From NCBI RefSeq assembly GCF_035621495.1, contig NZ_CP141821.1, forward strand, positions 1,826,760 through 1,890,759: a stretch of DNA of 64,000 bases, in the 5' to 3' direction. Both the position numbers and the translations under genes were made by a program. Numbering within the stretch: the first letter of the stretch is position 1; each line of letters begins with the position of its first letter. The stretch is from Thermococcus sp. SY098 (GTDB lineage: Archaea > Methanobacteriota_B > Thermococci > Thermococcales > Thermococcaceae). Below, piece by piece: positions 1-64,000 of the stretch. The notes beneath the pieces were generated by a model. It made no database searches, was not told the DNA's origin, and saw only the letters and a list, made by a program, of their open reading frames with translations.

Positions 1-431
1 CAAAGTTTGAGCCAGACAAAATCTTAGCGGTCAGCGTTAGACTCTACGGTCAGAAGCCTGTTAAAAAGTTTGGCGAAGTTACAGGGGCAAGGGCAATTCC
101 GGGGAGATTCCTTCCAGGGACAATGACAAATCCAGCAGTCAAAAACTTCTTTGAGCCAGATGTTCTGATTGTCACAGACCCAAGGGCTGACCACCAGGCA
201 CTCAAGGAAGCTGTTGAAGTTGGAATTCCCATCGTGGCATTAGTTGACACCGAGAACTTGCTCAGCTACGTTGACTTGGCAATTCCAACAAACAACAAAG
301 GTAGAAAGGCTCTGGCATTGATTTACTGGATACTTGCAAGGGAGATTCTCTATAACCGCAAAGAAATCGAGAGCAGAGAGGACTTCAAGGTTCCGGTTGA
401 GGACTTTGAGATGAGGATTGTTAGGACTTGA
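1..431 (+). CDS. rpsB: 30S ribosomal protein S2, 3' part
   Basis: The 5' end lies outside the window; the reading frame is open from base 3 to the TGA at 429-431 (142 visible residues). The protein is a structural component of the small ribosomal subunit. The visible part has the S2 family core: a [11 protein letters not shown] stretch, then [17 protein letters not shown], then [10 protein letters not shown] and the [12 protein letters not shown] segment. The acidic C-terminal tail typical of some archaeal S2 proteins is short here. It is the last gene before a 90-base gap and the MEMO-like gene. Recognition is confident; the start cannot be seen. Confidence 0.97.
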
Positions 432-514
432 GCTTTCTTTTCTTCATTCTTAGCTTAATGATTTTAACCAAAATCCTATAAGCTCTTCTGCGTAACTTAT
501 TTTGGGTGGTAGTG

Positions 515-1393
515 ATGATCAGGTATTCTGCTGTAGCGGGCAGCTTTTATCCTACTGGCGAAGAGCTGGTGATAATGCTTGAACGCTTTTTCAGTGACTT
601 AGGAGAGCTTGGCAGTGAGAGAAAGATAACAGCGGGCGTTGCACCTCATGCTGGCTATGTTTTCTCTGGTTATACGGCTTCAAGAACATACAAAGCTATT
701 TATGAAGATGGTCTTCCAGAGACATTCGTCATAATAGGGCCAAATCACACTGGCTTAGGCTCACCCGTTGCCGTATATCCAGAAGGAGAATGGATCACTC
801 CGTTAGGAGGGGTTGAAGTTGATGCTGAGTTAGCCAGAGCAATTGTCAAGAGTTCCAGCATTGCCGACTTGGATGAGCTGGCTCACAAGTATGAGCATTC
901 CATAGAGGTTCAACTACCATTTATACAGTACATAGTTGATAAGGCTGGTAAGGAAATCAAAATAGTGCCAATAGCTTTAGGGCTACAAGATGAAGAAGTT
1001 GCTGAAGATTTAGGAAAAGCAATTTTTGAAGCTTCCCATGAGCTTGGCAGAGATGTTGTTGTGATTGCAAGCACTGACATGATGCACTATGGCTACATGT
1101 ACGGCTACGTTCCCTTCAGGGCGAGGGGAGAAGACCTGCTCGGCAGGATTAAGGAGTGGGACTTCAGGGTTATTCAGAAAATCTTGGAATTTGACTACAA
1201 GGGCATGTTTGAGGAGATAAGGAAAATGGATCACACAATGTGCGGCCCGGGTGGAGTTGCCACTGGGATAGTGTTTTCAAGGTTAGCTGGAGCCCTTGAA
1301 GCAGAGCTTTTACACTACACCACAAGCTTTGAGGTCAGCAGAAGTACAGATGCAATAGTTGGCTATGCGTCGATTGTTATGAGAAAGCCTTGA
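515..1393 (+). CDS. MEMO1 family protein (AmmeMemoRadiSam system protein B)
   Basis: A 292-residue protein of the MEMO1 family, a fold related to non-haem-iron extradiol dioxygenases; its biochemical role in archaea is unsettled. Visible family marks are the N-terminal [10 protein letters not shown], the [11 protein letters not shown] histidine motif near residue 45, the IIGPNHTG motif, the ASTDMMHYG histidine motif and the C-terminal TTSFEVS region. The reading frame opens at GTG 506, but the GGTGG site at 505-509 fits a start at ATG 515. It lies directly upstream of mevalonate kinase, an arrangement I associate with Thermococcales, which suggests but does not prove a link to isoprenoid metabolism. 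Confidence 0.88.
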
Positions 1394-1437
1394 CACCTCT
1401 CTTACTATTTTGAGACCAAAAGGAAAATAAATCTTGG

Positions 1438-1448
1438 GCTTTAAATTT
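1438..1448 (+). promoter_or_regulatory. TATA box before mevalonate kinase
   Basis: GCTTTAAATTT, about 25-30 bases upstream of a predicted transcription start near 1466-1470, followed by GGAGGG at 1477-1482 and ATG at 1489. Assigned by pattern and spacing only. Confidence 0.5.
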
Positions 1449-1488
1449 CTTAGGGGTAAATTTCACTGGATTTAATGGAGGGTTCAAA

Positions 1489-2490
1489 ATGAGAGTTCTT
1501 GCATCAGCTCCTGCTAAAATTATTCTTTTCGGTGAGCACAGCGTCGTTTATGGAAAACCTGCTATAGCAGCGGCTATTGATTTGAGGACATACGTTTGGG
1601 CTGAGTTCAACAAGAACGGAAGGATTAGGATTGAGGCAAAGGATATTAAAATCCCTGGGTTAACCGTGTCTTTTTCGGAAAGTGAAATTTACTTTGAAAC
1701 AGATTATGGAAAAGCTGCAGAGGTTTTGAGCTACGTAAGAGAAGCCATAAACCTTGTTTTAGAGGAAGCAGGAAAGCAAAAAGGAGTTACGGTATCTATA
1801 ACGTCACAAATTCCTGTTGGTGCCGGTTTGGGTTCATCAGCCGCCGTAGCAGTTGCAACAATCGGTGCAGTTTCAAGACTTTTGGGCCTGGAGCTCACAA
1901 AGGAAGAAGTTGCAAAGCTCGGACATAAAACTGAGCTTTTAGTCCAGGGAGCTTCGAGTGGAATTGATCCAACAGTTTCGGCAATTGGTGGTTTCCTTTA
2001 CTATGAAAAGGGTACGTTTGAAGAGTTACCAGCAATAGAGTTGCCGATTGTCATTGGGTACACAGGGTCAAGCGGTAGCACAAAGGAGTTGGTTGCAAAA
2101 GTGAGAAGGAGCTTTGAGGAGATGCCCGATATTATCACTCCAATCCTGAACTCAATGGGCAAGGTCGTTGAGAAAGCCAAAGAGGTTATTCTGGCGGATT
2201 ACGATAAAGAGATTAAATTCCAGCTTCTTGGACAACTCATGAACATAAATCATGGTTTGCTTGACGCTCTTGGAGTCTCAACAAAGAGCTTAAGTGATTT
2301 GGTATATGCTTCGAGGGAGGCTGGCGCTTTAGGGGCAAAGATTACGGGCGCCGGTGGTGGGGGATGTATGTATGCCTTAGCTCCAGGAAAGCAGAGTGAA
2401 GTGGCAACAGCAATAAAGATTGCCGGTGGAATGCCTATGATAACAAAGATCAGCAGAGAGGGTCTTAGAATAGAGGAGGTTGAGGAATGA
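1489..2490 (+). CDS. mvk: mevalonate kinase
   Basis: ATP-dependent phosphorylation of mevalonate to mevalonate 5-phosphate, an early committed step of archaeal isoprenoid (lipid) synthesis in the cytoplasm. At 333 residues it has GHMP-kinase size and motifs: GEHSVVYG at 15-22, the glycine-serine loop [11 protein letters not shown] at 109-119, the GASSGIDPT segment with the family's catalytic aspartate, and the C-terminal ITGAGGGGC motif. GGAGGG at 1477-1482 sets the start at ATG 1489. It overlaps the next gene, isopentenyl phosphate kinase, by four bases (ATGA), so the two are translationally coupled. Confidence 0.96.
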
Positions 2491-3266
2491 TAATCATCAA
2501 ACTTGGTGGAAGTGTAATAAGTGACAAAGAGATGGAATACTCGTTTCACAAGCACATAGTGGAGCAGATAGCTGAAGAAATTGCTCAGTTTTATCCAGAG
2601 GAGAACTTCATATTGGTTCACGGTGGCGGGAGCTTTGGGCATCCAAATGCAAAGGAATACAAAATCACTGAAGGGCTTGTTGGAGATGTTGATAGAAAGA
2701 GAATTGGTTTTTCAAAAACGCATCAGGCAATGCTCAGGCTTAATGACTTAATAGTTCAAACTTTCTTAGGGAAAGGCTTGCCTGCTTATTCTGTATCTTC
2801 CTCATCGATCTTTCTGATTGAAAATAAAGAGATAGTTTATGCTGAGCTTGAGATTTTGAGAAAGCTTCTCGAGCTTAAGTTTATCCCCATTCTGTTTGGG
2901 GACACGGCAATAGCTCTCGATAAGGGCATAGGCATTCTTTCGGGAGATCAGATAGTAAGCTATTTAGCAAAGATGCTTAAGCCGAACAAAGTCATCTTTT
3001 TGATGGACGTTGATGGAATTTACAACAAGAATCCAAGGGAAAGAGATGCAAAGCTGATTGAAGAGCTCAATGCTGAAGAAATCAGACATTTGCTGGAAAG
3101 TTCAGAATCAGCTGGAATTGATGTAACTGGAGGAATTGGAAACAAGCTGAGAGAGGCTTTAAAGATAGCAGAGCACAGTGAAGTTTATTTCATAAACGGG
3201 AAGGTTAGGGATAATCTCAGCAAGGCCATCAAAGGTCAAAGAGTTGGCACAAGGCTTAGATTTTAA
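2487..3266 (+). CDS. ipk: isopentenyl phosphate kinase
   Basis: Phosphorylates isopentenyl phosphate to isopentenyl diphosphate, the last kinase step of the archaeal modified mevalonate pathway. This 259-residue amino acid kinase-fold protein begins [13 protein letters not shown] and has HGGGSFGHP, whose His52 is the residue that marks IPKs within the amino acid kinase superfamily. Later motifs include [15 protein letters not shown] and [10 protein letters not shown]. Its ATG overlaps the mevalonate kinase stop. The isomerase that uses its product lies downstream at 5025, separated by an unrelated secreted/membrane pair. Confidence 0.95.
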
Positions 3267-3385
3267 TGTCCTTTTTTGTTTAGTCTTTTACTCAGCTTTC
3301 TTTTGACTGATGGGGTTATTGAAAATTCAGTTAAAAAGTAAGAACTCATGAAAAAAAAAGCGTAACAAATTAAAACTCGTAAAAG

Positions 3386-3400
3386 AAAAAACTTATAAAT
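3386..3400 (+). promoter_or_regulatory. TATA box of secreted-protein pair 1
   Basis: AAAAACTTATAAAT in an AT-rich stretch; the predicted start is near 3421, ahead of GGGGGTG (3435-3441) and ATG 3447. The second pair (22967) has a similar AAAAATTTATAAG element at the equivalent place. Confidence 0.55.
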
Positions 3401-3446
3401 CTTGAAGTTAAAAGTATTATTGCAATATTTGGTAGGGGGTGCAAGC

Positions 3447-4472
3447 ATGAAAAGACTGCTTGCACTACTCGTTGGATTGTTGATGCTTGGGGCAACGGTA
3501 GTGACAGCGACAAATCCAATTATCAAGCCATCTTACCTGGATCCAGGTTATGGAGGAGGCACTCATTGGGAGAAATCTGCTAAGGACATTTATTTTCAAC
3601 CATATCTTGGCGAGATAACCACTGGAATGTCAGCGTCTGTAGAATTCAGAGGAGTTTCTTATGATCCAATAGATAAGCTTTATGAATTCCATTACCACAT
3701 TCTAACGGTAGCTTCTAGCAGACACGAAAATAATGCTGTGAGGAATATAAAACGATTGGAGTTCAGTATTTCAAGAGTGGGTGGAAGTGGATACTCGATA
3801 TACTTTGATCCAACAACAGACATAACTCGACAATTAGCCGTATGGCCTTCAAATTACGCAAGAGACTTTAAGGAAGATAATGCTGCTTTAGGTATTGCGA
3901 GCTTTGCAATAAGTGCATTGGCAGATTACGCAGGAATTGGTTTTGCATTATCAGCGATGCAATTAGTAGGATCATTAATAAGTGCTTATACGGATGTGGA
4001 TATCCATCATTCTGCAAAGTGGGAATGGACATATCCCGTTTCGGATGCAAGCTATTATACAAGATGGGAAATTAATGCGGATCTTGGTCAAACATTTAAG
4101 TGCAAAGTTCAAAGTAGGGCAATGTATCTTGCAGGTGCATACAAATACATGACAGTATCTTTCTACATCTCTGCAACTGCACCATCGTCTCCTCCAGCTA
4201 ACTTTAGGCAAACTCTTAGTGACAAGTTGTATAATGCAATATATAAAATATTCTTGACAATTTCAAGAGATAGTGTTCCTAAATTTAGGGCTCATTTGAA
4301 TGGAAAGGCTGTTACTGTTTATGTTATTCCTCCGAGAGAACTATCAAAATATGCAGATCTTTTGGGCCTCTCAGAACAAGAAATCCAACAGCACATAAAC
4401 TTAAATGTCCCAATTTATTATATTCCAAACTATCCCATGGAAGTTCACGCATATTCGTATGTGGAACAATGA
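3447..4472 (+). CDS. secreted protein of unknown function, pair 1
   Basis: I do not recognise the mature protein. It is 341 residues with a clear Sec signal peptide (MKRL, then a hydrophobic core LLALLVGLLMLGATVVTA; likely cleavage near residue 21). The mature part is rich in Tyr, Ser and aromatic residues with a long Ala/Gly/Ser hydrophobic segment at about residues 145-175 and one cysteine near residue 213. Start chosen at ATG 3447 because GGTAGGGGGTG lies just ahead and the signal peptide begins there; an upstream in-frame start at 3402 has no such site. It is followed 13 bases later by a single-pass membrane protein. The signal peptide is almost the same as that of the protein at 22967. 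Confidence 0.75.
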   Translation: MKRLLALLVGLLMLGATVVTATNPIIKPSYLDPGYGGGTHWEKSAKDIYFQPYLGEITTGMSASVEFRGVSYDPIDKLYEFHYHILTVASSRHENNAVRNIKRLEFSISRVGGSGYSIYFDPTTDITRQLAVWPSNYARDFKEDNAALGIASFAISALADYAGIGFALSAMQLVGSLISAYTDVDIHHSAKWEWTYPVSDASYYTRWEINADLGQTFKCKVQSRAMYLAGAYKYMTVSFYISATAPSSPPANFRQTLSDKLYNAIYKIFLTISRDSVPKFRAHLNGKAVTVYVIPPRELSKYADLLGLSEQEIQQHINLNVPIYYIPNYPMEVHAYSYVEQ

Positions 4473-4485
4473 TGGGGGATAGATA

Positions 4486-4917
4486 GTGACAAGCAATGAT
4501 AAATTTGTACGCCGGCTTTTCGTATTTCTTTTTTTGCTCCTTTTACTACGAGTGGTATACGATCACTGGCCAAAAGAACATCCAAGTGAAGAAGAACTTC
4601 GCTTAAGAGAGATTATGAGGAAGAATTTAATAATTGAGAACAAAGCCGATGATATCCTCAAAAACAGCATTGAATTTAAGAGACTTGTAGGCAACTGCAC
4701 ATATACGGTGCCCTTTTCCGTTGTTTATCGAAACAATGGAACTGTAATTAAATATGTTATCATATGTCCCATTTATGAAGGAGGGTGTTTTCCCGTGAAT
4801 GGCACTCTGTATAAGGTAGTGATCAACACAAAAACCGAACAGGTACACATAGTTCCCGGCACTAACAATGAGTGGAAAACCCTGAAAGAACTCACCATCT
4901 GCCCTGAAGTATCCTAA
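4486..4917 (+). CDS. single-pass membrane protein, partner of pair 1
   Basis: A 143-residue protein not recognised as a known family. It has a short charged N terminus (TSNDKFVRR), one strongly hydrophobic segment (about residues 11-24, [14 protein letters not shown]) and a polar domain of about 115 residues that should face outward. That domain carries four cysteines (NC, IC, GGC, TIC), which could form disulfides outside the cell. Starts at GTG 4486 after GGGGGATAG and lies 13 bases behind the secreted protein, so both probably share one transcript. A role as immunity or anchoring partner of the upstream protein is only an inference. Confidence 0.65.
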
Positions 4918-5024
4918 GTTCTAATTTGATGACGTTTTTACCGAGAGCAATGATGAGCTCAAAACCAGCACCATCCAAAAATCTCTTAACCTATTCTTGC
5001 ACTTTTCATTTAGGAGGTGCTTTT

Positions 5025-6146
5025 ATGGACAAGGAGGAGCTCACGATAATTAGGAAGTTTGAGCATATTGAGCACTGCCTAAAACGGCAAGTTGAGGCTC
5101 ATGTAACCAATCAATTTGAAAATATTCACTTTGTCCACACTTCTCTCCCGGAAATTGATAAAGATGAGATTGACTTGAGTGTTGAGTTTCTTGGAAGGAC
5201 ATTTGACTATCCGATAATGATTGCTGGAATGACAGGTGGAACAAAGGGCTCTCAGCTCGCTGGAAAGATAAACAAAACCTTAGCCAAGGCTGCTCAAGAG
5301 TTAAATATTCCGATGGGGGTTGGAAGTCAGAGGGCGATGATTAGGAAGCCAGAGACATGGGAGAGCTACTACGTTAGGGATGTTGCACCCGATATCTTTC
5401 TTATCGGAAACTTAGGCGCTCCTCAATTCGCTGAGACCATGCCAGATCCCTATGGTATTGAAGAAGCGCTAAAGGCTGTCGAGACGATTCAAGCCGATGC
5501 TTTAGCTATCCACATGAATCCTCTCCAAGAGAGTGTCCAGCCTGAGGGAGATACTCAATACAGGGGGGTTCTCAAAGCGTTGGCTGAACTTAAGAGTGAG
5601 TTCCCATATCCAATAATAGCCAAGGAAACGGGTGCTGGGGTTTCAATGGAGGTTGCGATAAAGCTTGAGAGCATTGGTATTGATGGGGTTGACGTTGGTG
5701 GTCTTGGAGGCACGAGCTGGAGCGGTGTTGAGTATTACAGAGCAAAGGACGAGAGGAGCAGAAATCTGGCTCTGAAATTCTGGGACTGGGGGATTCCCAC
5801 AGCAGTTAGTGTCGCCGAGGTTAGGTATGCAACCGACTTACCTATAATATCAACTGGCGGAATTAGAGATGGTATAATGATTGCAAAAGCCTTAGCCCTT
5901 GGAGCAAACTTGGCTGGAGTTGCATTGCCTCTGCTGAAACCTGCAGTTAAGGGCGATGTTGAAGGGGTCATTAGGATTCTTCAGAGGTACATTGATGAGC
6001 TCAGAAATGCCATGTTTCTTGTTGGAGCGAGAAATGTGAAAGAGCTTAGAAAAGTCCCGCTGGTAATTACAGGCTTTGCAAAGGAGTGGTTGGAGCAGAG
6101 AATCGATTTGGCTGAGTTTCTCAGAGTAAGGCGGAGAAAAGCTTAG
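5025..6146 (+). CDS. fni: isopentenyl-diphosphate delta-isomerase, type 2
   Basis: Interconverts IPP and dimethylallyl diphosphate using FMN and NAD(P)H; a cytoplasmic TIM-barrel enzyme of the isoprenoid route. The 373-residue protein shows the type 2 hallmarks: RKFEHIEHC near the N terminus, [44 protein letters not shown] (FMN phosphate region) and a late STGGIRDG motif. AGGAGGTG at 5012-5019 fixes the start at ATG 5025; an in-frame ATG at 4926 is upstream of it with no site. Its substrate-producing genes are at 1489 and 2487, and the prenyltransferase follows at 7560. Confidence 0.96.
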
Positions 6147-6147
6147 C

Positions 6148-6222
6148 TTTTTAAACCCTACTCTCAATTATTACTTAGCTTGACCTTATGCTCGTGAGAG
6201 CTTAGAGGTCAAACACGGGAGG
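6148..6222 (+). promoter_or_regulatory. promoter and hairpin leader of RNase J
   Basis: TTTTTAAA at 6148-6155 is a TATA-like element whose predicted start falls near 6178-6180. There the RNA would begin with a hairpin: TTGACCT (6180-6186) pairs perfectly with AGGTCAA (6206-6212), and inside it GCTC (6190-6193) pairs with GAGC (6198-6201) around a GTGA loop. GGGAGG (6217-6222) follows directly and serves ATG 6230. Pairings are seen; transcription start and function are inferred. Confidence 0.5.
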
Positions 6223-6229
6223 AAAAGAC

Positions 6230-7555
6230 ATGATAAATATCTACACTTTAGGCGGTTATGAGGAAGTAGGTAAGAACATGACGGCTGTTGAATACAACGG
6301 GGAAGTTGTGATAATAGACATGGGCATTCGCTTGGATAGGGTTCTCATTCATGAAGATGTTGAATTTCAGAAAATGCCTTCAAAGGAGCTGAGAAAAATA
6401 GGTGCAATTCCCGATGATACTCCAATTAGAAATAAGAAAGTCGTTGCAATTGCCTTTTCTCATGGTCATCTCGACCATATTGGTGCGATAGCGAAGTTAG
6501 CCCCTCACTATCCAGATGTTCCCATTTATGGAACTCCGTACACCATAAAGCTTGCAAAGAGCGAAGTCAAGAGCGAACAGTATTTTGAAGTTAAAAACCC
6601 AATGTATGAGACTCAATATGGTGAGATTGTTCAAGTTAGTGAAAATTTGGCAATTGAATTTGTTCAAATCACTCATTCGATCCCTCATTCTTCAATAGTT
6701 GTTGTCCACACCCCAGAAGGTGCTGTAGTTTATGCATGTGACTATAAATTTGACAACAACAGTCCTCTTGGGGAAAAACCGGACTACAAGAGGCTTAAAG
6801 AAATTGGCAAAGAGGGAGTTAAGGTTTTAATAGCAGAATCCACAAGGGTTGCTGAAGAAACAAAGACGCCAAGTGAAGCGGTTGCAAAAATGCTCCTTGA
6901 AGACTTTTTCTACTATGACGGAATGGATGAAAAAGGGTTGATAGTGACAACTTTTGCATCTCATATAGCCCGCCTTCAGGAGCTTATAGAGATAGCCAAT
7001 AATATGGGACGGCAGGCAATTTTGGTTGGTCGTTCTTTGGCAAAGTACACCGGCATAGCTAAACAATTGGGGTTAATAAAAATGAAAGGGTCAAGAGTTC
7101 TCAGGAGTCCAAATGCAGTTCAAAAAGTTCTCAGAGAAGTTTCTCAGGTGAGGGAAAACTATCTCCTAATCGTAACTGGACATCAAGGGGAACCAGGAGC
7201 GGTTTTAACGAGAATGGCAAATGGGGAGCTTTACAATATAGGAAAGGATGATACCGTTGTTTTCTCCGCGGGGGTTATTCCAAACCCTCTAAACATAGCT
7301 CAGAGGTATGCACTGGAAACTAAATTGAAGATGAAAGGTGTCAGAATGGTAAAAGATCTCCATGTCTCTGGTCATGCTTCAAGAGAAGACCACCGTTATC
7401 TGATTAAGATGCTCAACCCTGAAAACATCGTTCCGGCTCATGGAGAGTTTAGAATGCTCACTCATTACGCTGAACTTGCAGAAGAGGAAGGGTATCTAAT
7501 TGGTAGAGATGTGTTTGTCTCAAGAAATGGATATAAGGTTGAAATTTCGAGGTGA
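6230..7555 (+). CDS. archaeal ribonuclease J (beta-CASP 5'-3' exoribonuclease)
   Basis: A 441-residue metallo-beta-lactamase/beta-CASP RNase, matching the euryarchaeal aRNase J group of 5'-3' exoribonucleases acting on RNA in the cytoplasm. The zinc motif HGHLDH is at residues 78-83, with further metal ligands in TGHQGEPG, VSGHASREDH and the C-terminal VPAHGEFRM. It sits between IPP isomerase and the prenyltransferase, which starts five bases after its stop, so the two are co-transcribed although functionally unrelated. A hairpin leader precedes it, which may allow autoregulation. Confidence 0.93.
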   Translation: MINIYTLGGYEEVGKNMTAVEYNGEVVIIDMGIRLDRVLIHEDVEFQKMPSKELRKIGAIPDDTPIRNKKVVAIAFSHGHLDHIGAIAKLAPHYPDVPIYGTPYTIKLAKSEVKSEQYFEVKNPMYETQYGEIVQVSENLAIEFVQITHSIPHSSIVVVHTPEGAVVYACDYKFDNNSPLGEKPDYKRLKEIGKEGVKVLIAESTRVAEETKTPSEAVAKMLLEDFFYYDGMDEKGLIVTTFASHIARLQELIEIANNMGRQAILVGRSLAKYTGIAKQLGLIKMKGSRVLRSPNAVQKVLREVSQVRENYLLIVTGHQGEPGAVLTRMANGELYNIGKDDTVVFSAGVIPNPLNIAQRYALETKLKMKGVRMVKDLHVSGHASREDHRYLIKMLNPENIVPAHGEFRMLTHYAELAEEEGYLIGRDVFVSRNGYKVEISR

Positions 7556-7559
7556 TACT

Positions 7560-8588
7560 ATGAGCAAGTTTGACGCACTCTTCCGGTCAATAAAAGAAAA
7601 GGCAAAAGTCGTTGATGATGTCATCTTTGAGCTTTTACCTGAAAAAGAGCCAGAAGAATTATATGAGGCAACCAGACACTACCCATTAGCTGGAGGGAAA
7701 AGAGTTAGACCTTTCGTCGTTCTAACTGCTGCAGAAGCTGTTGGGGGAGACTGGAGGAAAGCCCTCTATCCAGCTGCTGCTATAGAAATTCTCCACACTT
7801 ATACGTTAATTCACGACGATATCATGGATATGGATGAGACAAGGAGGGGAAGAGCAACAGTTCACAAAGTATGGGGCATCAACATGGCGATTCTTGCTGG
7901 AGATTTAATGTATTCTGTTGTCTTTGATGCGGCAACAAAAGCTCCAGTCAGAGCAGAAAAGATTGTTGAAATTGTCAGGGCGATAGCAAGAGCGGGCATT
8001 GAGATATGTGAGGGGCAAGCTCTTGACCTCGAATTCGAGACAAGGGATACAGTCACAATTGAAGAGTATCTGAAGATGATTGATGGCAAAACTGCGGCTC
8101 TCTTTGATGCATCGGCAAAGATTGGAGGAATAATTGGAACAGACAACCAAGAGTACATACAGGCTCTGTCAAAGTATGGAAGAAACGTTGGGATGGCATT
8201 TCAGATTTGGGATGATGTCCTTGACTTAATTGCCGATGAGAAAAAGCTCGGAAAGCCTGTTGGGAGTGACATAAGGAAAGGCAAGAAGACGCTTATAGTT
8301 GCTCACTTCTTCCAGCATGCAAGCGAGGAAGATAAAGCCGAATTCTTGAAGGTCTTTGGTAAGTATGCGGGAGATGTTAAGGGCAGGGGCATAATTGAGG
8401 AAGACATCAGAGAAGAAGTCAGGAAGGCGATTGAACTGCTCAAGAAATACGGAAGCATTGAATATGCCTCAAGATTTGCCAAAAACTTAGTAAAGGAAGC
8501 CAAAGAAGCCTTGAAAGTTCTTCCAGAAAGTGAAGCAAGGAAAAATCTTGAACTGCTCGCTGATTTCATAGTGGAGAGGGAGTATTAG
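7560..8588 (+). CDS. idsA: geranylgeranyl/farnesyl diphosphate synthase
   Basis: Short-chain trans-prenyltransferase condensing IPP with allylic diphosphates to make the C15/C20 precursors of archaeal ether lipids. The 342-residue protein has the first aspartate-rich motif DDIMD at 86-90 and the second one in FQIWDDVLD, plus GGKRVRP for IPP binding near residue 45. GAGGTGAT at 7549-7556 directs ATG 7560; the frame is open further upstream inside RNase J. It closes the isoprenoid cluster; its TAG overlaps the GTG of the next gene. Confidence 0.95.
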   Translation: MSKFDALFRSIKEKAKVVDDVIFELLPEKEPEELYEATRHYPLAGGKRVRPFVVLTAAEAVGGDWRKALYPAAAIEILHTYTLIHDDIMDMDETRRGRATVHKVWGINMAILAGDLMYSVVFDAATKAPVRAEKIVEIVRAIARAGIEICEGQALDLEFETRDTVTIEEYLKMIDGKTAALFDASAKIGGIIGTDNQEYIQALSKYGRNVGMAFQIWDDVLDLIADEKKLGKPVGSDIRKGKKTLIVAHFFQHASEEDKAEFLKVFGKYAGDVKGRGIIEEDIREEVRKAIELLKKYGSIEYASRFAKNLVKEAKEALKVLPESEARKNLELLADFIVEREY

Positions 8589-9208
8589 TGGATATCCCTC
8601 ACTCCCTTCGCTTGAATGATTACGAGGGAGAAATAATTTCGCTGGCTTTCATTTTATTTGTTTTATCTGGTTTAGTTTTGAGTCCGCTGAATTTCAGCAT
8701 TAACTTTGCATCTTTTTGGGATCTGCTGTTTTATCTAATTCTTCCTTTGCTTTTTGTCGTCGTTGTTCATGAAGCCCTACACGCTTTGACTGCAAAGCTC
8801 TTTGGGGCTAAGGTTGAGTTTGGGATTTCAGTTTTTGGAAAAGTGAATTTAGCTCCATATACTGCCGTGAGGACTCCTCTAAGAAAGAGGGAGTGGGTTT
8901 ATGTTATAATTGCCCCTGTTTTGCTGTCTATCATAGCTTGCATTCTCACATTTGCTTTGCAAAGCTCATGGTGGGGAATTGTTTTTGTTTTTAACACCTC
9001 TGGTTTAGCTGGTGATTTGTTGGCCTTGATGATCATCGGTAAAATGCCTGATGACGCTTTGATTGTGGATGAAGGAACTGTTGCAAAAGCTACTCATGAA
9101 TTTCCGAGGATTTCGAGGAGAACTTCCATAATGATCAAGATTCTTGCTTTGGCTGTTTTGGTGTATTTGATTCTTAACTTTAGGGTTGAGGTTGTTGTGG
9201 AGAAGTGA
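8588..9208 (+). CDS. membrane zincin metalloprotease, DUF3267-like
   Basis: A 206-residue polytopic membrane protein with about four hydrophobic segments. Between the first two pairs lies VVVHEALHALTAKLFGA, an HExxH zinc motif followed by the GAKVEFG pattern seen in DUF3267 putative proteases and site-2-protease-like families. The C-terminal half has a candidate third metal ligand region (GLAGDLLALM). It starts at GTG 8588 overlapping the prenyltransferase stop, so it belongs to the same transcript. Substrate unknown. Its 3' end overlaps the convergent ATPase gene by about 29 bases. Confidence 0.75.
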   Translation: MDIPHSLRLNDYEGEIISLAFILFVLSGLVLSPLNFSINFASFWDLLFYLILPLLFVVVVHEALHALTAKLFGAKVEFGISVFGKVNLAPYTAVRTPLRKREWVYVIIAPVLLSIIACILTFALQSSWWGIVFVFNTSGLAGDLLALMIIGKMPDDALIVDEGTVAKATHEFPRISRRTSIMIKILALAVLVYLILNFRVEVVVEK

Positions 9209-10556
9209 AGTCACCAAGGTCAAACACCAAATAGCCTTTCTCCCTAAGTTCTTCTTTCCTATCAACATGTTTTGCAATCAATCCGTAATGCTCTGCTTTT
9301 GTGCTTATTTTAATGCTTTTACGCTTTTCTTTTAGTTCCTTTAAGATTTTCATGGCATCTTTGTATGAAAGTTCCTTCCATTTGACCTCAAAGAAGCCCG
9401 CTTCGTGCGTGATGCTATTAATAGTCACCAAGTCAATCTCTTTCTCTTTGTCCCACCATCTGCCAATTTTTGTGAACTTGAAGGGGAGCTTACTTTTAAT
9501 GTTCAGTCTAATCAGAAACTGCCTTGCAACGATTTCAAAAACCTCTCCAAGATACTTATTGAAGTCCTCTCTAAAATCTTCAAAGCTTATTGCTCCAATC
9601 TCTATGTCATCTTTGTAGGGATAAACGAAGCGAAGCCAAAAACGATAGTAAAAGTCTTTCACTCGGTAAACTCCAAACTTTCTGCGCTCTCTTTGTGTTA
9701 TTGGAAACTCTTTGTAAATTAAGTCGAGTGTTTCAAGTGTTTTCAGGTATTTTGGCAGGTTTGTTATTGCAATCTTGGTTTCGTTGGCTATCTCCGTGAG
9801 CTTTGTTTTTCCTTCATTGATGGCTTTTAGAATGTTTAGATAGTCTATTGGTTCTCTAAGTTCATCTTTTAGAAGTCTCTCGGCATCTTCATAAAGGATG
9901 CTCACCTTGTTGTAAAAATTGCGCTCGATGTTTTCTTCAACGCTCAGCGAGTCGTCAAAGTGTTGGAAATACGCGGGAATTCCGTCTATGCATCCATAAA
10001 GTTTCACGAGATCCTCCCACGAATAGCGGGGAAAAGCTTCTTTTAAATGGAAGAACTCAATAGGTGAGAGCTTTAGCTGAGCGGTTCTCCTTCCGTAAAG
10101 GGGATTTTTGTAGCTCATTAAGCTTTCCATCGTGGAAATTGAAGATCCAAGAAGAATGAGCATAATCTGCGAGTCTTTTAAAATTTCATCCCATATGTAC
10201 TGGAAAACCGAAGGAATTGATTTGTCCTCCTCCACCCAGTATGGAAACTCATCAATGACAAAGATGATCCTTCCAAAATCCCTAATTTTTTCAAAGAACT
10301 CCTCTAAGCTATGAGCTTCAATGAAAACGTTAAACTTTCTGTTAAAATTCCGAATTAGACGATTAAGTTCAAGTTCTATTGGTTCATTTCTTGCTAAGAA
10401 ATAAAAGCTGGGTTTGTCTTTTATGAACTGTTTAATCAGTTCAGTTTTTCCAATTCTTCTGCGTCCATAGATTAGGATAAGGTGAGCTCTATTTTGAATG
10501 TAAAGCTCCTCGAGGGCTTTGAGTTCTTCTCCTCTATCGATGAATTTTAGTATCAT
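9180..10556 (-). CDS. archaeal AAA ATPase with DUF234 nuclease-like domain
   Basis: A 458-residue member of the archaeal ATPase family (ATPase_2 plus DUF234), abundant in Thermococcales, role unknown but often linked to mobile DNA. It has Walker A YGRRRIGKTEL near residue 30, Walker B IIFVIDEFPYW, a helix-turn-helix region (KTKLTEIANETKIAITNLPKYL) and a C-terminal PD-(D/E)XK-like pattern with EIDLV then FFEVKWK. Two starts are possible, 10571 and 10556; the second begins MILKFIDRGEEL, the usual family N terminus. It converges on the metalloprotease gene. Confidence 0.88.
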   Translation of the reverse strand: MILKFIDRGEELKALEELYIQNRAHLILIYGRRRIGKTELIKQFIKDKPSFYFLARNEPIELELNRLIRNFNRKFNVFIEAHSLEEFFEKIRDFGRIIFVIDEFPYWVEEDKSIPSVFQYIWDEILKDSQIMLILLGSSISTMESLMSYKNPLYGRRTAQLKLSPIEFFHLKEAFPRYSWEDLVKLYGCIDGIPAYFQHFDDSLSVEENIERNFYNKVSILYEDAERLLKDELREPIDYLNILKAINEGKTKLTEIANETKIAITNLPKYLKTLETLDLIYKEFPITQRERRKFGVYRVKDFYYRFWLRFVYPYKDDIEIGAISFEDFREDFNKYLGEVFEIVARQFLIRLNIKSKLPFKFTKIGRWWDKEKEIDLVTINSITHEAGFFEVKWKELSYKDAMKILKELKEKRKSIKISTKAEHYGLIAKHVDRKEELREKGYLVFDLGDFTSPQQPQP

Positions 10557-10570
10557 GATATTTAATATCA
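10556..10570. promoter_or_regulatory. 15-bp palindrome over the ATPase start
   Basis: TGATATT-T-AATATCA is a perfect odd-centred palindrome covering the start region of the minus-strand ATPase gene, with a TATA-like TTTTATATAT (minus strand) further upstream near 10630. Could be an operator for autoregulation; equally could be chance in AT-rich DNA. Confidence 0.3.
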
Positions 10571-10642
10571 CGTTATTAAATTTAAGGGTTTCGGGGAAGT
10601 TCCATCATAATATAAATCATATATAAAAGGCAAAATGAAAAG

Positions 10643-13519
10643 TCACTCAATAAACACTGCAGGCTTCATTGGCATTGCCTGTTTAGCTTTTCCACCTTTG
10701 TCCTCCTCTGGATTAATGATTATTTCTAAGCCAAGCTCCTTTTCGATGAAGTCTTTCGCTTCTCTCAATGCTTTCTCCTCATCAATGCGCTTTATCTCAA
10801 AAGCCCTCTCTTTTATCAGCTTGTTCACCAGGTTTGCCACTTCTTTGCCCTTCTTTCTCATCTCTGGGTCTCTCATAACTTCGCTCATTACGGCCTTGAA
10901 GTCCCTCTTCTCTGCAACAATCTCCGCTATTCTCCACTTCCACTCTGGAGCTGTGTAGATGTAAGCTTTTTTTGCATCCTCAAGCTTTGCAACCCTTATG
11001 ATTTCCTTAATGTCCTCAATCAGTGATTTAATGTAATTCTCTTCCAGCTCTATTGTCTCATTCCACCACTCCGGATTTGGCTTGGGCCATTTAGCCAAGC
11101 TGACAAATCCATCTCCGCCCAACTTTTCCCATAGCTCCTCACAGATATGAGGTGTAAACGGTGCCATCAAGCGAACCCATACCTCTGCCAGTGTTCTCAA
11201 GACATAGCGCTTTGCTTCGTCGTCTCTGCCTTCAGTTCTCCTCATGTACCATCTCAAGTCGTTTAATATGCTGTAGAATGCCCACTGGACAGCAGTCCTT
11301 GTTCTGAACTCCTCCAAGGCTTTAGTTGCCCCCTCAATCGCCTTATTTAGGCGGTGCAGCATCCACTTGTCAATGTCTCTCAGCCCAACTGGTTTTGCGT
11401 CATACTCTGCAAATTCGCTTATCAGCTCATAGAACCTCTCCAGCTGTCCTTTCAGCTTTGATACCTCTTTGCTCCTCCAGTCAAAGTCGCTGTCATGCTC
11501 AGCCAGGCTCATTATGTATAACCTTACGACATCGGCTCCGTTCTCATTTATTGCATCAATGAAGTTCAGCACGTTTCCTTTGCTCTTACTCATCTTTTTG
11601 CCTTCCAGCGTTCCATAGCCGTTGACGGCTATTCCCTTTGGCCAGTACTTCTTGTCAAAGATTGCCACGTGGTTGAAGACAAAGAACGTCAGGTGATTTG
11701 GAATTAAATCTTTGGCAGAGCATCTCCAGTCCAGCGGATACCAGTATTCGAACTCATCTTTCATTTCCTTGATGACCTCTGCTGGAATTCCAGTCTTTTC
11801 ACTCAGCTCTTTCTCTTTCTCTTCGCTCCTCTCTTCTAAGAAAATGTAATCGAACAGCTCTGGAATCAGCTGCTCTCCTTTAATACCGTACTTGTTAATG
11901 GCTCTTGAAATTGTGTAGTAAGCCATGTAAATCGTCGAATCACTCAAGCTCTCAATCACCCATTCTGGATCCCAGGGTAGCGGAGTCCCCAGCCCAATCT
12001 TTCTGGCACATGCCTTCTTCTCTATCCAATCAAACACAGCTCTAAACTGAGCTCTCCTTGACTCTGGAATTATCTTCATCTGATCCAAGCACTCAAAAGC
12101 CTTAGCTTTCCACTCTGGGTTTCCATAGTCAATGAACCACTGGTCGTGGATTATCTTAACCACAGCCCTGTTTCCAAATCTTGAAATAACGTTCTTTTCG
12201 GCAAATTCATACATGATGTCGGCGATTCCTTTCTTCTTCATATCTTCGGCAACTAAATCCTTAACTTTGCTGACTGGAATGCCCTTGTACGGCTCAATCT
12301 TGAAGATGCCCTTATGGTATTCAGCCTTGTATATTGTTTTTGTTGCCTGCTCCAGCTTTTCTTTATCCTCTTGACTTTTTACTCCCAATTTTTCTGCTTC
12401 CTCAACTGCTGGGAACTCGCCGTAGCCTTCCAGCTCAATCAGCGAGATGTACGAGATGTTCTCGACGATCCTTGGGTCGATGTCATACTTCAACAGGATT
12501 TCTGTGTTTCTCTTTAAATCTTCCAAGGCGGCATGATCAAATGGAGCATGCGCTGGGACGCTCATAACGACACCGGTTGCATTATCTGGATCTACGAAAT
12601 CTGCTGGCAGAATTATTACCTCATCTCCAGTGACGGGATTCTTAACCCACTTGCCTATCAGCTTCTCCCCCTTGAACTCCTCCAAGACTTCAATCTCTTT
12701 ATCTTGGAAGCTCAGCTTATATGCTGCTTCTTTACTGACTATCCACATCTCTTCCTTCCCTTTGTATCTCACTTTAGCTTTGACATATGTGGCATTAGGG
12801 TTCAGCCACATGTTGGTTACTCCGTAAACTGTCTCTGGCCTCAGTGTTGCAGCTGGTAAGTATATAGTTTCACTATCCTCCTCCAAGATGAACTTAATCA
12901 GAATGTACTCTAAAATTGGAACATCTTCTCCATCCATTAAATCGTGGTCACCGAGCGGAGTGCCAACTACGGGATCCCATCTAACCCTGTGTGCTCCTTT
13001 AACTATCAGCCCTTTCTCTTTCAGCCTCAAGAACTGCCAAGTTATGAAGGCGTTAAACTGTGGATGCAGTGAAGTTGTGTGGAATTCTCTACTCCAGTCA
13101 ACACTGAATCCAGCCCTAATGAATGTCTCTTTTGCCGCTTTCATGAAGTATTTGACGATGTTTATTGGGTCTTCAAACGTCCACAGAATTTCTTCCGGCA
13201 CTTTGTAAACATCTCTGTAAACGAAAATCGTCTGAGGATCCCTATTCTTAATTCTTTCAGCAATTCCAACTATTGGAGAACCTGTGATGTGCCATGCCAT
13301 TGGGAACAGGACATTATAGCCCTGCATTCTCTTGAATCTCGCTATAACATCTGGGATTGTGTACGTCCTTGCGTGTCCAACGTGCAGATGCCCTGATAGG
13401 TATGGGAAAGCAACTGTGATGTAGAACTTTGGCTTATTTCTATCTATCTTTGGCTCAAAGATTTTCTCTTCGTTCCACTTCCTCTGCCACTTCTCCTCAA
13501 TAGCCCTAAAATCTACCAT
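10643..13519 (-). CDS. leuS: leucyl-tRNA synthetase, archaeal type
   Basis: Class Ia aminoacyl-tRNA synthetase charging tRNA-Leu. At 958 residues it matches archaeal LeuRS. HVGHAR (the HIGH motif) is at about 46-51 and KMSKSKGN at about residue 640; the editing domain (CP1) carries TLRPETVYG and DHDLMDGED-type motifs, and the C-terminal helical anticodon domain has [26 protein letters not shown] precedes ATG 13519. It stands alone with its own promoter and a strongly base-paired leader. Confidence 0.97.
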
Positions 13520-13685
13520 AGTCTGACCTCCTTAATGGTTGTTTGGACAGCAAAAAGAGCATGCATGGAGAATTTTTGAGAATGCCAAATAGGGGGATTA
13601 TCGGAGAAATACTCAGCCTTGATAGTTGAGAACTCGATCCCCCCTCATTGGCATCGCCATAGATTTGGAATTGGAGTATTTAAAA
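13520..13685 (-). promoter_or_regulatory. promoter and long-stem leader of leuS
   Basis: On the minus strand TTTTAAAT (13685-13678) predicts transcription from about 13656. The leader then starts with one arm of a long stem: TTGGCAT (13648-13654, plus numbering) pairs with ATGCCAA (13582-13588) and ATCCCCCCT (13637-13645) with AGGGGGAT (13591-13598). About 60 unpaired bases follow before the Shine-Dalgarno site at 13523-13530. Pairing is seen directly; a regulatory role is inferred. Confidence 0.5.
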
Positions 13686-13920
13686 GTTGTGGTTGTTTTT
13701 GCATGATTAAGTTAGGGATAATCTCTAAACTTTAGTTTTAATATGAACTTTAAATTGAACACTGAAGACTAAAATTAGTTCATGTAATTGGAGGCTTGTT
13801 TGTTTTCTTAATTACACTTCCTGAATTTGGAGACAAAAAACGTGTCTTTTTAAATCACAATGAAATGAAACAAAAATTTTATTTTCTTTTAGATCTAGTT
13901 ACTAATTTGGGTGAGATAAT
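13686..13920. other. AT-rich intergenic stretch between leuS and nuclease pseudogene
   Basis: No gene recognised on either strand. It holds the upstream flank of the leuS promoter and, on the plus strand, an AT-rich run (TTTTATTTTC near 13876) that could be the old promoter of the broken nuclease gene, ending in GGGTGAGA just ahead of its GTG. Confidence 0.5.
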
Positions 13921-14667
13921 GTGAAAGATACAAAGAAGATGTTAGCTGATATTTTGGAGGATTTCTTATTTAAAGAGGAACTGCAGAGACTTCTTGAAGA
14001 AGCAGGATTAAAAAAAGTCAGGAAACAAGAGAGAACTAGCTGAGAGATTAGTGTATGAATCGGATTATGATCCAGCATATTTGTTATCTAGACTAAGAAA
14101 AGACGAGTTATTTGAAGTTTGTGAAACATATTTTGATATTTACCTTCCAAAGTCAGTTACAAAACAAGAATTAATAGAGAGAATATTAGCAGAGTTGTCT
14201 TTACTTCGTGAGGGTTATTCAGAAAAGCAAGAGCCTAAAAGGAAAAAGGAAGCTGTATATGAAAAAACAAAATCTATGAGCACCATAGAACGTGAAGTGT
14301 ATAATGCATTAAGAGAGTTTAAGCCATACAAAGTTGAAAATGAAAAAGACTTAGAGAAACAACTTGTAGTTCATCTTAGGAGTAAGGTAAGCTCGAAAGT
14401 TACTCCTCAAAAAGCTGGGGCATGGCATGGAAACATATATACCCCTGACATTGTAGTAGAAAATATTGCAGTGGAAGTTAAGTTCTTTAACAAAGGTAAA
14501 CGTAGAGATGAATGGGTAGAGCTATTGGTCAGATTATTAGATACCGTATCGAGGGTGGGTATGATTCGGTAATTTTGTTTATTGTTGATGAATCTGGGAT
14601 AGTTCCAGAATATTATAAAGAGTATGAGAAAATTCTCCCTTGGCTAAAGGTTATTGTTCGCAAATAG
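13921..14667 (+). pseudogene. frameshifted PD-(D/E)XK nuclease-like gene with SAP-like domains
   Basis: Three consecutive frames join into one protein of about 248 residues. From GTG 13921 the frame reads to about residue 32 (LLEEAGLKK), then a run of seven A at 14010-14016 requires a one-base shift to continue as SGNKRELAERLVYE; a stop otherwise falls at 14041. The middle frame runs to TAA 14570-14572; a second shift near 14550-14558 is needed to continue as GGYDSVILFIVDESG to the stop at 14665-14667. Two SAP-like helix-turn-helix motifs lie in the first 85 residues; TPDIVVENIAVEVKFF gives the D...ExK nuclease core. Probably decayed, though sequencing error in the A run is possible. Confidence 0.65.
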
Positions 14668-14672
14668 ACATA

Positions 14673-14777
14673 ACATTTAAAAACTCAGACTCTAAACTCA
14701 CCTCGACCAGGCGGGGGAAACCCGCGGGATGTTCCGCTCTGCGGAGAACCACAAACAGCGAAAGCGAGGTGGAAAGA
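14673..14777 (+). promoter_or_regulatory. promoter and multi-hairpin leader of rpl15e
   Basis: CATTTAAAAA at 14673-14683 predicts a start near 14699-14703. The GC-rich RNA beginning there folds on paper into a closed junction: outer stem CACCTCG (14699-14705) with CGAGGTG (14765-14771); hairpin GCGGG/CCCGC (14711-14725); hairpin GTTCCGC/GCGG..AAC (14731-14749) with a two-base bulge; and a small GC-GAAA-GC hairpin (14758-14765). The outer stem contains the L15e Shine-Dalgarno GAGGTGG (14766-14772). The surrounding DNA is AT-rich, so this GC content is itself a sign of selected RNA structure. Confidence 0.65.
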
Positions 14778-15362
14778 ATGGGAATGTACAAATATATTAG
14801 GGAAGCTTGGAAGAGCCCGAAGAAAAGCTATGTTGGACAGCTTTTGAAGGTTAGAATGATTAAGTGGAGAAGAGAGCCAAGCGTTGTTAGGATTGAGAGA
14901 CCAACAAGGCTTGATAGAGCCAGGAGCTTAGGGTATCAGGCAAAGCAGGGTTATGTAATTGTTAGGGTTAGAGTTAGGAGAGGAGGAAGAAAGAGGCCCA
15001 GGTGGAGGGGCGGTAGAAAGCCAAGCAAGATGGGTATGGTCAAGTATTCACCCAAAAAGAGCCTCCAATGGATTGCCGAGGAAAAGGCAGCGAGAAAGTT
15101 CCCCAACCTTGAGGTGCTCAACTCCTACTGGGTTGGCGAAGATGGAATGTACAAGTGGTTTGAGGTTATAATGGTTGACCCACACCATCCAGTCATCAAG
15201 TCTGATCCTAAGATAGCCTGGATTGCAATGAAGGTTCACAAGGGCAGAGTCTTTAGAGGTCTCACAAGCGCAGGTAAGAAGTCAAGAGGACTTAGAAACA
15301 AGGGTAAGGGTGCTGAGAAAGTCAGACCAAGCATCAGAGCAAACAAGGGTAAGGGTAAGTGA
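14778..15362 (+). CDS. rpl15e: 50S ribosomal protein L15e
   Basis: Archaeal/eukaryal large-subunit protein, 194 residues, highly basic. Recognised by [12 protein letters not shown] at the start, [41 protein letters not shown] and the C-terminal [19 protein letters not shown]. The reading frame is open upstream to 14640 through the structured leader, but GAGGTGG at 14766-14772 and the family N terminus fix ATG 14778. First gene of the translation/exosome cluster. Probably autoregulated through its leader, which is an inference. Confidence 0.97.
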
Positions 15363-15534
15363 CTTGCTTTTCTTATTCTCTTTTACCTGGATCAGCCTTT
15401 TTTAACGCAGATTTTTAATAATTTCGCTTTAATTGGTTTAAATTCGTGAATTTAACGATTTTAGGAGAAATGCTTAAATTTCATGAGCGACATATTTTAA
15501 AGTGAGAGAGTGAAAAGTGTTTGAGGTGAGAGCT

Positions 15535-15990
15535 ATGGCAAAGCTTCAAGCTCATAGTGTAAAGATTAGGACATTTATTCATGCAACTGAAGATCCTGAG
15601 AAAGTGCTGGAGGCTTTGGAAACTCTATTTCCGGAGGATTTGTCACCTCAAGATGTAGACTTCGAGATAATTGAAACAGAGGGTTACTTTGGAAACCCGA
15701 TCCTCGTCATGGATGCAGAAATTAAGAGAAGCAAAAATGTAAGAAAATTCCTCGAGAACCTCAAAGCTCTGCTTAGTGAGGAGGACAAAGCCTACCTCAT
15801 GGAACATGCTGAAGAGAAAGTCGATGAGACTGGAACCTTCTACATTCGCTTTGATAAGCAGAGAGCATACTTAGGAGAGGTTAAAGTAACTGAGGGAGAA
15901 GACGTAATACATGTGAGAATTAAGGTCAAAGCTTTTCCAATGAAGAAAGAAAGCGTTGTAAGATCGGTTAAGGAGTGGCTGAGCGAATGA
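15535..15990 (+). CDS. exosome-associated RNA-binding protein (COG1325 type)
   Basis: A 151-residue protein of the archaeal family predicted from genome context to be an exosome subunit or RNA-binding partner; no enzymatic activity is established. Starts [24 protein letters not shown], contains [14 protein letters not shown] and ends in an alpha/beta RNA-binding-like fold. GAGGTGAG at 15523-15530 selects ATG 15535 over the upstream in-frame 15517. Its stop overlaps the start of RNase P component 3 (ATGA), indicating translational coupling with an RNA-processing gene. Confidence 0.85.
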
Positions 15991-16619
15991 AGTTCATTGA
16001 GATGGATATCAGGGATGAGAGAGCTTACGAGTTGGCTGAGGAGTGGTATGATGAGGTTGTCTTTACAAAAAAGCTTCTATTAAACGGCAGTCCAGACTAT
16101 GAAAAACTGAAAGATGAACTCAGAGAGCTCAAGAAAAAATACGGCAAAGTTGCTCTTCTCGTGATTACAAATAAACCCTCACTAATTAGAGAACTCAAAA
16201 ACCGTAATCTTAGGGCCTTAATCTATGTCCAGGGAGGCAATATGAAGATTAACCGATTTGCTCTTGAAATTGGGGTTGATGCCCTCATAAGTCCAGAATT
16301 TGGGAGGAAAGATAACGGATTTGACCATGTTCTTGCGAAAATTGCCGCTAAGAATGATGTTGCAATTGGCTTTTCTATATCTCAGCTTTTGAAGGCAAAT
16401 CTATATGGGAGGGCTAATATTTTGAGATTTATGATGAAGAACTGGCAGCTCGTTGATAAATATAGGGTTCCAAGATTCCTTACATCATCGGCGGAGAGTA
16501 AATGGGAAGTTAGGGCTCCGAGAGATTTAATGAGCCTTGGAGTTGTTATAGGGATGGAGATTTCTCAAGCAAAGGCTTCAGTTGGTTTTTATCCTGAAAG
16601 AATTGTAAAGAGAATTTAA
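15987..16619 (+). CDS. rnp3: ribonuclease P protein component 3 (Rpp30)
   Basis: Protein subunit of archaeal RNase P, which with Pop5 supports pre-tRNA 5' maturation by the catalytic RNA. It is 210 residues with the PHP-like TIM-barrel pattern of Rpp30: [16 protein letters not shown] at the start, [44 protein letters not shown] and a C-terminal [22 protein letters not shown] 15987 overlaps the stop of the upstream gene. Its partner Pop5 is at 18409, beyond an inserted opposite-strand gene. Confidence 0.95.
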
Positions 16620-16649
16620 TAAAAAATAGAAATAATATTGAAACAATAA

Positions 16650-17990
16650 CTAATATGCTTTCAGAATTGGAAACTCATCAGGTTCATAATTATTAAGTCT
16701 TCCTTCGAGGAAGTCTTCGTATCCTTTGAGGTCAAGCAATCCATGTCCACTTAGATTGAATAGGATAACTTTCTTCTCCCCATTTTCTTTTGCTTTTAGT
16801 GCTAAGTCAATTACGCCTTTCACTGCATGGGCGCTTTCTGGTGCTGGGACAATACCTTCGGTTCTTGCAAATAGAACTGCTGCCTCAAATATCTCCGTTT
16901 GATGATACGCTTTAGGCTTTACTATACCGTGGTTTATTAAAATGCTCAGTGTTGGAGCTAAGCCGTGATATCTCAGTCCTCCAGCATGAATTGGAGGAAC
17001 ATAATAGGTGTGTCCTAAAGTGTGCATCTTTATCTTCGGCGTTAGCCTTCCACTGTCTCCATAGTCGTAAGTGTAAACTCCTCTCGTCATTGAGGGTGCT
17101 GCTCTCGGCTCTATCGCATAGAACTCATACCCTGCTTTGCCCTTCAAAACGTCTCTAACGAACGGATAAGCTAAGCCAGCAAAGTTGCTTCCGCCTCCAA
17201 CACAGCCAACGATTGTTGTTGGCTCTTCACCAAGTAGCTCCATTTGAAGCCTTGCTTCCTCCCCAATAATTGTCTGGTGCATTAAAACGTGATTTAAAAC
17301 ACTACCCAATGAGTAGCGAGCATTTTCGTCATTCAAAACATCTTCTATAGCTTCACTTATTGCTATTCCTAATCCCCCCGGGTGGTTGGGGTCTTGGGCC
17401 AAAAACTTCCTTCCAATTCTTGTTCTGTCGCTTGGTGATGGATAAATTTCTGCTCCATATGTCTGCATTAGTATTTTTCTGTAAGGCTTCTGCTGATAGC
17501 TTGCCCTTGCCATGTACACCCTAATTTTCAGCCCAAATAAAGCTCCCGCTAAAGATAGAGCTGTTCCCCACTGGCCTGCGCCAGTTTCAGTGACTAACCT
17601 TTCAATATCTTGACTTTTAGCATAATAAGCTTGAGCTAAGGCAGTGTTTATTTTATGGCTTCCTGTTATCGTTGCTCCTTCATACTTGAAGTAAATTTTT
17701 GCCGGCGTTTTGAGAGCTTTTTCCAAATGTGTTGCCCTAAAGAGTGGTGTGGGTCTTCCAATCTTGGCATACATCTCTAAAATTTCCTCCGGTATTTCAA
17801 TGAACCTTTTACTACTCATCTCTTGCTTAACTAACTCTTCAGCAAAAATTCTCTTCAGCTTCTCTGGATTTATTGGCTCATCTGTCTCTGGGTCTAATGG
17901 CGGAGCCGGCGGCTCTGGCAAATCAGGCAAAATGTTGTACCACTTCGTTGGTATTTCTTCTGGCTTCAAAACTGCTTTAACCTTTTCCAT
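16650..17990 (-). CDS. trpB2: tryptophan synthase beta chain-like (TrpB2)
   Basis: PLP enzyme of the long TrpB2 group (446 residues versus about 390 for TrpB1), able to make tryptophan from indole and serine, often without TrpA. The PLP lysine lies in [12 protein letters not shown], the catalytic glutamate in [10 protein letters not shown], and the phosphate loop is [10 protein letters not shown]. The N-terminal extension ([16 protein letters not shown]) is typical of TrpB2. GGAGGTGG precedes ATG 17990. It lies on the strand opposite to the RNase P genes on both sides and has an unusually long leader. Confidence 0.93.
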
Positions 17991-18408
17991 TTAAACCACC
18001 TCCGTAGTTTTTGTTCAAAAAAGTCCCAAAGGCGAGGGAATAAGAGCTGAAGGAATTAATTCCTTTAATTGTGCAGGAATGAACAGAATAAACTAACCCC
18101 GAATTATTAGATCCAAATAAGGACCCTCCAAAAACACTCCCCCCAGATCACACTAAAGAACGAGCCAAAAACAATCCCGCCCTTCGGCTATAGAACTAAC
18201 TAAGAATTCTGAGAAACTCCCATCTTTAGCTCCAAAAACAATCACTCCTGATTATCATGGTACATCAACGCATAAAGATGTCCTTGCGGCTTAAATGCTT
18301 TTTGCTCATAGATTTAACAGAATGTCAAAAATTACTTGGTTTTAATAGCAATTTTTGATATTATGTCAAAGGATAAAGCTTTAATACAGTTTTCCCAAGT
18401 TTTTAAAC
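17991..18408. other. divergent intergenic region trpB2/rnp2 with long trpB2 leader and repeats
   Basis: No protein gene recognised. For trpB2 a minus-strand TATA-like GCATTTAAGC (about 18297-18288) predicts a leader near 270 bases. That leader carries three copies of a CCAAAAACA core (18128-18136, 18165-18173, 18232-18240, plus orientation), two extended to CCAAAAACAATC. Between the two promoters lies an inverted repeat TCAAAAATT (18325-18333) / AATTTTTGA (18350-18358), a candidate operator. For rnp2, GCTTTAATAC at 18378-18387 predicts a start almost at the ATG. Confidence 0.5.
18378..18387 (+). promoter_or_regulatory. TATA box of rnp2, predicting a leaderless mRNA
   Basis: GCTTTAATAC is centred about 26 bases before ATG 18409, and no Shine-Dalgarno sequence lies before that ATG (CAAGTTTTTAAAC). 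Together these suggest a leaderless transcript. Confidence 0.5.
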
Positions 18409-18768
18409 ATGAAGGAGAGACCAAAAACTTTGCCTCCAACGCTTCGCGACAAGCACCGCTATATTGCTTTTCAGGTAATTGGGGAGAGGAACTTCAAAAA
18501 AGATGAAATCAAAAAGGCAATTTGGGATGCCTCCATAAGAGTCCTTGGAGAATTAGGAACCGCAAGGGCAAAGCCTTGGTTCATTAAGTTTAATGAAAAA
18601 ACTCAAACCGGAATCCTTAGATGTGATAGAAAGCATGTGGAAGAAGTTCGTTTTGCTTTAGCTATGCTAACTGAAATTAATGGATCAAAAGCAATAATAA
18701 GGACACTTGGGGTTTCTGGGACGATAAAACGTTTGAAACTGAAGTTTTTGAAGGAATTTGGATGGTAA
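18409..18768 (+). CDS. rnp2: ribonuclease P protein component 2 (Pop5)
   Basis: Archaeal Pop5, a 119-residue RNase P subunit that pairs with Rpp30 and helps catalysis by the RNA. It begins [24 protein letters not shown], followed by an RRM-like fold including [18 protein letters not shown] and [19 protein letters not shown], which are typical of the family. Start at ATG 18409 without a ribosome binding site. It is read alone, about 150 bases ahead of proteasome alpha. Confidence 0.94.
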
Positions 18769-18849
18769 AACAACAAGGGGGAGAATCTTTCCCTTTTGTC
18801 TTTATAGAAAAGCTTAATTATCAACTCCAATAACTTATCAATCGGAGAG

Positions 18850-18857
18850 TATATAAA
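18850..18857 (+). promoter_or_regulatory. TATA box of psmA operon
   Basis: TATATAAA, predicted start near 18876-18880, followed by GAGGTGATG before ATG 18917. Likely drives psmA-SBDS-rrp4-rrp41-rrp42, whose genes are tightly packed. Confidence 0.6.
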
Positions 18858-18916
18858 GCAAGGAACGCAAGTTTAACTTAATCAAAAAATTACGATAACT
18901 CATGAGGTGATGTAAA

Positions 18917-19699
18917 ATGGCGTTTGTACCACCACAAGCCGGGTATGATAGGGCTATAACCGTTTTCAGCCCTGATGGAAGGCTTTTCCAAGTACAATAC
19001 GCAAGAGAAGCCGTTAAAAGAGGCGCAACAGCTGTAGGGGTAAAATGCAAAGAAGGTGTGGTTTTAGCTGTGGAAAAAAGGGTAACAAGCAGGTTAATTG
19101 AGCCGGAAAGTTATGAAAAGATTTTCCAGATTGACGACCATATAGCGGCTGCATCAAGCGGTATAATAGCGGATGCAAGGGTTTTGGTTGATAGAGCACG
19201 TTTAGAGGCTCAGATTTATCGCCTAACATATGGTGAACCAGTTCCCCTCACCGTTTTGGTAAAGAAGATTTGTGACCTCAAGCAGATGCATACTCAGTAT
19301 GGGGGTGTTAGGCCCTTTGGTGCTGCTCTTTTAATGGCAGGCGTTAATGAAAAACCTGAACTCTTTGAAACAGATCCAAGCGGGGCATACTTTGAGTGGA
19401 AGGCAGTAGCAATTGGCAGTGGAAGGAACACAGCTATGGCAATCTTTGAAGAGAAATACAGGGATGATATGACTCTTGAGGATGCAATAAAATTGGCAGT
19501 GCTGGCTTTGGCAAAAACAATGGAAGAGCCTTCACCAGAGAACATAGAGGTTGCAGTGATCACAGTTAAGGAAAAGAAGTTCAAGAAGATAAGCAAAGAG
19601 AAAGTCGCAAAGTGTCTTGAGGAGGCAATAAAAGAGGCGGAAGAAGAGGAAGTTGCTGAGAAAGAAGAGGACTACACTGAATTAGACAGCAACTACTGA
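18917..19699 (+). CDS. psmA: proteasome subunit alpha
   Basis: Alpha-ring subunit of the archaeal 20S proteasome, 260 residues. The N terminus [29 protein letters not shown] is the alpha-type signature that gates the chamber; no N-terminal catalytic threonine is present, as expected. Later motifs include [11 protein letters not shown]-like [11 protein letters not shown] and an acidic, Glu-rich C-terminal tail. GAGGTGATG lies ahead of ATG 18917. SBDS starts 10 bases downstream, linking protein degradation with RNA processing as in the predicted archaeal exosome superoperon. Confidence 0.97.
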
Positions 19700-19709
19700 G
19701 GTGGTGGCT

Positions 19710-20420
19710 ATGCCAATAAGTGTTGATAAGGCAGTGATTGCGAGGTTAAAGACACATGGGGAGACATTTGAAATTCTGGTTGACCCTTATCTTGCCAGAG
19801 ATTTCAAAGAGGGTAAAGATGTTCCAATAGAGGAAATTCTTGCCACTCCTTATGTTTTTAAAGATGCACACAAAGGAGATAAAGCAAGCGAGCATGAGAT
19901 GGAAAAAATTTTTGGAACAAGTGATCCATACGAAGTCGCAAAGATAATTCTCAAGAAGGGAGAAGTCCAGCTTACAGCTCAGCAGAGAAGAGAGATGCTT
20001 GAAGAAAAGAAAAAGCAAATAGCTACAATAATTCACAGACACGCGGTTGATCCAAGGACTGGTTATCCTCATCCTGTTGATAGAATCCTGAGGGCTATGG
20101 AGGAGGCAGGAGTCAGGGTTGATGTATTTAAGGATGCCGAAGCCCAAGTTCCAGACGTTATAAAGGCTATTCGAAGGTTCTTGCCGCTTAAGATTGAGGT
20201 CAAGGTGATAGCTGTAAAGATACCTTCTGATTATGTAGGAAAAGCTTATGGAGAAGTTAGAAAATTTGGAACGATTAAAAGAGAAGAATGGGCAAGCGAC
20301 GGCTCATGGATGTTCCTTATTGAGATTCCAGGTGGAGTTGAAGAGGAATTTTATGAAAAACTTAACGCCCTTACAAAGGGCAATGTTGTAACTAAACTTA
20401 TAGAGAGGAAGGGACTATGA
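19710..20420 (+). CDS. SBDS family ribosome maturation protein
   Basis: Archaeal Shwachman-Bodian-Diamond protein orthologue, 236 residues, which in eukaryotes releases the anti-association factor eIF6 from new 60S subunits. Visible domains: N-terminal FYSH-like domain with [38 protein letters not shown]; a helical middle with [18 protein letters not shown] and [16 protein letters not shown]; and a C-terminal ferredoxin-like domain. GAGGTGGTGG before ATG 19710 decides the start. Four bases overlap with rrp4 (ATGA). Confidence 0.95.
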
Positions 20421-21184
20421 GAAGGGTTTTTGTACAAAATAGAGAATTGGTGGTTCCAGGAACGCTGTTGGCACAGGGGCCGTTCAAGAACGGCAGAGGG
20501 ACTTTCAAGGAAGGAAACAGAATTTACTCAACGGTTGTTGGTCTTGTAGACATAAGAAATGACTTCATAAGGGTCATTCCGCTTGAAGGACCATACATCC
20601 CAGAAGTCGGGGACAATGTCATTGGGAAGATAGTGGATGTAAAATTCTCAAGCTGGACTGTAGACATTGGAGCGCCTTATCAGGCGACATTGAGAATACA
20701 AGATGCTGTTGAAGAAAAAATTGATCTCCTAAAAACAGATTTGAGGAAGATATTTGATATTGGGGACATAATTTATGCGAAAGTGAAAGCCTTCAATGAA
20801 GTGAATCAGATTGATTTAACAACAAAGGGAATGCCTTTTAACGGCGGTCCATTGAAAGGTGGGCAGATTGTAAAGATAACCCCCTCTAAAGTGCCCCGTT
20901 TGATTGGTAAAGGCGGTTCTATGATAAATTTAATCAAAAAAATGACCCAGACGAGAATTATAGTCGGGCAAAACGGATGGGTATGGGTTAGTGGAAGAAA
21001 AGAGGAGCTTGAGAGAGTAGCAATTGAGGCAATACTCAAGGTTGATAGAGAAAGTCACACACAAGGGCTGACTGATAGAGTAAAAGAGTTGCTTTTGACA
21101 AGATTAAAGGAGCTTAAAGAGCAGGGAATTATTGGGGAAATACCTCAAATAGAAGAGGGTGAAGGAAATGATGGGAAAGCCTGA
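20417..21184 (+). CDS. rrp4: exosome complex RNA-binding protein Rrp4
   Basis: Cap subunit of the archaeal RNA exosome, 255 residues. It contains the N-terminal domain (VPGTLLAQG...[10 protein letters not shown]), an S1 RNA-binding domain around residues 65-135 ([20 protein letters not shown]) and a KH-like domain with [19 protein letters not shown]. It recruits RNA to the Rrp41/Rrp42 ring. ATG overlaps the SBDS stop and its end overlaps the start of rrp41, so the three exosome genes form a coupled set. Confidence 0.97.
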
Positions 21185-21911
21185 GGATATAAAGCTTATT
21201 GATGAGAATGGAAGAAGAATTGATGGCAGGAAAAAGTATGAGCTCAGACCAATTAAAATGGAAGTTGGTGTTTTGAAGAATGCTGATGGTTCTGCTTATA
21301 TAGAGTGGGGGAAGAACAAAATTCTCGCCGCGGTTTATGGGCCAAGAGAAATTCATCCAAAGCACTTACAGAGACCAGATAGAGCAATATTAAGAGTTAG
21401 ATACAACATGGCTCCCTTTAGTGTTGAAGAAAGAAAAAAGCCCGGACCAGACAGGAGGAGTGTTGAAATAAGCAAAGTCATCAGAGGGGCATTGGAGCCG
21501 GCAATCATACTTGAGCTATTCCCAAGGACCGCGATTGATGTTTTCATTGAGGTTCTCCAGGCAGATGCAGGAACGAGAGTTGCTGGAATTACTGCCGCTT
21601 CTTTGGCACTGGCAGATGCGGGAATTCCTATGAAAGATTTAGTCTCCGCATGTGCTGCTGGAAAGATCGAGGGACAGATTGTCCTTGACTTGAACAAGGA
21701 GGAGGACAACTACGGAGAGGCTGATGTCCCAGTTGCAATAATGCCAATAAAGAACGATATAACCCTTCTGCAGATGGACGGTTACTTGACAAGAGAGGAG
21801 TTCCTTGAGGCTGTGAGGCTTGCAATAAAAGGTGCAAAGGCAGTCTATCAGAAACAGAGAGAAGCATTGAAGGAAAAATACATCAAGATAGCCCAAGAGG
21901 TAGGTGAGTAA
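21168..21911 (+). CDS. rrp41: exosome complex exonuclease Rrp41
   Basis: Catalytic RNase PH-type subunit of the exosome ring, phosphorolytic 3'-5' exonuclease, 247 residues. Recognised by [62 protein letters not shown] (phosphate and RNA contacts) and [25 protein letters not shown]. The frame opens at GTG 21159, but ATG 21168 with the GGTGA site just ahead matches known archaeal N termini. Followed two bases later by rrp42. Confidence 0.97.
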
Positions 21912-21913
21912 AA

Positions 21914-22726
21914 ATGGAAGTTATGGCTTCAATTATGAAAGATCACATCGTTGAGCTCTTAAAAGAGAAAAAAAGAATTGATGGAAGAGGCTTGGAAGAT
22001 TTAAGACCTCTTGAAGTGAAGGTAAATGTCATCGAAAAAGCGGAAGGTTCAGCATGGGTCAAGCTCGGCAATACTCAGGTTCTTGTTGGAATAAAGCTTG
22101 ATTTGGGTGAACCATTCCCGGACCTTCCGGATAAGGGCGTTATGACAACAAATGTTGAGCTCGTTCCATTGGCTTCTCCGACATTTGAGCCTGGTCCTCC
22201 AGATGAGAGAGCAATTGAGCTGGCAAGAGTTGTTGATAGGGGGATAAGAGAAAGTCAGGCAATTGACTTAGAAAAACTTGTCATTGTTCCTGGAAAGCTC
22301 GTCAGGGTTGTCTTCATTGACGTCCACGTCCTTGACCACGATGGGAACCTTGTAGATGCCACTGGAATTGGGGCAATAGCAGCTCTGTTGAGCACAAAGA
22401 TGCCAAAAATTGAGTACAACGAGGAAACTGGAGAAGTCATGATGCTTGATGAATATGAGCCATTGCCCGTAACTAAGATTCCAATTCCAGTGAGCTTTGC
22501 TAAGATTGGGGGAACAATTGTTGTCGATCCAAATCTTGAAGAGGAGCAGGTAATGGATGGAAAATTAACAATAACAACAGATGAAAATGGTTACATATCA
22601 GCAGTGCAGAAGAGCGAGGGTGGAAGCTTTAAGCTTGAAGAAGTCATGTATGCAGTTGATGTTGCATTCAAGAAAGCTCAGGAAATTAGAGAGAAGATTC
22701 TTGAGGCTGTAAAAAAGGAGGAGTAG
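21914..22726 (+). CDS. rrp42: exosome complex component Rrp42
   Basis: Non-catalytic RNase PH-fold partner that forms the hexameric exosome ring with Rrp41, 270 residues. Starts with SIMKDHIVELLKEKKRIDGRGLEDLRPL and has KLGNTQVLVGIKLDLGEPFPDLPDKG, FEPGPPDERAIELARVVDRGIRES and VDATGIGAIAALL. GTGAG lies just ahead of ATG 21914. It ends the exosome run; a T-rich stretch follows, then the second secreted/membrane pair. Confidence 0.97.
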   Translation: MEVMASIMKDHIVELLKEKKRIDGRGLEDLRPLEVKVNVIEKAEGSAWVKLGNTQVLVGIKLDLGEPFPDLPDKGVMTTNVELVPLASPTFEPGPPDERAIELARVVDRGIRESQAIDLEKLVIVPGKLVRVVFIDVHVLDHDGNLVDATGIGAIAALLSTKMPKIEYNEETGEVMMLDEYEPLPVTKIPIPVSFAKIGGTIVVDPNLEEEQVMDGKLTITTDENGYISAVQKSEGGSFKLEEVMYAVDVAFKKAQEIREKILEAVKKEE

Positions 22727-22761
22727 TTTTTCTGTTTTCTTTTTCTTCTTCTTTTTCTTTC
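22727..22761 (+). terminator. T-rich terminator after rrp42
   Basis: Thirty-five bases almost entirely T with a few C, immediately after the rrp42 stop. Archaeal intrinsic termination is associated with such oligo-T tracts, so the exosome transcript probably ends here. Confidence 0.6.
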
Positions 22762-22910
22762 AGATTTATTGCTTACTATACTGTAATGTGCATTTATGTT
22801 CAATCTTTTACTTTAGCTTGTTTTGAATAAAAAGGCCAAGTAAAACTATAGTTTGAAAGAATTTTTTACGAAAAAGAAGAGATTATAAATTACTTTAACT
22901 AAAAAGAAAA

Positions 22911-22919
22911 ATTTATAAG
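22911..22919 (+). promoter_or_regulatory. TATA box of secreted-protein pair 2
   Basis: AAAAATTTATAAG around 22906-22919 predicts a start near 22942; GAGGTGG at 22956-22962 follows, then ATG 22967. A second TATA-like ATTATAAAT lies at 22882-22890. Confidence 0.55.
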
Positions 22920-22966
22920 CCATAATGCTCAATTTATTAATGCAAATGTTTCATAGAGGTGGATAC

Positions 22967-23935
22967 ATGAAGAAACTTTTTGCCCTGTTGGTTGGATTGT
23001 TAATAGCTGGAGCAACAGCTGGAACAGCAATGGCATTTCCCTTTGGAGCTAATAAGGAAGTATCAAGAACTGAGATTGAGAAGGTATTTAATGAATATCA
23101 TAGACTGCTTCTAAAAGGTGGATGGCTTAACGAACTTCGTGCTAAGTGGTTGTTATTTAGATATGGAATTAAGAAAGGGAAAACAGTTACCTACACATAC
23201 AGTTTTCCAAAAATGAGCAGTAAGAGCGGAGAAATACAGCCGATGGGCGGAGAGCAGATATATCTAACTTTGGAGGTAACTCCATACAGCTATTCGTCAA
23301 TGCCAGATTATGTGTTTGTTGATTATCACTGGGAATGGAGAACACCAGATGGGTATCCAGCAACGGAAGAATGGGGTTGGAGAGGATGTGAGGATTTAAT
23401 TAACATTCCTTATCCTGCAGCTTATATTATAAAAACAGAGTCATCAAGTAAAGATTATGAGTATGACTACATCTTAGCTTTTGACGGTGAGCTAATATAT
23501 ACAACGCTTGGTGCAGGAAATGGATTAGAAAAGAGTGGCGTGGAGTTTATAGGAACAACAGAGAAGAATCATTGGTATGGATTCTCCACTAGTAATATAT
23601 TGGGCGAGCATTATATTACGAGAGGTTATAAAATTAAGGACGAAATTGTTGAAGGATACATAACAATAATCTACAAAATCAATATGCAAAAAGTTCTTAA
23701 CTACGACATAACTGGAATTAGATTTGGCATGAGTTATGAACATACCTATGGGAACAAAATATTTAACTTGCTCGGGAGTGATATTACTACAACTTCTGTC
23801 TCATTAGCAATAGGATTTACAAGTAGTAATCCTGTAGCCACAGTATCTGTAAGTATCTATACAATCACATTCAGTGCCTTAGCTAAACTAGCAGGCTCAT
23901 GGAAAGCTTATGCGTACTCGACATTTTACCTTTAA
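22967..23935 (+). CDS. secreted protein of unknown function, pair 2
   Basis: Not recognised. 322 residues with a Sec signal peptide (MKKLFALLVGLLIAGATAGTAMA, probable cleavage after AMA near residue 23). The mature protein has Trp/Tyr-rich beta-type sequence (YVFVDYHWEWRTPDGYP, EEWGWRGCEDL), one cysteine near residue 134, and a C-terminal Ser/Thr/Val/Ala-rich stretch (about 270-310) ending in an aromatic tail. Start fixed by GAGGTGG before ATG 22967. The signal peptide agrees with that of the 3447 protein at about 15 of 21 positions while the mature parts look different. A multi-pass membrane gene follows 12 bases later. Confidence 0.75.
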   Translation: MKKLFALLVGLLIAGATAGTAMAFPFGANKEVSRTEIEKVFNEYHRLLLKGGWLNELRAKWLLFRYGIKKGKTVTYTYSFPKMSSKSGEIQPMGGEQIYLTLEVTPYSYSSMPDYVFVDYHWEWRTPDGYPATEEWGWRGCEDLINIPYPAAYIIKTESSSKDYEYDYILAFDGELIYTTLGAGNGLEKSGVEFIGTTEKNHWYGFSTSNILGEHYITRGYKIKDEIVEGYITIIYKINMQKVLNYDITGIRFGMSYEHTYGNKIFNLLGSDITTTSVSLAIGFTSSNPVATVSVSIYTITFSALAKLAGSWKAYAYSTFYL

Positions 23936-23947
23936 GGGGGACATCAT

Positions 23948-24484
23948 ATGATTCAATTATCTCCAGAGAAAAAGAGGTTGCTCCTTAATTCCTTCATTAT
24001 CTTTCTTTTTTGGCTGCTTAGACTAACCTTTTTTGCTCCTGGAGCCTGCATATCGTTTTCTGACTATCTGGGAACTTTTATACCTGCGTTGCTGCTATCC
24101 ATTATCGTTCTTGGATTAGCTGAGCTTTTAGCTGACATTGATTGCAAGAAGACAATTCTTGGTGTTGTAGCCGTTGGATTTCTGCTGTTCACGTTCTTTG
24201 CTCTGGTAGCATTAATGCCTACAGCGAGATTTTTTCTGATATTGGCTTTAATCTTTGCATTCATAACATTCCATGAAAAGAAAGCACTTTCCAAAGCCAC
24301 AAAGTTGGGGAGATGGACAATTCGCCTAATGGGTTTTCTTTTTCCAGCTCTTTGGATCGCTGGTTGGGAGTGTGCAATTTACAATCAGTCATATGCTTGG
24401 AGTATGAGACTTTGTCTCTTAGTTGGAGAAGCTTTTGTAATTCTAACATGGAAAATCTCTCACAGAGAAATTAGGAGAATTTAG
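23948..24484 (+). CDS. multi-pass membrane protein, partner of pair 2
   Basis: A 178-residue protein with five or six hydrophobic segments (around residues 13-30, 38-58, 68-88, 92-107, 128-145, 152-168) and charged loops. No family recognised. GGGGGACATC lies ahead of ATG 23948. Its position 12 bases after a secreted protein mirrors pair 1 and the 50029 locus, although the three membrane partners differ in size and topology. A function in export, anchoring or self-protection is inference only. Confidence 0.65.
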   Translation: MIQLSPEKKRLLLNSFIIFLFWLLRLTFFAPGACISFSDYLGTFIPALLLSIIVLGLAELLADIDCKKTILGVVAVGFLLFTFFALVALMPTARFFLILALIFAFITFHEKKALSKATKLGRWTIRLMGFLFPALWIAGWECAIYNQSYAWSMRLCLLVGEAFVILTWKISHREIRRI

Positions 24485-24595
24485 CAAGAAAGATTTATAA
24501 ACTAAATTTTTGTTCTTTAGTTGGGTTTTAGGAAAAGCCTTTTAAATAAAACTCTGCTATACCCTTCAGCTTAAAGATCATTAGGGGTGATGCTC

Positions 24596-24850
24596 ATGGC
24601 AACTAAAAAGGTTGGTTCAGCTGGAAGATTTGGTCCAAGGTACGGTCTCAAGATCAGAAGAAGGGTAGCTGCTGTAGAAGCAAAGATGAAGCAAAAGCAC
24701 ACATGCCCAGTCTGCGGAAGGAAGGCTGTAAGGAGAATAAGCACCGGAATTTGGCAGTGCCAGAAATGCGGTGCAACCTTTGCCGGTGGCGCTTATCTGC
24801 CAGTAACACCAGCGGGAAAAGTCGCTAAAAGGATAGTTTCAAGGGCTTGA
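24596..24850 (+). CDS. rpl37ae: 50S ribosomal protein L37Ae
   Basis: Zinc-binding large-subunit protein, 84 residues. Basic N terminus ([21 protein letters not shown]), then a zinc ribbon with CPVC at about 38-41 and CQKC at about 56-59, and [25 protein letters not shown] before ATG 24596 excludes the frame's upstream start at 24587. Has its own TATA-like CTTTTAAATA near 24539-24548. In the archaeal exosome superoperon this gene usually follows rrp42; here pair 2 lies between. Confidence 0.96.
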
Positions 24851-24879
24851 GCCCTGATAAATCTTTTTTGGTGAGAAAA

Positions 24880-25029
24880 ATGGTTGAAGTTGTTTATAGA
24901 TGTGCAAAATGTGGAAAAGAAGTTAAGCTTGATTTGGCGATTACAAGAGAAGTCCGCTGTACATACTGTGGAAGTAAGATACTCTACAAACCGAGACCTA
25001 AAGTTGCAAGAAGAGTAAAAGCAATCTGA
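24880..25029 (+). CDS. rpoP: DNA-directed RNA polymerase subunit P (Rpo12)
   Basis: Small zinc-ribbon subunit of archaeal RNA polymerase, 49 residues, equivalent to eukaryotic Rpb12. Pattern CAKCGKE near residue 8 and CTYCGSKILYKPRP near residue 27, with a basic C terminus. Start at ATG 24880 after GGTGAG. Lies 29 bases behind L37Ae, as in other archaea. Confidence 0.95.
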   Translation: MVEVVYRCAKCGKEVKLDLAITREVRCTYCGSKILYKPRPKVARRVKAI

Positions 25030-25096
25030 ACTCTTTTGAAAGTTTCGATTTTTCAAAAAGCTTTTAATTGCTTTGTATTACTTATGAGTGATAGCG

Positions 25097-25735
25097 ATGA
25101 TGCTGATAACAACCTCACACAGACCTACAAGAAGAACGAGGAGTTTTGGACATGATCTGGAGAGGGTGTTCCCCAACTCCACGTATCTAACAAGAGGAAA
25201 GAAGACAATCCAAGACTTGCTTATGGAGGCTTACGACAGGGGTTATGAGAGGCTTTTGATAATAAATGTCTGGAAAGGAAATCCGCTTAAAATGACTTTC
25301 ATCAAAGTTTCTCCCGACGATTGGGGGTATCTCGGCTATCTCTACCTTCACGGGATTAAACTCCAGAGAGAGATTGGTTTCAGGAACATAAGGCCGATTC
25401 GTGAGGATATGCCGTTTATTGTCACAACTGCTAAGAGGGTTGGTCTCGATCATATAGCCTTTGCCCAAGCTTTCGCTGAACTTACAAATGGAAAATTCAT
25501 CCCAAGAGGGGATAAGAGCTTGACCTATATAGCGGACAAATACAACACTGATGTCCTTGGTGTTATTGAGAGACATCCAAGAGGGATGGCAATCAACTTC
25601 TACCGCTTAGATATAACAAAAGAAAGACCAGTTGGACCTTTAATCAGTGTAAAAATCTGGATCATGGAAGACGGAAGGAGATGGGACTACAAAGAAGCAC
25701 TGGGCATTAAAGTCAAAAGGAGAGAGCGTGAATGA
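25097..25735 (+). CDS. Brix domain ribosome biogenesis protein
   Basis: Archaeal single Brix/IMP4-type protein, about 212 residues, thought to bind rRNA during ribosome assembly. It starts MLITTSHRPTRRTRSFGHDLERVFPNS, then RGKKTIQDLLMEAYDRGYERLLIINVWKGNP and a conserved RPVGPLISVKIW strand near the C terminus. GAGTGAT at 25085-25091 suits ATG 25097; the frame itself opens at GTG 25088. Overlaps pcc1 by four bases. Confidence 0.93.
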   Translation: MMLITTSHRPTRRTRSFGHDLERVFPNSTYLTRGKKTIQDLLMEAYDRGYERLLIINVWKGNPLKMTFIKVSPDDWGYLGYLYLHGIKLQREIGFRNIRPIREDMPFIVTTAKRVGLDHIAFAQAFAELTNGKFIPRGDKSLTYIADKYNTDVLGVIERHPRGMAINFYRLDITKERPVGPLISVKIWIMEDGRRWDYKEALGIKVKRRERE

Positions 25736-25974
25736 ACAAGATAAAGGGAACCATAGAAATTGAGTTCCCAAGTGAAGAGATTGCAAAAATTGTTTACGAG
25801 AGCGTTCTTTTTGAGCATTTAAGTGTTCCCTATCGAAGAAGTGAAATTGAGTTTAAGAGGGAAGGGAATAAAATTGTTTTGCACTTCACGGCTCAAGATA
25901 ACTCAGCTCTAAGGGGAACTCTCAATTCCTATTTAAGATGGATTAAAGTTGCTATGGATGTTGCAGAGCTTTAG
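25732..25974 (+). CDS. pcc1: KEOPS complex subunit Pcc1
   Basis: 80-residue dimerising subunit of the KEOPS complex, which makes the t6A modification at position 37 of ANN-decoding tRNAs together with Kae1, Bud32 and Cgi121. Family pattern: GTIEIEFPSEEIAKIVYESV, EIEFKREGNKIVLHFTAQDNSALRGTLNSYLRWI. ATG overlaps the stop of the Brix gene. Confidence 0.94.
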   Translation: MNKIKGTIEIEFPSEEIAKIVYESVLFEHLSVPYRRSEIEFKREGNKIVLHFTAQDNSALRGTLNSYLRWIKVAMDVAEL

Positions 25975-26038
25975 CAAAACCTTCTTAAATGTTCTCACTG
26001 ATTTTTGGTTGGATTAACGATTATGGAGGTGTGTTGAA

Positions 26039-26389
26039 ATGCAGAACATTCCACCACAGGTTCAGGCTTTATTGGGGCAGCTTGAGAGCTATCAACAGCA
26101 ATTACAACTTGTTATCCAGCAGAAACAGAAAGTTCAGGTTGATTTGAATGACGCTAAGAAAGCTCTTGAGGAAATCGAAAAAGTTGAAGAGAATACTCCG
26201 ATCTACAAGACTGTTGGGACCCTAATAGTGAAAACCAGCAAGGATAAAGCCGTTGAAGAACTTAAGGAGAAGATCGAGACCCTTGAAGTTAGACTGAATG
26301 CCCTCAACAGACAGGAGCAGAAGCTCAACGAAAAAATCAAGGAGCTGACTCAAAAAATACAGTCAATGCTTAGGCCAACAGCTGGCTGA
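26039..26389 (+). CDS. pfdB: prefoldin subunit beta
   Basis: 116-residue beta subunit of the archaeal prefoldin hexamer, a jellyfish-shaped chaperone handing unfolded chains to the thermosome. Coiled-coil heptads at both ends (VQALLGQLESYQQQLQLVIQQK and LNALNRQEQKLNEKIKELTQKI) flank the beta-hairpin region around EENTPIYKTVGTLIV. GGAGGTG precedes ATG 26039. Confidence 0.95.
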   Translation: MQNIPPQVQALLGQLESYQQQLQLVIQQKQKVQVDLNDAKKALEEIEKVEENTPIYKTVGTLIVKTSKDKAVEELKEKIETLEVRLNALNRQEQKLNEKIKELTQKIQSMLRPTAG

Positions 26390-26433
26390 TTCTCTGTCCA
26401 ATTTTAATCTTTAACCCTTGTATGGTGATTGGA

Positions 26434-26745
26434 ATGACAAAAAGGGTTATTCACATTGGACTACCAGAGCTCGGTGAAGATGAGCTCATTGCTTTAGGGG
26501 AGTTAGCTCAAGAGACTGCAATTGAGTACATATTTGAGCATCTGGCAAGGAGTGAAGTGAAGGACATAGAGGTTACAGCCAGAATAAACAAGGAAGAGAC
26601 ACTTGATTTGGAGCTTGAGATATACCTTGAGGTACCAATATTTGTGAAGGTTGATGTTGATAAGCTGGTTGAAGAGGCTTTGGAATTAGCCTATGAAAAA
26701 GTTGAGGAAAGGTTGAGGGAAATTGCGGGGCAAAATAAAACTTAA
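26434..26745 (+). CDS. small acidic protein, DUF3194-like
   Basis: A 103-residue acidic protein with long helices and one beta hairpin (VKDIEVTARINKEETLDLELEIYLEV). It resembles the archaeal DUF3194 family, found beside prefoldin genes; no biochemical role known. GGTGATTGG lies before ATG 26434. Its 3' end overlaps the TTG start of the DHH gene by 23 bases. Confidence 0.7.
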   Translation: MTKRVIHIGLPELGEDELIALGELAQETAIEYIFEHLARSEVKDIEVTARINKEETLDLELEIYLEVPIFVKVDVDKLVEEALELAYEKVEERLREIAGQNKT

Positions 26746-27700
26746 GCGATTTTTGGAGGAGGCAAAAGAAAAGGAATATTCTTTTCTGCTCTTATGTCAC
26801 CACAATGCTGATCCAGATTCATTGGGTAGTGCAATTGCTTTTTCTCGATATCTCAACAGTATGGGTTTAAACAATCGAATTGGCGTTGCTCAAAGCGTCT
26901 CTTCTTATGCGAAGCGTTTGTTATCCTTTGCAAAAGTAGAAAAAGACCCTGAAGTTAAAGAAGATGTGGTTATCATATTCGATACTTCATCAATTGAACA
27001 GCTTGAACCAGTCGAAATTCCAAAAGATAAGTTTGTAATTGTAATTGACCATCACATCGAGAAAGAAAATCCAATAAAAGCCCACATAAGAATTGTTGAT
27101 TCTTCGAGAGCATCAACAGCTGAAATAGTGTGGGAACTCTTAAAGTACTTCAACTTTTATGACGAAATTGCAGCAAAAGCAATACTTGCGGGAATAGCAA
27201 CAGACACGGCTAATTTCAGATACGCAAATGCAAAGACATTTAAAACTGTAAGCGAGATTCTTGAGAGATTTCCAATCCAGATGGGGGAAATCTACAACTT
27301 AACAGCCCCAGTAAGTGACGAGAACATCGACCAAGCGAAAAGAATGGCTATTTTAAAGGCATGTCAGAGGATGGAGATTAAAAAATTCAGAAAATACATA
27401 ATAGTGACATCCAAAGTCTCTGCTTATGAATCTTTAGCATGTAAAGTCTTTCTCCAGCTTGGAGCGGACGTTGCAATAGTGGGGAGTGAAAAGAAGGGTG
27501 TTAGGATTTCTGCAAGAGCAAAGGAGCATTTAGTAAAGAAGGGGCTTCACTTAGGCAAAATAATGGAAAAAGTTGGTTCAATCATTGAAGGCTCAGGAGG
27601 AGGTCATGCCGGAGCTGCTGGGGCAAATGGTAAGAGAGATCTTGATGAAGCCATTAAGTTTTTAGTGAAAGAGATTGAAAAATTCTTGAGGGGGATTTAA
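26723..27700 (+). CDS. DHH family phosphoesterase
   Basis: 325-residue DHH/DHHA1 phosphoesterase. The DHH-domain metal motifs are HHNADPDSLGSA near residue 27, VIIFDTSS near 84 and VIDHHIEK near 110; the DHHA1 domain ends with GSGGGHAGAAGANG near 290. Family members include nanoRNases, PAP phosphatases and cyclic dinucleotide phosphodiesterases, so the substrate cannot be fixed from sequence. Starts at TTG 26723 overlapping the previous gene; the next gene starts directly after its stop. Confidence 0.88.
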   Translation: MRGKIKLKRFLEEAKEKEYSFLLLCHHNADPDSLGSAIAFSRYLNSMGLNNRIGVAQSVSSYAKRLLSFAKVEKDPEVKEDVVIIFDTSSIEQLEPVEIPKDKFVIVIDHHIEKENPIKAHIRIVDSSRASTAEIVWELLKYFNFYDEIAAKAILAGIATDTANFRYANAKTFKTVSEILERFPIQMGEIYNLTAPVSDENIDQAKRMAILKACQRMEIKKFRKYIIVTSKVSAYESLACKVFLQLGADVAIVGSEKKGVRISARAKEHLVKKGLHLGKIMEKVGSIIEGSGGGHAGAAGANGKRDLDEAIKFLVKEIEKFLRGI

Positions 27701-28027
27701 ATGGCACGATGCCCAATATGTGGTGAGGCATTAAAATGGGAAGAGCTAATTGAGCAGATGCTCACGCTTGAAAACTTTAGTGAGCTATTAGCTGATAAGG
27801 GAGCATTTATTTCTGCATTTGAGGAATTTATTTTTATGTGTCCACATTGCAAAGAGGAATTTTATGGTAAACACCTTGAAATTAAAGAAGCAGAAAAGGT
27901 CTTTGAGTTGTTGAATGACTTTAAAGGTGGGATAGATTACGAAAACAAAAGAGTTAAGCTGAAGCTAACCAACTTGCTTGCCCTGGATATGATGCTTGAG
28001 GAGTGGGATAAGAGGGTTAAGCGGTGA
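27701..28027 (+). CDS. two-CxxC zinc-ribbon-like protein, unknown function
   Basis: 108 residues, with CPIC at about 4-7 and CPHC at about 48-51, which could bind one zinc; between them an acidic helical insert, after them a mixed region ending LALDMMLEEWDKRVKR. Family not recognised. It starts at the base after the DHH stop and overlaps the next gene, so it belongs to a tight four-gene run (26723-29812). Confidence 0.7.
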   Translation: MARCPICGEALKWEELIEQMLTLENFSELLADKGAFISAFEEFIFMCPHCKEEFYGKHLEIKEAEKVFELLNDFKGGIDYENKRVKLKLTNLLALDMMLEEWDKRVKR

Positions 28028-28032
28028 ACTCG

Positions 28033-29103
28033 ATGAGGGAAATTGAAAAGCTCATTAAGGAAAGGAAAATAAAAGATGCCATAGAAGTTGCCCTCAAAAT
28101 GGAGAACACAATTTTAAAGCTTGAAGTTCTGGCGTATATTCTGCGGTCTGTTGATAGTAGAGATCATCGGGAGTTCATTTTTTCTCAGATGTTTGAGGTT
28201 GCTGAATCTTTAGATCGCCCTCAGGACAAAGCTGTTGCTCATGCAATACTGGCGTATTCAGCATATGTTATGGGAAAAGAGAAAGTTGATGAGCATCTTT
28301 TTCAGAAGGCTGTTGATATTGCAAAATCTTTGCCCCATCCATCTTGGAAAGCAGATGCCTTGGCTGACATTGCATATTATATGGCAAAAGCTGATTTGTT
28401 TGAAGAGAGCTTCAAAACTTTCCTTTTAGCTTACAATACAATACGCGGTTCAAAGGAGCCCTATTCAATTACAGTCTCGGTTCTTTCAAATATTGCAAAG
28501 AGGTTAGTTAGGGCTGGAGATGATATTCCAAACAAAATCTCAATTCAATTTTACAGCCTTGCAAAAGAGATTTATCAGTCCATTCGCTTCATGACCCAAG
28601 CAAAACTGGTTAATGAAAAGATAGAATTTGTCCAAAACGTTCTTAAGCGGAAGAACTTAGCCATTGCTGAATTTCTTGGAAAAGGTGACATTGAAAAAGC
28701 AATTGCCTCAATAAGGTACCTTGATCCAAAAGAACGAGTGCTGGGACTCTTAGAGATCTCTTATTGGTTGATTCTTCATGATAAACCAGAGCTGGCAAGA
28801 AAAATCTTGACCGATGCTTTCAACATGATGCTGACAGGCAAGTTCAAGCCCAATGACATGGAGTTGGTGAGAGTTGCCCAAAAGTTCATGAAAATAGGAC
28901 TTCTTGAAGATGCGTTGATATTGGCAGGGATAATTGAAGATGGACTCAAAGCCTCAGAAGTTCTGGGTGATATAGCCTTAACATATGCTCGCTTTGGAAA
29001 AAAGGAGAAAGCTCTTTCAATAGCTGAGGGCATTCAAAACGAAACTGTTAAGAGTAGGGTTCTAAAAGCTCTGAAAGGTGAGGGGGATGTGGAACACGAG
29101 TAA
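28033..29103 (+). CDS. alpha-helical repeat protein, unknown function
   Basis: 356 residues built of helical repeats reminiscent of TPR/SEL1-type scaffolds: recurring blocks such as [41 protein letters not shown] and [28 protein letters not shown]. Likely a protein-protein interaction scaffold; partner unknown. Frame opens at GTG 28024, but ATG 28033 after GCGGTG is a better start. It overlaps the next gene by 17 bases. Confidence 0.7.
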
Positions 29104-29812
29104 GGATTACCGCTTACTCACCGCAGAAAAAGCGGTTGAGCTGTTCTTAAAGACAATTGAACATGCCAAATTTAAAGGCAGATGGGACAAGAAGAAGGCG
29201 ATAAAGTTGGCCAAGGAAATGATTCCCGAGCTGCAGGCAATGAGATACTCATATCTTGATCCCAAGGAACTCATTGATACTCCACAAATGGAGGCTCTTA
29301 AAGAGAAAGCCCAAGGGATAATTGAGGCATTAGGTGGAGAGGAGTGGCATCACAAATTCTTAAGCTTGGCTGACAAGAGTGAAAAAGAGAAAGTGGAGGA
29401 AGCAGTTGCTAAAGTTAGATTTTTCCTCAACACAATACTTAATTTGGACAAGAGATTAGCTTTAGGAAAAATCAATGACCCAGTAATTGCCGTGGATATA
29501 AAAGTCGGTGAGGTCATGAGCGTAGGAAAGCATCCAAATGCTGATAGACTTTTGGTTTGTAATGTGAACATTGGGGATAGGGCGATAACAGTTGTTACAA
29601 ATGATTTAACAGTTAAAGAAGGGAACAGAGTAGCTGTTGCTTTGTTGCCGCCAGTGAATTTCAGAGGAATTGTCAGCGAAGGAATGTTTCTTGGTGCTGG
29701 AGAAGGAGTGCTGAAAGATGTGAAAGGAGAAATTGGAGGATTACCTAAGGGGATTCCGCTCGATGCCTTGAAAGAGACAAGGAACTTAGTGGAGGCATTC
29801 TTGAAAAGCTAA
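29087..29812 (+). CDS. tRNA-binding domain (EMAP/Csaa-like) protein
   Basis: 241 residues: a helical N-terminal half ([23 protein letters not shown]) and a C-terminal OB-fold tRNA-binding domain from about residue 135, with [25 protein letters not shown] and [14 protein letters not shown], as in MetRS C-terminal domains, Arc1p/EMAPII and CsaA. Probably binds tRNA or assists synthetases. GGTGAGGGGG sits before ATG 29087. Ends four bases into the convergent aldo/keto reductase. Confidence 0.85.
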
Positions 29813-30654
29813 ACACATTCTCTCGCTCTCTTTAAATCCTCTTCACTCAAACGCCAGCCCATAGCACCGAAGTTCTCTTTTAAATGTTCTTTATTGCTTG
29901 CCTTGGGGATTGCAATTACATTTTCGTGCCAAATTAAATAGTTCAGTGCAACTTGAGCAGCCGTTCTGCTGTATTTTTCCCCTATTTTGGCTAAGCATGG
30001 ATTTCGAGCTAACTGTCCCTTTTCCAGCGGTGTGTATGCTATTAGAGCTATATTCTCCTTTTTCATATATTCAAGAAGGCCTGTTCTTTCAACTCGTCTA
30101 TCCATGAGGGAATACTTCACTTGGTTTGCTACAATTTCGTATTTTCTCATGATCTCCTGGCTTCTCTTCAAGAGCTCCAAATCAAAGTTGCTGACACCAA
30201 TGTAGCGTATAATCCCTTCATCAACCAAATCCTCCAGCGCCCATAAAGTCTCTTTGATCCTCTCAAAATCATCAATTGGCCAGTGGAGCAAATAAAGATC
30301 AATATATGTTCCAAGCCTCCTTGCACTGTTCCGAGCGGCTTTCTTTGCTTTTTCATAACCAAAATTGGTGGGCCAAACTTTGCTGATGATGAAAATACTA
30401 TCCCTTTCATATTCCTTAATGGCATTTCCGACTATTTCTTCGCTATGTCCAGCACCATAGAATTCAGCAGTGTCAATTAAGTTAATACCTAAATCTAGGC
30501 CGTAGCGTAAAGCTTCAATACTCTCTTTATCTCTTGAATAATCTGCCCTTTCTCTTCCACCTATCCCCCATGTGCCCATCCCTACTGCTGTAACCTTGTC
30601 ATTTCCGATTTTCTTTAAGTCATTAAACGGAATTACCCTCTTCACGTCATTCAC
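29809..30654 (-). CDS. aldo/keto reductase
   Basis: NAD(P)H-dependent oxidoreductase, 281 residues, TIM barrel. Catalytic tetrad residues are visible in [15 protein letters not shown] (Asp, Tyr), in ISKVWPTNF (Lys) and in LYLLHWP (His); the coenzyme segment [16 protein letters not shown] is near the C terminus. Substrate not predictable. Transcribed toward the tRNA-binding gene and divergent from the sRNA and RNA ligase. Confidence 0.9.
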
Positions 30655-30703
30655 CCGAAAATTAATTTTGTGTTAACATTTATTAATTCAATGATGGAGG
30701 TCT

Positions 30704-30764
30704 CATTGATGATGAATACGGGGCCACCTGAGTGATGAGGAAATTTCCCCCAATGCTGATATTC
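30704..30764 (+). ncRNA. C/D box sRNA (2'-O-methylation guide), candidate A
   Basis: Box C ATGATGA (30709-30715), guide 30716-30727 (12 bases), box D' CTGA (30728-30731), box C' GTGATGA (30732-30738), guide 30739-30755 (17 bases) and box D CTGA (30756-30759). Box order and spacing are those of archaeal C/D sRNAs, which with L7Ae, Nop5 and fibrillarin direct 2'-O-methylation of the target base paired five positions before D or D'. There is no D'-C' spacer and the second guide region is long. It lies alone between divergent genes, with AACATTTATTAA at 30675-30686 as possible TATA. Confidence 0.7.
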
Positions 30765-30769
30765 CAAAA

Positions 30770-30782
30770 ATCTATATACTTC
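30770..30782 (+). promoter_or_regulatory. TATA box of RNA ligase gene
   Basis: ATCTATATACTTC, about 30 bases before the GTGGGATGG region and ATG 30812; starts just after the sRNA box D. Confidence 0.45.
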
Positions 30783-30811
30783 TATATCTCTAACTTTACT
30801 GTGGGATGGAA

Positions 30812-31954
30812 ATGGTAAGCTCACACTTCAAACATATTCTCCTCAAGCTTGGGCTTGACGAAGAGAGGATAGAGATCTTAGAAATGAAAGGTGGCATAGT
30901 TGAGGATGAATTTGAGGGTTTACGCTATCTTAGGTTTAAAGACTCAGCGAAAGGCTTAAGAAGGGGAACTGTTGTTTTTAATGAATCTGACATTATTCTT
31001 GGGTTTCCTCACATAAAGAGAGTTGTCCATCTAAGAAATGGTGTAAAGCGAATTTTCAAAACCAAGCCCTTCTATGTGGAGGAGAAAGTTGATGGGTATA
31101 ACGTTAGAGTTGCTAAGGTTGGAGAGAAAATTTTGGCTCTAACAAGAGGCGGTTTTGTTTGTCCGTTTACCACTGAAAGGATTGGGGACTTCATAAACGA
31201 GCAGTTCTTCAAAGATCACCCTAATTTAATTCTCTGCGGTGAGATGGCAGGTCCAGAGAGTCCATATTTGGTCGAAGGTCCGCCATATGTCGGGGAGGAT
31301 ATTCAGTTTTTCCTCTTCGATATTCAAGAAAAGAGAACTGGGAGGAGCATACCAGTTGAGGAAAGGATAAAGCTGGCTGAGGAATACGGTATTCAGAGCG
31401 TTGAAGTCTTTGGTCTTTACAGCTATGAACAGATTGATGAGCTTTATGAGCTGATTGAGAGGCTCAGCAAAGAGGGGCGAGAAGGAATAGTCATGAAAAG
31501 TCCGGATATGAAGAAAATCGTGAAGTATGTGACGCCCTATGCAAATGTTAACGACATAAAGATTGGCTCAAGGATTTTCTTTGATTTGCCTCACGGCTAC
31601 TTCATGCAACGCATAAAGAGGTTGGCATTTTATATCGCAGAGAAGCGCATAAGGGGCGAAGACTTTGATGAGTATGCAAAAGCTCTTGGAAAAGCTTTGC
31701 TCCAGCCCTTTGTGGAGTCAATATGGGACGTTGCGGCTGGTGAGATGATTGCTGAGATCTTCACGGTTAGGGTAAAGAAAATTGAGACTGCTTATAAGAT
31801 GGTATCCCATTTCGAAAGGATGGGGCTTAACATCCATATTGATGACATTGAGGAACTTGGCAACGGTTACTGGAGGATTACATTCAAGAGAGTTTATGAC
31901 GACGCAACTAAAGAAATCAGAGAGCTTTGGAACGGGCATGCTTTTGTTGATTGA
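30812..31954 (+). CDS. ATP-dependent RNA ligase, Rnl3 (Pab1020) type
   Basis: 380-residue archaeal RNA ligase; the Pyrococcus abyssi homologue circularises RNA as a homodimer. Nucleotidyltransferase motif I KVDGYNVR with adenylated lysine at residue 92, RGGF motif Ia, GEMAGPESPYLVEGPPY, FFLFDIQEK (motif III/IIIa), EGIVMKSPD (motif IV) and MKKIVKYV (motif V) all present. Frame begins at ATG 30806; ATG 30812 (MVSSHFK) matches the homologue. The PIN-domain partner is encoded convergently four bases downstream. Confidence 0.93.
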   Translation: MVSSHFKHILLKLGLDEERIEILEMKGGIVEDEFEGLRYLRFKDSAKGLRRGTVVFNESDIILGFPHIKRVVHLRNGVKRIFKTKPFYVEEKVDGYNVRVAKVGEKILALTRGGFVCPFTTERIGDFINEQFFKDHPNLILCGEMAGPESPYLVEGPPYVGEDIQFFLFDIQEKRTGRSIPVEERIKLAEEYGIQSVEVFGLYSYEQIDELYELIERLSKEGREGIVMKSPDMKKIVKYVTPYANVNDIKIGSRIFFDLPHGYFMQRIKRLAFYIAEKRIRGEDFDEYAKALGKALLQPFVESIWDVAAGEMIAEIFTVRVKKIETAYKMVSHFERMGLNIHIDDIEELGNGYWRITFKRVYDDATKEIRELWNGHAFVD

Positions 31955-31958
31955 AGAT

Positions 31959-32552
31959 TTAACTTTTTCCAACCTTCTCCACGAGCTCATCCAACACTTC
32001 TTTGAACTTGGCAGCATCTACCCATTTAATTCCCATCTTTTCAGCCCATGTTAGAATACCAACATCCGCTGAAACTATTATTGCATCGAGCTCTTTAGCC
32101 AATAAAATCAGCTCAAAATCTTCTTTGCTGTCCACTATTCCCTCTCTTAGAGCTTTTCTGTAGTTTCTACGGAGCTTTTGGATAATCTTATCAACATTAT
32201 CGGTGTCGAGAACACTCTCTCTAACAGCTTTCTCCGCAACTCTCAACCCTTTATCAATTCTCCGTCTAATGTCTTCAATCAGCTCATAGACCACAAAAGC
32301 CGGAATTTTGATGTCATGAACGTTTGGAGGCTTCTTTATTATGTAAAGCTCAACATCAGGAGAAACCTCGCTCTCATCAACGAAGTGCATAATCTCCCTA
32401 TAAATTCCGGGAGACATATAAAATTCAACCTTACCAAACAGCTTTTCAGCATATTCCAAAAACTTCTTCATGGCCTCAGTTGGTGTTTTGCCGAATTTTG
32501 CCCTGACATCTGGATTGACAAAAATACTGGTATCAAGGACAAAGCGAATCAT
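31959..32552 (-). CDS. RNA ligase partner protein, PIN domain
   Basis: 197-residue PIN-fold protein of the family found beside Rnl3 ligases. PIN acidic residues are seen in FVLDTSIFV (Asp6), a mid-protein Glu cluster, SVLDTDNVDK and the C-terminal ADVGILTWAEKMG, so ribonuclease activity is plausible. Start chosen at ATG 32552 (MIRFVLD) rather than the frame opening at 32561. Divergent from the fucose isomerase-like gene and convergent with the ligase. Confidence 0.9.
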   Translation of the reverse strand: MIRFVLDTSIFVNPDVRAKFGKTPTEAMKKFLEYAEKLFGKVEFYMSPGIYREIMHFVDESEVSPDVELYIIKKPPNVHDIKIPAFVVYELIEDIRRRIDKGLRVAEKAVRESVLDTDNVDKIIQKLRRNYRKALREGIVDSKEDFELILLAKELDAIIVSADVGILTWAEKMGIKWVDAAKFKEVLDELVEKVGKS

Positions 32553-32605
32553 TGCAACCACAAGTTTATTTAGTCCTTTTAGTTTTAAAATCCTTAGGTG
32601 ATAAA

Positions 32606-33814
32606 ATGAAAGTTGGAGTTATCTTTGGAGTTAGCGAAATTGCAGACCCAAAAAAGTTTGAGAAAAAAGCGTCGCAGTTTTTAACAAGGCTTTCTGAGGA
32701 GTTTGAAGTTATTGGTGGAGCATTTATTTCGACAAAAAAAGAGTTTAAAGATCTCAAAGAAGAAATAGACTTCAATAAGGTTGATGCGATAGTTTTATAC
32801 CCATTAACTGGGGGAACCGAAAATCCGCTGAAGGAGTTTGCAATCTACAGAAAGCCAGTGATTCTCTTTGGGGATTCCTTCAACAACTCAATAGCAGCTG
32901 CTGTAGAGATCAGGGAGTACCTAAGAGACAGACTTATACCTTCAACACTGGTTACAAGTTATGAAGAGCTTAAAGCAGCCCTTCTTGGCTATGATGATAT
33001 GAAAGAGATGCTCGATAAGTTCCTAAACTTGAGACTTGGGTTAATTGGCAGAATTTCTCCATGGCTCATTAACGAGAAGTTTGAGCTGCCTTATGTTCAT
33101 ATAAGTCTGAAGAAGTTTTATGAATATTATGAATCTGTAACTGAGGCAGAAGGATGGAAGGTCATTGAGAATGTAATAGCAAAGGCAAGGGAGATCAAAG
33201 AGCCTAACAGGGAAGATCTTGTAAAAGCTGGCAGAATTTATGTTGCACTAAAGAGAATCATTGAGGACTATAAACTTGATGGCTTTACAATAGGTTGCTT
33301 TGATCTTATTGGAAAGATTAAAGCAACACCATGCTTGGCATTGGCATTGTTCAATGCCGAAGGAATACCGGCGGCTTGTGAGGGGGAGCTTAACTCCTTG
33401 CTTGGAATGGCAATAATTAGAAAATTCTTCAATAAACCGGCATTTATGGGCAATATAGCTGATTATGGAGAGGATTATATAATTTTGGCACATTGCACTG
33501 CTCCCTTAATCGCTGGCTATACTTTAAGGTCCCACTTTGAAAGCGGTATGGGGGTTGGAGTTGAGGTAGATTTGCCTCGAAAAAAAGCATCGCTCCTTAA
33601 GATAAGAGGAAGAAAAGCTGTTGTGGCCAGTGTTATGGTAGCTGAAAGAGAAAAAAGTGAGCAGAGATGCAGAACCCAGCTTAAGCTCAAAATTGAGGAC
33701 GCTAAGGACTTTGTGGATGGTACATTAGGAAATCATCATCTTTTGGTCTATGTTGACAGCGAAGAGCTGGCTGATCTGTTAAGTGAGCTTGGGTTTGAGG
33801 TTATGCTTTACTGA
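32606..33814 (+). CDS. L-fucose isomerase-like protein
   Basis: 402 residues with the architecture of FucI/AraA C-terminal-related proteins; the family is generally annotated as fucose isomerase-like, actual substrate unknown. Recognisable stretches: VDAIVLYPLTGGTENP, GFTIGCFDLIGKIKATPCLALALFN, IPAACEGELNSLLGMAI (Glu metal ligand region), FMGNIADY, and LAHCTAPL. TAGGTGAT precedes ATG 32606. Stands as a single gene. Confidence 0.75.
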   Translation: MKVGVIFGVSEIADPKKFEKKASQFLTRLSEEFEVIGGAFISTKKEFKDLKEEIDFNKVDAIVLYPLTGGTENPLKEFAIYRKPVILFGDSFNNSIAAAVEIREYLRDRLIPSTLVTSYEELKAALLGYDDMKEMLDKFLNLRLGLIGRISPWLINEKFELPYVHISLKKFYEYYESVTEAEGWKVIENVIAKAREIKEPNREDLVKAGRIYVALKRIIEDYKLDGFTIGCFDLIGKIKATPCLALALFNAEGIPAACEGELNSLLGMAIIRKFFNKPAFMGNIADYGEDYIILAHCTAPLIAGYTLRSHFESGMGVGVEVDLPRKKASLLKIRGRKAVVASVMVAEREKSEQRCRTQLKLKIEDAKDFVDGTLGNHHLLVYVDSEELADLLSELGFEVMLY

Positions 33815-33817
33815 CTT

Positions 33818-34003
33818 TTATTTTCCCAATATCTTTGCGAGAACTCTTTTTATTTTTGAAACAATTGATTCATGCTCGCTGTTCTCCGAGGCAGCATTTT
33901 GTTGATATTCCTTTGCCCATAGCTCAGCATCTTTCTTCTTCATCTCATAACGTGATATTGGGTCTTTTATCACTCCACCTATGCTAGGGCTCAGGATTAC
34001 CAC
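33818..34003 (-). CDS. small hypothetical protein
   Basis: A 61-residue open frame, charged and helical (KDPISRYEMKKKDAELWAKEY, ending SIVSKIKRVLAKILGK), lying just past the fucose isomerase-like stop on the other strand. A minus-strand TATA-like ACTTAAATAG (about 34036-34027) places a predicted start at about 34006, so translation from GTG 34003 would be leaderless. An internal GTG at 33973 is an alternative. Composition looks coding, but no family is recognised. Confidence 0.45.
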   Translation of the reverse strand: MVILSPSIGGVIKDPISRYEMKKKDAELWAKEYQQNAASENSEHESIVSKIKRVLAKILGK

Positions 34004-34065
34004 CGGGGATTATTACCATTGCATCCTATTTAAGTTTTTACTCATATCATGTAAACTGGCGCAAG

Positions 34066-34074
34066 CTTTATAAA
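34066..34074 (+). promoter_or_regulatory. TATA box of small pilin-like gene pair
   Basis: CTTTATAAA, predicted start near 34095, leading to GAGGTGA (34144-34150) and GTG 34155. Confidence 0.5.
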
Positions 34075-34154
34075 TTCTTGATCTTTATTATACTTTGGTA
34101 ATTAAAACTGAAAAATATCAAGCTCTATAATTATAGTGTTAGTGAGGTGAGAAT

Positions 34155-34295
34155 GTGGAGGAAAAGACAAAGAAAGTGATTATCTGGTTAATAGACAAGT
34201 TTGTAGATTTTATCATTATAACAGCCGGTGTTGCTTTAGGCATAATAATTGCTGCAGGCTTTATCGCAAAGCACATGATTGCAGCACTTCCATAG
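34155..34295 (+). CDS. 46-residue membrane protein
   Basis: Short gene starting at GTG 34155 after GAGGTGA. A basic N terminus (EEKTKKVIIWLIDKF) is followed by one hydrophobic segment (VDFIIITAGVALGIIIAAGF) and a short tail. No family recognised. It is 11 bases ahead of a class III signal peptide protein, so the two look like one unit; the first could be a small anchor or assembly helper. Confidence 0.6.
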   Translation: MEEKTKKVIIWLIDKFVDFIIITAGVALGIIIAAGFIAKHMIAALP

Positions 34296-34306
34296 GGGGG
34301 AGTAAA

Positions 34307-34483
34307 TTGAGAGGGCAAGCGGCAATTGAATATTTGTTCATGATTTTAGTGGCACTACTCATAGTAAGCTTAGTTATACGATACATAAAGAACATAGCCA
34401 ATGAAGCTGGTCAGACAATAGAAAATGCCACAAGGGTATTATTGAGAGAGCTTCAGAGTTCCTATTCAAATATTGGAAAATAA
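34307..34483 (+). CDS. class III signal peptide (type IV pilin-like) protein
   Basis: 58 residues starting at TTG 34307 after GGGGGGAGT. It begins MRGQAAIEYLFMILVALLIVSL: the QAAIEYLF motif with Glu at position +5 is the archaeal class III signal peptide cut by a prepilin-peptidase-like enzyme (EppA type), after which the hydrophobic helix forms the fibre core. The remaining 30 residues are polar and helical. Likely a minor pilin or an adhesion-fibre subunit. Convergent with the TRAP permease. Confidence 0.75.
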   Translation: MRGQAAIEYLFMILVALLIVSLVIRYIKNIANEAGQTIENATRVLLRELQSSYSNIGK

Positions 34484-34491
34484 AAGAAATG

Positions 34492-36783
34492 TCAAGATTT
34501 TCTTGCATATAATATAACACCCATAATTGAAAGCACAACCAAGGCTATTGGAATTGGATGTAATGTCGCTCCTACTAATCCAAGTGCACCAAAGATAACC
34601 CTGAGTTCTTTTCTTATTGGTTTCTTATAGTAACCCGTGATAGCTATTGATAGGAGATACATTATGAGTATTGTTGCTATGAAGTAGTAAAGTACTCTGA
34701 GTGCAACTTCCGGGGTCCACTGCTGGACTGTTATCAGGAACATTTCTGGATGAGTAAAGTATATGTATGGTCCAATGTAGCCGGCTAAGGCATATTTAAC
34801 CGAATTAGTTGCGGTTTTCCAGAAGTCTCCTCCAGCTAATGCTGAACCCGCGTATGCTGCCAAGGCAACTGGAGGTGTTAGATCAGCAAGTATTCCAAAG
34901 TAGAACACGAAGAAGTGAGCTGCTAACAGTGCAATTGGGGTTGCATACCCTGGAACCGATGCAGAGTAAACTGGATTGTTTGCCACAGCGTTAAAGACTG
35001 CTGGAGCCGCTACCAATGACGTGATAACGTAGTTTGCGGTTGTTGGCACACCCATACCAAGTATTAGGCTGAATATCATTGCCATCATTAAGAGCAACAG
35101 TAGGTTTCCTCCGGCTAAATCAACAAGTCTGTATCCAAGAGACGTTACCAGACCTGTCATTGTAAGGACACCTTGAATTAAACCAGCACTTGCTGCTGCA
35201 AGCATAACTGTTGTGCTTGTCTTACCTGCACTTATCATGGACTCATAAGTTGCTGAATACATTGCTTTGCCGCCTTCTGTTTTAGATTTGTATCCCACTA
35301 TAAGGGAGAATATTATTCCAAAGACACCACTCATTAAAAGGATTTCTTCTTTTCTCATATAGAGGAACTTTCCAAGTGCCACAAGGAATATGAACAGCAT
35401 GCTTATGTAGAATTTTTCGTTGAACTCTACTTTGTCTGTTGTAATTGCCATGATGATTAGTGCCAGACCGATTATCAGGAGAATAACCCCCACAGGTTTT
35501 GCATGCTGTCTTCCTGTGAACATTAGGAGGGTTGTAATAAGAACTGTTGCCACATAAAGTGGTTCATGTCCAGGAATTTCATCTTTTGAAACCCATGCAA
35601 CCCAAATTGCAATACCCAATGAAGAAACTGCTGCAATGTGTGGAGCAATTCCCCATACCAACGCAACGGTAATTACAACGATTGGTAACAGTATATATAG
35701 TTTCCTTAGGAAGTATTTAATAGGTTTAAAGTGTTCTCTTGGCATTCCCTTCAATCCTAAGCGTTTAGTCTCAAGATCAATGAACAGATAGACCCCTGAG
35801 TAATAGATCAATGCCGGCAGTACTGCTGCAATGATAAGCTTATTATATGGGACACCAAGAAACTGTGCCATGATAAATGCAGCCGCACCCATCACTGGAG
35901 GCATCAGCTGACCTCCAGTTGAAGCCACGGGTTCAACGGCACCGGCGATCTCTGGCGGATAACCTGCTTTTTTCATAAGTGGGATTGTGAATGTTCCTGT
36001 TGTTAGAACGTTGGCAACTGAACTTCCGCTTACTGTTCCCATCATACCACTTGAGATAACAGCTGCCTTTGCAGGACCTCCAGGTCTTGGGCCAAATATT
36101 GATATCATGAATTCGGTGATGTAGTCACTTACTCCAATTTTCAGCAAGAATGCCCCAAAGAATACGAACGCAAAGACGTAGATTGTCATGACGTAGAATG
36201 GGATACCAAAAATACCCTGATCGAGGTAGAGATACTGGGCTATGCGTGTCCAGTTGAAACCCGCATCTTTTATACCATAGAGAAGGAATACAGTGACTAT
36301 TGTTGGCAGGATCCATCCTATTGCTCTTCTGGTGGCTTCTAAGACCAGGATTATGGCAAGAAAGCCAAATATAACATCTGTCTGGTTAACGTCATAGTAC
36401 ACCATATATGTCGGCCATCTCCAGAATTTATATAGTGCGGCTGCTAATCCAAGGAGTATTAAGATGTAGTCTATTAGCTGCACTTTTTTGAGATACTTGT
36501 CCTTCTTTATTATTGGGTATCTAAGGAATGCTATAACAAATATCATGCCCAAAACAAACGCCATTACCTGCTGATCCTGAAAATCAAGCTTTAAAATTTC
36601 GATTCTTATGCCTAATCTGTCAAATAGGGAATATACTGTAAATGTAAAGTTAAATATAAACAGTATCTCGAAGATACCTATGAGTATTGCTGCAGCCTTT
36701 ACCACGTTTTCCAGCTTTGGTGGTAGTGTTCTCGTTTTTTCGAGTGCTATTTTCTTTTCGATTTTTTCAAGATTCTCTCCCAT
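34492..36783 (-). CDS. TRAP transporter fused permease (DctQM type, TAXI system)
   Basis: 763-residue inner-membrane protein with about 18 hydrophobic segments, joining the small (4-TM) and large (12-TM) permease subunits typical of TAXI-type TRAP systems. Characteristic stretches are GILADLTPPVALAAYAGSALAGGDFWKTA, GMMGTVSGSSVANVLTTGTFTIPLMKKAGYPPEIAGAVEPVASTGGQ (broken here) and LGMGVPTTANYVI. Uses an ion gradient to import the solute delivered by the binding protein. GGAGGTG before ATG 36783; the DUF1850 gene stop is just upstream. Confidence 0.92.
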   Translation of the reverse strand: MGENLEKIEKKIALEKTRTLPPKLENVVKAAAILIGIFEILFIFNFTFTVYSLFDRLGIRIEILKLDFQDQQVMAFVLGMIFVIAFLRYPIIKKDKYLKKVQLIDYILILLGLAAALYKFWRWPTYMVYYDVNQTDVIFGFLAIILVLEATRRAIGWILPTIVTVFLLYGIKDAGFNWTRIAQYLYLDQGIFGIPFYVMTIYVFAFVFFGAFLLKIGVSDYITEFMISIFGPRPGGPAKAAVISSGMMGTVSGSSVANVLTTGTFTIPLMKKAGYPPEIAGAVEPVASTGGQLMPPVMGAAAFIMAQFLGVPYNKLIIAAVLPALIYYSGVYLFIDLETKRLGLKGMPREHFKPIKYFLRKLYILLPIVVITVALVWGIAPHIAAVSSLGIAIWVAWVSKDEIPGHEPLYVATVLITTLLMFTGRQHAKPVGVILLIIGLALIIMAITTDKVEFNEKFYISMLFIFLVALGKFLYMRKEEILLMSGVFGIIFSLIVGYKSKTEGGKAMYSATYESMISAGKTSTTVMLAAASAGLIQGVLTMTGLVTSLGYRLVDLAGGNLLLLLMMAMIFSLILGMGVPTTANYVITSLVAAPAVFNAVANNPVYSASVPGYATPIALLAAHFFVFYFGILADLTPPVALAAYAGSALAGGDFWKTATNSVKYALAGYIGPYIYFTHPEMFLITVQQWTPEVALRVLYYFIATILIMYLLSIAITGYYKKPIRKELRVIFGALGLVGATLHPIPIALVVLSIMGVILYARKS

Positions 36784-36785
36784 AA

Positions 36786-37247
36786 TCAACACCTCCTACT
36801 TATTATCAACAATATTGGAACCCTTCTAATCTCAATTTTCATGATGCCGTCCTCTTTTGGCTGGACAAAAACAATTTTATCATTGATTTTGATGGTAGCA
36901 TTGTTAATGGGGATGAACCAATACTCCCATTTCTTTCCAAGAAATTTGTTCATCTTCTTTACATAGAAACTCCCAGCTCGATAGTTGAAGTCCACTGGTT
37001 GTCCTGCAAGAAACTCCTGCCATCGTTCCTCCACGGCAAAAATACCTCGCTTTGAAACACGATACACATCCACGACTTTGGTTAGCGATACGCTGTGAGT
37101 ATAACTAATTTCGAGTGTGGAATTTGAGCCAAGGAAATAATAACATGCGGTATTCTCAAATTCTATTCCAATTACGGAAACCGGGACAAGCATTACAACT
37201 GCAATTAAAAGCAAGAAAAAAAGAAAAAATTTCTTCAAAAAGTTCAC
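36786..37247 (-). CDS. DUF1850 protein, TAXI-TRAP accessory
   Basis: 153 residues, one N-terminal hydrophobic segment (FFLFFLLLIAVVMLVPV; anchor or signal peptide) and an outward domain with SYTHSVSLTKVVDVYRV and GQPVDFNYRAGSF. This matches DUF1850, a short family regularly placed between TAXI binding proteins and their permeases. Function unknown. It lies between those two genes with only a few bases on either side. Confidence 0.8.
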   Translation of the reverse strand: MNFLKKFFLFFLLLIAVVMLVPVSVIGIEFENTACYYFLGSNSTLEISYTHSVSLTKVVDVYRVSKRGIFAVEERWQEFLAGQPVDFNYRAGSFYVKKMNKFLGKKWEYWFIPINNATIKINDKIVFVQPKEDGIMKIEIRRVPILLIISRRC

Positions 37248-37251
37248 CCCA

Positions 37252-38286
37252 TCATCCCTTAAGGTTGTCTGGAACTTTTATGCCGTGTTCTTCATAATAT
37301 TTGACGGCTCCTGGGTGGAGTGGTATCATAAGACCATCAAAGGCATGCTTCATGTCGATCTGCTTTGCAACTTGGTGAGCCTTGGCTAATTCATCAATGT
37401 TCTCATAGAGTATCTTAGTAATCTCATAAACAACTTCGTCTGGCAAGTCTTTGTGAACGACAAGTGTTGCTTTGACTGCAATTGTTTGTGTGTCTTCGGT
37501 CATTCCTTTGTATGTTCCTTTTGGAATAATTACCTTAACATAGAAGGGATATCCCTGGTCATGAAGCTTTTTAATGACATCGTCCGGGATTGGAATTAAT
37601 CTAACTGGGACCTTAACTGCAATCTGATCAATTGCTGGTGCAGGATATGCAATAACTGTGAACTCAGCATCTACCTGTCCAAGGACTAAGCTTTGAGCAG
37701 CTTCCTCGAAGGTCTGGTAAACTGGTTCAATTTTGTCCCAGACTCCAGCTGCCTTGAGAACTCTCTCGGCTGTTGCAGCAACACCGCTACCTGCGGCACC
37801 AACGACAACCTTCTTACCGGCCAAGTCTTGGAGTGTTTTGATGTCGCTGTCGGCTCTTACAACAATCTGGACAGGTTCTGGATAGAGGGTTCCTATACCT
37901 CTGAGAACCTTAATTGGGTTGCCCTCGAACTGATATTTTCCTTCCCAAGCATACCAGGTAACATCATTCTGAGCTATAGCAACTTGGGCTTCTCCTTTTC
38001 CTATTGCTTTACAGTTAGCAACACTTGCTCCACTTGTGACGGCTTTTGCGGCAATTAGGTTACTCTTTTTGTTTATAACTTTTGCAAGCATTGAACCAAT
38101 TGCAAAATAGACGCTACCAGGACCAGAGCCGGTATAGATGGTAATTTCGTACTTTCCTTCTTCGTTCTTTGTCACAATCGGTGCTTGAGTTTGTGTGCCG
38201 GTTGTAGTTGTTTTTTGGGTACATCCTGCGGCTACTAAGGCCAACACCAAAACAAAAACCAAACCTAAGGCTTTCCACCTTCTCAT
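37252..38286 (-). CDS. TAXI family TRAP transporter solute-binding lipoprotein
   Basis: 344 residues. Signal peptide with lipobox ALVAAGC (Cys22) for lipid anchoring, then a Thr-rich linker and the TAXI domain: YTGSGPGSVYFAIGSMLAKVI, SGASVANCKAIGKGEAQVAIAQNDVTWYAW and LAGKKVVVGAAGSGVAATAERVL. A bacterial TAXI protein binds glutamate/glutamine, but ligand cannot be read here. Start chosen at ATG 38286 because GAGGTGG is just upstream; TTG 38301 is in frame but overlaps that site. Confidence 0.92.
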   Translation of the reverse strand: MRRWKALGLVFVLVLALVAAGCTQKTTTTGTQTQAPIVTKNEEGKYEITIYTGSGPGSVYFAIGSMLAKVINKKSNLIAAKAVTSGASVANCKAIGKGEAQVAIAQNDVTWYAWEGKYQFEGNPIKVLRGIGTLYPEPVQIVVRADSDIKTLQDLAGKKVVVGAAGSGVAATAERVLKAAGVWDKIEPVYQTFEEAAQSLVLGQVDAEFTVIAYPAPAIDQIAVKVPVRLIPIPDDVIKKLHDQGYPFYVKVIIPKGTYKGMTEDTQTIAVKATLVVHKDLPDEVVYEITKILYENIDELAKAHQVAKQIDMKHAFDGLMIPLHPGAVKYYEEHGIKVPDNLKG

Positions 38287-38400
38287 TTTTAGCCACCTCA
38301 AGGAAGTGGGGGGACTATGCCCCCCAGCATCTTAATTGTTTACAAACTTAAACATTATATATTTTTTGTTTTTTTGGAAGATTTACATACAAGTAAACAA
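38286..38400 (-). promoter_or_regulatory. promoter, hairpin leader and operator-like repeats of TAXI operon
   Basis: On the minus strand AATATATAATG (38363-38353) predicts a start near 38333. The leader then forms GGGGGG/CCCCCC with a six-base loop (38308-38325) before GAGGTGG (38299-38293). Inverted repeat TTTAC-N6-GTAAA sits at 38382-38397 upstream of the TATA, and a partial copy (TTTAC-N6-AAACA) at 38339-38354 just downstream of it. The same full repeat precedes the aminomutase-like gene at 40463-40478. Confidence 0.5.
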
Positions 38401-38427
38401 AGGAAAGGATAGAGAGGCGAAAATTTT

Positions 38428-40341
38428 TCAGTAGTAGTACCAGATTGTCCAGTAATCGTTGGGGTCTTCTCCTATACTTTCAAGGTACTCAAGGTATTCT
38501 TTGATTGGGACATCTGGATACGTATAGAGCTTGGTCTCGCTGATACCCTTTTCCCATGGATGCATAAGATATATCCTGCTTCCATCGGGTCTGATTCCAA
38601 CCAACTCCCTATCTTGCCATGCTCTCAGATGGTTCTTACCCATTCTTGGGACATTAAAGACAGGCTCGTCTGGTCTGAACTGTCCGGGTAATAGTCTTGC
38701 TTCTTCTTTTCTCTCCTGGACAACCCTTGCTATTGGCACGAGGTAATCTTTCTGCTCAATCTTACCCTTTGGATAGAATGTATAGTATGGGTCAATTCCT
38801 ACTTTTCTCAGAGCAATTCTCAATGCAACATTTTCGAATCTCCTGCTGACGTTTCTCTGATAAACAAGCTGGTTGTATATGTATATTCCTTGTCTTCTTA
38901 TCTTATATGCTGCTTCAGCCATTTCAGGTGTTACCTCATAAGCAGTCTCTACATGAGTTGAAATTGAAACGTTTCTTTTTCCTGGCTCTATGTATGAGCC
39001 AAGTATCTCTGCCAACTTATCGGTAATTCTCATTGGAACTGTCACAAAAATCCTGCTTCCCCACCTGATGTTAACAACATGATCAAATTCCGAGAGCCTG
39101 CTCATAATCTTGTCAATAATCTTGTCACTTAGCGCTAAAGGATCCCCACCGGTGATTAGGACGTCAAGCATCGACTCATGTTCACCAAACCACTCTATCG
39201 CTGCTTCAATCTTGTCCCATCCTGGGAATGAGCCTGCCATGAATGGCTCAAGAACTTCCCAGTTTCTCTGACAGTAAACACATATTTGTGGGCATGTGTC
39301 GTAAGCTTTGAGAATAGCTATTGTGACATATCTTCTTGTAATAAGGTCAAGTGGTGAAGTGTCGTGTTCTCCCATGAAGTCGAAGTAGTATTCTCTGTCC
39401 TCTCTATGCTGGAGCATGTTTGAGACATACCATGTGGGTGGCATTACTTGCCTTCTTACATGTCTGTCCTCTTTATATGGATTCTCAAAGTCCCAGAGGT
39501 GCAAATAGTAGGGAGTAATTCCCCAAGGTATGCCATACTTCACGGCGATTTCTACTTGTTTCAAATCTTCTTCTGGAACTTTTACTATCCCAAGTTCATT
39601 CAGTTCTCTAAGGGTTTCAAGACCTTTTTCTCTCTTTAGCACGTGGGAGAACTGCCATCTATAGTCAAACCATTCGTCCTCAGTTATGCCCCAGTATTCC
39701 ATAAGTTTTTCTCTCTGTTTCTTTCTCTTTTCAATAATATGCTTGTCAAGACCGCTCGGATACTTTTTGAGATAGCTCTTAATGTATTCCCATACTTTGT
39801 CGAGATACTCCGATCTCATAAGGGCAGCTTTTCTTCCTTTTATTTTGCTGAAATCAACAAATTTGACTCCAGCAGCTTCCAGTTTTGGTCCGAGCCATCC
39901 TTTTGAATATCCTGTTACTCCAGCCATTGCCTTGAAGAGGTGCTTGAACTCTTCCACAAAACCTTCTGTGATTATGCTTAGAACCCTTTTGTCGCCTTTT
40001 GTGGCTTTCCAGAGATACTCCAATGTAGAAAATCCAGCAGCCTTTTCGCCATATTCAGAGATTATGTTTAAGAACACATTTATAGCCTCGATGGCAAGCC
40101 ATCTGTCCATTGCATCGACGTCAATGTCCCCATTCTTGTATTTCCACAGCAAATCTTCAGCGAATCTTCTTAGCTTGTCTCTTGCTTCCTCAACATTTTC
40201 GCTGGTGAGCAGGATCTCTTTAATTTCAGGAAGAGGATCAAAAATTTTCAAAAAATCTTCATGATTAATTCCCTGTTTTAATCCCCAGGGGGACTCTTCA
40301 ATGTTAAACGTTGAGACTGCGCTTTCCATTTGCTTTTCCAT
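38428..40341 (-). CDS. KamA family radical SAM protein (lysine 2,3-aminomutase-like)
   Basis: 637 residues, longer than bacterial lysine 2,3-aminomutases (about 420-470) because of an N-terminal helical extension of about 250 residues. The cluster motif CPQICVYC is at about residues 349-356 and is followed by NWEV and the SAM region LDVLITGGDPLALSDK. The family uses PLP plus a 4Fe-4S cluster and SAM to move an amino group between carbons 2 and 3. Substrate (lysine, glutamate or other) cannot be decided. GAGGTGAT selects ATG 40341. Confidence 0.88.
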   Translation of the reverse strand: MEKQMESAVSTFNIEESPWGLKQGINHEDFLKIFDPLPEIKEILLTSENVEEARDKLRRFAEDLLWKYKNGDIDVDAMDRWLAIEAINVFLNIISEYGEKAAGFSTLEYLWKATKGDKRVLSIITEGFVEEFKHLFKAMAGVTGYSKGWLGPKLEAAGVKFVDFSKIKGRKAALMRSEYLDKVWEYIKSYLKKYPSGLDKHIIEKRKKQREKLMEYWGITEDEWFDYRWQFSHVLKREKGLETLRELNELGIVKVPEEDLKQVEIAVKYGIPWGITPYYLHLWDFENPYKEDRHVRRQVMPPTWYVSNMLQHREDREYYFDFMGEHDTSPLDLITRRYVTIAILKAYDTCPQICVYCQRNWEVLEPFMAGSFPGWDKIEAAIEWFGEHESMLDVLITGGDPLALSDKIIDKIMSRLSEFDHVVNIRWGSRIFVTVPMRITDKLAEILGSYIEPGKRNVSISTHVETAYEVTPEMAEAAYKIRRQGIYIYNQLVYQRNVSRRFENVALRIALRKVGIDPYYTFYPKGKIEQKDYLVPIARVVQERKEEARLLPGQFRPDEPVFNVPRMGKNHLRAWQDRELVGIRPDGSRIYLMHPWEKGISETKLYTYPDVPIKEYLEYLESIGEDPNDYWTIWYYY

Positions 40342-40480
40342 GCCTATCACCTCATGCCCATATTTGGGCATTAGTGCCCCTCAGATGCATAAGTGTACTT
40401 ATCACATCATTGGGGCTATTTTACAGATGTTAATGGATATATGTAGTGTTATATATTTTGCGTTTACAAGCATGTAAAAC
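40342..40480 (-). promoter_or_regulatory. promoter, K-turn leader and operator-like repeat of aminomutase-like gene
   Basis: Minus strand: TTTAC-N6-GTAAA at 40463-40478, TATA AATATATAA (40457-40449), predicted start near 40428. The leader holds a canonical kink-turn: CCCC (40415-40412), a three-base AAT bulge, GA-TG, an internal hairpin built on ATAAGT/ACTTAT, then CT-GA and GGGG (40380-40377). A second hairpin TGCCCA/TGGGCA (40370-40355) abuts the Shine-Dalgarno GAGGTGAT (40353-40346). K-turns are bound by L7Ae; regulation is inferred. Confidence 0.55.
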
Positions 40481-40775
40481 ATTACAAAATTCAAATTTAT
40501 CAGTTAATATAATGAAAAAATTTTACATAATTGGTCATTTCTTTCTAAAATTTTGCTGAACATTTCTAAATATATGGCTTATAATCCAAATTGCCTTGAT
40601 AAATGTAAATAATTGTTGAAAGAGTTGAAATGTTAAGGATATTGGTGTTGCTTGCTTGGATATATTATCCATCATAAAGTAATTTAGACATTGTATTAAG
40701 AATATAACACTTTACTGAGCTTTTACAAAAAGCCTTTTAATAATTAAACACTTGTGGTCATTTGGGGATGATTGG
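40481..40775. other. AT-rich intergenic stretch upstream of dtdA
   Basis: No gene or stable RNA recognised. It is very AT-rich and holds, near its right end, CCTTTTAATAA (about 40733-40743), a plausible TATA for the D-aminoacyl-tRNA deacylase gene. Confidence 0.4.
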
Positions 40776-41594
40776 ATGAAAATCATAATGACGACTAAAA
40801 TTGATTTGGCTTCAGCGAATATAAAGCAAAAACTAATTGAAAACTTTGGATTTAGGGAAAGTGATGCCAAATTTGACAGTAACGTAGTGTATAAGAAGGG
40901 AGACATTTTGATTCTTACAACAAATCAAGAGATGATATATTATGACTATTTAGACAAAGAAATCGAAAGGCAGCTAAGTATCAGACCAGAACTTATCATT
41001 TTTGCTTCAAGACATTCAAGCAAACAGAAACTGCCTACTTTGACAACTCATGTTACTGGAAACTGGGGTAAATCAATGTACGGTGGCAGAGATAACAGCT
41101 TGGCTATAGCCCAACCAACTGCAATGAAGCTGGCATTATTGAAAATGAGTGAGCTCAATGATTTGGGATGGATGGTCTGTTATGAGGCAACACATCATGG
41201 ACCGAGTGAAGTTAATGTCCCCTCGCTTTTCATCGAAATCGGTTCGAGCGAAAAAGAGTGGGTTAATGACAGAGCTGGAGAGATTTTGGCAGAGACAATA
41301 ATGTATGTCATCAGCAATTACTCAAAGAAGGACTTTAAAGTTGCTATTGGAATTGGTGGAGGACACTATGCCCCAAAGCAAACAAAAGTCGCACTGAGTT
41401 CAGAGCTTGCTTTTTCTCATATTGCAGCAAAGTATGCTCATCCTATATCCAGAGAGATGCTGCTAAAGTCTATTGAAAGAACAGCCGAACAAGTTGAGGC
41501 AATATACGTAGATTGGAAGGGCAGTAAAGGTGAAACAAGGCAGTTAGCAAGATCCTTGGCAGAGGAACTTGGCTTGGAGTTTATCAAAGATTAG
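40776..41594 (+). CDS. dtdA: D-aminoacyl-tRNA deacylase, archaeal type
   Basis: Removes D-amino acids wrongly attached to tRNA; the archaeal/plant DTD2 (GEK1) fold, 272 residues. Family stretches: [49 protein letters not shown] and [14 protein letters not shown], with several histidines around the presumed active site. The frame is open from 40752, but GGGGATGATTGG before ATG 40776 and [13 protein letters not shown] as N terminus argue for 40776. Single gene. Confidence 0.93.
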
Positions 41595-41660
41595 CTGGAC
41601 AAAATCTTTAAAGCATTTCATCTTCAAATTTAAGAATTAGCTGTGTAATCTTAGCTAAAA

Positions 41661-41669
41661 TTTATATAT
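41661..41669 (+). promoter_or_regulatory. TATA box of ftsZ
   Basis: TTTATATAT within AAAATTTATATATTG, predicted start near 41690, then AGGAGGGTG before ATG 41727. Confidence 0.55.
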
Positions 41670-41726
41670 TGCTTTAAACTACAGAATTTACCAGATGTTA
41701 AATTGTTTCCATAGGAGGGTGAAGAA

Positions 41727-42848
41727 ATGTTAAAGTTAATTGAAAGTGCAATAGAAAGAACATCCCAAGAGGCGGACAAGGTGAATGAAGTACAAGTTCC
41801 TCAAAGCGATGTTGATGAAGAGCTTAGAAGAATTTTAGAGCAGATACAGGCTAAGATCTATGTCGTTGGTGTCGGCGGTGCTGGTTGTAATACAATAAAT
41901 AGAATGATGGAAGTTGGTATTCAGGGTGCTAAGGTTATTGCAATTAACACTGATGCTCAGGATTTGCTCAAGGTTAAGGCTCATAAAAAGATACTCATTG
42001 GTAAAGATCTCACAAGAGGATTAGGGGCTGGAAACAATCCAAAAATCGGTGAAGAAGCAGCAAAAGAAAGTGAAAAAGATATCAGGGATGCTCTTGAAGG
42101 AGCGGATATGGTTTTCATTACCTGCGGCCTTGGTGGAGGTACTGGAACGGGTGCAGCTCCAATTGTTGCTGAACTGGCAAAGAAGATGGGGGCTCTAACA
42201 GTTTCCGTCGTTACACTCCCATTCACAGTTGAAGGCATTAGGAGAATCAAAAACGCTGAGTATGGTCTTGAAAGGCTCAGAAAGAACAGTGATACTGTTA
42301 TTGTAATACCAAATGATAAACTCATGGAAGTTGCTCCAAACTTGCCAATTCACTTAGCATTCAAAGTCGCCGATGAAATACTTGTCCAGGCGGTTAAGGG
42401 AATCACCGAACTCATAACGAAACCTGGCTTAGTTAACCTTGATTTCGCTGATGTTAGGGCAGTCATGAAAGATGGTGGCGTTGCAATGATCGGTATTGGT
42501 GAGAGTGACAGTGAGAAGAGAGCACTTGAAGCTGCAACACAGGCTTTAAACAGTCCATTGCTTGATGTTGATATCAGCGGTGCCAAAGGCGCGTTGATAA
42601 GCATTGCTGGAAGTGATGTAAAGCTTGAGGAAGCACAGCAGATAATTGAGCTTGTTACAAGCAAGCTTGATCCTGAGGCGCAGGTAATCTGGGGAATTCA
42701 GCTTGATGAGGAGCTTGGTAAAACTATAAGAGTTATGGTTGTAGTTACAGGTGTAAGCTCTCCATATGCCGTTGTTGAGGAGGAAGCAACATATTTCTCT
42801 GAAGAGGGTGAGAAAAAAGTCATTCACCTCGATCTGGAGGAACTTTGA
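41727..42848 (+). CDS. ftsZ: cell division protein FtsZ
   Basis: Tubulin-like GTPase forming the division ring, 373 residues. The GTP-binding core starts at about residue 46 with [17 protein letters not shown]; the tubulin signature [10 protein letters not shown] is near 135-144; the synergy loop region [15 protein letters not shown] provides catalytic acidic residues. A 40-residue acidic N-terminal extension precedes the fold, and no bacterial-type C-terminal FtsA-binding peptide is obvious. AGGAGGGTG precedes ATG 41727. Confidence 0.97.
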
Positions 42849-42933
42849 TCTTCTCTTTTTACCCCAAACTTTTAAAACCCAAACCCATACCTAAGATTAA
42901 CAAAAGACTTAAAAAGCTACTGGGGTGTTAGAT

Positions 42934-43125
42934 GTGCCAACAAAAGGATACATGGAAAAACTTAAAAACTTCTTATCAGAGTCCAAAAGGGTTTTATTAG
43001 TCACAAAAAAACCAAGCGGCAAGGAGTATAAAATGGCCGCAAAAATAACAGGCCTTGGAATAATCCTTATAGGTCTAATAGGCATGATTATCCGTATTAT
43101 AGGTACTTTAATTACAGGTCAATGA
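42934..43125 (+). CDS. secE: protein translocase subunit SecE (Sec61 gamma)
   Basis: Small subunit of the SecYE channel, 63 residues: an amphipathic N-terminal helix ([33 protein letters not shown]) and one C-terminal membrane helix ([21 protein letters not shown]), the GLIGMIIR pattern being typical. GGGGTG at 42921-42926 suggests GTG 42934; GTG 42925 is an in-frame alternative. Spt5 follows 19 bases later, the standard archaeal order secE-spt5-L11-L1-P0-P1. Confidence 0.92.
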
Positions 43126-43144
43126 CGGCCTTTTGGTGATGAAG

Positions 43145-43603
43145 ATGAGCGACAGCAAGATATTCGCAGTAAGGGTTACAGTGGGGCAGGAAGAAACAAC
43201 CGCCAGATTAGTTTATAGTAAAGCAAAAACATACAACCTGCCAATCTACGCTATACTAACCCCCTCAAAAGTTAAAGGATACATCTTTATTGAAGCGCCG
43301 AGTAAGAGCGCGGTTGATGAAGCTATAAGAGGAATAAGACACGCGAGAGGGACTCTTCCGGGAGAGGTTGCATTCAGCGAGATTGAGCACTTCCTTGAAG
43401 AGAAGCCAGCTGTCAGTGGCTTCGAGCCAGGAGACATAGTTGAACTCATTGCTGGGCCTTTCAAAGGCGAAAAAGCCAAGGTCATTAGGGTGGATGAGGC
43501 GAAGGATGAAATTGTCGTTGAGCTCATCGGTGCAATAGTTCCAATCCCCGTTACAGTTAGGGGTGAATACGTTAGGCTTATAAGCAAACGGTCAAAGGAG
43601 TAG
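43145..43603 (+). CDS. spt5: transcription elongation factor Spt5 (NusG-like)
   Basis: 152-residue archaeal Spt5: NGN domain ([43 protein letters not shown]) and a KOW domain ([24 protein letters not shown]). Binds the RNA polymerase clamp with Spt4 and raises processivity. GGTGATG is ahead; ATG 43139 or 43145 are both possible, the second gives the usual N terminus. Part of the secE-spt5-ribosomal operon. Confidence 0.96.
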
Positions 43604-43616
43604 AGGGGTGAAGAGA

Positions 43617-44111
43617 ATGCCAAAGCAAGTTGTTGAGGTTTTAGTTGAGGGTGGTAAGGCCACTCCTGGTCCTCCCCTTGGCCCTGCTATTGGTCCACTT
43701 GGATTAAACGTTAAGCTCGTCGTTGACAAAATAAACGAAGCAACAAAAGACTTTGCGGGAATGCAGGTGCCAGTGAAAATTATCGTTGATCCAGCAACAA
43801 AGCAGTTTGAGATTGAAGTGGGCACACCACCAGTTAGCCAGCTTATCAAGAAGGAGCTTGGACTTGAAAAGGGTTCAAGCGAACCAGTGAGAAACATTGT
43901 TGGTAATCTGACAATGGAGCAGGTCATAAAGATAGCAAAGGCTAAGAAGCACCAAATGCTTGCTGCTGATCTTAAAGCAGCTGCAAAAGAGGTCATTGGA
44001 ACAGCATTGAGCATGGGAGTTACAGTTGAGGGCAAAGACCCAAGGGTTGTGCAGAAAGAAATTGATGAAGGAGTTTACGACGAGATATTTGCAAAGGCTG
44101 AGGAGAGCTGA
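43617..44111 (+). CDS. rpl11: 50S ribosomal protein L11
   Basis: 164-residue stalk-base protein, binds 23S rRNA at the GTPase centre. Hallmarks: [41 protein letters not shown] and [27 protein letters not shown]-type C-terminal domain. GGGGTGAAGAG precedes ATG 43617 (frame opens at GTG 43608). Confidence 0.97.
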
Positions 44112-44197
44112 TTTAGGGAAAAGTTTAAAAGCTCCTCTTTTTACGAAATTTTGATTTTTCAATTTAGCTTAAATAAAAAAGATTGGAGGTCAGAAAA

Positions 44198-44851
44198 ATG
44201 GCCTTTGACAGGCAAAAAATCGTGGAAGCGGTGAAGGAGGCTAAAGCCCGGGCTAAGCCGCGTAACTTCACACAGACCGTCGAAGTGGCAGTGAACCTTA
44301 AGGATATTGACCTCAGGAAGCCTGAGAATAGGTTCAAGCTTGAGGTTGTTCTGCCACATGGTAGAGGGAAGGATGTGAAGATCGCGGTCATCGCTGATGG
44401 TGCCGTTGCTGAAGCGGCTAAAAAGCTCGGGCTTGATGTTATTAGTGGTGAGCAACTTGAGGAAATAGCTAAGAGCCCAAGGGAAGCAAGAAAGTTAGCT
44501 AAGAAGTATGACTTCTTCATTGCCGCAGCACCGCTGATGCCGAAAATTGGTAGATATTTAGGTAGATACTTAGGTCCGAGAAACAAGATGCCAGTGGTTG
44601 TTCCACCGACACTGACAAACTTAGAGCCAATTGTCAACAAGCTCAAGAAGACGGTAAGAATACAGCTCAAGAACAATCCAGTCGTCCATGCTCCGGTGGG
44701 AACAGAGACCATGGATGATGAAAAGATTGCAGAGAATATAGAAACGGTTCTCAATGCGATCATTGGTAAGCTTGAGAGAGGAGAGAACCAAGTCAAGTCA
44801 GTGTACGTTAAGACAACAATGGGTCCAGCTGTAAAGGTGGAGGTGAGATAA
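44198..44851 (+). CDS. rpl1: 50S ribosomal protein L1
   Basis: 217-residue L1 stalk protein. Contains [61 protein letters not shown] and a C-terminal [17 protein letters not shown] before ATG 44198 fixes the start. In other archaea L1 represses its own operon by binding an mRNA mimic of its rRNA site; I could not identify that site with certainty here. Its stop overlaps the ATG of P0. Confidence 0.97.
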
Positions 44852-45870
44852 TGGCTCACGTCGCTGAATGGAAGAAGAAAGAAGTAGAAAGACTCGCCGA
44901 GATTATCAAAAGCCACCCAGTAGTAGCGTTGGTAGATGTCGCTGGAGTACCAGCTTATCCCCTCTCAAAAATGAGAGAGAAGCTCAGAGGAAAAGCATTG
45001 CTCAGAGTCTCAAGGAACACACTCATCGAACTTGCAATCAAGAAGGCAGCAAAAGAGCTCGGAAAGCCAGAGCTGGAAAAGTTAGTTGACTATATTCAAG
45101 GCGGAGCTGCAATCCTTGCAACTGAAATGAACCCATTCAAGCTCTACAAGCTCCTCGAAGAAAGCAAAACACCCGCACCTGCCAAGCCCGGCGTTCCAGT
45201 TCCGAGAGATGTTGTTGTTCCAGCTGGTCCAACTCCACTGTCACCGGGTCCAGTTGTCGGTGAGATGCAGGCTTTAGGAATTCCAGCCAGGATTGAGAGA
45301 GGTAAGGTTACAATCCAAAAGGACACAGTTGTTTTAAAGGCTGGGGAGATTATCACCCCACAGCTTGCAAACATCCTTAACAAGCTCGGCATTGAGCCCC
45401 TTGAAGTCGGACTTAACCTGTTGGCAGCTTATGAGGATGGGATCATTTACACACCAGAAGTCCTTGCAATTGATGAGGAAGAGTACATAAACATGCTCCA
45501 ACAGGCTTACATGCATGCATTCAACTTGTCAGTCAACATAGCATATCCAACAGCCCAGACAATCGAAGCGATAATACAAAAAGCATTCCTCAATGCAAAG
45601 AGCGTTGCTGTAGAGGCTGGATACATCACAAAAGAGACTGCTGGAGACATATTTGGCAAGGCATTCAGGGTTGCCCTGCTCATAGCACAGCAGTTGCCAG
45701 AGGAGTTGCTTGATGAGAAGACCAAAGAGCTTTTAAACCAACAAGCTCAATTAGCAGTTGCCGCTCAACCTCAGCCAGAAGAGGAGAAAGTTGAAGAGGT
45801 TGAGGAGGAAGAAGAGGAGGAAGCATCTGAGGAAGAAGCCCTCGCTGGATTGGGGGCATTGTTTGGTTGA
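44851..45870 (+). CDS. rplP0: acidic ribosomal protein P0 (L10)
   Basis: 339-residue stalk scaffold protein. N-terminal L10 domain ([36 protein letters not shown]), a middle insert with [22 protein letters not shown], helices that hold P1 dimers and the acidic tail ending [12 protein letters not shown], identical in its last residues to the P1 tail. ATG overlaps the L1 stop (A of TAATGG). Confidence 0.97.
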
Positions 45871-45918
45871 CGCGCATCTAATAATTGAAAACTAAAGCTA
45901 ATTTGGAGGTGTAAGGAG

Positions 45919-46233
45919 ATGGAGTATGTATACGCTGCTTTATTGTTACACGCCGCTGGAAAGGAGATAACTGAGGAGAACCTTAAGGCTGTATTGGAGG
46001 CTGCTGGAGTTACTCCAGACGAAGCAAGGATTAAGGCATTGGTTGCTGCACTTGAGGGAGTTAACATCGATGAAGTCATTGAGAAGGCTGCAATGCCAGT
46101 TGCAGTTGCTGCTGCTCCAGCTGCTGCTCCAGCCCCAGCTGAGGAAGCTCCAGCTCAGGAAGAAGAGGAAGAGGAGGAAGAAGAGGCAAGCGAAGAAGAG
46201 GCTCTCGCTGGACTTGGAGCCCTCTTCGGCTGA
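45919..46233 (+). CDS. rpl12: 50S ribosomal protein P1 (L12)
   Basis: 104-residue acidic stalk protein that recruits translation GTPases. N-terminal dimerisation helices ([30 protein letters not shown]), an Ala/Pro hinge, a Glu run and the terminal LAGLGALFG that contacts factors. GGAGGTG precedes ATG 45919. Last gene of the L11-L1-P0-P1 run. Confidence 0.97.
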
Positions 46234-46319
46234 AGTCTCTCTTTTTCCCTCATTCTATTCCTTCATTTCGAATTTTCTATTCGGCATAAAGCTTATCTTT
46301 TTGAAATCCCACTCACTCA

Positions 46320-47093
46320 ATGGTGACATACGTGAATGAAGTGTTGCCTCCCGATATTCAAAAAGGGGAAGGGAAAAGCGTTGATGATTATCTTTCAGAG
46401 GGGTTTGATTTAATCATTTCAAATCCTAAAATTCTATTCCCGTTTGTAATACCTCTGATAGTTAATGTCCTCTATGGAGTTTATCTCCTTGGGCATTTCT
46501 TTAGAGGATTGCATTTCACTTCAATACAGCTTTTTAAAGTCTCTATTCCGAATTGGGGACATTTTTTGATGATATCAATATTGGCTGTCATAATAATTGT
46601 GGTTTTTATGCTGTGGGGAATTGAAAGCATTGCTTATTTTGTAGTAAAAGAGCAAAATATATCTAAAGCAATTAGCTTTGGAGTAAAACGGCTGCCAGTA
46701 GCTTTTGTTAACTACACAATTCTCTTGTTAATTATCTCTGCTTTCTTTGTTCCTCTTGTCGTCGTCCACTCTCTGTGGCTTATCCTCCCCTACAGCTTTT
46801 TAATTGCCATTTTAGTTTCTCCTCTGATTTTTCTTTTGTCACCGGTGATAATCGAGAAAACTTTTGGGATAGTTGATACCTTTGTACTCTATAAATGTAC
46901 CTTCAGAAAGAGTCTGATTCTTGGGCTTCTTTACTCCCTTGTCTCATCTGCAGTTAGCTCTTTAATCCCAATAGTTGGAGGAGCGTTGAATGTTTTGCTC
47001 GTCATACCTGGGTTTGTTGCAACATATTCTCTTCTCTATAGAGATTACAGAGAGAAGGGAAGTAGGGTATCAGGATTTATTTCTTCTCTTTGA
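46320..47093 (+). CDS. multi-pass membrane protein, unknown function
   Basis: 257 residues with about six hydrophobic segments after a 35-residue cytoplasmic N terminus (DDYLSEGFDLIISNPKILFPFVIP). Resembles archaeal integral membrane families with a DLIxxNPxIL N-terminal pattern (DUF7847/DUF4013-like); function unknown. Start at ATG 46320 is uncertain, since ATG 46335 is also in frame. Overlaps the convergent dCTP deaminase by 24 bases. Confidence 0.7.
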   Translation: MVTYVNEVLPPDIQKGEGKSVDDYLSEGFDLIISNPKILFPFVIPLIVNVLYGVYLLGHFFRGLHFTSIQLFKVSIPNWGHFLMISILAVIIIVVFMLWGIESIAYFVVKEQNISKAISFGVKRLPVAFVNYTILLLIISAFFVPLVVVHSLWLILPYSFLIAILVSPLIFLLSPVIIEKTFGIVDTFVLYKCTFRKSLILGLLYSLVSSAVSSLIPIVGGALNVLLVIPGFVATYSLLYRDYREKGSRVSGFISSL

Positions 47094-47543
47094 TAAAGCC
47101 AAATGCTGACTCCCTTGATAATTTCCTCTATATGGCTTTGATGTTGGTTCTTCTAAGCGATGGAATACTATTTGGACAAATCTCTCGCCGTATTCAAGTT
47201 CGATTTCCTCGTTTGAGCCGTTAAAAATCCCCAGAGTCAAATTGCCATCCCAGCCCGGATCCACCCACGCAAAGCTTCCAATGAGTCCTTCCCGTGCTAA
47301 TGAGCTTCTTAGTCTCATCTCACCCATAACATCATCTGGTAGCTTAATCCTCTCCAAGGTCAGAATTAAGGCATATCCTTTAGGTGGAATAACGACTTTC
47401 CCATCTTCTTTGACATTAATGAACTTTCCATTAACCATAGCTTCATTACCGACTCTTAAGTCATACCCTGCAGGCTGAAGGGATTTTTCACTGAATGGCT
47501 CAATTAAAATTTCCTTCACAATTTTATGGTCTGGCAGTATCAT
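47070..47543 (-). CDS. dcd: dCTP deaminase (possibly bifunctional dUTPase)
   Basis: 157-residue trimeric dUTPase-fold enzyme making dUTP from dCTP for thymidylate synthesis; some archaeal members also cut dUTP. Motifs: LQPAGYDLRVG, MGEMRLRSSLAREGLIGSFAWVDPGWDGNLTLGIFN and ERFVQIVFHRLE. Start ATG 47543. Thymidylate kinase is elsewhere in the window at 53701. Confidence 0.93.
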   Translation of the reverse strand: MILPDHKIVKEILIEPFSEKSLQPAGYDLRVGNEAMVNGKFINVKEDGKVVIPPKGYALILTLERIKLPDDVMGEMRLRSSLAREGLIGSFAWVDPGWDGNLTLGIFNGSNEEIELEYGERFVQIVFHRLEEPTSKPYRGNYQGSQHLALSKRRNKS

Positions 47544-47590
47544 TTAATCACCGTAAGCTTTATGTAAAGCGCAAATTAAAATCTTTCTGA

Positions 47591-47666
<76 letters not shown>

Positions 47667-48280
47667 ACAAGCTTTCTGATGAAAAATTTGATCAAAATTC
47701 TTTGTCCTATTTTAATTGCTGTTCTTTTAGGTATTTAGGTATTCCACTTAATTGGCAGTTCTTCAAAGGGCCATTCGAAAAGTGTCCTAAAGAATTTATA
47801 AGTTTCAACTAAACTTTGGGAAAGTTTAAAACTGCATCTCCGTGTTCCTCCCGGCTCTCCTCAACTATTGAGGATAATGCTTTCTTAACGTCTTCTACTT
47901 CCTCCATCCCATAAGCCACAGTTATGTCTTAGCCTCTGAAATCTACTAATTCTGAGTAGTTAGTTTTTCTTAAAAAGCATACTTGTGTCTTTGTTGCTTA
48001 ATGTTGCTGTCAAGTGTTGGTAGGTGACCCTCTCTCTCATGATGAAATCTGCTTTTATGTCTTTTCTCGAACAATGAGAGTTGTAGGATTTATACCTCCA
48101 TGTATCCCTATATTTGAATAGAAGGCACTACCCAGGTGGTGCCTTATATTTCGCTGATTGTCTATATATCGGGGTATATCAAATCCAGCATATCTAAAAA
48201 TTTTCAGTTGGGGATTTACATGTGATATATTAACGTACAGCTGATTAAAAGCCATGAGATTGCTCTATTTACCGAAAGGT
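47667..48280. other. decayed region between tRNA-Arg and histone
   Basis: About 610 bases with no intact gene. The left part holds a broken minus-strand coding remnant (listed separately). At 48122-48145 AAGGCACTAC and GTGGTGCCTT form an imperfect inverted repeat (nine of ten bases pair) that could be a hairpin or an old element end. The rest is AT-rich; a 66-codon minus-strand frame at 48055-48255 is not convincing. Confidence 0.45.
47735..47919 (-). pseudogene. remnant of an unknown small protein gene
   Basis: Minus strand. One frame reads VAYGMEEVEDVKKALSSIV, then EESREEHGDAVLNFPKV and a stop; a one-base shift continues as QSLVETYKFFRTLFEWPFEE...KWNT to a stop at 47735-47737. Both halves look like real protein. 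A stop codon (TAA, 47931-47929) lies just upstream in frame with no convincing start, so the 5' end seems lost. Family not recognised. Confidence 0.4.
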
Positions 48281-48290
48281 TTATATATCT
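48276..48290 (+). promoter_or_regulatory. strong BRE/TATA of histone gene
   Basis: CGAAAGG followed by TTTATATATC: a purine-rich TFB element directly before a strong TATA (48280-48287). Predicted start near 48308, then AGGAGGTG before ATG 48338. A strong promoter fits an abundant protein. Confidence 0.65.
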
Positions 48291-48337
48291 TTAAACGCAG
48301 AAAGAATATTGAAGAACCCTTTAAGGAGGTGTTGTGA

Positions 48338-48541
48338 ATGGCTGAGTTGCCAATTGCCCCAATTGACAGACTTATTAGGAAGGCTGGTGCTGAGAGAGTC
48401 AGCGAAGAAGCAGCCAAGGTTCTTGCCGAGTACCTTGAGGAGTACGCAATTGAGCTTTCAAAGAAGGCTGTTGAGTTTGCCAGACACGCTGGCAGAAAGA
48501 CAGTCAAGGCCGAGGACATCAAGCTCGCCATTAAGGCTTGA
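48338..48541 (+). CDS. archaeal histone
   Basis: 67-residue histone-fold protein that wraps DNA as dimers and longer multimers (chromatin). Sequence pattern [23 protein letters not shown]...[32 protein letters not shown] is the complete HMf/HPhA-type fold with no tails. AAGGAGGTG precedes ATG 48338. Single gene with a strong promoter. Confidence 0.97.
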
Positions 48542-48620
48542 GGATATTGCTCTTTGCTTCTTAGCTTTTCTATTTTGATTTTTGGGCAATTTTTAAAAAT
48601 CTGTTCTGAAAGTTTTTATC

Positions 48621-49895
48621 ATGCATGAAATAGCAATCCGCATGACAAAAAGGAATCATAATGCCTTTGTCCACCTCCTTGGGGCATTAGAGAGCCAGGG
48701 ATTTGACATTGGTGAGCTTTTAATAACCAAGGACTTCAACGAAATCCTCAAAGCGAAGCCCAAAGTTGTTCTGTATTCTTTCTTCACTGAGGAAATTTGG
48801 GAAGTTGAGAAGGAAGTTAAAATCCTGAAGGAAAAATTTAGCCCTCTCTTAATTGCCGGTGGTTATCATGCTACCGCAATGCCAAAGCACACTTTGAATG
48901 TTTTAGGCTTTGATATTGCTGTAATTGGAGAAGGAGAAGAAGTTATCTATCAGCTTCTGACAACTCTAAAACAAACCAAATTTAAAATCACAAAGGAGCT
49001 ATTGTCCATTCGCGGTCTGGCATTCTATTTGGATGGAGAATTCGTATTCACAGGATTTGCTAAAGTTGATGATTTTGCTAAGTTTCCTCCCTTTGCGGAA
49101 AGCTCTTTTTTAATAGCACCTATTGAGATAAGCAGGGGCTGTCCCTTTGGGTGCTACTACTGCCAGACACCTTACATTAAGGGATTTAGGATGAGACATA
49201 GGCCAATAGACCAGATTGTGAAGTATTCAAAAAGAATGAGGGATATGCGTTACATCACTCCAAACGCCTTTGCTTACGGAAGTCCAGGAGCAGTTTTAAA
49301 ACTTGATAAACTTGAAGCCCTTCTAAAAGCTCTGCAACCGTTAAGAAAAGAAGGACGGCGTTTGTTTTATGGAACGTTTCCGAGTGAAGTGAGACCAGAA
49401 TTTGTGAAGCCCGAGACTCTTGAGCTTCTCATAAAGTATGCGGACAACAGAAGATTAGCTATTGGGGCGCAGAGTGGAGATGATGCCATGCTTAAGGCTA
49501 TGCACCGCTTGCATACAGTTCGTCATGTGATGGAAGCTGTTGAGTATATGATTGAATACGGGATTGAGCCGGTTGTTGATTTCATTGTCGGCTTGCCTAA
49601 TGAAAGTGAAGAAAGCCAGAGAAAGAGCATTGAGCTGATGAAGTGGATTATGCGTAAGGGCGGAAAGGTTAGAGCCCACTACTTCATGCCCCTACCAGGA
49701 ACTCCTTGGGCGAGGTGTAAACCTTCACCATTAAGTGAGGAGATGAAAAAATTTTTGGGCAGGATGGCCGCTAAAGGTTACATTGAAGGAGCATGGGGCA
49801 TTCAGATTCAGCTTTCCAAAAAATTGCAGAGGTTGATTGAGGAATTTTATGAAGAGCCTATGAGCTACGTTGGGAAAGTTAAGGGGGTTTGCTGA
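48621..49895 (+). CDS. B12-binding domain radical SAM protein (TIGR04013-like)
   Basis: 424 residues. An N-terminal Rossmann-type cobalamin-binding-like domain (about 1-125, AGGYHATAMPKHTL and IGEGEEVIYQLL) precedes a radical SAM domain with ISRGCPFGCYYCQTP near residue 175 (CxxxCxxC cluster), then GAQSGDDAMLKAMHR and DFIVGLPNE. Resembles the archaeal TIGR04013 group; the reaction is unknown, though such enzymes commonly methylate or add methylthio groups. Start ATG 48621 without a clear ribosome binding site. Confidence 0.85.
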   Translation: MHEIAIRMTKRNHNAFVHLLGALESQGFDIGELLITKDFNEILKAKPKVVLYSFFTEEIWEVEKEVKILKEKFSPLLIAGGYHATAMPKHTLNVLGFDIAVIGEGEEVIYQLLTTLKQTKFKITKELLSIRGLAFYLDGEFVFTGFAKVDDFAKFPPFAESSFLIAPIEISRGCPFGCYYCQTPYIKGFRMRHRPIDQIVKYSKRMRDMRYITPNAFAYGSPGAVLKLDKLEALLKALQPLRKEGRRLFYGTFPSEVRPEFVKPETLELLIKYADNRRLAIGAQSGDDAMLKAMHRLHTVRHVMEAVEYMIEYGIEPVVDFIVGLPNESEESQRKSIELMKWIMRKGGKVRAHYFMPLPGTPWARCKPSPLSEEMKKFLGRMAAKGYIEGAWGIQIQLSKKLQRLIEEFYEEPMSYVGKVKGVC

Positions 49896-49972
49896 TTACT
49901 TCTTTTGGTTGTTTTAGTTTAATACTTGTTTCTTTTTGAAATTTTGTAAAGTTTTAAACTTTTGGTTCACGA

Positions 49973-50007
49973 AATTTTTATATTTCTTAGTTGCAAATTT
50001 TTATATG
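49973..50007 (+). promoter_or_regulatory. duplicated TATA element before the halocin-C8-like gene
   Basis: AAATTTTTATAT occurs twice, at 49973-49984 and 49996-50007. The first has the spacing needed for a start about 25 bases downstream and leaves room for the G-rich Shine-Dalgarno at 50017-50025. Confidence 0.5.
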
Positions 50008-50028
50008 ATAACCCGTTGGGGGGGGCGA

Positions 50029-50727
50029 ATGAGGAGGAGAGCATTGTTGGGCATTTTTGTGATATTGTTGGTGGTTGGAGCATATGGAGTATATGTGGTT
50101 AGTTATCCACAGTACCCAAAAATTAATAAGTGTGTCAACCCTTTTAGGGAAGTTAAACCAATACACCAAACTCAAGAAAATTGGTCAAAAATTCATTTTA
50201 TATTTGCAGTTTTAACAAATAGGGACTTATTGAAACTTGCTAAGCCGTGGAATATAGACTATAATCTGACTTGGGTTTCAAAATTTAAGCTTCAATATGG
50301 TAAAGAACAAGTCTCAATGACAGCGATAGCAATCGTGTTGAAAAATCACAAACGTGCAGTAGTAATGTACAAATTTTCTAAGCCAGTAGATGGAGTTTAT
50401 ACGTTGACTAAAGTGTTGTCGTTCTCAAACAATACTGCACACGTAACCTCCATGATAATAAATGGCTACGAGATACAAACTAGCTCATGTGTCAATGAGT
50501 GTGGCAGTTGTAATATTTTAGAACATTGTGAGTCTTATTGTTGCGAACCATGTGCAAATACTCAGTGTATGGCATATTGTGCTGCTCCAGGATGCTACTT
50601 AGCCTGTGGATGGCTGCCATATCCAATAGCACTTCCATGTTGGATGGCGTGTGCAGGCTTTTGCTGTGAATATGTCTGCTGTGGACAGGAGGGTGGAAAA
50701 TGCGTGCCAAATTACATTGGGCCTTAA
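50029..50727 (+). CDS. halocin-C8-like precursor: membrane-anchored protein with 18-Cys C terminus
   Basis: 232 residues. Basic start MRRR, one hydrophobic segment (about 6-24), then a polar domain of about 125 residues with a single cysteine (Cys35), then a 72-residue tail (154-225) holding 18 cysteines, several in CC pairs, mixed with a hydrophobic stretch (AAPGCYLACGWLPYPIALPCW). This layout, anchor or signal, longer N-terminal domain and a compact Cys-rich hydrophobic C-terminal peptide, matches the halocin C8 precursor, in which the tail is the released antimicrobial peptide and the N-terminal part gives immunity. Here the tail has more cysteines than halocin C8 (ten). Start ATG 50029 behind a run of G. 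Function is inferred. Confidence 0.7.
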   Translation: MRRRALLGIFVILLVVGAYGVYVVSYPQYPKINKCVNPFREVKPIHQTQENWSKIHFIFAVLTNRDLLKLAKPWNIDYNLTWVSKFKLQYGKEQVSMTAIAIVLKNHKRAVVMYKFSKPVDGVYTLTKVLSFSNNTAHVTSMIINGYEIQTSSCVNECGSCNILEHCESYCCEPCANTQCMAYCAAPGCYLACGWLPYPIALPCWMACAGFCCEYVCCGQEGGKCVPNYIGP

Positions 50728-50933
50728 CGTACCTCTCTAATATTTTTGATCCATTTCCGAGGAGCTTCATGAAAAGGTTCGTATGTTACCTAGGGGCTTC
50801 ATCTGTTGTATATTTCTACGGTTATTCATCAACTGCTCTCTTAATTCTGGGAGAGCTTATTGCAATAGACCTCCTAATAACTGCAACTATCTTTCTATAC
50901 AAACGGCATTACAGAACTAGCCCTAAAGCCTAA
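50700..50933 (+). CDS. small membrane protein overlapping the halocin-C8-like gene
   Basis: 77 residues starting at ATG 50700 after GGAGGGTGG, overlapping the end of the previous gene by 28 bases in another frame, so translation is coupled. Contains a basic N-terminal part, FMKRFVCYLGASSVVYFYGY, and one or two hydrophobic helices (TALLILGELIAIDLLITATIFLY). It faintly resembles DUF2061 membrane proteins. An immunity or export role is suggested only by position. Confidence 0.6.
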   Translation: MRAKLHWALTYLSNIFDPFPRSFMKRFVCYLGASSVVYFYGYSSTALLILGELIAIDLLITATIFLYKRHYRTSPKA

Positions 50934-51129
50934 TAATTTTTTTGTAGGTATCTTTGCGCATTTTGTCTGAGGAAGGGTACTTAATGTGAGAATGGTTCTC
51001 AAGGAACTGGTATAGTTAGAAAATTTAAGCCTTGGAGAAGCTGGGATACTGGCACTTTGAAACTTATGACATTACTCCACAGCAATAAGATTTATAACCT
51101 CATAAACTTCTCATCAACACGACGGCAAA
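50934..51129. other. intergenic stretch before Toprim gene
   Basis: No gene recognised. Contains a short hairpin GAGAA-TGG-TTCTC (about 50987-50999) and, near 51092-51102, AGATTTATAAC, a plausible TATA for the Toprim/DnaG genes. Confidence 0.4.
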
Positions 51130-51507
51130 ATGTATGCCGAAAACTATAAAAGATTTGAACTGCTGATAGATAAATTGCGAGAGTTTGATGGTGCTATCAT
51201 CGTGGAAGGTTTGCGAGACGAGGTGGCTTTAAGGAAATTGGGGGTCAGAGCGGAGATAATAAGGCTCTCACGCTTACCGCTCTCAGAAGTGGCTTTAATT
51301 GCTTCACAGTATCATGAGGTCATGATATTAACTGATTTGGACAGAAAAGGTGAAGAGCTGGCGAAAAAGCTGACTCAATATTTGGAAGGCTATAAATGCA
51401 GAGTAGATACAGAGACAAGAAAAGAGCTCAAAATGATTGCAAAAAAGGACATTAAGGGCATTGAGGACTTGTATGGACTCTACACTAAAGTCACTCTCCG
51501 TTTCTGA
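51130..51507 (+). CDS. small Toprim domain protein
   Basis: 125 residues: a stand-alone Toprim fold with the acidic motif IIVEGLRDEVALRKLG near residue 23 (Glu) and MILTDLDRKGEEL near 65 (DxD), the metal-binding pattern shared by primases, topoisomerases, OLD nucleases and RNase M5. Similar archaeal proteins are predicted RNA- or DNA-processing enzymes; exact reaction unknown. Positioned directly before dnaG, itself a Toprim protein. Confidence 0.85.
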   Translation: MYAENYKRFELLIDKLREFDGAIIVEGLRDEVALRKLGVRAEIIRLSRLPLSEVALIASQYHEVMILTDLDRKGEELAKKLTQYLEGYKCRVDTETRKELKMIAKKDIKGIEDLYGLYTKVTLRF

Positions 51508-51529
51508 CCCCCTTAAGGAGGGGATTTCC

Positions 51530-52909
51530 TTGAAAAGAAAAAGGACAGTGCTCCAACATATTTTGTCGGAAAAGCAAAAGTTTGAAAAAAGAAAGGTAGG
51601 TGGGAACATGTCAGCAAAGGACGATTTTGGAACAACTAAATATGTGATCTATGCTGAATTTGAGGCGAATGGAGTTGTTGAAAGACCTGACGTTGTTGGG
51701 GCTATTTTTGGTCAAACTGAGGGGCTACTTGGAGACGATTTGGATTTAAGAGAGCTCCAAAAGACTGGTAGAATTGGAAGGATAAAAGTTGAAGTTCATA
51801 CAAAGGCTGGAAAAACATACGGAACAATTACAGTGCCATCAAGTCTTGATAGGGTTGAGACAGCTATCTTAGCAGCTGCACTGGAAACAATAGATAGGGT
51901 TGGGCCATGTGAGGCAAGGATTAAAGTGATAAAAATCGAAGATGTTAGGGCAACAAAGAGGAAATACATCATTGAGAGAGCTAAAGAGATACTTGAGACA
52001 CTTATGGAGGAGGAAATTCCGGAGAGCCAAGAGCTCACTGAAGAAGTCAAAAAGGCAGTCAGGGCAAAGGAGCTCATTGAATATGGTCCCGAAAAATTAC
52101 CAGCTGGGCCTCATGTGCCGTTTTCAGACTCAATTATCGTCGTTGAGGGAAGAGCTGATGTGCTCAACCTCCTCAAGCACGGAATAAAGAATGCCATTGC
52201 CGTTGAGGGAACTTCAGTTCCAGAGACAATTATCAGACTGAGCAAGGAAAGAATTGTAACGGCATTTACGGATGGAGACAGAGGTGGAGAGCTTATCCTT
52301 AAGGAGTTGCTGCAAGTTGCCGATATTGATTATGTGGCAAGAGCGCCAGAAGGAAAGGAAGTTGAGGAGCTTACAAAGAAAGAGATAATAAAAGCTTTGA
52401 GGAGCAAAGTACCAGCAGAACAGGTTATAAATGAGCTGTTCTACAAAGGCAAAAGCTTCTATGATTTAATCAAGGAAAAAGAGAGAGAAAAGTCTGAAGA
52501 AACAAGAAGGGAGGAAGTTAGAGTAGAGAAGCCCCCTGTTGCAGTTAAAGAGGAAGGAAAAGAAGCGAGAGTCGAACAAAAGAGGGAAGAGAAATTTATA
52601 AAGCCGATTCAGGTTCCAAAAGCAGCAGAACTTGAGAAATTCAAGGAATTCGTCGAAAAAGTGAGAAACAATTCAATGGCTATCTTGCTGGATGAGGATA
52701 GGAACGTCATTGCGGAAATACCGGTTAGAGATCTACTTAGCTCTTTAAATGACAAAGAGGGAATACATGCAATAATATTCAACGGCATAATAACGCAGAG
52801 GTTAATTGACATTGTAAGTGAAAAGGGAGTCAAATACTTAATTGGGGCAAGGAAGGCAAATGTAGTTAGAAGACCAGTTGATTTGAAGATCATTACTTTT
52901 GCTGAGTAA
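51530..52909 (+). CDS. dnaG: DNA primase DnaG, archaeal
   Basis: Archaeal DnaG, Toprim protein found both with primase activity and as a component of the archaeal exosome. Core: TTKYVIYAEFEANGVVERPDVVGAIFGQTEGLLGDDLDLRELQKTGRIGRI (in pieces), VEGRADVLNLLKHG and VTAFTDGDRGGELILKELL (Toprim acidic residues). A Lys/Glu-rich linker and a conserved C-terminal domain follow. Start uncertain: TTG 51530 has a strong AAGGAGGGG site (51514-51522) and gives 459 residues; ATG 51608 gives 433. Confidence 0.93.
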   Translation: MKRKRTVLQHILSEKQKFEKRKVGGNMSAKDDFGTTKYVIYAEFEANGVVERPDVVGAIFGQTEGLLGDDLDLRELQKTGRIGRIKVEVHTKAGKTYGTITVPSSLDRVETAILAAALETIDRVGPCEARIKVIKIEDVRATKRKYIIERAKEILETLMEEEIPESQELTEEVKKAVRAKELIEYGPEKLPAGPHVPFSDSIIVVEGRADVLNLLKHGIKNAIAVEGTSVPETIIRLSKERIVTAFTDGDRGGELILKELLQVADIDYVARAPEGKEVEELTKKEIIKALRSKVPAEQVINELFYKGKSFYDLIKEKEREKSEETRREEVRVEKPPVAVKEEGKEARVEQKREEKFIKPIQVPKAAELEKFKEFVEKVRNNSMAILLDEDRNVIAEIPVRDLLSSLNDKEGIHAIIFNGIITQRLIDIVSEKGVKYLIGARKANVVRRPVDLKIITFAE

Positions 52910-52925
52910 TTTCTCTTTTAATTTT

Positions 52926-52984
52926 GGCCTCAGCTAACCCTCTTTTCTTCATCAATTCAGAGTGGCTAACGATCATCATTGGCT
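52926..52984 (-). ncRNA. C/D box sRNA, candidate B
   Basis: Read on the minus strand: box C ATGATGA (52979-52973), 12-base guide (52972-52961), box D' CTGA (52960-52957), one base, box C' TTGATGA (52955-52949), 15-base guide (52948-52934), box D CTGA (52933-52930), with GCC before box C and GGCC after box D able to close a short terminal stem. It is transcribed away from a shared AT-rich promoter region (52986-53017) toward the dnaG end. Confidence 0.8.
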
Positions 52985-53016
52985 AAGAGTTTTTAAAGAA
53001 AAGAGAATTAAAAGCT

Positions 53017-53074
53017 TTGGGATGATGTGCGTTTACCGGTCTGAGCTGTGATGATATCGGCACTGTCTGACCTA
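53017..53074 (+). ncRNA. C/D box sRNA, candidate C
   Basis: Box C ATGATGT (53022-53028, last base variant), 12-base guide 53029-53040, box D' CTGA (53041-53044), spacer GCT, box C' GTGATGA (53048-53054), 12-base guide 53055-53066 and box D CTGA (53067-53070), with GG before and CC after. The two 12-base guides with a three-base D'-C' spacer are the ideal archaeal layout. TTTTTAAAG (52990-52998) is a good TATA for it. Its end touches the thymidylate kinase stop on the other strand. Confidence 0.85.
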
Positions 53075-53701
53075 TTCTTTTTTGTCTAAAATTTCATGTT
53101 CAACTAACGCAACTATATCATTGTGTATGTCCTCAATTGATGCAAGAGCATTTACAATTTTCATTTCTGGGAACATTTCAACGAGTTTAAGGTAGTTCTC
53201 CCTGACCCTTTTTTGTAGCTCTGCTATTCTATCAAACTCAGATTTTAGCTGTCTTCCATTTATCCTTTTCATACTCTCTTTAACAGGTAAGTCAAGGAGG
53301 ATCACCAAGTCTGGTCTGATTGCAAATTTGTTCAGATTTATAAGCCATTCCAAATCCAAACCGCGGGCCCACTGATAAGCAAGGGAGGAATAGAAATATC
53401 TATCTGAGATCACGACTTTTCCAGCCTTAAGGGAGGGTTCTATTAATTTCTTCACATGCTCAGCCCTGTCAGCAGCGAATAAGAGTGCCTCTGCTTCATG
53501 GCTTATCTTTGCTCCATCTATAATACCCTCCCTGCCCCCTGTCAGAACGAGTTTTCGTATCAGTTTTCCAAATGCCGTATCTGTTGGCTCTTTTGTTAAT
53601 ACCACCTCATATCCTCTCTTTTCAAACCATTTTGTCAGTAATTTTGCTTGTGTTGACTTACCTGCGCCATCAATGCCTTCTATCACGATGAAAATACCCA
53701 C
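53072..53701 (-). CDS. tmk: thymidylate kinase
   Basis: dTMP to dTDP, 209 residues, cytoplasmic. P-loop [15 protein letters not shown] near residue 7, TKEPTDT (substrate DRx/EP region), [13 protein letters not shown] and [15 protein letters not shown]. Start GTG 53701 is six bases after GGAGGTG; upstream ATG codons at 53722 and 53716 lie before or inside that site. Works with dCTP deaminase (47070) in dTTP supply. Confidence 0.94.
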
Positions 53702-53770
53702 AGCTGACACCTCCATGATCAAAACAACTGCGCGTGCTTAAATCTTAAAGTGAGTGTCCAGTTTTTAATT

Positions 53771-53796
53771 CTTTTTGCTAAGACTTTTTGCTAAGA
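53771..53796. repeat. two tandem 13-bp repeats
   Basis: CTTTTTGCTAAGA occurs twice head to tail (53771-53783 and 53784-53796) between tmk and the next gene. Possibly replication slippage or paired protein sites. Confidence 0.7.
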
Positions 53797-53821
53797 TAAG
53801 AAATTAAAGAGAACCAAGATA

Positions 53822-54526
53822 TTACAATCTCTTTAAATATTCGAGGAACTTCCACATACTTCCAAAGGATTTTTCTTCCCCTGCCTTGTATAGCTCGATA
53901 ATGCCTTCTGGCTTAAAGCGTAGCCCAAAGTCGTACTCCCCCTTTTTGAGTTTTTGCAGAAAGACTTCCTTTGGTTTTGGTGGTAGATAGCTTGTCATCA
54001 TGTCATTTATCAAATCCGCCTCGAATCCGAAGTGTTCATTGAGTCTTGGGAACAAAAGCACTGCTGGGGTATTCATGCAGTCCACAAGGGCTTTTCCCTC
54101 CACTCTAAAGTTGTGATGCTTGAATATTTCATGCAGAAAGTCATCAAGGGCATTTGGATAATACACGGTTGCTCCGATATCATTTGGAGGAGCCTCGATG
54201 AAGTTCTTACTTTCAACTATTGCTTTAATTTCATCAACGTCAAGTCCGCTAACTTCAACCCGTACCCCCCCGTGGTAATAGACGTATGCCAATGGAAGCC
54301 CCTTCCTATGAGCAAAATCCTTTAGTGCAATCAACGGGATAAGCCTAACATCCATAATCGTTGAGCCAGTGCTTACGATACCAACAACAAGTGCTCTCTT
54401 TCCATACCTTGATATTGCCCTTCCATCCCTTCCCACTATTATGGTTCCTTGGGCAACAGTCCCGATTGCTCTACCCAGCAAAGCTAACTCTTCAGGATTA
54501 AATTTTTCCGAACGATAAATCTCCAT
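53822..54526 (-). CDS. degenerate phosphohexomutase-like protein
   Basis: 234 residues resembling only the first part of phosphomannomutase/phosphoglucomutase: GTIIVGRDGRAISRYGKRALVVGIVSTGSTIMDVRLIPLIAL corresponds (in pieces) to the GRDxR and LxSxGxxVxDxG segments. The active-site TASHNP serine loop is replaced by YVYYHGG, and the metal-binding DGDADR-type loop reads DFGLRFKPEG, so catalysis is unlikely. Ends about half the usual 450 residues. GAGGTGAT before ATG 54526. Ten bases after the sugar nucleotidyltransferase gene, hence perhaps a regulatory partner. Confidence 0.7.
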   Translation of the reverse strand: MEIYRSEKFNPEELALLGRAIGTVAQGTIIVGRDGRAISRYGKRALVVGIVSTGSTIMDVRLIPLIALKDFAHRKGLPLAYVYYHGGVRVEVSGLDVDEIKAIVESKNFIEAPPNDIGATVYYPNALDDFLHEIFKHHNFRVEGKALVDCMNTPAVLLFPRLNEHFGFEADLINDMMTSYLPPKPKEVFLQKLKKGEYDFGLRFKPEGIIELYKAGEEKSFGSMWKFLEYLKRL

Positions 54527-54536
54527 TTGTATCACC

Positions 54537-55622
54537 TCAATCTGGCAGGATTATGCTTTCTTTTCCAATTCTTGACTCAACCCAAATCTTGACATTCGCA
54601 CCAACTTTGCTAAACTCTTCTATTACGGTATTATCACCAATAACGCTTCCTGCCTCTATTTCAACACCTTTACCTATGTACACATTTTCCCCGATTATCG
54701 CCTCCCTTATCTCGGCGCCTTCCTCGATCGTAACATTTGAGAATATTACTGAACGTTCTATTTTAACATTTCTGCCAATTTTGACATTATCTCCCAACAC
54801 GGCAAAACCTCTGACTTCGAATTTCCTAAGTTTGCATCTTCTTCCAGTGACTATAGCCCCTCCATATTCCAAGTTTCCTTTTAACGTGTCCACTCTAATC
54901 TCTGGCAATCTTAGCTTTCCGAGGAAAACATCTTCCGTTGCCTGAAGATAACTTGATGGTCTCCCCACATCGTTCCAGTATTCTTTAAAGGGAAATCCAT
55001 AGATAGGTAAATTTTCTTCAAGCATTTTTGGAAATAGGTGAAGTGAGTAGTCGAAATTAGTTTTTGGAGGTATTAAATCAAAGACTTCTGGTTCAAATAC
55101 ATAAATCCCAGCATTAACAAGGTTGCTGAATGCTTCCTCTGGCTTGGGTTTCTCTTTAAAGCGAATTATCCTATTTTCGTTATCAACAATTGCAATGCCA
55201 TATTGGGTTGGATCTTCTACTTCGCTGAGAGCTATTGTTGCCAGTGCTTTTTTCTTTTTGTGATACTCATAGAGTGCCTTTATGTCAAGGTTCGTTAGTA
55301 CATCGCTTGATGCAACTATGAAGGTGTCCTCAATTTTGTCCACTACTTTTTTTGTGGCTCCAGCAGTTCCGAGTTTTATGTTCTCCCCATTAGAATAATG
55401 GATTTCAACACCGAATTCACTACCATCTCCGAAGTAATCCATTATCCTTTCTTTTAAGTATCCAACGAGAACAAAGATTTCATCAACACCAGCATCTATA
55501 AGACTCCTAAGTATGTACTCCATCAGCGGTTTATTGAAAAACGGTATCATTGGTTTTGGTCTGTAAACGGTGAGCGGTAACAAACGCGTTCCTTTGCCTC
55601 CTGCCATTATTACTGCTTGCAT
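54537..55622 (-). CDS. NDP-sugar synthase (nucleotidyltransferase with hexapeptide repeat domain)
   Basis: 361 residues. Nucleotidyltransferase domain with QAVIMAGGKGTRLLPLT at the N terminus, RPKPMIPFFNKPLMEYIL, a metal-binding ASSDVLTNLD and VNAGIYVFEPE; C-terminal left-handed beta-helix with repeated I/V-G-x-N-V/x patterns (DNVKIGRNVKIERSVI, IGENVYIGKGVEIEAGSVIGDN). Makes an activated sugar (glucose, mannose or glucosamine class) for glycans. GGTGTTAG before ATG 55622. Confidence 0.9.
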   Translation of the reverse strand: MQAVIMAGGKGTRLLPLTVYRPKPMIPFFNKPLMEYILRSLIDAGVDEIFVLVGYLKERIMDYFGDGSEFGVEIHYSNGENIKLGTAGATKKVVDKIEDTFIVASSDVLTNLDIKALYEYHKKKKALATIALSEVEDPTQYGIAIVDNENRIIRFKEKPKPEEAFSNLVNAGIYVFEPEVFDLIPPKTNFDYSLHLFPKMLEENLPIYGFPFKEYWNDVGRPSSYLQATEDVFLGKLRLPEIRVDTLKGNLEYGGAIVTGRRCKLRKFEVRGFAVLGDNVKIGRNVKIERSVIFSNVTIEEGAEIREAIIGENVYIGKGVEIEAGSVIGDNTVIEEFSKVGANVKIWVESRIGKESIILPD

Positions 55623-55781
55623 ATCTAACACCTAAGAATTAGTTAAGTAAGGAGATATTTAATATACTTTTTGCTGCATTTCTTATAAATCAGAAGCTTT
55701 TATGGAAAACCTGGACTCATAAGGAAAAAGCTTGTGTGAAACTTTTTAAGATGCTCATTTAAACTTATGATGGTGATATTA

Positions 55782-57668
55782 ATGGAGATCACACCCATTG
55801 AATATCTGAAAGAAAGACTTGAGCCAGAGCAGTTTAAGAAAATTGCCGCTATAAATAACCCTGAACTCCACGAGTTTCTCGCAAAATACATAAAGCTTCT
55901 CAACCCTTCAAAAATCTTCGTTGCTACGGACAGCAAAGAAGATGAGGAGTACATAAAGAAAAAGGCAATTGAATATGGGGAGGAGAGGCCATTAGCGACT
56001 CCTGGACATACAGTGCACTTTGACAACTATTACGATCAAGCGAGAGATAAAGCGAATACAAAAATCCTTGTTCCAAGGGGCGTTGATTTAGGACCATTCA
56101 TCAATACTAAGGATAGAGAAGCAGGCTTAAGGGAAATTCACGAACTTATGAAGGACATAATGGTTGGAAAGGAGCTGTTCATATTGTTCTTCGTCCTTGG
56201 TCCAAAAAATTCAGTGTTCACTATTCCGGCTGTTCAGCTTACAGATTCAGCTTACGTAGCTCACAGTGAGTTTCTTCTTTACAGAAAAGGTTATGAAGAG
56301 TTCAAGCGTTTAGGAAGGGAAGCTAAGTTTCTTAAGTTTGTCCACTCTGCTGGCGAGCTCGATGAAAGAAAGACAAGTAAAAATCTTGACAAGAGGAGAA
56401 TTTACATTGACTTAGAAAGTGAGACTGTTTATTCCGTAAATACACAATATGGCGGAAACACAATCGGTTTGAAGAAGTTAGCCTTCCGTTTGACTATAAG
56501 GAGAGCAGTTAAAGAGGGCTGGCTTTCAGAGCATATGTTCCTTATGAGGGTAAACGGTCCAGAGGGAAGGAAGACCTACTTTACTGGAGCATTTCCATCA
56601 ATGTGCGGCAAAACATCAACAAGCATGATTCCATGGGAGAACATAGTCGGCGATGATTTGGCATTTATAGTTGACATGAAAGGCGAGGCAAGGGGAGCGA
56701 ATGTTGAGGCGGGAGTTTTTGGAATTATTCATGGGATAAACAAGGAAGATGATCCAATAATCTGGGAGGTTCTCCACTCACCTAATGAGATAATATTCTC
56801 GAACGTCCTAATTAAGGATGGAAAGCCCTATTGGACGGGAATGGGTGAGGAAATCCCAGATGAAGGTGAAAATCACAGTGGAAAATGGTGGAAAGGGAAG
56901 AAAGATGCTGAGGGGAATGAGATCCCACCAAGTCACAAGAATGCACGTTTTACAGTTAGACTTGATGCCTTCCCAAATCTTGATAAAGAAGCCTTAGATG
57001 CCCCATGTGGAGTTAAAATAGGTGGAATGATCTATGGGGGAAGGGATAAAGATACTTGGCCTCCAGTGAGGGAGGCATTTGACTGGACTCATGGAGTAAT
57101 AACTATGGGAGCAGCACTTGAAAGTGAAACAACCGCTGCAACCCTTGGCAAGGAGGGAGTTAGACAGTTTAATCCAATGTCGATCCTTGATTTCCTTTCA
57201 GTTCCAATTGGTGAATACATACAAAACTACATCCGCTTTGGAGAGAGGCTTAGGGAGAAGCCAAAGATATTTGCAGTAAACTACTTCCTTAGAGATGAGA
57301 ATGGAAACTGGCTGAACGACAAGCTTGACAAAGCAGTCTGGCTAAAGTGGATGGAGCTTAGAGTTCATGGGGATGTGGATGCCATAGAGACACCAATTGG
57401 CTACATTCCTAAGTATGAAGACCTCAAGCGCTTATTCAAACAGGTGCTCAACAAAGAATACAAAAGAGAGGACTATGAGAAGCAGTTCATGATAAGGGTT
57501 CCAGAGCTTTTAGCAAAGATTGATAGAATAGAGAAGATCTACCGTGAGAAAGTCAAAGATGCCCCCGAGGTTCTTTTCAGGGTGCTTGAAGAGGAGAAGA
57601 AGAGACTTCTTGAGGCAAGAAAGAAATATGGTGACTACATCTCTCCATTCCAGTTTGAGAGGGCTTAA
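55782..57668 (+). CDS. pckG: phosphoenolpyruvate carboxykinase (GTP)
   Basis: Interconverts oxaloacetate and PEP with GTP; gluconeogenic or anaplerotic in Thermococcales. 628 residues. Substrate and metal motifs: RPLATPGHTVHFDNYYDQARD region, AFPSMCGKTSTSMI (kinase-1 P-loop with reactive Cys, about 269-282), GDDLAFI (metal) and ETTAATLGKEGV. GGTGATATT precedes ATG 55782; the frame begins at 55767. Single gene. Confidence 0.96.
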   Translation: MEITPIEYLKERLEPEQFKKIAAINNPELHEFLAKYIKLLNPSKIFVATDSKEDEEYIKKKAIEYGEERPLATPGHTVHFDNYYDQARDKANTKILVPRGVDLGPFINTKDREAGLREIHELMKDIMVGKELFILFFVLGPKNSVFTIPAVQLTDSAYVAHSEFLLYRKGYEEFKRLGREAKFLKFVHSAGELDERKTSKNLDKRRIYIDLESETVYSVNTQYGGNTIGLKKLAFRLTIRRAVKEGWLSEHMFLMRVNGPEGRKTYFTGAFPSMCGKTSTSMIPWENIVGDDLAFIVDMKGEARGANVEAGVFGIIHGINKEDDPIIWEVLHSPNEIIFSNVLIKDGKPYWTGMGEEIPDEGENHSGKWWKGKKDAEGNEIPPSHKNARFTVRLDAFPNLDKEALDAPCGVKIGGMIYGGRDKDTWPPVREAFDWTHGVITMGAALESETTAATLGKEGVRQFNPMSILDFLSVPIGEYIQNYIRFGERLREKPKIFAVNYFLRDENGNWLNDKLDKAVWLKWMELRVHGDVDAIETPIGYIPKYEDLKRLFKQVLNKEYKREDYEKQFMIRVPELLAKIDRIEKIYREKVKDAPEVLFRVLEEEKKRLLEARKKYGDYISPFQFERA

Positions 57669-57748
57669 CATTTTCAGCATTTTTTCAACCTTTTTATGGA
57701 AAAACCTAAAAACGGGATATGCATACTGACCTTTGGTGAGGATAAAGG

Positions 57749-58366
57749 ATGGAGGATATGGAAGAGTTTGAATATCAGCCAAGAAGTGTTAAAGATCTCT
57801 TTATTGAGATGAAGAACATTGCTGAACTCATGGTTGATCTGGCATATACCTCTATTCTGTTTGGGGATAAGGAAATTGCTGAGGAAGTTGTGGATTTGGA
57901 AGAGAGGATGGATTTACTTAACTACCAGATGACACTTCATGCTGTTTTAGCAGCAAGAAACGTAAAAGAAGCTGAAAAAGTAACATCAATCCTCCAAATG
58001 GCGAATGCCATAGAAGACATCTCCAATGCAGCTGGAGACTTAGCAAAAATGGTTCTTGAGGGCCTCGAATTGCACCCAGTTATAAAAGAAGCCATTCTTG
58101 AGAGCGAAGAAGTCATTGCAAAAATTGTTGTCAGTCCAGATTCAGTTCTTGTTGGAAAAACACTTGGGGAGCTTGACTTAGCAACGAATACAGGGGTTTG
58201 GGTTATAGCAGTTAGGAGAGGTAGGAGGTGGATTTTTGGTCCAGATAAGGATTTCAAGATAAAGCCTCACGACGTTCTCATAGGAAGAGGAACTCATACT
58301 TCGGTTGAACACCTAAAGGAAATAGCGAGAGGAGTCATTAGGGTGGTCGGCAATGAAAGAGCTTGA
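57749..58366 (+). CDS. PhoU/RCK_C protein, potassium-transport-type regulator 1
   Basis: 205 residues: PhoU-like four-helix domain (about 10-120, VDLAYTSILFGDKEIAEEVVDLEERMD) followed by a TrkA-C/RCK_C domain (about 125-205, SPDSVLVGKTLGELDLATNTGVWVIAVRRG...GRGTHTSVEHLKEI). RCK_C domains bind ligands such as nucleotides or c-di-AMP in ion channels, but no channel segment is present. ATG 57749 after GGTGAGG. Overlaps its paralogue by 14 bases. Confidence 0.87.
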   Translation: MEDMEEFEYQPRSVKDLFIEMKNIAELMVDLAYTSILFGDKEIAEEVVDLEERMDLLNYQMTLHAVLAARNVKEAEKVTSILQMANAIEDISNAAGDLAKMVLEGLELHPVIKEAILESEEVIAKIVVSPDSVLVGKTLGELDLATNTGVWVIAVRRGRRWIFGPDKDFKIKPHDVLIGRGTHTSVEHLKEIARGVIRVVGNERA

Positions 58367-58946
58367 AGAGATTAAAGATTGTTTAGTTGAAATGAAGAAC
58401 CTCTCATCTCTTATGGTGGACCTGGCATTTTCTTCCGTTATGTATAACAGTGAGGACATAGCTGATGAAGTGTACATTCTTGAAGAAAAAATGGATGAGC
58501 TAACTCTGAAGGTAAAAAAACTCGCTTTAAGGGCAGCAAAAAATGAAGAGGATCCAGAAAAGCTTTTAAGTATTATAGAGATGGCAACAATAAATGAGCA
58601 GATATCAGATTCAGCATATGAAATAGCAGATTTAATTTTGAGGGATGTAGAGCCGCATCCTATAATACGAAAAATAATGCACGATGTCGAAGAAGAGATT
58701 GGACGCGTTAAAGTCAATAAAGGGTCGATTTTGATTGGTAAGAGCTTAAAACAGTTGAAATTGCCGACGAAGATAGGTGTCAGACTAATAGCTATAAAAC
58801 GCGGAAGCAAGTATATATACAACCCTAATAAGGATGAGGAGATAAAAGAGGGGGATATTCTCATAGCAGTTGGTTCTGGAATTGATCGGTTGAGGGAACT
58901 TTCCAATGAAAAAGGCGAAGAAGGAGAAAGGATAGAGGAAGAATAA
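58353..58946 (+). CDS. PhoU/RCK_C protein, potassium-transport-type regulator 2
   Basis: 197 residues, same two-domain layout as the upstream gene: PhoU half with VDLAFSSVMYNSEDIADEVYILEEKMD, then RCK_C with GSILIGKSLKQLKLPTKIGVRLIAIKRG and ILIAVGSGIDRLREL. Clear paralogue produced by tandem duplication; the pair may form a heterodimer. A charged Glu-rich tail ends the protein. No channel or transporter adjoins it. Confidence 0.87.
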   Translation: MKELEEIKDCLVEMKNLSSLMVDLAFSSVMYNSEDIADEVYILEEKMDELTLKVKKLALRAAKNEEDPEKLLSIIEMATINEQISDSAYEIADLILRDVEPHPIIRKIMHDVEEEIGRVKVNKGSILIGKSLKQLKLPTKIGVRLIAIKRGSKYIYNPNKDEEIKEGDILIAVGSGIDRLRELSNEKGEEGERIEEE

Positions 58947-59054
58947 CTTCTAATTTTTGTTTTTATTAGATGCTTTTCTTTTTCCAAAATACTTTTATGT
59001 ATCACTGTCAATGAGTATGGTAATAGGGAGTATAAAACTACGGGGTGTTGAAGA

Positions 59055-61556
59055 ATGGTGGTCGAATCAACGATTAAAGAGAAGCTTCCTGAAAATATTA
59101 GGGGCTTGGCAAAGCTTGCTTATAACTATTGGTGGAGTTGGGATCACAAAGCCACAAAAATGTGGATGTATATCGATGAAGAGCACTGGAGGGAGTATAA
59201 AAATCCGGTGAAGCTTCTCCTTGATGTAGATAAGGAAAGATTAAAAGAGCTTGCAAGAGATGAATTCTTTCTTGATTTATATGAACTTGTAATGAGCAAT
59301 TTTGAAAGATATATGAGTGAGAAGAACACTTGGTTCTCTATTAATTATCCAAAGTGGGACAAGCCGATAGTGTATCTGTGCATGGAATATGGTATCGGAA
59401 AAAGTCTGCCCATTTATTCTGGTGGTCTTGGCATTCTTGCTGGGGATCATATAAAGACGGCAAGTGATTTGGGTCTGCCCCTTATTGCAGTGGGTCTTCT
59501 CTATAAGCACGGCTATTTCAAGCAGGAAATAGATGAAAACGGTAGACAAATTGAGGAGTTTCCAAGTTATGATCCAAAAGAAATGCCCATAAAGCAGATT
59601 CTCAAGGAGAATGGGGAGCCACTCCTAATTTCAGTTCCAATTGAAGATAGAGAGGTATATGCAAGGGTGTTTGAGGTAAACGTTGGGAGGATCAAGCTGT
59701 ATCTGCTTGACACCGATGTAGAACAGAATGAGGAGGACGACAGAAGAATATGTGACTACCTTTACAATGCTGAGCTTGACAAAAGAGTTAAACAGGAAAT
59801 TCTGCTTGGGATTGGAGGAATGAGGCTTTTAAAAGCTCTTAAAATTGAACCTGGGGTCATACATTTAAATGAAGGTCATCCGGCTTTTGCAAACTTTGAA
59901 AGGATTGTATGGTATATGGAGGAAGGACTAAGCTTTGAGGAGGCATTAGAAGTCGTTAGAGGAACGAGTGTTTTCACAACCCATACGCCTGTTCCTGCTG
60001 GACATGATGTTTTTCCAGTCTGGTTTGTTGAGGAGAAGCTTAGAAAGTTCTTTGAGGGTTTGCCCAAGGAAAAATTTTTGGCTTTAGGTAAGGTTGAGGA
60101 AAAAGACCCCAACTTTAATATGAGCCTTTTGGCTATAAAAACCTCCAACTTTATAAACGGCGTCAGTAAGCTTCATGCAGAGGTTACAAAGAAAATGTGG
60201 CTTAATCTTTGGAAAGGAGTCCCTATTGATGAGATCCCAATTGAGGGAATAACAAACGGGATTCATACACCAACATGGGTTCATGAAAAGCTTGCTCGTT
60301 TGTATGACAGATACATGGGGAAGGTCTGGAGAGAACATGTGAACTTGGAGGGTATCTGGTATGCCATCGAAAGAATTCCAGACAAAGAGCTCTGGGAAGC
60401 GCATCTAAAAGCCAAAAGAGAACTGATTGAACTAATCAAGAGAAAAATCAGGGAAAGAAATGCCCGTTTAGGTATTGAGGAGCCAGTTCCAGAAATTAAT
60501 GAAAATGCTTTGATGATAGGATTTGCAAGGAGATTTGCAACATATAAGAGAGCAACTCTAATTTTGAGCAATCTTGAGCGCTTAAGGAGGATAATGAACA
60601 ATCCAGAGATGCCTGTGTATCTAATCTTTGCAGGAAAAGCTCATCCAAGGGACGAAGCTGGAAAGGAATTCTTGAAGAAAGTTTACGAAGTTTCCCAAAT
60701 GCCCGAGTTTAAAGGTAAAATAATCATTATAGAAAACTATGACATGGGTTCTGCCCGTTTAATGGTTGCTGGCGTTGATGTGTGGCTCAACAACCCAAGG
60801 AGACCTCTTGAGGCAAGTGGAACGAGTGGCATGAAGGCTGGACTTAACGGCGTCCTTAATTTAAGCATCTACGATGGATGGTGGGTTGAAGGATACAACG
60901 GGAGAAACGGCTGGGTTATAGGGGAGGAGACAACAGAACCAGAGACCGAAGAAGACGATATAAGGGATGCTCAGAGTTTATATGATATTCTCGAAAATGA
61001 AGTAATTCCCCTTTATTATGAGAACAAAGAAGCTTGGATAAGCATGATGAAGGAGAGCATAAAGAGCATAGCGCCAAGGTTCAGCACTCACAGGATGGTC
61101 AAGGAGTACATGACAAAATTCTATACAAAGGCTATGGAGCATGGAATCTGGCTTGTGAGAGATAACTTCCGCTGGGCAAGAGAGATAGCAGCTTGGAAAA
61201 AGAAAGTGCTTGAAAATTGGGGGAATGTAAGCATTGAAAAAATAATTACAGAGGACGCTAAGGCAATGGAAGTTGTCATAAACCTTGGAAATCTGAGTCC
61301 TGAGGATGTAAAAGTTGAGCTCTACTATGGAGTGAAGGTCAGGGACTACATAATTGAGAAGCCCCACATAGTTGAACTAAAGAGGCCCGAATCTCTGGGG
61401 AATGGAAAATACAGGTACAGATACGAAGGAAACGCTTTGAGGAATATAATCAATCCATGCTGGCACTATGCTGTGAGAGTTTATCCCTACCATCCAAAGT
61501 TGCCATACAGATTCCTGATGGGGGGCATAATAAAGTGGCGTGGATTGCTTGAGTGA
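59055..61556 (+). CDS. glgP: alpha-glucan (maltodextrin) phosphorylase
   Basis: 833 residues, GT35 family. Releases glucose 1-phosphate from alpha-1,4-glucans with PLP. Motifs: CMEYGIGKSLPIYSGGLGILAGDHIK, VIHLNEGHPAFANFE, FTTHTPVPAGHDVF, and the PLP lysine in ASGTSGMKAGLNG near residue 594 followed by NLSIYDGWWVEGYNG. It lacks the long eukaryotic N-terminal regulatory region; the short archaeal/AgpA-like form. GGGGTG lies ahead of ATG 59055. Confidence 0.94.
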   Translation: MVVESTIKEKLPENIRGLAKLAYNYWWSWDHKATKMWMYIDEEHWREYKNPVKLLLDVDKERLKELARDEFFLDLYELVMSNFERYMSEKNTWFSINYPKWDKPIVYLCMEYGIGKSLPIYSGGLGILAGDHIKTASDLGLPLIAVGLLYKHGYFKQEIDENGRQIEEFPSYDPKEMPIKQILKENGEPLLISVPIEDREVYARVFEVNVGRIKLYLLDTDVEQNEEDDRRICDYLYNAELDKRVKQEILLGIGGMRLLKALKIEPGVIHLNEGHPAFANFERIVWYMEEGLSFEEALEVVRGTSVFTTHTPVPAGHDVFPVWFVEEKLRKFFEGLPKEKFLALGKVEEKDPNFNMSLLAIKTSNFINGVSKLHAEVTKKMWLNLWKGVPIDEIPIEGITNGIHTPTWVHEKLARLYDRYMGKVWREHVNLEGIWYAIERIPDKELWEAHLKAKRELIELIKRKIRERNARLGIEEPVPEINENALMIGFARRFATYKRATLILSNLERLRRIMNNPEMPVYLIFAGKAHPRDEAGKEFLKKVYEVSQMPEFKGKIIIIENYDMGSARLMVAGVDVWLNNPRRPLEASGTSGMKAGLNGVLNLSIYDGWWVEGYNGRNGWVIGEETTEPETEEDDIRDAQSLYDILENEVIPLYYENKEAWISMMKESIKSIAPRFSTHRMVKEYMTKFYTKAMEHGIWLVRDNFRWAREIAAWKKKVLENWGNVSIEKIITEDAKAMEVVINLGNLSPEDVKVELYYGVKVRDYIIEKPHIVELKRPESLGNGKYRYRYEGNALRNIINPCWHYAVRVYPYHPKLPYRFLMGGIIKWRGLLE

Positions 61557-61592
61557 CTCTTTTCTTTCTATTTAATTTCCTGATCCTCAAGA

Positions 61593-61602
61593 AATTTTAT
61601 AT
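61593..61602 (+). promoter_or_regulatory. TATA box of SNF-family transporter
   Basis: ATTTTATATA within GAAATTTTATATACC; predicted start near 61623, GGGGTGAT then ATG 61653. Confidence 0.55.
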
Positions 61603-61652
61603 ACCTGTCCCAATTGAAATTATGATTAACTCAAGCAGCCCGGGGTGATTAA

Positions 61653-62942
61653 ATGGAGGAGAGGACAAAATGGACTATTTACTTGACATTTTTAGTGGCG
61701 GGATTTGCTACAGGGATAGGCACCATGGGTCTGTTTCCCCAGTTTTGGCTTCAGTACGGGATAACAGGACTGTCAGTGTACTTGATCTTCACACTCTTCT
61801 TCACGTACCTTGCTATACTTGAGGCAGAATCAACTCAGAAAACGGCATATCACTTTGTAGAGCTTTATACAAAGCTCACAAGAACATCTGGTATGATCAT
61901 TGCGATTTTACTTGCGATCATGGTGTTCTTATCTTACTACACAGCAAACACAGCCCTTATACTGCTGTCTCCATTCCTCGGAACTGGAGCTCTCGGAAGG
62001 CTTATTGCAAAGCTTATTTTGTTAGCGGTAACATTTATAATAATCACAAGGGCCAAAGAGAAAACATTCCTTATAATGGCTGGTGGTTCAGCACTTTTCG
62101 TAATCTTTGCTGTGATAACAGCAATAGCATTCAAGACAAAAATACCAGCTGAAAACTTTTACCTGGACCTTGTTAAGGGAATGATATTTGCAAGGCAACC
62201 ACTTTCATTAGCTCTGTTAAGGGATGCTGCTATTAGGGCTTTATATGGTGTCGGTTTGGGCTTTGCGTTCTACTTAATGATTGGAAGCTTTATGGGGAGA
62301 AACTTTAACTCTAAGGTAATTATTGGAACTGGCGTAGCTATCCAGGTATTTATTGGAATCATTGCAACGTTTACCGTGATATACTCAGTTGCTCCCGGAA
62401 CTCCAGGGTTGCTTCTTACATATGCGACAGGTGGAGAAGAAGGCTCAATTAAATTTATGGAGGCTTTGCCTCATGTATTGGCTAATTATCAAATTTTGCT
62501 ACTCATGATTGCGATGTCGCTCTTTTTTGCAGGTCTTACAAGCATTGTTCCAACAGCTGAAATTGGGCTTCAGATTACTCAAATGCTAACTGGCCTAAGC
62601 AGAGAAAAGGCAGCAACATATTTTATCAGCTTTGTGGTTCTGCTTGGACTCATTGACTCATATCCTCCAGTTGCCGACATGATGCTTCAGGCAATAAATG
62701 TTTTTATCTTCATTGGGGCAATATTTGAGATATATCCCATACTAACAAAACTGAAAGGGCAAAAAAGCCCAATAGAGCATGCAATAGCGACTGTGGGAGC
62801 AGTAGTTTTTGCATTATTGGGCATATATGTCATGATTTCGGAGATCAAGATTGGAGGATACAGGGTGGTTTCAACAGTAATAGCCATTGTCCTTTTGATC
62901 ATAGGAATTGCAATAAAGGAATTCGGAAAGGCTTCGAAATAA
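61653..62942 (+). CDS. sodium-dependent transporter, SNF-like
   Basis: 429 residues with about 11 membrane helices. The N terminus TKWTIYLTFLVAGFATGIGTMGLFPQFWLQYG parallels the first helix of neurotransmitter:sodium symporters (LeuT fold), where the unwound segment binds Na+ and substrate. Later helices are hydrophobic and typical. Likely imports amino acids with sodium; substrate unknown. GGGGTGAT precedes ATG 61653. Confidence 0.8.
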   Translation: MEERTKWTIYLTFLVAGFATGIGTMGLFPQFWLQYGITGLSVYLIFTLFFTYLAILEAESTQKTAYHFVELYTKLTRTSGMIIAILLAIMVFLSYYTANTALILLSPFLGTGALGRLIAKLILLAVTFIIITRAKEKTFLIMAGGSALFVIFAVITAIAFKTKIPAENFYLDLVKGMIFARQPLSLALLRDAAIRALYGVGLGFAFYLMIGSFMGRNFNSKVIIGTGVAIQVFIGIIATFTVIYSVAPGTPGLLLTYATGGEEGSIKFMEALPHVLANYQILLLMIAMSLFFAGLTSIVPTAEIGLQITQMLTGLSREKAATYFISFVVLLGLIDSYPPVADMMLQAINVFIFIGAIFEIYPILTKLKGQKSPIEHAIATVGAVVFALLGIYVMISEIKIGGYRVVSTVIAIVLLIIGIAIKEFGKASK

Positions 62943-63237
62943 CTTTTCACTCTTTTGCTTTTATACACCCACCAGGGAATGCTCTTCCCCATATTTTTGG
63001 AGTTTTTCGTAAGCACTCTCCCAGTTTCTCCTACCATGTAAGCTAATGGCACTGTTGCTATAGCATGAGCACCGCAGCCTATCTCCAGAATGTTCATTCC
63101 CTCTTTAATTCTGGCGAACTGCAAAAGCCTAAAACGTTCGAGTATCTCAAGATGAAGCCAGTTATTTGGAAGGGGAGGCTCATTCCTCAATGGAATTTTG
63201 AAAGGATTTCATTTTTGAACTTTTCTTCAGAGTTCAC
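62943..63237 (-). pseudogene. broken SAM-dependent methyltransferase gene
   Basis: On the minus strand, frames join with shifts: GTG 63237 reads NSEEKFKNEILSKFH then a stop; another frame continues RNEPPLPNNWLHLEILERF, ARIKEGMNILEIGCGAHAIATVPLAYMVGETGRV and then jumps to NMGKSIPWWVYKSKRVK. The motif LEIGCGAHA is the SAM-binding loop, but the middle of the methyltransferase fold is missing (about 100 residues) and the remaining C-terminal frame runs into the antisense of the transporter gene. A decayed gene; the start is uncertain. Confidence 0.6.
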
Positions 63238-63355
63238 AGCTGAACACCAATTGTATTGTAAAAACAGCTCTCTTTAAAGCTCTTTTGCAGAAAAAGATTT
63301 AAAAGTTGAAGTTGATATTCAGGGGGGACAAAAATTTGAAGATAAAATAAAGCCA

Positions 63356-64000
63356 TCACTTGTGGGCAAATATTGCCTTAACGACTCCATTTTCAATGGC
63401 ATCAATTCTGACAAAGCCGAATCTCTCGAACTGCACTATGTCATCGACTTTAACATCTGCATCTTTCTCAAGCAGACCTTCCTTGACTATGAGCTCATCT
63501 CCCTCTGGAATTATAACTTCGCATTCTTTTCCTTCTGGAACCCAGTGAATCATATGCCATCTGTGTTCTCTCGCTTTCTCATATTCAATGCTGTCAAACT
63601 CTGCAACTATCTTCCCTTCGCTAACTTCAAGGAGCTTAACATTGAAGAGGTCTTTGAGCCTTATGTATTCACTCTTTTTAAGCAGCTCCAAATCATCTTT
63701 TGAAACATAAATTGGTTTTTCTGGCGTGAATTTTAGCTCTCTGTATCCTCTCTCTGGATGATCTGGATGGAGAGGAACTTTTGCGGTGAATTCTTTGTCA
63801 AAGCCTTTAATGTACATTGGAATTGGGTCGGCAACGAAGAAATAGCGGTTTGCTACTGGGTCAATCAGCTTCCTGTTTATCGCAGCCAAGTTGTCCCAGC
63901 TTATGGTTGTGTCACTCCTCTTGAGCCCGACGCTTATAATCAGTTCTCTAATTGCTTCTGGGAGAATTCCTCTTCTCCTTAAAGCTCTTATTGTTCCTAA
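63356..64000 (-). CDS. gltX: glutamyl-tRNA synthetase, C-terminal part
   Basis: Archaeal GluRS charging tRNA-Glu. The frame is open to the right window edge, so the catalytic N-terminal half lies outside; 214 residues visible. Seen: LGTIRALRRRGILPEAIRE, VGLKRSDTTISWDNLAAINRKLIDPVANRYFFV, then the beta-barrel anticodon-binding domain of the archaeal/GlnRS type (HPERGYRELKF, IRLKDLFNVKLLEV, HMIHWVPEGKECEVIIPEG, VQFERFGFVRIDAI). Stop at 63356-63358. Confidence 0.95.
   Translation of the reverse strand, partial: LGTIRALRRRGILPEAIRELIISVGLKRSDTTISWDNLAAINRKLIDPVANRYFFVADPIPMYIKGFDKEFTAKVPLHPDHPERGYRELKFTPEKPIYVSKDDLELLKKSEYIRLKDLFNVKLLEVSEGKIVAEFDSIEYEKAREHRWHMIHWVPEGKECEVIIPEGDELIVKEGLLEKDADVKVDDIVQFERFGFVRIDAIENGVVKAIFAHK

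Follow-up and report, generated by a model that had tools for sequence, protein, structure and literature searches.

The closest described system is the eL15-Euryarchaeota ribosomal protein leader, Rfam family RF03144, which Eckert & Weinberg (2020; PMC7247131) described upstream of rpl15e in Euryarchaeota. Its likely ligand was predicted to be eL15 because rpl15e is the only gene regulated by it ("Only" in their Table 1); the same authors found available start-site data generally consistent with their leaders and noted that the loop is partly like the bulged-G module at the rRNA site of eL15, a mimicry they call unclear (PMC7247131). A second archaeal case is that of L7Ae from Sulfolobus acidocaldarius, which is thought, with experimental support, to repress its own mRNA through a k-turn at the Shine-Dalgarno (SD) site (PMC5539422). 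In the literature searched, direct tests of archaeal ribosomal-protein feedback leaders were found for L7Ae only, no binding or expression experiment was found for any eL15 leader, and an earlier paper on a screen for GC-rich ncRNAs in P. abyssi does not mention L15. To our knowledge, archaea have few known leaders through which ribosomal proteins exert feedback.

Here we analyse the rpl15e locus in a window of 64,000 nucleotides from Thermococcus sp. SY098. By its sequence, the structured RNA upstream of rpl15e is a copy of the already described family RF03144. An Rfam scan at default thresholds gave no RF03144 report at this leader, and with the threshold lowered the model covers 14711-14755 at its full length with 33.2 bits, 0.5 under the gathering score; four of six congeners score 35.7. 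The first-pass annotation of this DNA had proposed a leader RNA of L15e that is probably autoregulatory, a prediction now backed by the RF03144 match and the published assignment of eL15 as ligand, and had added that no archaeal L15e leader switch was described, which is wrong in view of RF03144 (Eckert & Weinberg 2020; PMC7247131). The leader that it had found independently is real, but it had erred on the outer stem and on novelty. The leader being already known, what is gained here is a correction of its structure and start site and a more sharply defined minimal motif. The features of the locus are as follows.

14675..14682, + strand: TATA box ATTTAAAA, in agreement with the P. furiosus consensus -30(WTTTAAAW)-23
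14699..14704, + strand: CACCTC (-6 to -1), 5' strand of the proposed outer stem, most likely part of the promoter and not transcribed
14705, + strand: predicted transcription start G (+1), from the TATA spacing rule and the pyrimidine-purine step
14711..14725, + strand: hairpin H1, GCGGG/CCCGC, with double compensatory changes GC>AU and GC>UA
14711..14755, + strand: RF03144 match (33.2 bits, E 6.6e-5, gathering score 33.7)
14726..14727, + strand: helix P2, 5' strand GG, partner 14749-14750; does not vary in Thermococcaceae, whereas in other lineages the helix has 3-7 bp and its sequence differs
14728..14732, + strand: internal loop, 5' side GAUGU, a likely protein-binding module; NAUGU in 93 of 94 leaders from several lineages
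14733..14745, + strand: hairpin H2, UCCGC/GCGGA; 11 double compensations and no breaks on the rpl15e tree
14746..14748, + strand: internal loop, 3' side GAA, without variation in alignment A1
14749..14750, + strand: helix P2, 3' strand CC, on the same basis as the 5' strand
14758..14765, + strand: mini hairpin GCGAAAGC, 2 bp, seen in the window sequence
14766..14772, + strand: SD site GAGGTGG, 15 nt 3' of P2
14778..15362, + strand: rpl15e, ribosomal protein eL15, 194 aa (Pfam PF00827, 302 bits; close to solved archaeal eL15 chains)

With the AUG at 14778 and the end of P2 27 nt upstream, the leader lies directly 5' of the gene, a position confirmed in the aligned Thermococcaceae leaders. RF03144 matches with E up to 1 were obtained in 88 of the 115 genomes of the window's phylum, 81 of them over the cut-off; all matches listed in that phylum are from Thermococcaceae, nearly every genome of which was matched. 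The window copy carries the conserved RF03144 loop sequence AUGU / GAACC...AAA and the helices H1, P2 and H2 with covariation. The GC-rich stretch with two hairpins noticed in the first pass is indeed present as H1 and H2, and the leader region folds moderately better than its shuffles (z -2.25). The GAAA-capped mini hairpin is also present, after the 3' strand of P2 and ACAAAC; with 2 bp and absent from most Thermococcaceae, it is not generally conserved and was dropped as a family feature.

Promoters of P. furiosus follow a consensus in which the TATA element WTTTAAAW occupies -30 to -23 and a pyrimidine-purine step occupies -1/+1 (PMC6640164), and start-site papers on T. kodakarensis and T. 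onnurineus give the same rule; the main text of these three sets of start-site work does not give the start of rpl15e itself. Applied to the window, the spacing rule places -23 at A14682 and +1 at G14705, which is preceded by C14704; transcription most likely starts there, which would give a 5' UTR of 73 nt. The distance from TATA to GAC is constant at 27-28 nt in nearly all relatives, and all 81 distinct leaders have a pyrimidine-purine step no more than 1 nt away from the predicted start (CG in 73, TG in 7). The conservation profile runs through BRE, TATA, AA at -10/-9, weakly conserved positions -8 to -2, YG at -1/+1 and GACT.

The conserved structure is found downstream of this start. Across 34 distinct leaders, 99.1% of the cells of H1, P2 and H2 are paired, 15 cells show double changes against 2.9 in shuffles, and the covariation score of 0.130 was reached by none of 500 shuffles, with slid controls at or below 0.041. 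Parsimony on the rpl15e tree assigns H2 its 11 double compensations without a break. These double compensatory changes in aligned sequences support the hairpins H1 and H2 and the helix P2 beyond chance. When leaders from Methanococci and Methanomassiliicoccales were included (94 leaders, collected by a core finder that demanded some pairing, so that the count is biased towards structure), the first pair of H2 was UA, CG, GU, GC or AU and always paired, the first pair of P2 was GC or AU, and the near-invariant internal loop NAUGU/GAA lay between P2 and H2 in 93; the automatic core search had no match in L210-L213 and L246. H1 is missing in four genomes from one sister genus (leaders L021, L027, L029 and L015; genomes G005, G007, G011 and G004), where P2 is longer, CCGG/CCGG in three and CGUGG/CCACG in the fourth. 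Because H1 can be absent while P2 is longer, the constant part is P2 - NAUGU/GAA - H2.

We propose, with a probability of roughly 0.7, that the window leader is an RF03144 copy starting at G14705 and that surplus eL15, when bound to the P2-loop-H2 core, represses its own translation through occlusion. The transcript would carry the 73-nt 5' UTR with H1, followed by P2 - GAUGU/GAA - H2 and, 15 nt further on, by the SD site. When free eL15 exceeds 23S rRNA it would bind the P2-loop-H2 core, the ligand being the one predicted in the literature, and the bound protein would most likely overlap the site at which the 30S subunit loads and thereby repress translation of its own mRNA; no stem closing the SD would be needed. 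Throughout Thermococcaceae, the end of P2 lies 6-16 nt from the SD and 18-28 nt from the AUG, distances that fall within reach of an initiating 30S subunit. In leaders folded from G14705, the predicted pairing of the SD is 0.39 at 37 °C and 0.20 at 80 °C (mean of 81 leaders), and 0.51 and 0.36, respectively, for the window copy; according to these folding models, little SD burial is available to switch.

It is improbable, in our estimate, that the RNA regulates rpl15e in response to a ligand other than eL15, be it another protein, an assembly factor or a small molecule. Such a ligand is suggested by the grounds on which eL15 was assigned, namely that rpl15e is the sole regulated gene (PMC7247131), and by a loop that only partly resembles the rRNA bulged-G module. 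A comparison with 23S rRNA had been called for in the first pass, and a simple scan of the 23S rRNA of this genome for the leader loop motif found no copy; a 12-nt match, CGGGGGAAACCC, is likely due to chance, since it spans the variable loop of H1. Against another ligand stands the occurrence of the motif before rpl15e in distant archaeal lineages, which is what feedback by the encoded protein would lead one to expect.

This occurrence was evaluated beyond Thermococcaceae. RF03144 at E up to 1 matched 11 of the 35 genomes behind the diverse loci, one of them over the cut-off, and 10 of 36 genomes in the phylum of a Methanothermococcus genome (G121); the control genomes of Haloferax volcanii and Methanosarcina acetivorans matched too. 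A search of the 250 nt before rpl15e for a minimal core, consisting of P2 of at least 3 bp, NAUGU, H2 of at least 3 bp and GAA, retrieved 13 of 57 non-Thermococcus rpl15e loci against 0.2 expected (0.0039 per locus, as estimated on 454 kb of background). The core was detected in Methanococci, Methanomassiliicoccales, other Thermoplasmata (among them L094 and L107), DHVE2 and one Methanobacteriaceae genome, where P2 of L102 reads UUUUUG/CAAAAA; the DHVE2 locus L090 has it in a genome without an RF03144 match. Outside Thermococcaceae the core usually lies close upstream of the SD, Methanococci excepted: the SD follows it by a few nucleotides in several Methanomassiliicoccales, other Thermoplasmata and DHVE2, and lies within a few nucleotides of P2 in L090, L094, L105, L106 and L109. 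With even odds, the true family is this smaller module, with a variable P2, NAUGU/GAA, H2 and a dispensable H1, present in several euryarchaeal lineages and partly missed by RF03144, acting by SD occlusion in most and possibly by transcription attenuation in Methanococci.

Occlusion cannot serve as the read-out in every lineage, since some 80 nt separate the core from the start codon in Methanococci. In Methanothermococcus (L058 and L060), this spacing is combined with an A-run and T6 after the core, and the read-out may therefore differ there; as judged from these letters, it could be of the terminator type in place of SD occlusion. These two loci lend some weight to a further alternative, in which the core acts through mRNA stability or through transcription attenuation of the kind that the Methanothermococcus U-tract could allow. 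For the window copy we rate this slightly lower still than a different ligand, because no such U-tract is found between its core and its SD and because the core is near the SD throughout Thermococcaceae.

The first-pass annotation had proposed a different structure, in which an outer stem buries the SD. CACCTCG (14699-14705) is complementary to CGAGGTG (14765-14771), which overlaps the SD GAGGTGG, and to this extent the observation stands; as an RNA feature, the stem does not. A start near 14699, as had been predicted, is at odds with the TATA box (14675-14682), from which G14705 is predicted; starts at 14699 and 14700 would both be too near this box, by 5-6 nt. Given a start at G14705, the 5' strand is mostly untranscribed, six of its seven bases being upstream at weakly conserved positions, and this start lies close to the one that the annotation itself had considered incompatible with its model. 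The covariation analysis of Thermococcales leaders that it had suggested found H1 and H2 compensated, P2 being compensated across lineages; on the rpl15e tree, the outer stem, in a register anchored on the transcription start and the SD, was assigned by parsimony 42 breaks, 26 gains and 3 double compensations. Complementarity was 12.38 in matched leaders against 12.11 ± 0.20 in permuted ones, and 58 of 500 permutations were as high. Counts by alignment columns are kinder to the stem (66.7% of cells paired against 38-46% in slid controls, covariation score equalled by 5 of 500 shuffles) because one group of genera has CACC...GAGGTG in common; within this group, the 5' strand has substitutions of T by A or C for which the SD strand shows no matching change. 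A CCAC/GUGG pairing to the SD from the predicted start was also considered and dropped, as it occurs only with a GGUGG SD and is not conserved. In view of the poor conservation, the permutation result and the breaks on the tree, we judge the outer stem, with the rpl15e start inferred from sequence, to be coincidental, the promoter DNA being rich in pyrimidines and the SD in purines; burial of the SD by this stem is probably wrong. A start near 14699, with a ligand stabilising an outer stem that closes the junction over the SD, is thus very unlikely, even though inclusion of the CACCTCG bases brings predicted SD pairing to 0.99 at 37 °C and 0.93 at 80 °C, 18 leaders of the CACC + GAGGTG group keep the long complementarity and the column counts exceed the slid controls, as breaks of the stem far outnumber its compensations and promoter and SD composition explains the residual complementarity.

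Several other features were recorded in the window. Before the leader, in 14051-14667, an open reading frame stops at 14572 and protein-like sequence continues in another frame to 14667, which suggests a frameshift; the first part had no Pfam match. After rpl15e, genes for an RNA-binding protein (PF01877) and for RNase P p30 (PF01876) at 15532-16619 form an RNA-related cluster. The Rfam scan of the window also located a tRNA at 47591-47663 and the C/D-box sRNAs sR35 (30705-30761, + strand), sR34 (52928-52983, - strand) and sR12 (53020-53071, + strand).

With a sharp minimal motif and a predicted start, the eL15 leader lends itself readily to tests in Thermococcus kodakarensis. The locus also provides a caution, namely that pyrimidine-rich promoter DNA beside a purine-rich SD may mimic an RNA stem.

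With RF03144, the window copy shares its place before rpl15e, the order H1, P2, H2 and the core GGGAUGU...GAACCACAAA; the model has H1 and a 3-bp P2, whereas the minimal core described here also occurs without H1 and with a P2 of 3-7 bp. Regulation by L7Ae has been experimentally tested, whereas that by eL15 is a prediction. What the eL15 leader would share with the L7Ae 5' UTR is an archaeal ribosomal protein acting on a structured element that adjoins the SD of its own mRNA, and the two differ in the protein and in the fold, a k-turn for L7Ae and the NAUGU/GAA internal loop in the eL15 leader.

Follow-up and report, generated by a model that had tools for sequence, protein, structure and literature searches.

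What is the function of a protein that crowds 18 cysteines into 72 residues, and whose gene runs directly into that of a small membrane protein? The question is raised by a locus within the 64-kb stretch of Thermococcus DNA analysed here (64,000 nucleotides; hereafter the window), for which a first-pass annotation had proposed a halocin-C8-like antimicrobial precursor and a partner serving export or self-protection. The features of the locus, with the evidence for each, are the following:

49899-51086, no strand: 1188-bp insertion holding only the promoter, the toxin gene and the membrane-partner gene (blastn against empty sites)
49940-50028, plus strand: promoter and leader, with an A/T-rich TATA-like box at about 49975-49985 and a G8 Shine-Dalgarno-like tract at 50018-50025 directly before the ATG (upstream regions of relatives)
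50029-50727, plus strand: predicted archaeocin precursor, 232 aa (translation; homologues; AlphaFold2 model, pLDDT 78, pTM 0.73)
50032-50100, plus strand: N-terminal signal or anchor helix, residues 2-24 (hydrophobic helix in the AlphaFold2 model)
50155-50478, plus strand: conserved N domain, residues 43-150 (family alignment; AlphaFold2 model; remote similarity to halocin-C8 precursors)
50488-50724, plus strand: hypervariable Cys-rich tail, residues 154-232, 18 Cys, likely the released toxin (even Cys number; tail swapping)
50700-50933, plus strand: 77-aa membrane protein, predicted cognate immunity protein (co-variation with the tail; intact orphans; helices in the model)

The precursor ORF translates into 232 residues plus a stop codon. 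Its 18 tail cysteines all fall within residues 154-225, and residues 1-153 contain a single one, C35. In the AlphaFold2 model (13 sequences), a hydrophobic helix at residues 2-24 is followed by an α/β domain at about residues 43-150, in which helices give way to antiparallel strands and which ends near the invariant N145-G146, and by a tail of helices and strands. When all stop-free stretches of at least 80 codons in the window were ranked by Cys count per 80 residues, the precursor came first with 18, the runner-up being a spurious antisense frame with 12. Translation and model thus confirm the architecture that had been read from the sequence beforehand, an N-terminal anchor, a Cys-poor middle and a 72-residue tail with 18 Cys, and the ranking bears out that this Cys-richness is exceptional in the window. 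Neither the precursor nor the 77-aa protein had a significant match in Pfam, NCBIfam or PADLOC, and the comparison with solved folds returned no fold match. A similarity to omwaprin (WAP), obtained in a sequence search against solved structures, was weak (E=0.26) and not significant, and we discarded it.

A single-protein query against genome contigs gave no matches, and an alignment query was needed to find relatives. At a loose limit of E≤0.1, the precursor was matched in 48 of 94 Thermococcaceae genomes, in five of the six genera; about 30 of these matches are intact and full-length, the remainder being decayed, partial or weak. A profile search across the phylum recovered 48 of 115 genomes at E≤0.01. 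Beyond the Thermococcaceae, the family occurs in an Archaeoglobus metagenome-assembled genome and in two more among the 394 genomes of its phylum, and these members may reflect either horizontal transfer or an old origin outside Thermococcales; two members of this Archaeoglobus type (L105:5995-6702 and L132) have several membrane ORFs downstream. Viral contigs and plasmids contained no relative, and we rejected a viral or plasmid origin. In most of the closer pairs, dN/dS of the N part is about 0.05-0.1, pointing to strong purifying selection; with this constraint and its conservation across Thermococcaceae, the precursor ORF is not a chance reading frame. C35, the only Cys of the N part, is invariant in the intact Thermococcaceae members (29/29) and apparently unpaired.

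The tail has a different history. Mean identity among the 29 intact members is 74% in the N part and 41% in the tail, and individual pairs are mismatched in both directions, with N part and tail identities of 95% and 32% for L042/L049, 98% and 50% for L048/L065, and 59% and 80% for L057/L069. The N parts of L048/L065, L042/L049 and L043/L059 differ by a dS of 0.28, 0.34 and 0.48, respectively, while tail dS is saturated in these pairs, indicating that tails have been replaced and are not merely fast-evolving. For L048/L065, nucleotide identity is 0.93-1.0 from the upstream region to about position 270 (0.95-1.0 in most of the 5' part) and above 0.8 to about 390; beyond this point, tail and downstream gene are at most about 0.5 identical, and the value reaches 0.92 again near the end of the compared region. 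Tail and partner have been exchanged together, with a breakpoint near codon 130. Despite this variability, the tails carry 14, 16, 18 or 20 Cys in all 29 intact Thermococcaceae members, and the number is likewise even in all 27 tails of a wider set that includes two non-Thermococcaceae members and forms 15 clusters at 55% identity. Were parity random, the calculated chance of 15 independent tails all being even would be 2^-15; an even count in every examined intact tail is what is expected for disulfides.

The 77-aa ORF begins within the toxin gene, overlapping its last 28 bases, stop codon included, and its Shine-Dalgarno, GGAGGGTGG, lies in the toxin's last codons, formed by those for Glu-Gly-Gly. 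This arrangement, noted at first reading, was confirmed, as was the membrane character of the product, for which a helical structure and two hydrophobic stretches are predicted; the model shows helices at residues 2-15, 20-39 and 43-72, the last being the longest. As homologues exist in more than a dozen genomes, this ORF is not a chance product either. A small ORF of 75-142 aa, predicted to contain membrane helices, adjoins the toxin gene at 29 of 31 loci; its start lies at most 55 bases ahead of the toxin stop and at most 12 bases behind it. Partner similarity and tail similarity showed no significant rank correlation overall, most pairs being noise, and the binary test that follows was chosen after that failure. 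With partner homology defined as blastp E<1e-3 and a similar tail as identity above 0.55, partners were homologous in 13 of 17 pairs with similar tails and in none of the 308 other pairs (permutation p=5e-5); one of the four similar-tail pairs without blastp-detectable partner homology could be linked via intermediates. Where N parts are near-identical and tails differ, partners were never homologous (0/24), and where N parts have diverged and tails are similar, they were so in five of six pairs. By these comparisons the partner evidently co-varies with the tail, not with the N part.

Partners also outlive their toxins. In G014, G016, G023, G061, G070, G071 and G073, the toxin gene is dead but the homologue of the 77-aa protein next to it is intact; in G093, an intact homologue adjoins a short remnant resembling a tail, and in G053, a homologue follows a toxin bearing another tail. 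Survival after loss of the toxin is expected of an immunity protein, and not of an exporter or a receptor. At four loci (L023, L029, L032 and L033), internal deletions in dead toxin genes have removed what lay between the signal anchor and the end of the tail, with the partners intact.

In the window, promoter, toxin gene and partner gene are flanked by an intact radical-SAM gene (48621-49895) on one side and by a TOPRIM-type gene (51130-51507) on the other. The 1.19-kb insertion is missing from at least five same-genus genomes; five match 49001-49898 and 51087-51700 by blastn, with about 32 bp in between, so that the window copy would be a recent gain or else have been lost by relatives. We considered the radical-SAM neighbour as a peptide-modifying enzyme and rejected it, as it adjoins the same TOPRIM gene at the empty sites and is not found beside other members. 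The promoter and leader have about 0.87-0.90 nucleotide identity to those of two same-genus members at other loci (L055 and L067), the coding part being less similar. Relatives likewise have a TATA-like box upstream, and almost all of them a G-run of 4-12 at the equivalent place before the ATG; the G8 tract of our locus is the sole G-run of at least seven in the window. This run may serve as Shine-Dalgarno, and its length could vary by slippage and so tune expression. At least two promoter types, TTTGGTT...TTATATA and TTTC..GCGAAAGTGTTATATA, recur upstream of family members, suggesting specific regulators.

Based on these results, we consider it very probable that the locus encodes a secreted archaeocin together with a dedicated immunity protein, and that it represents a new family with tail swapping like that of polymorphic toxins. 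The earlier proposal of an antimicrobial precursor with a partner is supported for the conserved N part, for the disulfide-type tail and, through co-variation and orphans, for a partner in self-protection; it is not supported for the halocin C8 identity.

It is conceivable, if rather improbable, that the pair serves recognition of self and non-self at the cell surface without any killing, the anchored protein displaying its variable tail and the matching membrane protein recognising it. The N-terminal anchor, which lacks an obvious cleavage signal, would suit such a role, as would a hypervariable module with co-varying membrane proteins. A precedent exists in the same order: the VARTIG modules of Thermococcales (arCOG07710) are tail-variable, associated with membrane proteins and, like the present family, located in hypervariable islands with C-terminal shuffling and membrane-protein co-variation (PMC8416519). 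VARTIG proteins, however, are large Ig-domain proteins of several hundred residues (PMC8416519), in contrast to a Cys-rich precursor of 232 aa. More importantly, partners remain intact in several genomes in which the protein to be displayed is dead, which fits immunity but not a receptor deprived of its ligand. A toxin is also favoured by the small size of the tail, its hydrophobicity and its wealth of disulfides, and by the remote link to halocin-C8 precursors.

A second alternative, largely refuted by now and in our estimate very unlikely, is a true halocin C8 member, in which the N part confers immunity and the 77-aa protein assists export. The gene plan is indeed the same, as halocin C8 precursors (ProC8/HalI-HalC8) also combine a signal or anchor, a conserved N part and a Cys-rich hydrophobic C-terminal peptide, which in both cases ends in C-x(n)-G-x-x-C. 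In addition, hhalign aligns the N domain with halocin-C8 precursors (E=7.9e-6, P=84%), and the score of 44.7 exceeds the 24.7 reached by the best of 52 real decoys; with N parts alone, the score is 26, and the best of 60 column shuffles reached 14.9. This suggests a remote similarity, confined to the N domain. None of the 29 members matches TIGR04449 (halocin_C8_dom), or any Pfam or NCBIfam family, and the family tails score 10.6 against halocin-C8 tails, inside the shuffled null (maximum 14.1), whereas two halocin-C8 groups, as a positive control, score 60 against each other. The tails further differ in having 14-20 Cys, compared to 10 in halocin C8, and the family has a basic n-region but no conserved twin arginine as in a Tat signal, its N-termini reading MRRRALL, MRKRALL, MRKAILG, MRKKLSL and MKKHMLS. 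Carriers may therefore be distantly related to halocin-C8 precursors, with different warheads.

The proposed division of labour is improbable as well. Unrelated tails are attached to N parts that are almost the same, which argues against the N part as the source of tail-specific immunity; by co-variation, this immunity would instead reside in the separate membrane protein and not within the precursor. For the latter, nothing suggests export: it tracks the tail and survives without the toxin, unlike an exporter. Proteins with the genuine halocin-C8 domain do occur in these archaea, as TIGR04449 scored above cut-off in six Thermococcaceae genomes, always at loci other than those of this family, and in 14 of the 394 genomes of the phylum of Archaeoglobus and the haloarchaea. 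The Thermococcaceae loci L108-L114 encode such separate precursors, with a conserved N part of their own, variable tails and small downstream membrane ORFs; at L110, a second, truncated copy with another tail lies downstream. A small membrane ORF directly follows some of the Thermococcaceae halocin-C8-domain genes and one Methanosarcina-like gene (L144, so named by resemblance only). No such ORF lies downstream at the haloarchaeal L137, one of the 14 just mentioned, which we take to contain the halocin C8 sequence. This is in line with the finding that the halocin C8 precursor itself matures into both the peptide and its immunity protein, HalI (PMC11509114).

Least credible is a membrane protein whose tail binds metal (zinc, Fe-S or metallothionein-like). 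The many Cys and the invariant lone C35 could be invoked for it, but Cys4 sites alone would not account for counts of 14 and 18, which are not multiples of four. The number is, moreover, always even, and the tail is hydrophobic, hypervariable, paired with a matching membrane protein and without a match to any metal-protein family.

Returning to the archaeocin and its immunity protein, the sequences themselves establish the architecture, the constraint on the N part, the even Cys counts, the exchange of cassettes, the pairing of partners with tails, the orphan partners and the empty site; from these we infer the following course for secretion, cleavage, killing, target and protection. The N-terminal helix would insert the precursor into the membrane with its body outside, where the α/β domain, common to all members whatever their tail, would carry, fold or silence the tail. 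The latter would form 7-10 disulfides and be cut off after the N domain, between N145-G146 and C154. The freed peptide, hydrophobic and stable to heat, would then act on related archaea at their envelope. Beside the window locus we found neither an exporter nor a protease dedicated to the peptide, so that export and processing are assumed to rely on general secretion and on housekeeping proteases; at other loci, no shared exporter or protease stood out. The 77-aa protein would protect the producer in the membrane, specifically against its own tail type. Tail and immunity gene are replaced jointly by recombination, for which the conserved 5' half provides one of the homology arms.

A conserved N part with an exchangeable C-terminal toxin, an adjacent cognate immunity gene that co-varies with it, orphan toxin tails and immunity genes nearby, and recombination at the border between conserved and variable parts are all features of polymorphic toxins of the Rhs/CDI/CdiA type (PMC3482391). 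The present family differs from these in its small 232-aa precursor, without a large delivery protein or secretion apparatus, in its toxin, which would be a small disulfide-rich peptide and not an enzyme domain, and in its membrane-embedded immunity. Searches of the precursor against Pfam, NCBIfam and PADLOC found no delivery or enzyme domain. In class II bacteriocins, a peptide toxin and a small multi-helix membrane immunity protein are encoded in one operon, and orphan immunity genes occur as well. Our gene pairs and orphans share these features, but neither a double-glycine leader nor a dedicated ABC transporter-protease was seen here, and the family has a long folded precursor domain and 7-10 predicted disulfides.

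In functional kind, the locus would be a bacteriocin-immunity pair. The papers searched, with partial coverage, contained no description of this family, be it of the tail fold, the carrier, the distribution in Thermococcales or the cassette swapping with membrane immunity, and no characterised Thermococcales antimicrobial peptide. The most pertinent survey, reportedly by Makarova et al. in mBio in 2019 and devoted to antimicrobial peptides and polymorphic toxins in archaea, may list some members. For the family as a whole, we lean towards a widespread polymorphic peptide-toxin system of Thermococcales, in which one universal carrier domain would serve at least 15 disulfide-knotted tails, every tail would have a membrane immunity protein of its own, tail and immunity cassettes would be exchanged between species, and orphan immunity genes would be kept as acquired resistance. 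The system is testable, in a genetically tractable order and in about half of its genomes, and it comes with natural material: toxin-immunity pairs on a common carrier domain, matched chimeras made by evolution, and dead toxins with live immunity genes. If our reading is correct, cassette exchange drives the evolution of small peptides in archaea as it does that of polymorphic toxins, a second tail fold is linked with halocin-C8-type precursors, and the family is a source of very stable peptides rich in disulfides. For Thermococcales, the swapping of tails with their probable protectors points to an uncharacterised chemical arms race.
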